Positions 1-24,847 of a DNA stretch of 24,847 nucleotides are shown here, in pieces. Each line of letters begins with the position of its first letter. Within the stretch, counting starts at the first letter, position 1. The stretch is from IMG/VR virus record IMGVR_UViG_3300028920_000256, positions 1-24,847 of that record. One strand, given 5' to 3'. The stretch comes from a virus. The translations under genes were made by a program, and so were the position numbers. The notes under the pieces were generated by a model. The model had not been told where the DNA came from. It was given only the letters and a program-made list of their open reading frames with translations, and did no database searches.

Positions 1-144
1 GCTTTCGGTAGCGCGGCTGTTCTTCCACGCTTCGTGAAACCCTATAGAAAACCAGTCGTAAGGAGACCTGTTAAATGGTTGTGTCGGGTTTGGCTCAACT
101 CCAAGGTACAACTTTTCACATAGCTTCAATTCTTCTTTATCCAT
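1..144 (-). CDS. Hypothetical protein, 3' end cut by window edge
   Basis: The first 48 codons are open from an ATG at 144 to the window edge, with no stop, so the C-terminus is missing. The purine-rich stretch GGGGGAGAGGG directly precedes the start. The gene follows the diphosphohydrolase gene after a 13 bp gap and is the last leftward gene visible. The visible part is hydrophilic and mixed-charge (starts MDKEELKLCEKLYLG) and has an aromatic patch, YDWFSIGFHEAW, near residues 35-46. I do not recognise a family. The reading frame, ribosome site and operon position support a real gene; the function is unknown. Confidence 0.6.
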   Translation of the reverse strand, partial: MDKEELKLCEKLYLGVEPNPTQPFNRSPYDWFSIGFHEAWKNSRATES

Positions 145-157
145 CCCTCTCCCCCTT

Positions 158-499
158 TCATTTCTTTTTCGCATTCAAGTCATGCCACATCACGAATAAA
201 AGATCAGTGATCGCGTGAGCAAGCACGGGCAGGCCGCTCTCCCGGTCAACCAGTTCGCCTTGCCCTCTTGCGGCCACATGACGCGCCGCTGCGTTGATGT
301 ACTTATTCGGCGGCACCTTCTTCCAGTTGTCTCTGTCGTACTTTTTGAGCGCTCCGTATTTGATAACGTCGGCCACGAAGTGCAGGCACCCGACAAATGT
401 CCACAGCCATTCCCATTCCATTTTGCCACGCTCATCTTTTCGACCGCCTGCCGCAGTCGTGACCATTGTTTTTGCGTAAGCACGTTTCCCTTTGCCCAT
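158..499 (-). CDS. MazG-like dATP/dGTP diphosphohydrolase (phage type)
   Basis: 113 aa. Seen: a helical block with IKYGALKKYDRDNWKKVP (residues about 46-63), then KYINAAARHVAARGQGE and DRESGLPVLAHAITDLLF. This order (KY..NW, then Y.NAA.RH, then D.ESGL..LAHA) is the pattern I know from the phage dATP/dGTP diphosphohydrolase N-terminal family, an all-alpha MazG-like pyrophosphohydrolase whose acidic residues bind metal. Members hydrolyse deoxynucleoside triphosphates to monophosphates and so adjust the dNTP pool during infection; in diaminopurine phages the relative MazZ works with PurZ. No PurZ is seen here. The SD GGAGG lies just before the ATG, inside the end of the preceding gene. The family is fairly secure; exact substrate is inference. 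Confidence 0.7.
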   Translation of the reverse strand: MGKGKRAYAKTMVTTAAGGRKDERGKMEWEWLWTFVGCLHFVADVIKYGALKKYDRDNWKKVPPNKYINAAARHVAARGQGELVDRESGLPVLAHAITDLLFVMWHDLNAKKK

Positions 500-502
500 T
501 GT

Positions 503-700
503 TCAATCCTCCAAATTTGTGCGTCGTTGAACGCGTGTTTGAGTTGCATCTTTCTCATGCCGTTCGCACCTCACCTTTCTTCCGCAGCACCAATGCCAGT
601 CCGTACACCACTGCCACCCGTTGTGCTTCGTGCGTTCATGTGGGCGGCGTGCGGCACACGGCCTTTTGCATTTGCCTGCGGCGTTACATTTGACCTTCAC
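503..700 (-). CDS. Small Cys/His-rich (zinc-binding-like) phage protein
   Basis: 65 aa, starting with an ATGA overlap on the stop of the replication gene upstream and ending 3 bp before the next start, as expected for a translationally coupled gene. The N-terminus carries KCNAAGKCKRPCAARRPHE: three cysteines and a histidine spaced like the short metal-binding motifs common in phage mini-proteins. The middle is Trp/His-rich (HNGWQWCTDWHWCC). The C-terminal third is charged. No named function; a single zinc site is inferred from the Cys/His spacing. Its own end supplies the SD of the following diphosphohydrolase gene. Confidence 0.55.
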   Translation of the reverse strand: MKVKCNAAGKCKRPCAARRPHERTKHNGWQWCTDWHWCCGRKVRCERHEKDATQTRVQRRTNLED

Positions 701-1560
701 ATCGTCCTCGCCTGGAACAGCCCGGCAGCAGCATCCGGGGAAAGCATTTCCACCATGTCGTGCGGCCCGTCGTGACCTTTCTTCAGCGTGCAGCGGAACG
801 TGACACCGTCGCGTTTTTCTGACCGAGGACAGTCAGGCTTTGACTCCTGGTACGTCGGAGCTTCAGCCCCTCGCGGCAACCACACTTGATTCATGCGCTG
901 CGTCAGTGCGTTCGCCGCAGTGCGCTTCCAATCGATGGTCTTGGAACGCTTGCGCTTTTTGTTCTGCCACCCGGCCTCAGTCATCCAGAAGTCGTCCCAA
1001 GCTTTTTGTAGAGACTTCGGTATGTCCAAGTTTGCATGGTAGGCCCGGCGAGACTTCATCCAGGCAGAATCGGCCAGCAAGTCGGCCAACGCTTGACGGG
1101 CTTCGGTCTGGTAATCTTCAAACGACGACCTCCAGCCGGGCATTGTCTTTTGTAATAGGGTTCCTTCGGATTCCCTCGGATTCCCTAGGGCGACACTTTT
1201 TCGCAGGCATCCCGCACCTTCCTGCGGCTTACCTGCGGCCTCAATCCATTTCGGGTCTTTTTGACAGATTTCGAGCATTTTTGCGATGAGCTTCTCTGGC
1301 ATGTGTGTCAACCTGGACAAAGTTGCTGGCGTGTGCGGCTCCCCATTATCCCGCATGAGAGTGCCGCGTTCTTTGCACCTTGCTGCGACTTCGACGCAGG
1401 CGATCCACGCACCGAAGAGTGCTGCACCGTCCGGGCGATCTACCAGAGCGAGGTACGCGTCGCCCATTGTAGTCGGGATCGGAACCCAGGACATCGACTT
1501 CATGTCCCGCGTGCGATTGTTCTCGAAGTTCTCCTCCCAGTTGCGAATCGAGTAAACCAT
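697..1560 (-). CDS. Putative phage replication initiation protein
   Basis: 287 aa from the ATG at 1560, chosen because AGGTAGGGAA precedes it and the protein then begins MVYSIRNWEENFENN. Longer in-frame starts have no SD. The N-terminal approx. 120 residues (SIRNWEENFENNRTR, then W.PIP, then a GDAYLALVDRPDGAALFGAW helix, RGTLMRD, and LSRLTHMPEKLI) resemble winged-helix N-domains of phage replisome-organiser proteins. The C-terminus has CPRSEKRDG.TFRCTLKKGHDGPHD, a Cys/His knuckle (C-x10-C-x5-H-x3-H) likely to bind zinc. It sits downstream of SSB and ERF but behind its own terminator and promoter, so it may be expressed separately. The role as initiator/helicase loader is inference from resemblance. 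Confidence 0.5.
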   Translation of the reverse strand: MVYSIRNWEENFENNRTRDMKSMSWVPIPTTMGDAYLALVDRPDGAALFGAWIACVEVAARCKERGTLMRDNGEPHTPATLSRLTHMPEKLIAKMLEICQKDPKWIEAAGKPQEGAGCLRKSVALGNPRESEGTLLQKTMPGWRSSFEDYQTEARQALADLLADSAWMKSRRAYHANLDIPKSLQKAWDDFWMTEAGWQNKKRKRSKTIDWKRTAANALTQRMNQVWLPRGAEAPTYQESKPDCPRSEKRDGVTFRCTLKKGHDGPHDMVEMLSPDAAAGLFQARTM

Positions 1561-1582
1561 TTCCCTACCTTTCAATATGCGA

Positions 1583-1650
1583 GGAGTGAGGGGGTGGAAC
1601 GGGGAGAGGTAAGGAGGGAAAAATCCCCTCGCCATATTCCCCTCGACTCC
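1583..1650 (-). promoter_or_regulatory. Leader stem-loop upstream of the replication gene
   Basis: In the leftward RNA, GGAGT-CG-AGGGG (from 1650) can pair with CCCCT-C-ACTCC (ending 1583), giving ten pairs around a small internal loop. A second hairpin lies in the 45 nt between (GAGGG / CCCTC around the U-rich loop). It lies in the untranslated leader between the promoter at 1711-1739 and the ATG at 1560. Pairing by eye only. Confidence 0.35.
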
Positions 1651-1710
1651 AAGCAGATTTTCATTTTATGAACTCCCACCTTTTGGGGCGTGGCATCCAG
1701 CCACATAGTG

Positions 1711-1739
1711 AACGTACAAAAGCCTCCAACTGAAAGCAA
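1711..1739 (-). promoter_or_regulatory. Putative leftward promoter for the replication gene
   Basis: Reading left: -35-like TTGCTT, 17 bp spacer, then TACGTT preceded by TTG. The element TTGTACGTT is identical to the one at 7501-7509, where it lies at the same distance from TTGACA. The promoter starts inside the T-run of the preceding terminator, so a new transcript would begin just where the upstream one ends. Just downstream is a small hairpin (GTGGC-TGGAT-GCCAC, 1690-1704). Inference from pattern only. Confidence 0.4.
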
Positions 1740-1768
1740 AAAAATCCCCCGGCTTTATGGGCCGGGGG
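1738..1768 (-). terminator. Rho-independent terminator (leftward)
   Basis: GC stem CCCCCGGC / GCCGGGGG with a 7 nt loop, followed on the leftward strand by a run of seven T. It starts 6 bp after the TAG of the zinc protein gene at 1775. The T-run exists only in the leftward direction, which matches gene orientation. It ends the SSB/ERF transcript. Confidence 0.85.
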
Positions 1769-1774
1769 TATTGA

Positions 1775-2113
1775 CTACTTGACCCTTTCATATTCCTGGC
1801 GTTTGAATTCTGACCGATGCTCCTCGCAGTATCTTGGATACACAAATTGCTTCGGCCACACAATGACATCGAACGGATCGCCGCACAGGTCGCAGAAAAA
1901 CTGAACGTGCTGCACGCTGTGGAAGTCATGCTCGAAGTGCTGGTTCACCCCTTCGTATGGGTGACGGTTGCGAGCATTCCGAGACAGCTTCAGCGCACCG
2001 CATGGCTTGCAGAATTTCGAGTACGACAAACCGTAGTACTCAGCCCCGCAGTGCTGGCAGAGCATGAGCTTTCTTTGGCGTGCGCGATGACGATTGAGTG
2101 TGGGTAGCTCCAT
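1775..2113 (-). CDS. Two-ribbon zinc-binding phage protein
   Basis: 112 aa. Two Cys clusters: CQHCG...FCKPCG (residues about 19-40) and CDLCGDPF...RYCEEH (about 74-100), each spaced as a four-ligand zinc ribbon. A His-rich stretch HFEHDFHSVQHVQF lies between them. The ATG at 2113 has GAGG 4 bases upstream and is preferred, although it makes the gene overlap the end of the preceding one by 74 bp. An alternative start at 2065 (just before the first ribbon) has a poor SD. Function unknown; DNA or RNA binding is a guess from the ribbons. The terminator follows immediately, so this is the last gene of its transcript. Confidence 0.6.
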   Translation of the reverse strand: MELPTLNRHRARQRKLMLCQHCGAEYYGLSYSKFCKPCGALKLSRNARNRHPYEGVNQHFEHDFHSVQHVQFFCDLCGDPFDVIVWPKQFVYPRYCEEHRSEFKRQEYERVK

Positions 2114-2438
2114 GTTTCCTCAAAAGGTTTCGTAGGTAGACGATGTGTGCTTCCTTTGAATCGAGAGCAAGCCCTTCGGGAGTGCGGTACATAAGGATGC
2201 TTTGGTCGTACTCGATGTTCTTGTGCAGCAGGTAGTGAACTGCGCTGCTCATAAGGATCGTGTCGCGCCAATGCTCCCTCCTGTAAGACCAGTGATGGCA
2301 CCGGAATTTTCCCGGCCTGATCTTTTTTCGCAGTGACCGAAAGGCCGCTTTGGCGGCACGTTTCTCTGGATAGGTTCTGTAGAACTTCTCCCGGTACGCG
2401 TGCCGCCTTGCAGACTCAGAACGGGCAGTCGTCATCAT
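2040..2438 (-). CDS. HNH-like 'HHWSY' phage protein
   Basis: 132 aa from the ATG-ATG pair at 2438/2435, which lies inside the acidic tail codons of ssb. A GTG at 2465 is possible but has no SD. The N-terminal 45 residues are strongly basic (SARRHAYREKFYRTYPEKRAA), and KFRCHHWSYRREHWRD with a later VHYLLHK, YDQSILMYRT and LDSKEAH follow. I recall this CHHWSY / H..LH / YDQ pattern from small phage proteins annotated as HNH-like. The His pairs could form a metal-dependent nuclease site, but the full HNH signature is not clear. Coupled to ssb by overlap. Function inferred weakly. Confidence 0.5.
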   Translation of the reverse strand: MMTTARSESARRHAYREKFYRTYPEKRAAKAAFRSLRKKIRPGKFRCHHWSYRREHWRDTILMSSAVHYLLHKNIEYDQSILMYRTPEGLALDSKEAHIVYLRNLLRKHGATHTQSSSRTPKKAHALPALRG

Positions 2439-2799
2439 CTGGCGTTTGCTCCGCAGGCCCATCACTGCGCTTCCCGCCCATCAGTTGCAGCCGCTGAACG
2501 AGAATCTCTGTGGAGTACCGGGTGTTCCCTTCACGGTCTTCCCACTTGCGGGTTTGGATCGATCCTTCGATCATCACCGGATCGCCTTTGTGCAGGTAGC
2601 GCTCGCAGACTTCCGCGTTCCTTCCCCAGGCGACAATGTTGTGCCACTCGGTCTTCGTGTTCTTCGTGCCATCCTTCGAGGTGAAGCGTTCGGAAGTGGC
2701 GACGGAAAAATTGGCGACCTGCTTCCCGGTTGTGGTTGAGCGAACCTCCGGGTCTTTGCCGAGATGCCCGATGATGATGGCTTTATTCATTGACGGCAT
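2416..2799 (-). CDS. ssb: Single-stranded DNA-binding protein
   Basis: 127 aa, one OB fold. Seen: MNKAIIIGHLGKDPEVR at the N-terminus, the ANFSVATSER strand, TEWHNIVAWG, the RYLHKGDPVMIEGSIQTRKW strand pair and the EILVQRLQLMGG end of the fold, followed by a short linker and the acidic tip DDDDCPF (the protein-docking tail; bacterial SSB usually ends DDDIPF). Starts at 2799, where AGGAG lies 8 bases upstream. A Met three codons later is possible. It coats ssDNA during replication and works with the ERF annealing protein, whose stop lies 1 bp upstream. Length and motifs fit the family. Confidence 0.95.
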   Translation of the reverse strand: MPSMNKAIIIGHLGKDPEVRSTTTGKQVANFSVATSERFTSKDGTKNTKTEWHNIVAWGRNAEVCERYLHKGDPVMIEGSIQTRKWEDREGNTRYSTEILVQRLQLMGGKRSDGPAEQTPDDDDCPF

Positions 2800-2800
2800 G

Positions 2801-3550
2801 TTACTTGTCTCCTTTCTTGAAGTACTCGATGAAATCACTGACTACCTGCTTCTGCTCCTTGCTCCCGGTCAGGAGCTTGAAGAATGCGACCATCTGCTCC
2901 CTGTCGCAGTTCTCCAGTTTGTCCTGGTCGAACATCTTCTTAACGAAAATGTCGAGGCATGGAGCGACTTCCTGCGGGTCGAGCTTTTTGTCCGTCACCT
3001 TCCTCCACTCGGCGCGGCACATTTCAATTCCTTTCTTGAGGCGGGCAGCACCGTCCTCCTTTTTTCCTTTTGGTGGGTTCTCCTGTTTCTTGGGCGGCTC
3101 TTTCTTGGGCGGCTCTTTCTTCTCCTTGCCTTTGCCTGCTGAGGCATCGAGAGCGTCGGCCTCGCACAACTCCAAAGCCGTCAGCAGAAGATACCTGCGC
3201 AGGTAGGAAATCACGGCACCCAAGTTCTGGATGTCGTGGCAGGCCGTTAGCTTTGCTGTGGACATTGGAGAGGTGAAGTTGATTGGTTCACCTGCACTTC
3301 TCATATCTACAAGCGTGAGTTGCGCTTCGTCCTGACTGAACCTCGTCACGGGGCAGATGTCGTGTTCCCGAAAGAGTCGTAGGGCAGTCGGCAGAAAATC
3401 AGACAACTCAAAGTAGTCGTAGTTTGAATACTCGTTGTGGCCCGACTTCTTCAGCCCGGCATCGAGAATCGCGAGTCGCACATCCATGAGCCGCTCGTAA
3501 ATGTTGCGCACCTTCTTGGGTGCTGGTGGTGTTTTGGTTTTTGTCGCCAT
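2801..3550 (-). CDS. ERF-family single-strand annealing protein
   Basis: 249 aa. N-terminal ERF domain: NIYERLMDVRLAI (about 16-28), a YSNYDYFELSDFLPTALRLFREHDI stretch, then the signature LGAVISYLRRYLLLTALELCEAD (about 110-131). A lysine/proline/glutamate linker with KKEPP repeats (about 140-165) leads to a charged alpha-helical C-domain. Erf-type recombinases (phage P22 Erf) bind ssDNA and anneal complementary strands in phage recombination and genome circularisation. The SD is an exact AAGGAGG. The gene is flanked by a PD-(D/E)XK nuclease and ssb, the usual exonuclease-annealase-SSB cassette. Confidence 0.9.
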   Translation of the reverse strand: MATKTKTPPAPKKVRNIYERLMDVRLAILDAGLKKSGHNEYSNYDYFELSDFLPTALRLFREHDICPVTRFSQDEAQLTLVDMRSAGEPINFTSPMSTAKLTACHDIQNLGAVISYLRRYLLLTALELCEADALDASAGKGKEKKEPPKKEPPKKQENPPKGKKEDGAARLKKGIEMCRAEWRKVTDKKLDPQEVAPCLDIFVKKMFDQDKLENCDREQMVAFFKLLTGSKEQKQVVSDFIEYFKKGDK

Positions 3551-3551
3551 T

Positions 3552-4223
3552 CTACCTTCCTCCTTTTCTGATCAGTGAATTGACAGTGTACAGTTCCCGA
3601 CAGACTGCGAACCTCCTTTCGTGCAGTGCGCGACATTTGATTGCAACGTCATCGAATCCCTCTGACTCGTCCCTACCAATTCGCAAGATACGAATATCAT
3701 CGACCTCGTAGCCATTGTCTTTGAGCAGCATCCCATACGCCGCCACCTGCGTGAAGTGATCGTCGTACACTGCCTTGCAGGTCTTGAAGTCAACGAGAGT
3801 TTTCTTCCCGTTGAGCATCGCGTAGCAGTCGCAAGTCCCACCGACCTGCAACCGCTCGGAAACCATTTTCATTTCCGACTCGATGACCTGGAAGTCGTTG
3901 CGCTTTTCCCACTCGTAGAATTTGATGACGCAGTTCTCTGCTGCGTCGATGTCGTTCTTCGAGTATTGGTCGAGGTTTGCCTCGATTTTTTTGAGGTAGC
4001 ACTCGATCATGTAGTGGGCGAGCGTTCCGATTTTCGCGAGGGCATCGACGTACTCGCGAACCTTGATTCCCTGTAGGCCGAGGTTGTTCGCCCAAGGAAC
4101 CAAAGCGGGTTTATCCATCACGCCCGTGACGGTTGTTACGCCCGGCACCCGGATGCTGTTAGCATTTTTGTAAATGGTGTGCTGGCGTGCGCCTTTGGCT
4201 GCGTTCTTTTCTGCTTGGTTCAC
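3552..4223 (-). CDS. PD-(D/E)XK (RecB/Cas4-like) nuclease
   Basis: 223 aa, GTG start at 4223 with AAGGAG 6 bases upstream. Motifs in order: GTLAHYMIE (His about 70), a glutamate in VIESEMKM (about 115-117), GGTCDCYAML (Asp about 132), LVDFKT (Asp145, Lys147) and QVAAYGML (Gln159...Tyr163). H, E, GG.D, D.K and Q..Y together mark the RecB/AddB/Cas4 branch of the PD-(D/E)XK fold, a two-metal DNA exonuclease. Its place one base upstream of the ERF gene argues that it resects ends to produce ssDNA for annealing. No iron-sulphur cysteine set like that of true Cas4 is apparent. Reaction polarity is unknown. Confidence 0.88.
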   Translation of the reverse strand: MNQAEKNAAKGARQHTIYKNANSIRVPGVTTVTGVMDKPALVPWANNLGLQGIKVREYVDALAKIGTLAHYMIECYLKKIEANLDQYSKNDIDAAENCVIKFYEWEKRNDFQVIESEMKMVSERLQVGGTCDCYAMLNGKKTLVDFKTCKAVYDDHFTQVAAYGMLLKDNGYEVDDIRILRIGRDESEGFDDVAIKCRALHERRFAVCRELYTVNSLIRKGGR

Positions 4224-4428
4224 TATTGTCTCCTTTTAAAATTGAATCAATACATGACACGACGGATGTGATCCGGTAATTCCGCAGCACACCCTTTGGT
4301 TTTGTCAGCCGCTCGATGGTGCAGTGCTTGCCGCGAACGCTTGCGACACGGTAGATGTGTCCACCGATCCCCTTCGCGACAAATGTGACACCGGGCTTGA
4401 TGTCCCAAAAGCAGATGTCATTCCCCAT
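4159..4428 (-). CDS. Hypothetical small phage protein
   Basis: 89 aa from the ATG at 4428, chosen for the GGAG 5 bases upstream and the overlap with the upstream zinc-ribbon gene. The first 60 residues (DICFWDIKPGVTFVAKGIGGHIYRVASV, then IERLTKP.G) look like a small beta-barrel. The C-terminal 28 residues are basic (RKERSQRRTPAHH). Its last 65 bp overlap the nuclease gene in another frame. No family recognised. Frame, SD and position support it. Confidence 0.55.
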   Translation of the reverse strand: MGNDICFWDIKPGVTFVAKGIGGHIYRVASVRGKHCTIERLTKPKGVLRNYRITSVVSCIDSILKGDNSEPSRKERSQRRTPAHHLQKC

Positions 4429-4552
4429 GCTTCTCCTTCGGTTTGTCCCAGTAGGGGCTTTTGCATTTCGGACACACACGCACTTCGGGTTTGCGCGGTA
4501 TCCATTTATGGCTGCATCGCTTGCATGTCAGTCTGGTCGTGTATACTTTCAG
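4418..4552 (-). CDS. 44-aa zinc-ribbon protein, probable CTG start
   Basis: Encoded protein: two Cys pairs, CKRC (residues 10-13) and CPKC (27-30), with HKWIPRKPEVRV between and KSPYWDKPKEK after, a one-site zinc ribbon of a type common in phages. The only well placed initiator is CTG at 4552, 8 bases after GGAGG. That SD is embedded in GGAGGTGATC, a full match to the 16S anti-SD. A GTG at 4561 lies inside the SD itself and is less likely. Its TGA overlaps the start of the next gene. The upstream stop (4568) abuts the SD. The coding call is firm from composition; the start codon is inference. Confidence 0.65.
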   Translation of the reverse strand: MKVYTTRLTCKRCSHKWIPRKPEVRVCPKCKSPYWDKPKEKHGE

Positions 4553-4567
4553 GTCGATCACCTCCCT

Positions 4568-4984
4568 TTACCTGTTTACGTTTTTTCCAATACTGGCATA
4601 TTCTGCCCTGCGAGTGATTTGGTCGATGTGATTGCAGTGCTGGCACCCCTTGTCAAAGGAATCTTTTTGAAGGGCAGACCTCCACTTGTAATCCTTTCGT
4701 GGAACGAATCTTCCGCAAGCGCAACGACCAAGCCATTTTCGATTGCGTTTACGCTTATTCTTGTTGTCTCCCCTTGTTCCCAAGTAGCCCACAATCGTTA
4801 TTCTGCCGCGTTGAGTACCAATCAAGTTTTTCATGTTTGGCGGCACCGGAACAGTTTGGGGGCGCTTGTCCCAGCATATGCCAGCATCATACTCGGGAAT
4901 ATATTCAAAGCCTTTGCTTGCCACCCTGCCTGCTTTTGAGTCAACAGGAGAAAGCTCTTTGTTTTTGTGTGTAATGGTGTTCAC
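4568..4984 (-). CDS. Hypothetical protein with zinc-ribbon-like core
   Basis: 138 aa, GTG start at 4984 preceded by AAAGGAG. The region NLIGTQRGRITIVGYLG (about 52-68) followed by a basic KNKRKRNRKW stretch, GRCACGRFVPRKDYKW and DKGCQHC resembles the N-terminal zinc-binding module seen in phage AP2/homing-type DNA-binding proteins (RxGrltV...W.CrCdCG...K...CGC). Cys pairs at about 87-89 and 114-117 could bind one metal. Probably a nucleic-acid-binding protein, but no catalytic residues are visible. It follows DUF932 after a hairpin (5010-5037). Confidence 0.55.
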   Translation of the reverse strand: MNTITHKNKELSPVDSKAGRVASKGFEYIPEYDAGICWDKRPQTVPVPPNMKNLIGTQRGRITIVGYLGTRGDNKNKRKRNRKWLGRCACGRFVPRKDYKWRSALQKDSFDKGCQHCNHIDQITRRAEYASIGKNVNR

Positions 4985-4992
4985 GCCCCGAT

Positions 4993-5006
4993 TCTCCTTT
5001 TGTCAA
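4993..5006 (-). repeat. TTGACAAANNGNGA element, leftward copy
   Basis: Reads TTGACAAAAGGAGA on the leftward strand. It is part of a 19 bp stretch, CGATTCTCCTTTTGTCAAG on the + strand, found identically at 7414-7432. Here it also contains the SD of the gene starting at 4984, so conservation could be partly translational. Confidence 0.5.
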
Positions 5007-5009
5007 GCA

Positions 5010-5037
5010 GTGCTGACCCGGCGAACCGAGCCAGCAC
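5010..5037 (-). promoter_or_regulatory. 12-bp intergenic hairpin with TTCG loop
   Basis: Between the DUF932 stop and the next start, the leftward strand forms an uninterrupted 12-pair stem (two G-U pairs) closed by UUCG. In the opposite direction those two pairs would be mismatches, so the RNA form is leftward. No T-run follows, so it is more likely an mRNA-stability or processing element than a terminator. Confidence 0.65.
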
Positions 5038-5047
5038 CGCAGTTGAT

Positions 5048-6082
5048 TTACGCAGCCAGCACCTTCCACTCGCTGGGCTTGAGTTCCATGATCTGCCCAC
5101 CGAGCCGCTCAAGCTCTGTGGCCCGGTCATAGTCGGCCACATCCTGCGATGTCCTGGTGACCGCATTGAGCAGTCCGTACTTCGACAGGTCGCCACCTTC
5201 GATCAAGTGGTTCAGCACGCCAGTGGATTCGCTCTCGTTGAGGCTGAAGCGCTTCGTGACTTCCTCCACAACCTTGTCCGGGCGCTTGTCCATCTTGGCC
5301 TCAGTGGCCGCTTTCATGCCGTTGAGCATCATCAGAAAAGTCTTCTCGGTCAGGACACCGTCGACAACGTCGGTCACCTTCATAAAGAACGCCTTGTTGT
5401 CGGCCTGGATCGTTTCCTGGCGCAAGAACTGAATCTGATCCTGCGTGTCGGCCTGCTTGCCGATGTGGTACTTGTGGATGCCGTAGTCGGGCTGGATCAT
5501 TCCGTTCATGCACACAAGGCGAAGCATGAGGGGATCGACCTTCACGCCACCTGCGCCGACCTCGCTGTTGCTGACGACAAGCCCGGCCTGCACTGTGTCG
5601 CCGACTTTCACATCACCCTGCAACCTGTCGGTCACAGCCTTGATGTACATGCGTCGTTCGGTGAGTTCACAGGACTCGATCCGACAACCGATATTGATCA
5701 GCTTCGGCAGGATCGCTTCAGCCAGATCGAAGTTGTCAATCGGGCGATAGCGATCCGACAGGAACGCTCTCACCCTGCCGTCCATCGTGCGCAGCATTCT
5801 GCGTTCGGGACTTTTGTTGAACCAGTGATTCACGTTGTTTGCGAGCAGCACGGGCGCATCGCTGCGCATTCTGTCGTAGTACTTCTTGGGGATTTGCAGG
5901 CGATCCGCAATCTGGCCGTGAGCATGTGTCGTGATTCCGAGGTCGTGGCCGTTCAAGCCTGCGATGTGGGATGCGTCCGGTTCCATCACCAGAGCATTTG
6001 TGGTTGCGACAAAATCCTTTTTGGATTCCATCTGCCGCGTGAGTTCTGCTGCGAGTGAGTTGAGGCTTCTTCCTGTCTTCAT
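5048..6082 (-). CDS. DUF932 phage/plasmid-like protein
   Basis: 344 aa from the ATG at 6082, where AAGGAG lies 6 bases upstream; an earlier Met overlaps the SD. Features of the DUF932 family: N-terminal MKTGRSLNSLAAEL, HAHGQIADRLQIPKKYYDRM, a NVNHWFN segment, RMLRTMDGRVRAFLSDRYRPIDNFDLA, the LVVSNSEVGAGGVKVDPLMLRLVCMNGMI core and a C-terminal helical part. Family members occur in phages and plasmids next to recombination genes and some are called LgT or YfjQ-like; biochemical role is not established. Length is normal. It is the largest gene of the leftward operon and precedes the ERF/SSB cassette. Confidence 0.85.
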   Translation of the reverse strand: MKTGRSLNSLAAELTRQMESKKDFVATTNALVMEPDASHIAGLNGHDLGITTHAHGQIADRLQIPKKYYDRMRSDAPVLLANNVNHWFNKSPERRMLRTMDGRVRAFLSDRYRPIDNFDLAEAILPKLINIGCRIESCELTERRMYIKAVTDRLQGDVKVGDTVQAGLVVSNSEVGAGGVKVDPLMLRLVCMNGMIQPDYGIHKYHIGKQADTQDQIQFLRQETIQADNKAFFMKVTDVVDGVLTEKTFLMMLNGMKAATEAKMDKRPDKVVEEVTKRFSLNESESTGVLNHLIEGGDLSKYGLLNAVTRTSQDVADYDRATELERLGGQIMELKPSEWKVLAA

Positions 6083-6253
6083 TTGATTCTCCTTCCTCCC
6101 GCGCACCGCAGTGCAGACCGGGCAGGTTGGTTGGTGTTATAGATATGAATACATAGCCCCGCGCAGTCGTAATGCTGCCGGGGTCGCCTGTCAGCAGGCC
6201 ATCGTATCTGTGAGCATAGGCATTCTCCTTTCTGCGGGTCGTTGGGATTCCCG
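6083..6253 (-). promoter_or_regulatory. Structured leader before the DUF932 gene (no gene seen)
   Basis: 171 bp without a convincing gene. Leftward RNA hairpins: GCCTG-CTGA-CAGGC (6186-6199); a CCCCGGCAG / CTGCGCGGGG stem with one bulge (6157-6183); and a GCAC / GTGC stem with CCCG / CGGG flanks, directly before the SD. AT-rich TATGTATTCATATCTATAAC lies between the hairpins and could hold a -10 box, but no -35 is seen. The arrangement resembles that of the next two upstream genes. Confidence 0.4.
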
Positions 6254-6445
6254 CTAAATGAGGTTTGAGAAATTCACGCTCTTGACGTTGATGTCGTTTG
6301 TGTCTTCTGCTCTTGCCAGCAGGTTGCTCCACGCTTCCTCGCCGAAGCCTGCGGTCACGCTCTGCTTTGACATGATCTTGCTGGCCGATCCGTCGCTGCG
6401 CGAGAACTGCACGATCTCTTTGGTCGGGTCGATTTCGATTCTCAT
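6254..6445 (-). CDS. Hypothetical 63-aa phage protein
   Basis: 63 aa, ATG at 6445 with AAGGAG 6 bases upstream. Sequence: MRIEIDPTKEIVQFSRSD at the start, then SASKIMSKQSVTAGFGEEAW and a polar end. It suggests a small alpha/beta domain (strand, then amphipathic helix with NLLARAEDTND). No metal-binding or catalytic pattern. It lies alone between two structured leaders, in an early-operon position typical of small host-interaction proteins, but no function can be assigned. Confidence 0.65.
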   Translation of the reverse strand: MRIEIDPTKEIVQFSRSDGSASKIMSKQSVTAGFGEEAWSNLLARAEDTNDINVKSVNFSNLI

Positions 6446-6461
6446 GGTGATCTCCTTACGC

Positions 6462-6489
6462 AGACCCGCAGCGTCGAACTGCCGGGCCT
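6462..6489 (-). promoter_or_regulatory. Leader hairpin before the 63-aa gene
   Basis: Leftward strand AGGCCCGGCAG / CTGCGGGTCT pairs over ten positions with one bulged G and a TTCGACG loop, directly upstream of the SD at about 6452. The CCCGGCAG...CTGCGGG core is nearly the same as in the hairpin at 6157-6183. Confidence 0.5.
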
Positions 6490-6505
6490 GCCGATTGGGT
6501 TTGTT

Positions 6506-6793
6506 TTACTGTGCTTCTGCGACTGCGACCTTCTTCAGCTTTTCCTCGTTGAACTCTCGGATGAATTGCTGCAATTCCTCGTCAGCTTTTTTGTACGTTT
6601 CGGTTTTGTGATATAGAGAGGATGCGGGATCGTCATCGATCGAAACGATGCCGCTTGTCTCGCACACCTTCTCCAGTGCGGAGGTCAGGATGAAGTCGGC
6701 CACGAATGGCTGCGTCTTGAGAAGGTGACTGGCGAGGTTGTCGATCATTTCGCCGTAGGTCTTGCCGGGGATGTTGGTCTGTGTCTTTTTCAT
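6506..6793 (-). CDS. Hypothetical 95-aa protein, first gene of leftward operon
   Basis: 95 aa from the ATG at 6793 with AAAAGGAGG 5 bases upstream; longer in-frame readings run into the structured leader and lack an SD. It starts MKKTQTNIPGKTYGEMIDNL. Predicted mostly helical: helix about 14-50 (MIDNLASHLLKTQPFVADFILTSALEKV in pieces), an acidic turn SIDDDPASS, and a C-terminal amphipathic helix rich in Glu/Lys (EELQQFIREFNEEKLKKV). No signal peptide or TM segment. No family recognised. First early gene behind a leader of about 500 nt. Confidence 0.65.
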   Translation of the reverse strand: MKKTQTNIPGKTYGEMIDNLASHLLKTQPFVADFILTSALEKVCETSGIVSIDDDPASSLYHKTETYKKADEELQQFIREFNEEKLKKVAVAEAQ

Positions 6794-6808
6794 TCGATCC
6801 TCCTTTTC

Positions 6809-6835
6809 GCGTACCCACCTTTCGGCCAAGCACGC
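6809..6835 (-). promoter_or_regulatory. Leader hairpin before the 95-aa gene
   Basis: Leftward strand GCGTGC / GTACGC (six pairs, one G-U) with a 15 nt loop, just before the SD. It is preceded by TTCATATACATACCAACCCGG, similar to the TTCATATCTATAACACCAACC before the DUF932 hairpin. Confidence 0.4.
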
Positions 6836-6888
6836 CGGGTTGGTATGTATATGAAGAGAGAAGAGAGAGGCTCCTTTCTGGAAAGGGT

Positions 6889-6982
6889 GAAGTGATTCGG
6901 TAGGATGCTGATCGCTCATCGATTCAACCAACCGTTTCCAGTTCGTATCACGATGCACCACAGCACCCTACTGAACCACTTC
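6889..6982 (-). ncRNA. Folded leader RNA: 22-bp stem with 50-nt apical domain
   Basis: Arms 6889-6910 and 6961-6982 are inverted repeats, 19 of 22 identical. In leftward RNA this gives 19 Watson-Crick pairs, two G-U and one A-C mismatch; in the other direction two of the three become C-A, so the leftward strand is favoured, matching the operon. Inside the 50 nt apical part, CATCG / CGATG pair (6951-6955 with 6917-6921) and AACTG-GAAA-CGGTT makes a GNRA-loop hairpin (6930-6943). It lies about 95 nt upstream of the first leftward start. Fold by eye; function unknown (leader switch, processed sRNA or origin structure). Confidence 0.7.
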
Positions 6983-7316
6983 GTGATTCAGCGTTGACTC
7001 GCGTTGTCGAACGGTCACGACTGCATCCCTGCACTATCGCGCCGCACTCCCGGTTTATCCGTATCCTGCGAGTTGGCGTGCGTCCCGTGTCGGGTTCCGC
7101 TTGCGCTCACTTCGATTCGCTCCACCGTTGCGTCAGTATTTGGTTTTGCTCCTCTCGTTCCGCGCCGCCGATGTTCATGGATCGTTTTGGGCTTTCCCGG
7201 TCAGGGTCTGCGCTGGAGTCACCAATAGGTCGTTCACTCCTGCCTCGCCCTGCCTGCCCTGTCTCTCGTCCTACCTCCTTTTGCTTTGCTGCCCAACCGA
7301 CTTTCGATCTACTCAT

Positions 7317-7345
7317 AGTATATGATTATAAGGAGGGAAGATCAA
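7317..7345 (-). promoter_or_regulatory. Leftward early promoter (sigma70-like)
   Basis: Reading left: TTGATC, 17 bp, TATACT (five of six consensus positions). Expected start about 7310, giving a leader of about 515 nt before the first gene. A second TATAAT lies within the spacer (7325-7330) without a matching -35. Confidence 0.55.
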
Positions 7346-7417
7346 GATTTTTTGGAGGTCATGTCCTGGGGTGCCTGGAATTGGCGATTTCAGCCTGAAT
7401 TCAGCGTTTTTGACGAT

Positions 7418-7494
7418 TCTCCTTTTGTCAAGTTTTGGTGCTACTTGACAAAGAGGGAACGGTTTTGAATCGCGTCGTGCTTGACAAAGCGGGA
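7418..7494. repeat. Cluster of three TTGACAAANNGNGA elements
   Basis: One leftward copy (7418-7431, TTGACAAAAGGAGA) and two rightward copies (7445-7458, TTGACAAAGAGGGA; 7481-7494, TTGACAAAGCGGGA), the latter 36 bp apart. The divergent arrangement at the boundary of the two operons suggests -35 regions and/or operator sites for a phage regulator. The leftward copy has an SD-like core but no start codon nearby, so translation does not explain it. Confidence 0.55.
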
Positions 7495-7509
7495 AGGCTA
7501 TTGTACGTT
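7481..7509 (+). promoter_or_regulatory. Rightward promoter of the accessory/terminase operon
   Basis: TTGACA (7481-7486), 17 bp spacer, TACGTT (7504-7509) preceded by TTG. The predicted RNA start falls at about 7516, which is the A of the first ATG: the first mRNA may be leaderless, and indeed no SD precedes that ATG. Same layout at 12985-13013. Confidence 0.5.
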
Positions 7510-7515
7510 GTTGGT

Positions 7516-7722
7516 ATGCGTGTGTTACTTTTGATTTTGATTGTGTCACTCCTCAACTGCGCGAGCCATCGCAATTCGATAGCGCTTGACAAAATGCGAA
7601 AAGACATTATCGAAGTTCGGCTGCAACTCATCCTGCATGAGGTGTACCTGGAGGAGATGATGGAGAAGGTGAAGGGCATGGAAGAAATGCCGACGAGGTG
7701 TGAAAGGATAAAGGAGGATTGA
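7516..7722 (+). CDS. Small lipoprotein
   Basis: 68 aa from the ATG at 7516. N-terminus MRVLLLILIVSLLNCAS: one Arg, a hydrophobic core and a lipobox LLNC, with Cys14 as the lipidated residue. The mature part of about 54 aa is helical and charged (LDKMRKDIIEVRLQLILHEVYLEEMMEKV). As the first gene of the rightward operon it could be a superinfection-exclusion lipoprotein (as T5 Llp) or an outer-membrane spanin; the proline-rich content of Rz1 proteins is absent. The start has no SD and may be leaderless. An upstream in-frame extension (from 7435) would cover the promoter repeats and is rejected. A third TTGACAAAATGCGA copy lies inside the gene (7586-7599). Confidence 0.6.
   Translation: MRVLLLILIVSLLNCASHRNSIALDKMRKDIIEVRLQLILHEVYLEEMMEKVKGMEEMPTRCERIKED
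7586..7599 (+). repeat. TTGACAAANNGNGA element inside the lipoprotein gene
   Basis: TTGACAAAATGCGA, identical to the two tandem copies at 12965-12998. Encodes part of LDKMRK here, so it may be coincidental, but the 14 of 14 match is notable. Confidence 0.4.
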
Positions 7723-8214
7723 ATGGGCGAGAAAAGCTGCGGCGACTGTATCCACTGCGAGGTGTGTGCGCTTCGCATTTCATCGATGATGAGTGACGCG
7801 GAGTTGAAGGACTTCTGCTCGCACTTCGTGGATCGGGAGGATGAGGCCGAAGAGAAAAAGGAAGACCCGGAAGCATTCGAGGAGCAGGCCAGTGCATGGG
7901 TTGAGGTGTACCATTTCTGCCAGAAGCTCGGCATGTGGGCGAGGGGCAGCAAGAAGTCAGGCAAAGAGGCAGTGCTGGATTTCATCGCTGAGTTGTGGAA
8001 CGCGAAAGCTTTGAGCGACAGGAAGCAGGAGGATGCGGAGAAGTGGCGAAAGAAGCTCAAAGAACCAGTAATCTACATGTGTGGCAGAGTGCCGTGTTTT
8101 AGTACTGTGTGTACGTATGACCTTGCGTGCCACTACAAAGTGCCGCGATCCGTTGCGATGAAGGAACCAGACAGTCAATCCCCTGGAGGCCAAGAATGCT
8201 CGACGACGTTGTGA
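7723..8214 (+). CDS. Cys-rich (zinc-binding-like) phage protein
   Basis: 163 aa, directly after the previous stop, SD AAAGGAGG 5 bases upstream. N-terminal cluster CGDCIHCEVCALR...DFCSHFVDRED (residues 6-39): four to five cysteines plus His, a probable zinc site. A middle acidic/lysine-rich helix leads to ASAWVEVYHFCQKLGMW and KEAVLDFIAELW. A second Cys set, CGRVPC..VCTYDLACHY, is near the C-terminus. Proteins of the CxDC.hC..C...DFC type are frequent small early phage genes without known activity. Confidence 0.6.
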   Translation: MGEKSCGDCIHCEVCALRISSMMSDAELKDFCSHFVDREDEAEEKKEDPEAFEEQASAWVEVYHFCQKLGMWARGSKKSGKEAVLDFIAELWNAKALSDRKQEDAEKWRKKLKEPVIYMCGRVPCFSTVCTYDLACHYKVPRSVAMKEPDSQSPGGQECSTTL

Positions 8215-8495
8215 GGGATCACGCAATCCAGAAGCTTCAAATGGAGGTAAGCGAACTGCGGTTCGACGTTGCGATGATGCAGCGCAGGGCCGAGCTTGGC
8301 CGTGAGGTGGAGAAGGTGAAGAGAGAAAACGAGGCTATGAGACAGGAACTCGAAGCGGCTTACTCAAGGGAGCAGCAACTGTCTACGCATGTCTGCACGC
8401 TGCACTCACGGCACAACTTCTTTCATCGTTGTCTTTTGGGTATTCTCCCCGGCCCGTGCCCAGTAAAGCCATGCAAGCTTAGGAGAGTTGGCTGA
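8196..8495 (+). CDS. Coiled-coil hypothetical protein
   Basis: 99 aa from the ATG at 8196 (GGAGG 6 bases upstream), overlapping the previous gene by 19 bp. Residues about 8-65 form one long heptad-rich coil (QKLQMEVSELRFDV, then LGREVEKVKRENEAMRQEL). The C-terminal 30 residues are Cys/His-rich and basic (HVCTLHSRHNFFHRC...GPCPVKPCKLRR). Looks like an oligomeric small phage protein; role unknown. The stop overlaps the next start (TGATG). Confidence 0.55.
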   Translation: MLDDVVRDHAIQKLQMEVSELRFDVAMMQRRAELGREVEKVKRENEAMRQELEAAYSREQQLSTHVCTLHSRHNFFHRCLLGILPGPCPVKPCKLRRVG

Positions 8496-8857
8496 TGGCA
8501 GGCAAAGCGGCAAGAAACGTGCGTGAGTGGTATGCCTTTCATGGTGGCGAGGAGATGGATGTAAGCCTTGTGGAGGCATCAGTTGTTTGGGATGCAGCGG
8601 TCAGGTCGGTAACGCAGGGTAGGCCACTGATGGCAGGCAAAAAGAAATGTCGCATCGTTGAGCGCACGCTTGTGGATGGTCGCGTTGAATACGTGATCCA
8701 GCAGAAGCATTTTCTGTTTCGGTGGTGGTGGGTGGACGCATGGGTTAACAGCGCCGCTGGAGCAGCGTGTCGTGACTGCTTCTCGACGTTGGGTGAAGCT
8801 TATGATAACGTGCGCTACTTCGATGGCCGCAAGCCAGTAGACAGGGTGGTGGGGTGA
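8495..8857 (+). CDS. Hypothetical phage protein with possible internal start
   Basis: 120 aa. AGGAG lies 9 bases before the ATG at 8495. The first 45 residues (MAGKAARNVREWYAF...) are followed by a second in-frame MAGK at codon 46. The DNA around both (ctgatggcaggcaaa, 8492-8506 and 8627-8641) is identical over 15 bases. The C-terminal 75 residues (IVERTLVDGRVEYVIQQKHF, FRWWWVDAWV, CRDCFSTLGEAYDNVRYFDG) look like a compact conserved phage module and could be made separately from the second ATG. Function unknown. Confidence 0.55.
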   Translation: MAGKAARNVREWYAFHGGEEMDVSLVEASVVWDAAVRSVTQGRPLMAGKKKCRIVERTLVDGRVEYVIQQKHFLFRWWWVDAWVNSAAGAACRDCFSTLGEAYDNVRYFDGRKPVDRVVG

Positions 8858-9435
8858 TGGCAGCAGGTAGCAAGTATCCAGCAAAGGTGAGAGCAAAGGT
8901 TCGTGCCGCCTACGAGGCAGGTGAGGGGAGTGCGCGTGCGTTATCGAAAGCTCATTCCGTTCCAGAACCGACGATTCGTTTTTGGATGAAGCAGGACAAA
9001 TGGAAGAAGGGCAAGCTCAAGAAGGTCATCGAGAAGAAGATCGCCGACAAGAACATCAGCGTCGCCGCGAAGCTCGGCATCACACCTGAACGTGTGCTGA
9101 AGGAACTGGGCCTGCTCGCTTTCTCCAAACTCTCCGACTACATTGAGGTTGCCGACGGTGGAGAGATCACGGTCAAGCAGTTTGAAGAGATGCCTGCCGA
9201 TGGGCCACGCGTCATCAAGAAGATCAAAGAGAACCGGGTCATCAAGGAGAATGCCGACGGCCAAAGCACGACGGTGTACGACAAGATCGAGATCGATCTG
9301 TACGATAAGCTCACGGCCCTGGACAAACTGGGCAAGCACCTCGGCCTGTTCACTGACAATGGTGCGGGTGACAAGCCTCCAGAACCTCCAAAAGAAATCG
9401 AAGTGATCATTCGCCATGCCACTGAAAGACGGTAA
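8857..9435 (+). CDS. terS: Terminase small subunit
   Basis: 192 aa from the ATG at 8857 (TGATG overlap with the previous stop; a GTG one codon earlier is possible). N-terminal helix-turn-helix: KVRAAYEAGEGSARALSKAH, SVPEPTIRFWMKQDKW. A lysine-rich helix (KKGKLKKVIEKKIADK) follows, then the Terminase_2-like core: GITPERVLKELGLLAFSKLSDYIEV, a long oligomerisation part and YDKLTALDKLGKHLGLF before a Pro/Glu tail. It recognises the packaging site and assembles with the large subunit. Overlaps terL by 20 bp, the usual arrangement. Confidence 0.88.
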   Translation: MAAGSKYPAKVRAKVRAAYEAGEGSARALSKAHSVPEPTIRFWMKQDKWKKGKLKKVIEKKIADKNISVAAKLGITPERVLKELGLLAFSKLSDYIEVADGGEITVKQFEEMPADGPRVIKKIKENRVIKENADGQSTTVYDKIEIDLYDKLTALDKLGKHLGLFTDNGAGDKPPEPPKEIEVIIRHATERR

Positions 9436-10804
9436 GTTCACACCGATAGAGCTTCCAGATAAGCACGCCCATGTGCTTCTCAATAAGTCACAGCCTTGGC
9501 GTTACCGCAGCCTGCATGGTGGCAGGAACGGAGCGAAGGACTGGTCAGTGTCTGGCGTTGTCATCGAGCGTGCGATACGTCAGCCGATCCGCGTGCTGTG
9601 GACTCGCGAAATTCAGAAGACGATCAAAGACTCGGTGTATCAACTCAACGTCGATACGATCAAGCGCTTGGGATACGAGCAGTACTACAAGATCGGCAGC
9701 ACAGAGATCAAAGGAACGAATGGTGCCGCGTTCATGTACAGCGGCCTGCGCGACCTGTCTGTCGAGCAGTTGAAGTCGATAGAAGGTGTGGACTTGTGTG
9801 TGGTCGGTGAGGCGCAGAACCTTACCGAAAAAAGCTGGAACGTTTTGAATCCAACCATACGCAAACCGGGCAGTGAGATATGGCTGGTCTACAATGATCA
9901 CTCGAAGAAATCTTTCATCCATCGATTGGTCGTTACGAATCCCCCGGCAAACATGATCTCTGCTCATGTCAACTGGACTGATGTTCCACGCGAGTGGATC
10001 AGTCAGGTGATCTACGATCAAGCTACGACAATGAGGGAAGAGAATGAACTGCTCTACAATCGCATATGGGGTGGCGAGCCGGGCGAAGGTGGGCAGTTCT
10101 TTCCAGAGTTTGGCTCGCACCTTCGGGTGCAGCCTTTCAACATTCAGCCGCATCAGTGCAACCTCTACGGCTCCCTGGACTATGGCGACGGGCAGGGAGA
10201 GAATGCGAGCGCAACGTCGTTCGGCCTGTGGCACATCGATCCTGACAAGCGGCCACACAGACTGTTCACGTACTACAAGCGCCACCAGAACGCTGCGACG
10301 TATGCACGGGAGATTCACGCGATGATCCGTGCGTTCCCTCACACGCAGGGAACCATGCCGAAGAGGATTCTCGCTGATCCGTCCATGTTCATCAAGGTGC
10401 GGCATGACGACAACTTCTCCAAGAGCGTTGCCGACATCTTCGCAGATCACGGCCTGACTCTCACGCCTGCGAACAATGACCGAGTGAATGGCTGGAGAGT
10501 GATGCGCAACTACTTCGGCCTGGATAGCACTGGCGTGCCTCGGTCTTTCTACTGGGCCGGGTACAACGACGAGTACGAGAACTTCATCCCGACTCTTGAG
10601 CAGAAGGAAACGAACCCGGACGACTGTATCAAGGGTGGTGAGGATCATGTCGCAGATGAGGCCAGGTATTTCTTCGTGGATGCTATGGGCGTGAACTCAT
10701 CCTCTGCCGCAGTGAAGGAGGAGAGGGATCGCAAGGTCGTGAGCAGGATCGAGTTGATTCAGAGACTGAATGAGAATGTGGTTTGCAGGGAAACGGGGTA
10801 TTGA
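9416..10804 (+). CDS. terL: Terminase large subunit (ATPase-nuclease)
   Basis: 462 aa, PBSX/Terminase_3-like. ATPase: P-loop region GGRNGAKDW (about 36-44), WTREIQKTIKDSV, a SGLRDLSVEQLKSIEGVDLCVVGEAQ Walker-B region (about 110-135, the catalytic Glu in GEAQ) and the coupling motif VVTNPP. RNase-H-like nuclease: GSLDYGDGQGENA (first Asp), RILADPSMF (second Asp), DDCIKGGEDHVADEARYFF (final Asp pair). It translocates DNA into the procapsid and cuts it. Odd: the P-loop Ser/Thr after Lys is Asp, and the usual Asp/Glu before the catalytic Glu is Gly. All other landmarks are present, so it is probably functional. Confidence 0.95.
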   Translation: MPLKDGKFTPIELPDKHAHVLLNKSQPWRYRSLHGGRNGAKDWSVSGVVIERAIRQPIRVLWTREIQKTIKDSVYQLNVDTIKRLGYEQYYKIGSTEIKGTNGAAFMYSGLRDLSVEQLKSIEGVDLCVVGEAQNLTEKSWNVLNPTIRKPGSEIWLVYNDHSKKSFIHRLVVTNPPANMISAHVNWTDVPREWISQVIYDQATTMREENELLYNRIWGGEPGEGGQFFPEFGSHLRVQPFNIQPHQCNLYGSLDYGDGQGENASATSFGLWHIDPDKRPHRLFTYYKRHQNAATYAREIHAMIRAFPHTQGTMPKRILADPSMFIKVRHDDNFSKSVADIFADHGLTLTPANNDRVNGWRVMRNYFGLDSTGVPRSFYWAGYNDEYENFIPTLEQKETNPDDCIKGGEDHVADEARYFFVDAMGVNSSSAAVKEERDRKVVSRIELIQRLNENVVCRETGY

Positions 10805-11118
10805 TGAAGTGCGAAAATGATTTGTGTGGTCTGTGTATAGATGATGGTTTTTGTGCGTTTTCTCGCACAAAAAAATACGGTTGCCATCAGAGAGAAAAAG
10901 CCAAAGGCCGTGCTGCCCTCACTGAGTGGGCGGAGAAGCAGATTAAGGCGGAACTGCTGGGGTTGAAGGCTGACATTCTTGACTGTTTGAAGGAAATTGA
11001 GAAATATGATGTTCATCACCCGGATTGGGCGCAGGACGAGGAAAAGTGGATGGTTTCTTACCTTTCCGAGTATTTCTGTCTTGTATTGATGTTGGAGCAG
11101 GCGAAGGGGGAGTGCTGA
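10804..11118 (+). CDS. Small Cys-cluster protein
   Basis: 104 aa, ATG overlapping the terL stop (TGATG). N-terminus MKCENDLCGLCIDDGFCAF followed by GCHQRE: five cysteines in 33 residues, a probable metal-binding knuckle. The rest is helical: a basic segment, then KQIKAELLGLKADILDCLKEIEKY and a C-terminal helix. There is no clear SD, so translation is likely coupled to terL. Function unknown. The Cys-coding part contains a perfect 10-bp inverted repeat (10848-10873). Confidence 0.55.
   Translation: MKCENDLCGLCIDDGFCAFSRTKKYGCHQREKAKGRAALTEWAEKQIKAELLGLKADILDCLKEIEKYDVHHPDWAQDEEKWMVSYLSEYFCLVLMLEQAKGEC
10848..10873. repeat. Perfect 10-bp inverted repeat inside a gene
   Basis: TTTTTGTGCG and CGCACAAAAA separated by 6 bp, 44 bp after the terL stop. 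Only A residues follow on either strand, so it is not a normal terminator. It could be an operator or an mRNA hairpin. Confidence 0.5.
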
Positions 11119-11119
11119 C

Positions 11120-11482
11120 ATGATGTCCTACACAAGCACGATTCATCCTACAGATTGGCTGATCGAGCAGGGATGGCCGACGCACCTTCTCGGCAGGCCC
11201 ACAGCATTTGTTGATGAAAGGGATTGCGATGGACTCAATTTACATCATTTTGCGGTGAGGTCGTGGAGCGGGGTGGAAGCGCACTACTCATTCTCCGTTC
11301 CACCGTGCGCAGGCGCATGGATTGCAATCAAAATGGCGCAGCACGCAGTTCAGGAGGTTGTGGGTGCGACTTGGGGTAGGGCGAAAGAGGCAGAGGCTGC
11401 ACTCATTGATGTTTACATGGTGGAAGCTCCGAAGGAAACCGTTTACGATACACTGGAAGTCGTTCGGGAGGCACTGACATGA
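11120..11482 (+). CDS. Hypothetical 120-aa phage protein
   Basis: 120 aa from the ATG at 11120 (GGGGGAG 7 bases upstream); a second ATG follows directly. Starts MMSYTSTIHPTDWLIEQGWP. The middle has mixed beta-like segments (FAVRSWSGVEAHYSFSVPP) and a helix (GAWIAIKMAQHAVQEVVGATWGRAKEAEAALIDV split over residues 64-98). No TM, no Cys cluster, no recognised family. Its stop overlaps the next start by ATGA. Confidence 0.55.
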   Translation: MMSYTSTIHPTDWLIEQGWPTHLLGRPTAFVDERDCDGLNLHHFAVRSWSGVEAHYSFSVPPCAGAWIAIKMAQHAVQEVVGATWGRAKEAEAALIDVYMVEAPKETVYDTLEVVREALT

Positions 11483-11646
11483 TCATGGTTGAGTTTGCGC
11501 GTCGGCACACCGTGAGTCCAAAGGGATGTGACACGGCCATCCACACGGGGATCAGCAAGGCGGTACGCCATTGCGCCATGGCTCCATTGGTGACTGCCCG
11601 AATCCAGTGCCGACACGTAAGCGCAACGCGAGGCAGCTATGCATGA
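11479..11646 (+). CDS. Hypothetical 55-aa basic protein
   Basis: ATG at 11479 in an ATGA overlap with the previous gene, GGGAGG 7 bases upstream, open to TGA at 11646, which overlaps the next gene by 8 bp. Begins MIMVEFARRHTVSPKG and is Arg/His/Ala-rich (net basic), with Cys at three positions. It fills what would otherwise be a gap in a tightly coupled gene string, which is the main reason to accept it. No family recognised. Confidence 0.5.
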   Translation: MIMVEFARRHTVSPKGCDTAIHTGISKAVRHCAMAPLVTARIQCRHVSATRGSYA

Positions 11647-11836
11647 GAAACGCAAAGAGTACGACGGGCTGATCATCCCGCAGGGAACGTATCGAAACAC
11701 TGTGACGATAAAGCAGATGTCGTACTGCGTCAAAGCCTCTGAGCTTGACGGCTGTGCGGGCCTGCCGTGCAGGGAGTGCCTGTTCTTTGTCGCGAACCTG
11801 AAGACGTTTGAGAAGTGGGACAAGGGGAGGGGGTAA
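11639..11836 (+). CDS. Small four-Cys protein
   Basis: 65 aa from the ATG at 11639 (GAGG 5 bases upstream). The C-terminal half has YCVKASELDGCAGLPCREC (residues about 30-48): C-x9-C-x4-C-x2-C, a likely metal site, then LFFVANLKTFEKWDKG. The N-terminal half is short and polar. TAATG junction with the HAD gene. Function unknown. Confidence 0.55.
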   Translation: MHEKRKEYDGLIIPQGTYRNTVTIKQMSYCVKASELDGCAGLPCRECLFFVANLKTFEKWDKGRG

Positions 11837-12318
11837 TGAGTGGCTTACCGAAAGGCAAACCGATTCTGTGCGTGGACTTTGATGGCGTGATTCACAGCTA
11901 CAAAAGTGGCTGGAAGGGGCCGCGCTGCATACCAGATTGGCCTGTGCCGGGTGCGCTCGAATGGCTGTGGCGTGCGACAAAAGCGTTTGACGTGCAAATC
12001 TACTCAAGCCGTAGTCGATATTTCGGCGGCAGGCGTGCGATGAAAAAATGGCTCAAAACGTGGTATCGCGTTGATTGCGCTTTGCCAAGTGCAAAAAAAG
12101 TAGGAAGTTGGCAGTTTTCGTTTATCGCAGAGACAGCATTCGCTGACCCGTGGGAGGAGGAGATCGAATTCGCAATTCGCAACTTACTGCGGAAGATCAA
12201 ATTCCCAACAGAAAAGCCTGCGGCATTCCTGTCCATAGACGACAGGGGATATCGCTTTACAGGGGAGTTTCCTGTCCTGGAAGAGCTTCTCCTGTTTAAG
12301 CCATGGAACAAGAAATGA
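11836..12318 (+). CDS. HAD-superfamily phosphatase
   Basis: 160 aa. Motif I LCVDFDGV (Asp14 nucleophile, Asp16 acid/base), motif II IYSSRS (Ser at about 57-58), a lysine-rich motif III region (GRRAMKKWLK) and motif IV FLSIDDRG (Asp135-Asp136, metal). No large cap domain fits the length, so it is a capless or minimal-cap type like phage polynucleotide-kinase 3'-phosphatase domains and small nucleotidases. The substrate could be a nucleic-acid 3' end or a nucleotide; not decidable here. TAATG coupling to the upstream gene. Confidence 0.8.
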   Translation: MSGLPKGKPILCVDFDGVIHSYKSGWKGPRCIPDWPVPGALEWLWRATKAFDVQIYSSRSRYFGGRRAMKKWLKTWYRVDCALPSAKKVGSWQFSFIAETAFADPWEEEIEFAIRNLLRKIKFPTEKPAAFLSIDDRGYRFTGEFPVLEELLLFKPWNKK

Positions 12319-12647
12319 CATCGCGCACCGTGCTTCACCTTCCTTTCGTTGTCTGCGTCCACACCGAGGGTGGAGAGTTCGGCGCGATGCCGCTCGGAGC
12401 TTTCCGCGCACTCGACGGTGCGATGGATTACATGCAGTTGGTTCGCCTGCGCCAGATTAAAACGAATCGCATGGATCGCGTGATCGACCTATTCAAGGAT
12501 GGATATCTGTATGCCGTGCATGACTGCATCACAGAGTCACGCGTGCCGCCTGGAAAGTATTACGAGGATCGGCTGGTTGAGCGACTGTTTCTGATCACCG
12601 AGAAGAAGATCGAGACATCTCAAATCTATCGACAGGAGTATGCGTGA
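12315..12647 (+). CDS. Hypothetical 110-aa phage protein
   Basis: Start ATG at 12315 (ATGA overlap with the HAD gene); an ATG at 12303 is possible but neither has a strong SD. Begins MTSRTVLHLPFVVCVHTEGG, then GAMPLGAFRALDGAMDYMQL and VIDLFKDGYLYAVHDCITES, ending in a polar helix. Looks like a small soluble alpha/beta protein; no recognised motif. It is followed by a gene-free 132 bp holding the second folded RNA. Confidence 0.55.
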   Translation: MTSRTVLHLPFVVCVHTEGGEFGAMPLGAFRALDGAMDYMQLVRLRQIKTNRMDRVIDLFKDGYLYAVHDCITESRVPPGKYYEDRLVERLFLITEKKIETSQIYRQEYA

Positions 12648-12665
12648 AGGAGGCCGGGGAATAAA

Positions 12666-12766
12666 CAGGCAGGCGCATAGACAGGGGTGGTAGTAGTGCC
12701 TCTATGACAACACCCAAGGGAGCAGGGTGTCGAGATGGCCATCCCACTACCGCCCCTGGCCTGCTG
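12666..12766 (+). ncRNA. Folded intergenic RNA: composite 21-bp stem with 51-nt apical domain
   Basis: Pairing: 12682-12694 with 12746-12758 (13 pairs, one G-U), extended after a 7-nt bulge by CAG-G-CAGGC (12666-12674) with GCCTGCTG (12759-12766), eight pairs. The apical part (12695-12745) contains ACACCC / GGGTGT (12710-12715 with 12725-12730, 9-nt loop) on a weaker GCCTC / GAG..GGC stem. The G-U pair would be an A-C mismatch on the other strand, so the rightward RNA is the better fold, matching transcription. No T-run follows, so it is not a terminator. Function unknown. Confidence 0.7.
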
Positions 12767-12779
12767 AAAGGGGGAGAGG

Positions 12780-12968
12780 GTGAAGCATTGCACTTGTGAC
12801 CTGTGCCACATGAGCCGCCAATGGAATCAAGCTGTGGGCAAGAAGAATATCAAGCGCATGTGCCAGCTTTACGATGAGGTGTGGGAACGCATGGCGAATG
12901 CCGAGACTGAGTTGGCCATGGAAGACTTGAAGCGAAAGAAGGAGGCAGGGGAGCGAAAGGGGAGTTGA
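12780..12968 (+). CDS. Small phage protein with CxxC knuckle
   Basis: 62 aa, GTG start at 12780 right after GGGGGAGAGG. N-terminus MKHCTCDLCHMSRQW has three Cys plus His in six residues of spacing, then two charged helices (KKNIKRMCQLYDEVWERM, NAETELAMEDLKRKKEAGERK). The CDLC.MSR pattern recurs in small phage proteins that I cannot name. The end overlaps the first TTGACAAA element by a few bases. Confidence 0.55.
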   Translation: MKHCTCDLCHMSRQWNQAVGKKNIKRMCQLYDEVWERMANAETELAMEDLKRKKEAGERKGS

Positions 12969-13013
12969 CAAAATGCGACAGTGCTTGACAAAATGCGAGT
13001 CTCATTGTAAGTT
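12965..13013 (+). promoter_or_regulatory. Tandem TTGACAAAATGCGA elements and promoter
   Basis: Two identical 14-mers start 20 bp apart (12965 and 12985). The second TTGACA is followed at 17 bp by TAAGTT (13008-13013), preceded by TTG, the same layout as 7481-7509 (TACGTT). Predicted RNA start is about 13020, 3 bp before the ATG of the next gene. One copy could serve as -35 and the other as operator. It marks a new transcript for the envelope/portal section. Confidence 0.55.
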
Positions 13014-13022
13014 AGGAAGCGT

Positions 13023-13430
13023 ATGAACAAACAGGTAATCTTCGTTTGCGAGACATGCGGCCACGGTGCCACCAGCATGTCCGACCTCTGCCCTCACCTC
13101 AAAGCAAAGTATGATCGCCACGTTCAGCGGAAAGCTGCTCCACAAAAGGCGAACCTCACACTGTTCAAATTCAACGACGAGATCAAAAAGGCTGTGCGCA
13201 AGATGAAGCACCTCGGTCACGACGACATCTGCTTCGTGATGAATCGCACGGCAAAGATCAAGCTCGGTGACGGCTTCACGAACGTGCCGAGGTTTTGCGT
13301 TGACCCGGAGGGAGAGAGGTATCGCGGCATTCGCTTGTTTTTCGATCCACTGATTCCGGTTGAGCGTGCCGGATTTTTCTTTCCTTATGATTTACTGATA
13401 GAGAGAGCGAGGCAGCAGGGCCATGCATGA
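13023..13430 (+). CDS. Zinc-finger-like hypothetical protein
   Basis: 135 aa, ATG at 13023 with AGGA 5 bases upstream. N-terminus VIFVCETCGHGATSMSDLCPHLKAKYDRHV: CxxC...CxxH, a plausible zinc finger. Then a basic helix (NDEIKKAVRKMKHLGHDDI) and a beta-rich C-terminal part. As the first gene after a promoter with operator-like repeats, and with a finger followed by a basic helix, it could be a regulator; this is inference only. Confidence 0.55.
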   Translation: MNKQVIFVCETCGHGATSMSDLCPHLKAKYDRHVQRKAAPQKANLTLFKFNDEIKKAVRKMKHLGHDDICFVMNRTAKIKLGDGFTNVPRFCVDPEGERYRGIRLFFDPLIPVERAGFFFPYDLLIERARQQGHA

Positions 13431-13521
13431 GGTCTTCGAGTTCTTCCTGGCCCTCGTAGCCATAGGTATCGGCATCGTGTTTCCGTTGTCTTGGTTCGTA
13501 TGTAACAAACCTTTACCATAA
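13423..13521 (+). CDS. 32-aa single-pass membrane peptide
   Basis: ATG at 13423 overlapping the previous stop by 8 bp. Reads MHEVFEFFLALVAIGIGIVF then PLSWFVCNKPLP: one hydrophobic helix of about 20 residues with an acidic N-terminus. GAGG lies about 10 bases upstream. It fills the gap before the signal-peptide gene. Could be a holin-like or accessory membrane peptide of the envelope gene group. Short, so moderate confidence. Confidence 0.4.
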   Translation: MHEVFEFFLALVAIGIGIVFPLSWFVCNKPLP

Positions 13522-13537
13522 GCCAGAGGAGTTGCGG

Positions 13538-14227
13538 ATGAGAAAAGGGCTTTTCGTTTTGATGCTGGCAGCAGTAGTCGGTGCTGCTGGCCTGCCGTTC
13601 ACAAACACAGAGATCGTATGGGAGGACTCTCTCCGCATCGATTCCACAGAGACAAAGTACACGACCTACTTCGAGCTTGATGCTGGCGTTTACAAGACAC
13701 TGCTCGTCGAGGGCCGTGACGACACCAACTGGGCCGCAGATAGTGGGTGGTCATCGTCCTGCACCAGTTCGGTTGACATCAGTTGGCTCCAGGTATTCCC
13801 GGTAACGAACGAGTATCGCACAGACCGGGACAGCAGGATCGTTCCTTCGGGCTACTACAAATACATGTGTCGCTTGCCCTCTCATGCTCACCCGGACAGC
13901 ACGACGCTGCACCCTACGGAGTTCATGGTTTTCGATTCTCTCGTCATTGGAGAGATGGAGACTGCTGCCGTGTATCTGCGAAATAGCACGGAGGACACAG
14001 CCCTCGCAGGAGGTGTGGTCGATTACACGTATGGCGACACACTTGCGACATTGCAGACCAACGGCCTGCGCTTCGGTGCGTTTCAATACTCGGCACTGCC
14101 AGCTGACTGGTCGCCTGCCGGGTGCCTCAAGGTCAAAGGGACGACTGCGAATGAAAAGCGTGGGGCAGGATCGTTCTGGCGCTTTCGTGTCTACCAGATG
14201 AAGAATCTCCCTGCGAGAGGAAAGTAA
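13538..14227 (+). CDS. Secreted (signal-peptide) protein, unknown function
   Basis: 229 aa from the ATG at 13538 (GAGGAG 6 bases upstream; an in-frame TTG two codons earlier lacks spacing). Signal peptide MRKGLFVLMLAAVVGAAG, cleavage expected around residues 16-19. The mature part is Ser/Thr/Asp/Tyr-rich and strand-like (TKYTTYFELDAGVYKTLLVEG, VDISWLQVFPVTNEY), with two widely spaced Cys and no enzyme motif. Similar signal peptides begin the genes at 20753 and 24146. TAATG junction with the O-antigen-polymerase-like gene, so probably co-translated. Candidate surface or virion-associated beta protein. Confidence 0.6.
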   Translation: MRKGLFVLMLAAVVGAAGLPFTNTEIVWEDSLRIDSTETKYTTYFELDAGVYKTLLVEGRDDTNWAADSGWSSSCTSSVDISWLQVFPVTNEYRTDRDSRIVPSGYYKYMCRLPSHAHPDSTTLHPTEFMVFDSLVIGEMETAAVYLRNSTEDTALAGGVVDYTYGDTLATLQTNGLRFGAFQYSALPADWSPAGCLKVKGTTANEKRGAGSFWRFRVYQMKNLPARGK

Positions 14228-15360
14228 TGTTCTACGACGTTCGCACATCGAATCCGACACCTTGGTACGCGATGAATTCCCGCGAGAACATCGCGGGGCT
14301 TGCGCTGTGCCTGCTGATGGTTGTGGCGATCTGCCCGTACCGTCCAGGCTATGACATGGAGAAGATGCGTGCGACGATCATCTCTCTGACCGGGCTTGCG
14401 GCCATTGCTGTACTCCTGGTGCGCGGAGAGTTTCCTGCGACATCGTTGGTGTTCGCGCCATTCTTCGGATACGTTGTCGTGCGTGCGCTTTTCAGCTTCA
14501 CACCAGGATACACATGGTATGAGATTGCGCGATACGTTGGCATCTACGGGCTGATTGTGTATGCGGCAAGATGCCCTCGGCCTTGGGTTGCGATCTCCAT
14601 CGTGCTGTGTGCCGTCGTTCAGTTTGTGGTGAAGGAGTTTGAGTTGATAAAGTTCCAGCACCAGTTTACCAATCTTGGATACGGAACTGTGCGCAATCTG
14701 ATCCGGTACGCTACGATCATGTTTGCCGCAGGCATCGCATCGTTCGCATTCGTGAGCAAGCAACGGCCTAAGTGGGCCATCGTTGTTTTGTGCGCAGTCG
14801 GAGCTTACGCGACGTATCAAGCAGTCATCGTCAGGAGTCACACGCTGATCGCAGTCTGTGGGCTGACGGCACTGATCGTCGTTGTGTTTTTCGTAAAGGG
14901 ATGGGTCGTTCGCGTGGTGATACTGGCGGCGTGCGTTGCATCCATTATGTTCTCCAGCAAAATGAACTGGGCTGTAGCGTCCGGTGGAGCCAAAGCCTAC
15001 ACGCTTGACAAAGTGCGAGAACCTCTGTGGCAGACTCTCGCTGATGAGGCGACGCTGATGGGCCGCGGCCTTGGTGGATGGGAACTCCTGGCCGGGTCGC
15101 TTGGACATGAGGGTGCCGGGCATCCGCATAACAGCATTGGGAAAATGTTGTTCGAGCTTGGCGTTCCTGGGGTAACACTTTTTCTCCTGGGCGTAACACT
15201 GATGGTTGTGTTTGTCTGCGTGTGGGGCAAAGAGGCAGCATGGTTTGCCGTTGGTGCAGGCATGGTTCTTGTTGCGACAACCACAAACGATCTGTTTGGC
15301 TATAACGACGTAGTGATGATGTGGAGTCTGCTGACCGGAGGTGCGCTCCATGTTTCGTGA
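14227..15360 (+). CDS. O-antigen polymerase/ligase-like (Wzy_C/WaaL) membrane protein
   Basis: 377 aa with about 11 TM helices (approx. 22-40, 48-65, 69-89, 97-113, 119-134, 161-178, 183-203, 207-224, 226-245, 303-322, 327-347). A long periplasmic loop before the last helices contains REPLWQTLADEATLMGRGLGGW and HPHNSIGKMLFELGVPG: the R...W, G.G..W and H.HN...E.G..G signature of the Wzy_C/WaaL family, inverting glycosyl-lipid polymerases and ligases of the inner membrane. In temperate phages such enzymes (e.g. D3 Wzy-beta) convert the host O antigen and block superinfection. Between small envelope proteins and the portal gene this is unusual. A TTGACAAAGTGCGA copy lies at 15005. Confidence 0.75.
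   Translation: MFYDVRTSNPTPWYAMNSRENIAGLALCLLMVVAICPYRPGYDMEKMRATIISLTGLAAIAVLLVRGEFPATSLVFAPFFGYVVVRALFSFTPGYTWYEIARYVGIYGLIVYAARCPRPWVAISIVLCAVVQFVVKEFELIKFQHQFTNLGYGTVRNLIRYATIMFAAGIASFAFVSKQRPKWAIVVLCAVGAYATYQAVIVRSHTLIAVCGLTALIVVVFFVKGWVVRVVILAACVASIMFSSKMNWAVASGGAKAYTLDKVREPLWQTLADEATLMGRGLGGWELLAGSLGHEGAGHPHNSIGKMLFELGVPGVTLFLLGVTLMVVFVCVWGKEAAWFAVGAGMVLVATTTNDLFGYNDVVMMWSLLTGGALHVS
15005..15018 (+). repeat. TTGACAAANNGNGA element inside the Wzy-like gene
   Basis: TTGACAAAGTGCGA. It encodes LDKVRE at the start of the conserved periplasmic loop. No -10 follows; may be coincidental, but it fits the consensus fully. Confidence 0.35.
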
Positions 15361-15682
15361 AATGACCAGAGTTCTCGTCGTGCTTTTTGCCGCCATGCTG
15401 TTCTTTGTCGTACTCGACAGGAATGCAGTCGAGTGCAACATTGCAGACGCAAAGCGCATGAACAACCCGGCCAAGATCATCGAGACTGACTTCCTTGAGG
15501 CGCGATACGTGCGCTCGATCCTTGCTTGGGATTATGCCTGCAATGAAGAGAGACTGAACTCGCAGCTTCGCCAGAGACTGATGGGTGCCGCGTATGCAGA
15601 CATGGCAGAAGTCCAGCGACTCGCGCCGGGCTACAAAGAATCTCGATCTGTTTTTGCACAAATGAATGAAGCGAGGAAGTGA
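15350..15682 (+). CDS. Small membrane-anchored or secreted protein
   Basis: 110 aa from the ATG at 15350 (GGAGG 8 bases upstream), overlapping the Wzy-like gene by 11 bp. N-terminus MFREMTRVLVVLFAAMLFFV is a basic start plus hydrophobic segment: signal peptide or N-in anchor. The remaining part is helical and charged (RMNNPAKIIETDFLEARYVRSILAWDY in pieces, LNSQLRQRLMGAAYADMAEVQRL). Two Cys in the mature part. Placed between the Wzy-like gene and portal, so it may work with the membrane enzyme; function unknown. Confidence 0.6.
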   Translation: MFREMTRVLVVLFAAMLFFVVLDRNAVECNIADAKRMNNPAKIIETDFLEARYVRSILAWDYACNEERLNSQLRQRLMGAAYADMAEVQRLAPGYKESRSVFAQMNEARK

Positions 15683-17497
15683 ATGTTCAAACCCAATGAA
15701 GAGAACGTCAAGAAAGCTTTCGAGTACGTGAAGGAGAACGTAACGAACTTCTTCAACTCGCAGGAATACAGCAATTACTATGATCGGTTTGCTCGACGGC
15801 TCAAGGCGTATCGCAGGCAGCATGACACCAATGCGCCGAAGTGGAGAAGCAAGCTGCACTTCGCCACGTTCTTCCTGGGCTGCAAGGCACTCGACATCGC
15901 TTTTAAGAAGTCGCACCGCAACGACCCGTTCATCACCATTGCCCTGGAGAACTCGAAGACTGCCGACCCTTCCGCTATCGAGAAGGCCCGGCTCGCACAT
16001 TACGACATCAATCACGATCTGTACATCAGCAATTTCTCCAGCGTGCTTGACCGCATGTACTGGTACGTCGAGATGGTCGGCGGGTGCGTCGGCAGAGAGT
16101 ACGTGTACAGCGACCAAGTGCAGTCCGTTCGCAGAGAGCGGAAGGAAGACATGTACGGATTCGATCTCGGTGCGCGTGAGGTGCAGGACGTTGTTCGCAA
16201 GGAACACACGAAGACCGATCTCATCCACCCGCTCAACTATGCACACAACCTGACAAAGCCCGACTTCCTCAATAGCCGTTGGGGCGCATGTCGTTTCGAG
16301 GTGCCGCCTGTCGAGATTTACAAGATGCTGAAGAACAAGGACTACTATCAGCCCGGCGTGAAGAAGCTCATCGACGAGATCGAGAAGTCCGACCCGAAGA
16401 AGTCTTGGACGATTGGTAAGGACACGTTTTACGCGGAGTCCTACGACAACAAAAGCGGCGCGATCAATTCGTTGGTGCTTTACGAATACACTGGCGACTT
16501 CAACTACAAAGGCAACTACGACGACAACTCGCTGTACTACATGCTCTACAGCAAAAGCTACGACTGTGTCCTGTCGATTCGGAAGAGCCAGTTCCCGCGC
16601 AAGCATCTGTGGAAGCTCGCAGTGTATCAAGACCCGTATGGGCCTTTCCAGGTTGGGCCGTGTGACTCCCTGCTGCCGCTGAATCTATGGAAGAACTCAA
16701 CGGTCAACCAGTACAACGATTATGCGAACGCGACGCTGAAATACATGTGGGAGGTTGACCCGGAGAAGATCACAGGTGGACTGAACTCCCTCGTCAACGG
16801 CCTGCCGGGCGGCTTGATCCTGGCCGAGCCGGGGCAGTTGGGTCAGACCATGAAGTCGCTGAATCGCGACAGGAGCAGCCTGCCGCCCGTCGGCGACATT
16901 ATGGACATCCTTGAGAAAGAAATCGAGAGCGTAGGCCCGTCAAGTAACCTTCGGGGCAAGGAATCGGGCCAACTTAATGATACGGCGACAGGGATCGGCC
17001 TCATGGCGCAGCGAGAGGACGACCAGATCGCAGCCCTGCAAGACGAGTGCGATGACGGGATCGTGGATGCGATCCAGTTGAAGATTCAGAACCGTCAGAA
17101 GTTTATGACGCAGCCCGTCGTCGGAGAGATGGAAGGTAACAGCGACTCTGATGTCGCGCCGATCCAGTACTTCCCTTGGGAACTGGCCGGGCAGGAATTT
17201 GTCGCAAAGGTGCGGCGCGAAACGTCCGACATCCAGAGCGGAAAGTACATGAGCTTTCTCAAACTGATCGGTGGACTCATGGCCGCGGGCGTTGGCACAC
17301 CTCAAGCACTTGGAAGACTCGCAAAGAAGGTCGGTGAGTCGATGGGCATTGATGAGGTGGACGAGTTGGGCTTGGACAATCCGATGCCGCCGCAGATTCC
17401 AGGCGGGCCGCAGGGTGCTGCGCCGCAGGGTGGATCGCCAAACTTGAGCGGGCCGGGCCTGCCCGAAGCAGGAGGTGCTGGTGCTGCGATGGCTTGA
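15683..17497 (+). CDS. Portal protein
   Basis: 604 aa, starting right after the previous stop with GAGG 6 bases upstream. Seen: N-terminal YYDRFARRLKAYRRQHD, the clip/stem-like SSVLDRMYWYVEMVGG, HPLNYAHNLTKPDFLNSRWGACRFEV (typical portal passage naming coordinates of an Asp/Asn pocket), KHLWKLAVYQDPYGPFQVGP, LPLNLWKNSTVNQYND, LVNGLPGGLILAEPG, SGQLNDTATGIGLMAQ and a long helix. The C-terminus is a disordered Pro/Gly tail (PGGPQGAAPQGG). Twelve copies form the DNA channel docked by terminase. Length and order (after terL, before scaffold and capsid) fit podovirus-type portals. No identifiable sub-family. Confidence 0.85.
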   Translation: MFKPNEENVKKAFEYVKENVTNFFNSQEYSNYYDRFARRLKAYRRQHDTNAPKWRSKLHFATFFLGCKALDIAFKKSHRNDPFITIALENSKTADPSAIEKARLAHYDINHDLYISNFSSVLDRMYWYVEMVGGCVGREYVYSDQVQSVRRERKEDMYGFDLGAREVQDVVRKEHTKTDLIHPLNYAHNLTKPDFLNSRWGACRFEVPPVEIYKMLKNKDYYQPGVKKLIDEIEKSDPKKSWTIGKDTFYAESYDNKSGAINSLVLYEYTGDFNYKGNYDDNSLYYMLYSKSYDCVLSIRKSQFPRKHLWKLAVYQDPYGPFQVGPCDSLLPLNLWKNSTVNQYNDYANATLKYMWEVDPEKITGGLNSLVNGLPGGLILAEPGQLGQTMKSLNRDRSSLPPVGDIMDILEKEIESVGPSSNLRGKESGQLNDTATGIGLMAQREDDQIAALQDECDDGIVDAIQLKIQNRQKFMTQPVVGEMEGNSDSDVAPIQYFPWELAGQEFVAKVRRETSDIQSGKYMSFLKLIGGLMAAGVGTPQALGRLAKKVGESMGIDEVDELGLDNPMPPQIPGGPQGAAPQGGSPNLSGPGLPEAGGAGAAMA

Positions 17498-17777
17498 GCG
17501 TAAGGTCTACGTTCCAGTGGTAAGCGACGAGAGGTCGCGCCAGGACAAGTGGAACGATGAGGATTACTTGCGGATCGTGAAAGCGTTCAAGAACAACAAA
17601 GTGTTCATGTCGGAAGTTACTCACGCACTGGCACTCCTGAGAGAGCAGGCCGATGCGTGTCAAAGCGTAAGCGAACTGAAGGGGATTAACCGGGGCATCC
17701 AGGCAGTGAAAGCACTGATGACTGCGCCAGACCGTGCGGGTGCGCAGTTGCAAGCCATGCGGGGAGATTATGAATGA
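17481..17777 (+). CDS. Hypothetical protein following portal
   Basis: 98 aa from the GTG at 17481 (GGAGG 5 bases upstream, inside portal codons; 17 bp overlap). Begins MLRWLERKVYVPVVSDERSR, then a helical region (DYLRIVKAFKNNKVFMSEVT, HALALLREQADACQSVSELKGINRGIQAVKAL in pieces). Small all-alpha protein in a head-morphogenesis position. No family recognised. Followed by an overlapping gene. Confidence 0.6.
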   Translation: MLRWLERKVYVPVVSDERSRQDKWNDEDYLRIVKAFKNNKVFMSEVTHALALLREQADACQSVSELKGINRGIQAVKALMTAPDRAGAQLQAMRGDYE

Positions 17778-18093
17778 GCAAGCCATCGAGAAAACGCGGC
17801 ACGACATACGTGCGATGCTTATCGAAGAGCAACTCGTCGCCCCTCACGAATTTGATTGCTACGTCCTGGTCAACCACAAAACTGGCATCGAGGAGTGCGA
17901 CAGCAGGATCGATCTCAAAGGGTACGAGCGGAAGAGTGCGCTTCGACGATCTGATGACCCTGACGAGATCGTTAGAATACGGATCACCGAGAAGGTCGTT
18001 GACTTCATACGGAAAACGGTTGACGAGGAGAATCCATCTTTGCGGTGCATCATCTCTGTGAATGGTGGCTGTAGCGTGAGCATCACAAAATGA
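17770..18093 (+). CDS. Hypothetical 107-aa protein
   Basis: ATG at 17770 with GGGGAG upstream; overlaps the preceding gene by 8 bp. Helical N-terminal half (IEKTRHDIRAMLIEEQL) and a beta-like C-terminal half (EIVRIRITEKVVDFIRKTV, LRCIISVNGGCSVSITK). Charged and soluble. Its place between portal and scaffold suggests a head-assembly or accessory function, but nothing in the sequence proves it. Confidence 0.55.
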   Translation: MNEQAIEKTRHDIRAMLIEEQLVAPHEFDCYVLVNHKTGIEECDSRIDLKGYERKSALRRSDDPDEIVRIRITEKVVDFIRKTVDEENPSLRCIISVNGGCSVSITK

Positions 18094-18263
18094 ATGAGAG
18101 AAGTATTCCGAAGTGGCTCGCCGATCTGCTGGTGACAAAGATCACGCGACGATGGACAGGGTCACTGACGATTTGTTTTTCAGACGGTGGAGTAAGAAAC
18201 GTGCATCGAGAAACTGAAGTGACACACCCTCCCAAGAAGGTGGAAGCATTCAAAAGACCATGA
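18090..18263 (+). CDS. Hypothetical 57-aa protein
   Basis: ATG at 18090 in an ATGA overlap with the gene before; TGA at 18263. Begins MNERSIPKWLADLLVTKITR and goes on with RWTGSLTICFSDGGVRNVHR, a short beta hairpin, then a basic tail. The SD is weak, so translation is probably coupled. The pattern (amphipathic helix, then strands with DGG turn) is that of several tiny phage proteins. Accepted because it fills the gap and is tightly coupled. Function unknown. Confidence 0.55.
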   Translation: MNERSIPKWLADLLVTKITRRWTGSLTICFSDGGVRNVHRETEVTHPPKKVEAFKRP

Positions 18264-18283
18264 TCATCTCACGGTGAGGTGAT
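18263..18283 (+). promoter_or_regulatory. 9-bp hairpin after the 57-aa gene
   Basis: ATCATCTCA-CGG-TGAGGTGAT: nine pairs (one U-G) with a 3-nt loop, starting on the stop codon. No T-run. With the larger hairpin 28 bp further on it forms a two-hairpin leader before the scaffold gene. Confidence 0.5.
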
Positions 18284-18310
18284 ACAAAATAACCGGGTTC
18301 CCTCGCATTG

Positions 18311-18371
18311 GCCCCGTCGTTGGAGCAGGACTTACCTCCTTTCACCTGCTCCGCGATGGGGCTTTTTGTTT
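18311..18371 (+). terminator. Strong bipartite hairpin with T-run; loop carries an anti-SD sequence
   Basis: Outer stem GCCCCGTCG / CGATGGGGC (nine pairs, one G-U) and inner stem GGAGCAGG / CCTGCTCC (eight pairs), followed by CTTTTTGTTTG: a Rho-independent terminator in the direction of the genes. The 15-nt loop contains ACCTCCTTTC, identical to the anti-SD end of many 16S rRNAs. It sits inside the virion gene string, 28 bp before the scaffold start, and may be leaky, setting the ratio of portal to scaffold/capsid. No clear promoter is seen between it and the scaffold gene. Confidence 0.75.
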
Positions 18372-18398
18372 GTGGGCCTCAACACAAGGAGTTCTGCA

Positions 18399-19463
18399 AT
18401 GGCAGAAGAAACCACTCAATCAACCGACACAGGTACAAGCACGCCGACAGAACCTGTCGCAAACGCCGGGACACAGATGGACTCGTCCTCTGCGGCCAAG
18501 TTGCAAGGTGCGTCGAGCCAAGGTGGAATACCTGACGGTGGGAGTCAGTCGAGTCAGGATGAAGGTAAGCCCGGAGCGGAAGCCGACAAGGCAAAGCCGC
18601 CGAAGGAACCTGCCGCAGACGCGGGTGACAAGAAGGTCATCGACCTTGATCCCAACGAGAAGAAGTGGCTCGAAAGCAAGAACCTGAGTCTCGACGGGTT
18701 GGACGTTTCAAGCGAGGCTGTGCGAACGCTCATCAAGAATGCGCGGAACGCAGAGTCAAAAATGAATGAGGCGATCAACAAGGCCAAGGCGCAGGAAGTT
18801 GCCGATGCTGCCAGGAATGTTCCGAATCCTGCCGCCACGAAAGAGGAGCGCAAGACTGAACTCGATCTCTTCGAGGAGAGGTTCGAGGCCACGCTGGACA
18901 ATGCACTCTTCGTGAATGGCGTGCAGTCCATAGAGGAGCTTGCGAAGGTCAATCCCGATGCAGCCAGAAACCTCGACAGTATCTACATGCGCGAACGCCA
19001 AAAAGCTTGGGAAGCGGAGAAGGATGCGCAGGAGAGGATTAAGGCTGAAGCGAAAAAGGTCGAGCAGGACAAGGTGCGCTTCAAGACCGAGATGGACAAC
19101 GCCGAGAGGCAGATGAATGAAAACCTCATCTCCCTCAAAGCCAAAGAGCCAGAGGTCGAGGCACACATGAAGAACTCCGGTGCAGATGCTGTTCTGCAAA
19201 AGATCGAAGCAGATGCTGCGTGGCCAAAAGCTTTTGTCTTGAGCAACCCGGAGATGCTCTCCTGGTTCGCGAAAGCTTCCAAGGCCATCACCATGATGAA
19301 CGACATGCCGAAGCTCGAAGAGAAGTGGCGTGCCGATTACGAGAAGCAGCTTGCAGAGCAGGCAACGGCAAAGCTCACGCCTGCGGATGCTGGTGGTGCC
19401 GACACTACCAAAAGCCGCATGGCGTCACGTGTTCAACAAATCGCGGCGAACCGACGGTTCTGA
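18399..19463 (+). CDS. Scaffolding protein (putative)
   Basis: 354 aa from the ATG at 18399, with AAGGAG 7 bases upstream. N-terminal 80 residues are disordered and Ser/Thr/Gly-rich (TQSTDTGTSTPTEPV), then KAKPPKEPAADAG and a long, highly charged alpha-helical/coiled-coil body with Lys/Glu/Ala heptads (KAWEAEKDAQERIKAEAKKV, DNAERQMNENLISLKAKEPE), ending in a basic SRMASRVQQIAANRRF tail. Charge pattern, coil, basic C-terminus and the position immediately before the major capsid gene are those of phage scaffolds. It would direct procapsid assembly and then leave. No protease domain is visible. Confidence 0.75.
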   Translation: MAEETTQSTDTGTSTPTEPVANAGTQMDSSSAAKLQGASSQGGIPDGGSQSSQDEGKPGAEADKAKPPKEPAADAGDKKVIDLDPNEKKWLESKNLSLDGLDVSSEAVRTLIKNARNAESKMNEAINKAKAQEVADAARNVPNPAATKEERKTELDLFEERFEATLDNALFVNGVQSIEELAKVNPDAARNLDSIYMRERQKAWEAEKDAQERIKAEAKKVEQDKVRFKTEMDNAERQMNENLISLKAKEPEVEAHMKNSGADAVLQKIEADAAWPKAFVLSNPEMLSWFAKASKAITMMNDMPKLEEKWRADYEKQLAEQATAKLTPADAGGADTTKSRMASRVQQIAANRRF

Positions 19464-19489
19464 CCGCACAACCATAAGGAGTAGTTGCT

Positions 19490-20698
19490 ATGTCCACGAC
19501 AGGTAACGCAAGCAAAGTCACCGGCAATGCCTCAACCGAGCAAAGACTCGATGTCGATGTGTCCGACATCCTGTTTCACACTGGTGAACCTTCAGACACT
19601 CCCATTATCGCCTTGAAAGGCGGGAAGCTTTACCTCGGCGGTGGAGCCACGCCGAAAGACGTTCCCGGCAGGATCAAAAGCGAGATCGCGAACGAGGTCG
19701 ATTACAAGATCATCGAGAAAGACCCGCTCGCCCGTACCGCACAGGCAAGCTCCGCAGTTGCCAGCACTTCCGAGGAAACCATCCCGGTTGACAGTCAGAC
19801 CTCTGTGTATGTTGGCGACCTTCTCGTCAACAAGCGCACAGGCGAAGTGATGTACTGTCACACCCGCACCAGTGCAACGTCCCTGGAGTGCAAGCGTAAT
19901 CTCGGTTCGACTTCCTACGAAATTGCAGACGACGATGTGTTCTACGTCAGTTCGTATGCGACCAAGCAGGCCGGGTCGAAGCGTGGAATGAATAGCCAAC
20001 TGGCTGCGCCCCGCACTCGCTACTGCCAGATTTTCAAGCGTTCCTTTGGTGTGTCCGACACCCTGCTCAATGTGCTGCTTGTGACCCAAAAGTCCGAGTG
20101 GGACGAGGAGATGACGCAGGCCATGGTCAACCACAAGATCGACATCGAGAACGCGCTGTGGTATGGCCCTGGAGCCGACAGCACAACCGATGCCGACTCG
20201 AACACGGTTTACCTGACTCGCGGCATCCTCAACGAGATCGGCGCGGATCGCACCATCGATTGCAAGGGCGCAATGGATGAGGCCACTTTCTTTGGCGAAG
20301 TCGCCGAGAAGGTGTTCGAGTATGGCCCGTCCCGCAAAATGCTTTTCGCCGACGCGAAGTTTCTCACCCGGCTGAACGACTTCTCCCGCGTGAAGCAGCA
20401 GACCAAACCCAAGATGACCGATTACGGCGTATCCGTAGCCGAGGTCGAGACAGGCCATGGAATTCTCGATGTGGTGCGGTGCGGCGTGTTCAACAAGCAC
20501 GTTGAAGTGTCGGCGCAGGGGTTTGCTGTGGCTCTTGACCTTGACGCGATTGCGTACAAGCACATCAAGAATCGTGACAGCAAATACCAGGTGGACATCC
20601 AGACTCCTGGTGACGATGCCCGTGAGGGTCAGTTCATCACCGAGGCCGGGGTTTCTGTGCGGTTGCTCGACCACCACAAGATCATCAAAAACATCTAA
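19490..20698 (+). CDS. Major capsid protein, SU10 type (DUF5309-like)
   Basis: 402 aa, AAGGAG 9 bases before the ATG. Diagnostic stretch: TRYCQIFKRSFGVSDTLLNV, then EWDEEMTQAMVNHKIDIENA, LWYGPGADS, LTRGILNEIG, KGAMDEATFFGEVAEKVFEYG and SRKMLFADAKFLTRLNDFSRVKQQ, which fit the SU10-like HK97-fold capsid family; the ending LLDHHKIIKNI also fits. An N-terminal 100 residues (VDVSDILFHTGEPSDTPI etc.) form the N-arm and E-loop region. Shell-forming protein, about 400 copies or more per head. Position after scaffold confirms it. Confidence 0.9.
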   Translation: MSTTGNASKVTGNASTEQRLDVDVSDILFHTGEPSDTPIIALKGGKLYLGGGATPKDVPGRIKSEIANEVDYKIIEKDPLARTAQASSAVASTSEETIPVDSQTSVYVGDLLVNKRTGEVMYCHTRTSATSLECKRNLGSTSYEIADDDVFYVSSYATKQAGSKRGMNSQLAAPRTRYCQIFKRSFGVSDTLLNVLLVTQKSEWDEEMTQAMVNHKIDIENALWYGPGADSTTDADSNTVYLTRGILNEIGADRTIDCKGAMDEATFFGEVAEKVFEYGPSRKMLFADAKFLTRLNDFSRVKQQTKPKMTDYGVSVAEVETGHGILDVVRCGVFNKHVEVSAQGFAVALDLDAIAYKHIKNRDSKYQVDIQTPGDDAREGQFITEAGVSVRLLDHHKIIKNI

Positions 20699-20732
20699 CG
20701 GTGGAGTCAGTGTAACGAAACAATAACCATTT

Positions 20733-20746
20733 TTCTCGAAGGAGAA
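20733..20746 (+). promoter_or_regulatory. Hairpin masking the SD of the next gene
   Basis: TTCTC-GAAG-GAGAA: five pairs that enclose the AAGGAG ribosome site of the gene at 20753. It could reduce translation of the signal-peptide protein relative to the capsid protein. Short and AU-containing, so the effect would be mild. Confidence 0.4.
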
Positions 20747-20752
20747 TTTGTT

Positions 20753-21250
20753 ATGCGTAAGATTCTTTTGGCTGTGCTGGCTCTGGCTTTTGCCGTCAGT
20801 GCAGCGACCACGGTTCAGCTTGGTGACACGGTGAAGGCCAGTGTCGGCGACGTTGACACCATCATGCTCCACGACGCTTCCGCAGCTTCGGTTGACACGT
20901 TCGATGCTGGTGAATGCTGCGCGTATGGCCCGTACTCCCTTACCAATGCACGGGGCAACCCGATGTATAAGGGATTTCAGCTTTACGCAAAGGCCATCAC
21001 GGGAACGTCCCCCACGATGAACTTTGCCTACCAGCTTATCACCGGGACGACCATGGCTGACACGATGGGTTTGTGGACTGTCATCGACACACTGGATGGA
21101 ACTGGCGCGAATGCATACGTCGACCTGTCTGACAAGGCGGGCCGGGCCATCGTGTTCCGCGTATACAACTACGACGGGACGGAGTGTCAGATTCCCAATG
21201 TGCTGGGTGTGATGCGCAAGCACAACACGACAGTAAACCTCAACAAGTAA
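20753..21250 (+). CDS. Signal-peptide protein next to the major capsid gene
   Basis: 165 aa. N-terminus MRKILLAVLALAFAVSAA, a textbook Sec signal with an AXA-like site (cleavage about 17-19). The mature 147 residues are Thr/Asp/Gly-rich with alternating strands (TTVQLGDTVKASVGDVDTIM, YKGFQLYAKAITGTSPTMNF, DLSDKAGRAIVFRVYNYDG) and a CC pair. Its size and place directly after the capsid gene are what one expects for a capsid decoration protein, but a signal peptide would send it to the periplasm. Either it is exported and added late or to the cell surface, or the segment is a retained hydrophobic anchor. Not recognised otherwise. Confidence 0.65.
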   Translation: MRKILLAVLALAFAVSAATTVQLGDTVKASVGDVDTIMLHDASAASVDTFDAGECCAYGPYSLTNARGNPMYKGFQLYAKAITGTSPTMNFAYQLITGTTMADTMGLWTVIDTLDGTGANAYVDLSDKAGRAIVFRVYNYDGTECQIPNVLGVMRKHNTTVNLNK

Positions 21251-21257
21251 CGACAGC

Positions 21258-21287
21258 GAGCAGGGGCGGCGCAATCCGTCCCTGCTC
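21258..21287 (+). promoter_or_regulatory. 12-bp intergenic hairpin
   Basis: GAGCAGGGGCGG / CCGTCCCTGCTC: twelve pairs with one G-U (favouring the rightward RNA) and a 6-nt loop. No T-run follows. Located after the capsid-proximal genes: possible mRNA 3'-end stabiliser or weak attenuator. Confidence 0.65.
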
Positions 21288-21303
21288 CTCTGTAGGAGAA
21301 AAC

Positions 21304-21642
21304 ATGGCAAAGAAAAAAGAAGTCGAAGTCGTGCGAAAACAGCAGAACACATCTGCGCATCGCGTTGCAGTTGCTGGCGGCAAAAGCAAACTGGAGCTTG
21401 ACCGGGAAGAGTTCAGTAAGGAAAAGGCAAAGGCAGTCCCGAAACTTGTCGAGGACTTCGTTCGCTTCGAGGGTGCTGGCGTGCAGATTCTCAAAGTGTT
21501 CAAGGCCGATCCGTCCGATCCGTCGAAGAAAGTGGAGAAGAAGTTCGCAGTGGACTTTGGCCAGAACTACACGTACATGGCCCGCGACAAAGACTTGATC
21601 GCGGAAATGAAAAAGCTCGGCTACAAAATCCTGGGAGAATAA
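21304..21642 (+). CDS. Small basic head/neck-region protein
   Basis: 112 aa from the ATG at 21304 (TAGGAG 6 bases upstream). Lys-rich N-terminus (MAKKKEVEVVRKQQN), then ELDREEFSKEKAKAVPKLVEDFVRFEGAGVQILKV in pieces, and a small beta/helix ending (YTYMARDKDLIAEMKKLGYKI). No Cys. Genes at this place often encode head-completion or capsid-associated small proteins; not recognised individually. Stop overlaps the next SD. Confidence 0.55.
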   Translation: MAKKKEVEVVRKQQNTSAHRVAVAGGKSKLELDREEFSKEKAKAVPKLVEDFVRFEGAGVQILKVFKADPSDPSKKVEKKFAVDFGQNYTYMARDKDLIAEMKKLGYKILGE

Positions 21643-22278
21643 ATGGCCACACTTGCGCAGATCAAAACGCGCATCGATGATGAGTTGGCCATTGCCGGGA
21701 GCTTCAAGAGTCAAGTCAAGGAGAACATCGTTCAAGATGCCTTGATGCGCCTGTGCCGAAAAGCCGACCCACTCATCAGTGCGAACATGGCCGTCACCGT
21801 TTCTGAAGGTGTCGGGCCATACAACATTCCTGCGGCGATTGATCGCATTGACCGAATCTACAACAACGCCACCACTCCAGCAGTCATCAACTTCAATACA
21901 GACCTGCGCAAGCGTGAGGTGACACTCCTCTCCGCTCCGTCCGACGACGGGAACTTTGTCGTGTACGGAACTCCGCGAGCTTTGCGCACGAACCTCGAAA
22001 CCATTGTCGCCGCACTGCCAGAGAATTACGAGGATGTGCTGTGGCAACTGGTACGCGCATTCGCGATGCGGCAGGCCGGGGCTATGGAAACGTTCAAGCT
22101 TGAGCGCAACGCAGCAGACGACGAGATCGCGCAGCTTCGGTTCGCGAGGAACCGTGACCTCGATCAGTACTCGATGCCCGTGCAGCAGATTGACACTGTC
22201 GGAAATGTTGTCGCAGACAAGGACAACGTAGAGGGAACAGAAGAAGATATTGACGATTACCTGGAGAGTGACCTTTGA
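21643..22278 (+). CDS. Putative head-tail adaptor (neck) protein
   Basis: 211 aa starting directly after the TAA of the previous gene (GGGAG upstream). Begins MATLAQIKTRIDDELAIAGS with helices KENIVQDALMRLCRKADPLI, a beta part YNIPAAIDRIDRIYNNATTP, VVYGTPRALRTNL, and a helix ENYEDVLWQLVRAFAMRQAG. The acidic C-terminal tail (EGTEEDIDDYLESDL) is typical of podovirus adaptor/tail-completion proteins. It probably joins portal to tail. The fold assignment is inference from position and secondary structure. Confidence 0.55.
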   Translation: MATLAQIKTRIDDELAIAGSFKSQVKENIVQDALMRLCRKADPLISANMAVTVSEGVGPYNIPAAIDRIDRIYNNATTPAVINFNTDLRKREVTLLSAPSDDGNFVVYGTPRALRTNLETIVAALPENYEDVLWQLVRAFAMRQAGAMETFKLERNAADDEIAQLRFARNRDLDQYSMPVQQIDTVGNVVADKDNVEGTEEDIDDYLESDL

Positions 22279-24149
22279 GCGGATTCGGTGCAATTAAGAC
22301 CGGGCCATTCGTGAAGCTTGACGGTGGAGTGGACGAGTACCACGAACCAGCAGAGATCGGATCGAATAAGCTTCAGGGGCAAGGCAAGACGACGGACATT
22401 CACATCGATGGTGGCGTGCTAAAAGTGCGCCCACGCAAAGACCTTTGGGGGCCGTCGTTTGACAACGCTTTCAGAGGTGCGATTGAGTACATTGACCCAG
22501 ATGGAAATGCTCGGTTACTTGTAGCTTCCAACAAAACTATTTATGAGGTTGATGCAAGCAGCAAGACCGGGCGAGACACAAATCCAACGACCGACGAGGA
22601 CTTGCATTTCCATGTCCACCGGGGTCGTTGTTGGTATAACGGTGAGAACACGCAGCGCAAGATCACGCGCACGACAACTGCGCGGGTTGGCGTTGTGGCT
22701 CCAGAGACTGCGCCGACAGCGGCATCTGGCGAAGGCACGGGCCTGACCGGGTCATATGCGTGGAAGTACACCTTCGTGATCGAAGAGGATGGAGTGAAGA
22801 AGTGGGAGAGCGATCCATCGTCTGCGAGCGAGAGTGTGAGCCTGTCGAATGAGGACGCGACGATCACTCCTGCTGCGAGCGGAGACTCCCGTGTAAACGC
22901 ACGCTACATCTACCGGACGAGTGCGAGCGGAACATCCTACCAGTACGACGGCAAGATCAGCAACAACACTGAAGGTGCGACCTTCACCAGCAGTCAGGCC
23001 GACGCACTGCTCGGCGACCTCGTAGAGGCTACGCATGGCGTGCCTGCGGTTGGTGAGATTTCCGAGGGCTGCAACGAGCGCATGTTCTGGATCGTGAACG
23101 AGGACGACGGTGCGAGGCTGTACTGGTCGGAGCAGGCCCACACCGAAGCGTACCAGGAGTATCAAGTCTCGACCAATTACAAAGAACTCCTGCTCGGAGG
23201 TAAAGGTCGCGGCCTGAAGCGGCTGATGAACCCGAATACCGGGCGTGAGGATTTGTATGTGTTCCAAGAGAGGGGCGTGTCCGTCCTTCCTGGTGGCGAG
23301 CCGAATGCTCCGCTGTACGTGATCTCGAATAAAGTTGGTTGCTATCAGCACGACACGATCCAAGAGTACAGGGATTCTATCATTTTCTTCTCGACGGATA
23401 ATGTGGTGTACCAAATAGCCGGGGGTCGCCTCATCGACATCTCGTCCAGGTCGTGGCCGAAGAGCATCGCTGCGCTCAACACGAAAACGAGTACGCGTGG
23501 CGCGATCATCTTCAATGATTACTACGCACTCACATGCCGATCATCTGGCGGGAAACTCTACAATCACACAGCGTGGATTTGCGACCTGCGAAAGATTCGC
23601 GAGATACAGAACGGTATGGCCGATGCCTGCTGGTATCCTTGGGAGATCGACGCTGCATACCTGCTTCAGAGAGTTGACGGAACAGTGCTTGCGTTCTCGA
23701 ACAAAGACCGCAGGATTTACATCCTTACGTTCGACGAGCAGTACGATGACGATGCCGACGCGGCGGGCCACATCGTTGTCGCAAAGTTCCACACGAAAGA
23801 GTTCGGCGGGCAGCAGATGACGCAGAGGAAAACGCCGAGACAGATTTTCGTGAAAGGAAAGCAGGAGCATCAGCTTTCGGTTACGCCGCACTTCGGCTCT
23901 TTCTACGCAGACTCAGGGTCTGCCGCGACACTGGAGCGAGCCGAGGGTGGGTCGGTTTTCATTATGGGCCAATCCGTAATGGGAAGCCCACTGACCGAGT
24001 TTCCTGTGATGATGAGCGAGTTCCTGGACAACTCCATCGCGGGTACGTACTTCTCTTTTGCTTTTGAAAAGAATCATCCCGACAGGTATTTCGAGTGCCA
24101 CGGGATACAGTTTACATATAACGCGTTCCAGACGGGGGAACTCAAATGA
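22275..24149 (+). CDS. Large tail protein (nozzle/stabilisation-like, putative)
   Basis: 624 aa, TTG start at 22275 (GGAGAG 6-8 bases upstream; 4 bp overlap TTGA). Contains repeated beta-propeller-like blades: ARLLVASNKTIYEVDAS, YIYRTSASGTSYQYDGKISN, NERMFWIVNEDDGARLYWSE, LGGKGRGLKRLMNPNTG, DLYVFQERGVSVLPGGEP, VVYQIAGGRLIDISSRSWPK, GTVLAFSNKDRRIYILTFDE. The blade pattern and the sentence GVSVLPG...ISNKVGC resemble P22 gp10-type packaged-DNA stabilisation/tail nozzle proteins of short-tailed phages. Follows the adaptor and precedes the fibre. Specific family not proven. Confidence 0.6.
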   Translation: MSGFGAIKTGPFVKLDGGVDEYHEPAEIGSNKLQGQGKTTDIHIDGGVLKVRPRKDLWGPSFDNAFRGAIEYIDPDGNARLLVASNKTIYEVDASSKTGRDTNPTTDEDLHFHVHRGRCWYNGENTQRKITRTTTARVGVVAPETAPTAASGEGTGLTGSYAWKYTFVIEEDGVKKWESDPSSASESVSLSNEDATITPAASGDSRVNARYIYRTSASGTSYQYDGKISNNTEGATFTSSQADALLGDLVEATHGVPAVGEISEGCNERMFWIVNEDDGARLYWSEQAHTEAYQEYQVSTNYKELLLGGKGRGLKRLMNPNTGREDLYVFQERGVSVLPGGEPNAPLYVISNKVGCYQHDTIQEYRDSIIFFSTDNVVYQIAGGRLIDISSRSWPKSIAALNTKTSTRGAIIFNDYYALTCRSSGGKLYNHTAWICDLRKIREIQNGMADACWYPWEIDAAYLLQRVDGTVLAFSNKDRRIYILTFDEQYDDDADAAGHIVVAKFHTKEFGGQQMTQRKTPRQIFVKGKQEHQLSVTPHFGSFYADSGSAATLERAEGGSVFIMGQSVMGSPLTEFPVMMSEFLDNSIAGTYFSFAFEKNHPDRYFECHGIQFTYNAFQTGELK

Positions 24150-24847
24150 GAAAAGCATTGCTGTTTTTGGTGGTCGGACTCCTTGCCGTGCCGTCGCTTG
24201 CCGACACGCTCGCGTACAATACAGAGTTCGAGAACCTTGCTGACGGTGACACGTTCTACGCAGAAATCCATCTGCACGAACCGCTCGACAGCATCCAGAG
24301 TTTGGTAAACGGAAGACTCGGCAACGACAACATGTCAGACGATGCGAAGTTCACACAGAGGAAGATCGACAGCGTTTCCGCACACGCCTCTGACTGGATT
24401 AACAACTACACCAAAAGGATATTCGTCTGGAGCGATCACGTTCTTCAGTTTCGCAATAGTCGCGGGATCGACATGTTCCTGAACGACACCACTGCGAACA
24501 GCGAACCTTTCCGCATTTACTCCGACAGCACGACCCTCGTCGCGCAGTTCAACACAGACAGCGTGCAGTTTGCTGGTGGGCTTTCGGTGGACACGATTTG
24601 GGATGTGGAGTATCTTCCTGGCCCGTTCGCAACAACGCAGATCAAGGCCGACACTGTTCGTGCGGTTGATGGTGGCGGGCTGCACTTGCAGGACGATGGT
24701 GGCAACGGCTTGTTCGTTAAAGACGGTGGCAGTGTTGGGGTCGGCACTACCAGCCCTGCGGGTGATTTTCACGTAAAGAACTCAAACTCGTACAGGCCAA
24801 GTGTCTATTTTGAGAATACGACTGACGATGCCAACGGTGTGACTGTG
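24146..24847 (+). CDS. Tail fibre/spike with signal peptide, 3' end cut by window edge
   Basis: 234 codons open to the window edge from the ATG at 24146 (ATGA overlap with the previous gene, GGGGGA 6 bases upstream). N-terminus MRKALLFLVVGLLAVPSLAD is a Sec-type signal with AD cleavage at about 19-20. Then a polar region with a helix (DSIQSLVNGRL), the strand-rich part WSDHVLQFRNSRGIDMFLND, and VKDGGSVGVGTTSPAGDFHV, the GxGTxxPxxxxHV repeat common in trimeric fibres and host-binding spikes. The C-terminus is missing. The signal peptide on a fibre gene is unusual for virion assembly in the cytoplasm. Confidence 0.7.
   Translation, partial: MRKALLFLVVGLLAVPSLADTLAYNTEFENLADGDTFYAEIHLHEPLDSIQSLVNGRLGNDNMSDDAKFTQRKIDSVSAHASDWINNYTKRIFVWSDHVLQFRNSRGIDMFLNDTTANSEPFRIYSDSTTLVAQFNTDSVQFAGGLSVDTIWDVEYLPGPFATTQIKADTVRAVDGGGLHLQDDGGNGLFVKDGGSVGVGTTSPAGDFHVKNSNSYRPSVYFENTTDDANGVTV

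Follow-up and report, generated by a model that had tools for sequence, protein, structure and literature searches.

Between two rightward genes of an uncultured tailed phage lies a stretch of 101 nt (positions 12666-12766) that is predicted to fold into a long hairpin, which raises the question of what such a structure does in a run of genes with little space between its members. The window analysed here spans an entire virus record, 24,847 bases in length (IMG/VR IMGVR_UViG_3300028920_000256). Its leftward block encodes a single-strand binding protein, an Erf-like annealing protein and a DUF932 protein, while the rightward block encodes the terminase subunits, the major head protein and a head closure protein. 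The terminase is the sole protein with recognisable relatives at a useful length, sharing 34-37% identity with proteins encoded on viral contigs and in a single archaeal metagenome-assembled genome, and at most about 40% with those of named phages. In the viral loci that carry these relatives, the terminase is also the only protein matching this phage. Within the collections searched, the phage is effectively an orphan.

The intergenic position of the hairpin, claimed in the earlier note, could be confirmed, as the element occupies 101 nt of a 132-nt gap (12648-12779, plus strand). The gene upstream (12303-12647, plus strand, 114 aa) has a positive codon score and no match in PHROGs, Pfam, NCBIfam or PDB. 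The gene downstream (12780-12968, plus strand) starts with GTG and encodes a 62-aa Cys-containing protein with a CxCxxC near its N-terminus. Most junctions in the rightward run overlap, and nearly all others besides the hairpin gap overlap or are shorter than 60 nt. The gap is the second largest of this run, surpassed only by one of 337 nt that precedes the gene at 18399. Codon scores are negative in each of the six frames of 12649-12779 (-0.31 to -0.66) and fall below the lowest 43-codon window among the phage's confident genes (-0.286). The gap is non-coding, the six-frame scores ruling out a coding remnant, and protein-coding potential through the element, which the earlier note had named as speaking against a structured RNA, is absent. 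A purine-rich, Shine-Dalgarno-like stretch, AAAGGGGGAG (12767-12776, plus strand), follows directly 3′ of the hairpin. The search for promoter-like sites detected none in the gap, and none near the hairpin on either strand.

In the predicted plus-strand fold, the core of the hairpin is a middle stem of 13 bp with one U-G pair, formed by the left arm CAGGGGTGGTAGT (12682-12694) and the right arm ACTACCGCCCCTG (12746-12758), which stand 51 nt apart. This stem is present exactly as first described; it was also recovered by the stem count, and its pair probability is about 1.0 in every context computed. It encloses an inner hairpin (12710-12730) with a 9-nt loop and the expected 6-bp arms, ACACCC/GGGTGT (12710-12715/12725-12730), whose outer pairs, however, compete with an alternative pairing on the plus strand (pair probability 0.29-0.97). 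Beyond a 7-nt bulge, GCATAGA (12675-12681), which had likewise been described correctly, lies the outer stem with the arms GGCAGGC (12668-12674) and GCCTGCT (12759-12765). Instead of the supposed 8 bp, it comprises 7 pairs, six of them Watson-Crick and one G-U. In native plus-strand contexts its pair probability is only 0.04-0.56, with neighbouring sequence competing. For an RNase III-type helix of roughly two turns this means that 13 bp are certain, while 20 bp are reached only with the outer stem formed. What had been presented as one large folded RNA is a compact non-coding hairpin, its status as a single element not being established with an outer stem that is unstable in its native context.

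The middle stem is the only one in the window with at least 13 bp, at most one G-U pair and a loop of up to 80, and 60 dinucleotide shuffles of the whole window contained 0.13 such stems on average. The segment 12666-12766 reached a minimum free energy of -50.1 on the plus strand (z -3.5) and of -52.5 on the minus strand (z -4.3); in a larger run, 4 and 2 of 1000 shuffles, respectively, were as good. As these coordinates had been picked after the fold was seen, the best-folding 101-nt stretch of the 132-nt gap was also compared with the best segment in shuffles of the gap, of which none out of 200 was as good on either strand. The plus-strand z, however, weakens with width, to -1.4 at 132-141 nt (the gap) and to -0.9 at 221 nt. 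The compact stem-loop is therefore significant, whereas the folding of the wider region is not out of the ordinary. The comparison with shuffled controls that the earlier note had called for thus speaks for the exact element and the best segment, and not for wider segments. Two folds located elsewhere in the window were recorded in their own right. Between the leftward and rightward blocks, the minus strand of 6870-7000 forms a longer hairpin with a stem of about 20 pairs (z -5.5), and the plus strand of 3890-4030 folds very strongly (z -6.2) opposite the leftward gene 3552-4223, the product of which shows a weak match to a Cas4-like nuclease.

The explanation we favour, at a probability of roughly 0.4, is a cis-acting intercistronic hairpin that would segment or stabilise the rightward polycistronic mRNA, by analogy with known processing sites. 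It is favoured because the best 101-nt fold in the gap beats the shuffles, because the element ranks third on each strand among non-overlapping segments after correction for G + C content and holds the only stem of its length, because a non-coding gap of this size lies in an otherwise tight run, and because the gap lacks both a T-run and a promoter-like site. It is weakened by the slightly better fold of the minus strand, by the unexceptional wider segments and by the lack of relatives. We infer that the hairpin is transcribed within the rightward mRNA, in the interval from the end of one gene at 12647 to the start of the next at 12780, and is acted upon there by nucleases. The stable middle stem holds the inner hairpin, and the weaker outer stem can stack across the bulge, giving up to about 20 bp or close to two helical turns. 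Together they would provide a cut site for a double-strand-specific nuclease. Alternatively, the hairpin might act as a barrier to exonucleases and protect the upstream 3′ end. The outcome, and with it any effect on expression, would be that mRNA segments are separated and stabilised.

Both phage and bacterial precedents exist for this mode of action. In T7, RNase III cuts the early mRNA into mono- and dicistronic mRNAs (PMC4858673). Like the T7 RNase III hairpins (e.g., R1.1), the present element lies in a phage polycistronic run, lacks a terminator T-run and would comprise about two helical turns if its outer and middle stems stack. It differs, however, in its greater size (101 nt, 26 named pairs) and in the weakness of the outer stem in the native context; the likeness is one of analogy. 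In E. coli, intergenic cuts in ahpC-ahpF and pflB-pflA leave stabilised messages, one part of the transcript gaining stability, and RNase III does not depend on a fixed target sequence (PMC5371410). These sites, too, lie between co-directional genes. The pflB-pflA site is close to a downstream promoter (PMC5371410), whereas here the promoter lies beyond the next gene.

Among the alternatives, it appears rather unlikely, and is at the same time a serious possibility, that the element has no selected function and represents a leftover or drifting intergenic stretch that folds by chance. A 13-bp stem of this kind turns up in about one in eight shuffled windows, the z values of the full gap and of wider segments are unexceptional, and folds of equal or greater strength occur elsewhere in the window, segments within genes attaining similar values. 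Moreover, no homologue or second copy by which conservation could be shown was found with DNA, stem patterns, neighbouring proteins or a covariance model. The exact stem-arm pattern gave 10 matches in viral contigs, all rejected as none has a similar fold or similar flanks, and both arms with a variable gap gave zero matches. Searches with the proteins encoded at 12303-12647, 13023-13430 and 15683-17497 (a large protein) and with the major head protein yielded no relatives. When run against the window and the terminase-related loci, a covariance model built from the single element, as the earlier note had suggested, recovered just the element itself and its reverse strand; six viral records that are related or carry the motif gave no match. 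Rfam gave no match in the window at or above the gathering score (best sub-threshold match: IMES-2, 15.2 vs. 54.7 bits). Against a chance fold stand the best gap segment, which beats 200 of 200 shuffles, and a genome that is compact elsewhere and leaves little intergenic space in this run.

An unlikely explanation is that the hairpin controls translation of the gene at 12780, whose start codon lies about 14 nt downstream of the hairpin end. The hairpin would hold its C-rich right arm (GCCCCT) off the Shine-Dalgarno-like stretch, and melting or binding would switch ribosome access. In line with this, positions 12767-12776 have a predicted accessibility of 0.48-0.76 in the presence of the hairpin, compared to 0.40-0.46 without the left arm. 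This effect is, however, small and context-dependent, the start codon itself is partly paired, the accessibility falls within the 0.13-0.69 computed for other genes of the phage, and the hairpin matches no known riboswitch or other RNA family.

Less likely still is a site of transcription termination or pausing that lacks a T-run and is perhaps assisted by Rho; it would lower transcription before the next promoter. As in an intrinsic (Rho-independent) terminator, a long G + C-rich hairpin lies between genes, here near a likely boundary of transcription units, and a promoter repeat follows further on. In contrast to such terminators, the middle-stem arms are 51 nt apart and the sequence after 12766, AAAGGGGGAGAGGG, contains no T-run; the hairpin is also missing from the terminator scan, so that the earlier note was right in not regarding it as a normal terminator. 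The lack of a T-run makes termination less likely because the same phage has such a hairpin elsewhere: in the 337-nt gap before the gene at 18399, a long two-part hairpin (18310-18369) is followed by TTTTTGTTTG and resembles an intrinsic terminator placed upstream of the head genes. Termination at the hairpin would, furthermore, separate the gene 12780-12968 from the upstream transcript, and no promoter-like site was detected for this gene.

The promoter repeat in question consists of tandem copies of TTGACAAAATGCGA at 12965 and 12985 (12965-13013, plus strand), a probable promoter that probably serves the gene at 13023. Eight copies of its motif, TTGACAAANNGNGA, are present in the window, compared to 0.03 expected (4993-5006 and 7418-7431 on the minus strand; 7445-7458, 7481-7494, 7586-7599, 12965-12978, 12985-12998 and 15005-15018), with several copies clustered at likely promoters. 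The copies at 7481 and 12985 have in common TTGACA, 17 nt and TA(C/A)GTT. The tandem promoter or operator that the hairpin was said to precede is thus real, but it is not adjacent; it begins about 200 nt downstream, overlapping the end of the 62-aa gene in between. Similar tandem (C)TTGACAAAnAGYGA repeats occur in three viral contigs without any credible protein match to this phage, namely L018 (near 2614-2648), L019 (near 4980-5024) and L021 (7724-7768). In L021, they sit between a 579-aa and a 732-aa protein resembling terminase and portal; a weak protein match to this contig falls inside the terminase-like protein and was discarded.

The strand of the element bears on a further alternative, namely an antisense RNA read from the minus strand, a small RNA in its own right or a site acting at the DNA level, which we consider distinctly improbable. 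Folding predictions favour the minus strand by 2.4 kcal/mol and give it a stabler outer stem in context, although the middle-stem U-G becomes an A-C mismatch there, one of two plus-strand G-U pairs so changed. The G-U polarity therefore favours the plus strand only weakly and does not fix the coding strand as had been argued, the direction of the flanking genes being the better argument. Against this group of readings speak the two mismatches, the lack of a promoter-like site nearby on either strand, and arms that stand 51 nt apart, unlike those of a dimer-binding operator. A lineage-specific, previously undescribed phage RNA element, either a structured leader or a processed small RNA, is very improbable, and a retron-like RNA was dropped as neither a reverse transcriptase nor a defence system was recognised next to the hairpin.

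Although real, the hairpin of this orphan phage is an element of a fairly ordinary kind. Should it be a site of mRNA processing or stabilisation, it would mark where the phage splits its rightward mRNA into separately regulated segments. Such a segmentation, if true, would help to read the gene expression of this phage, following a known pattern that by itself raises no new question.
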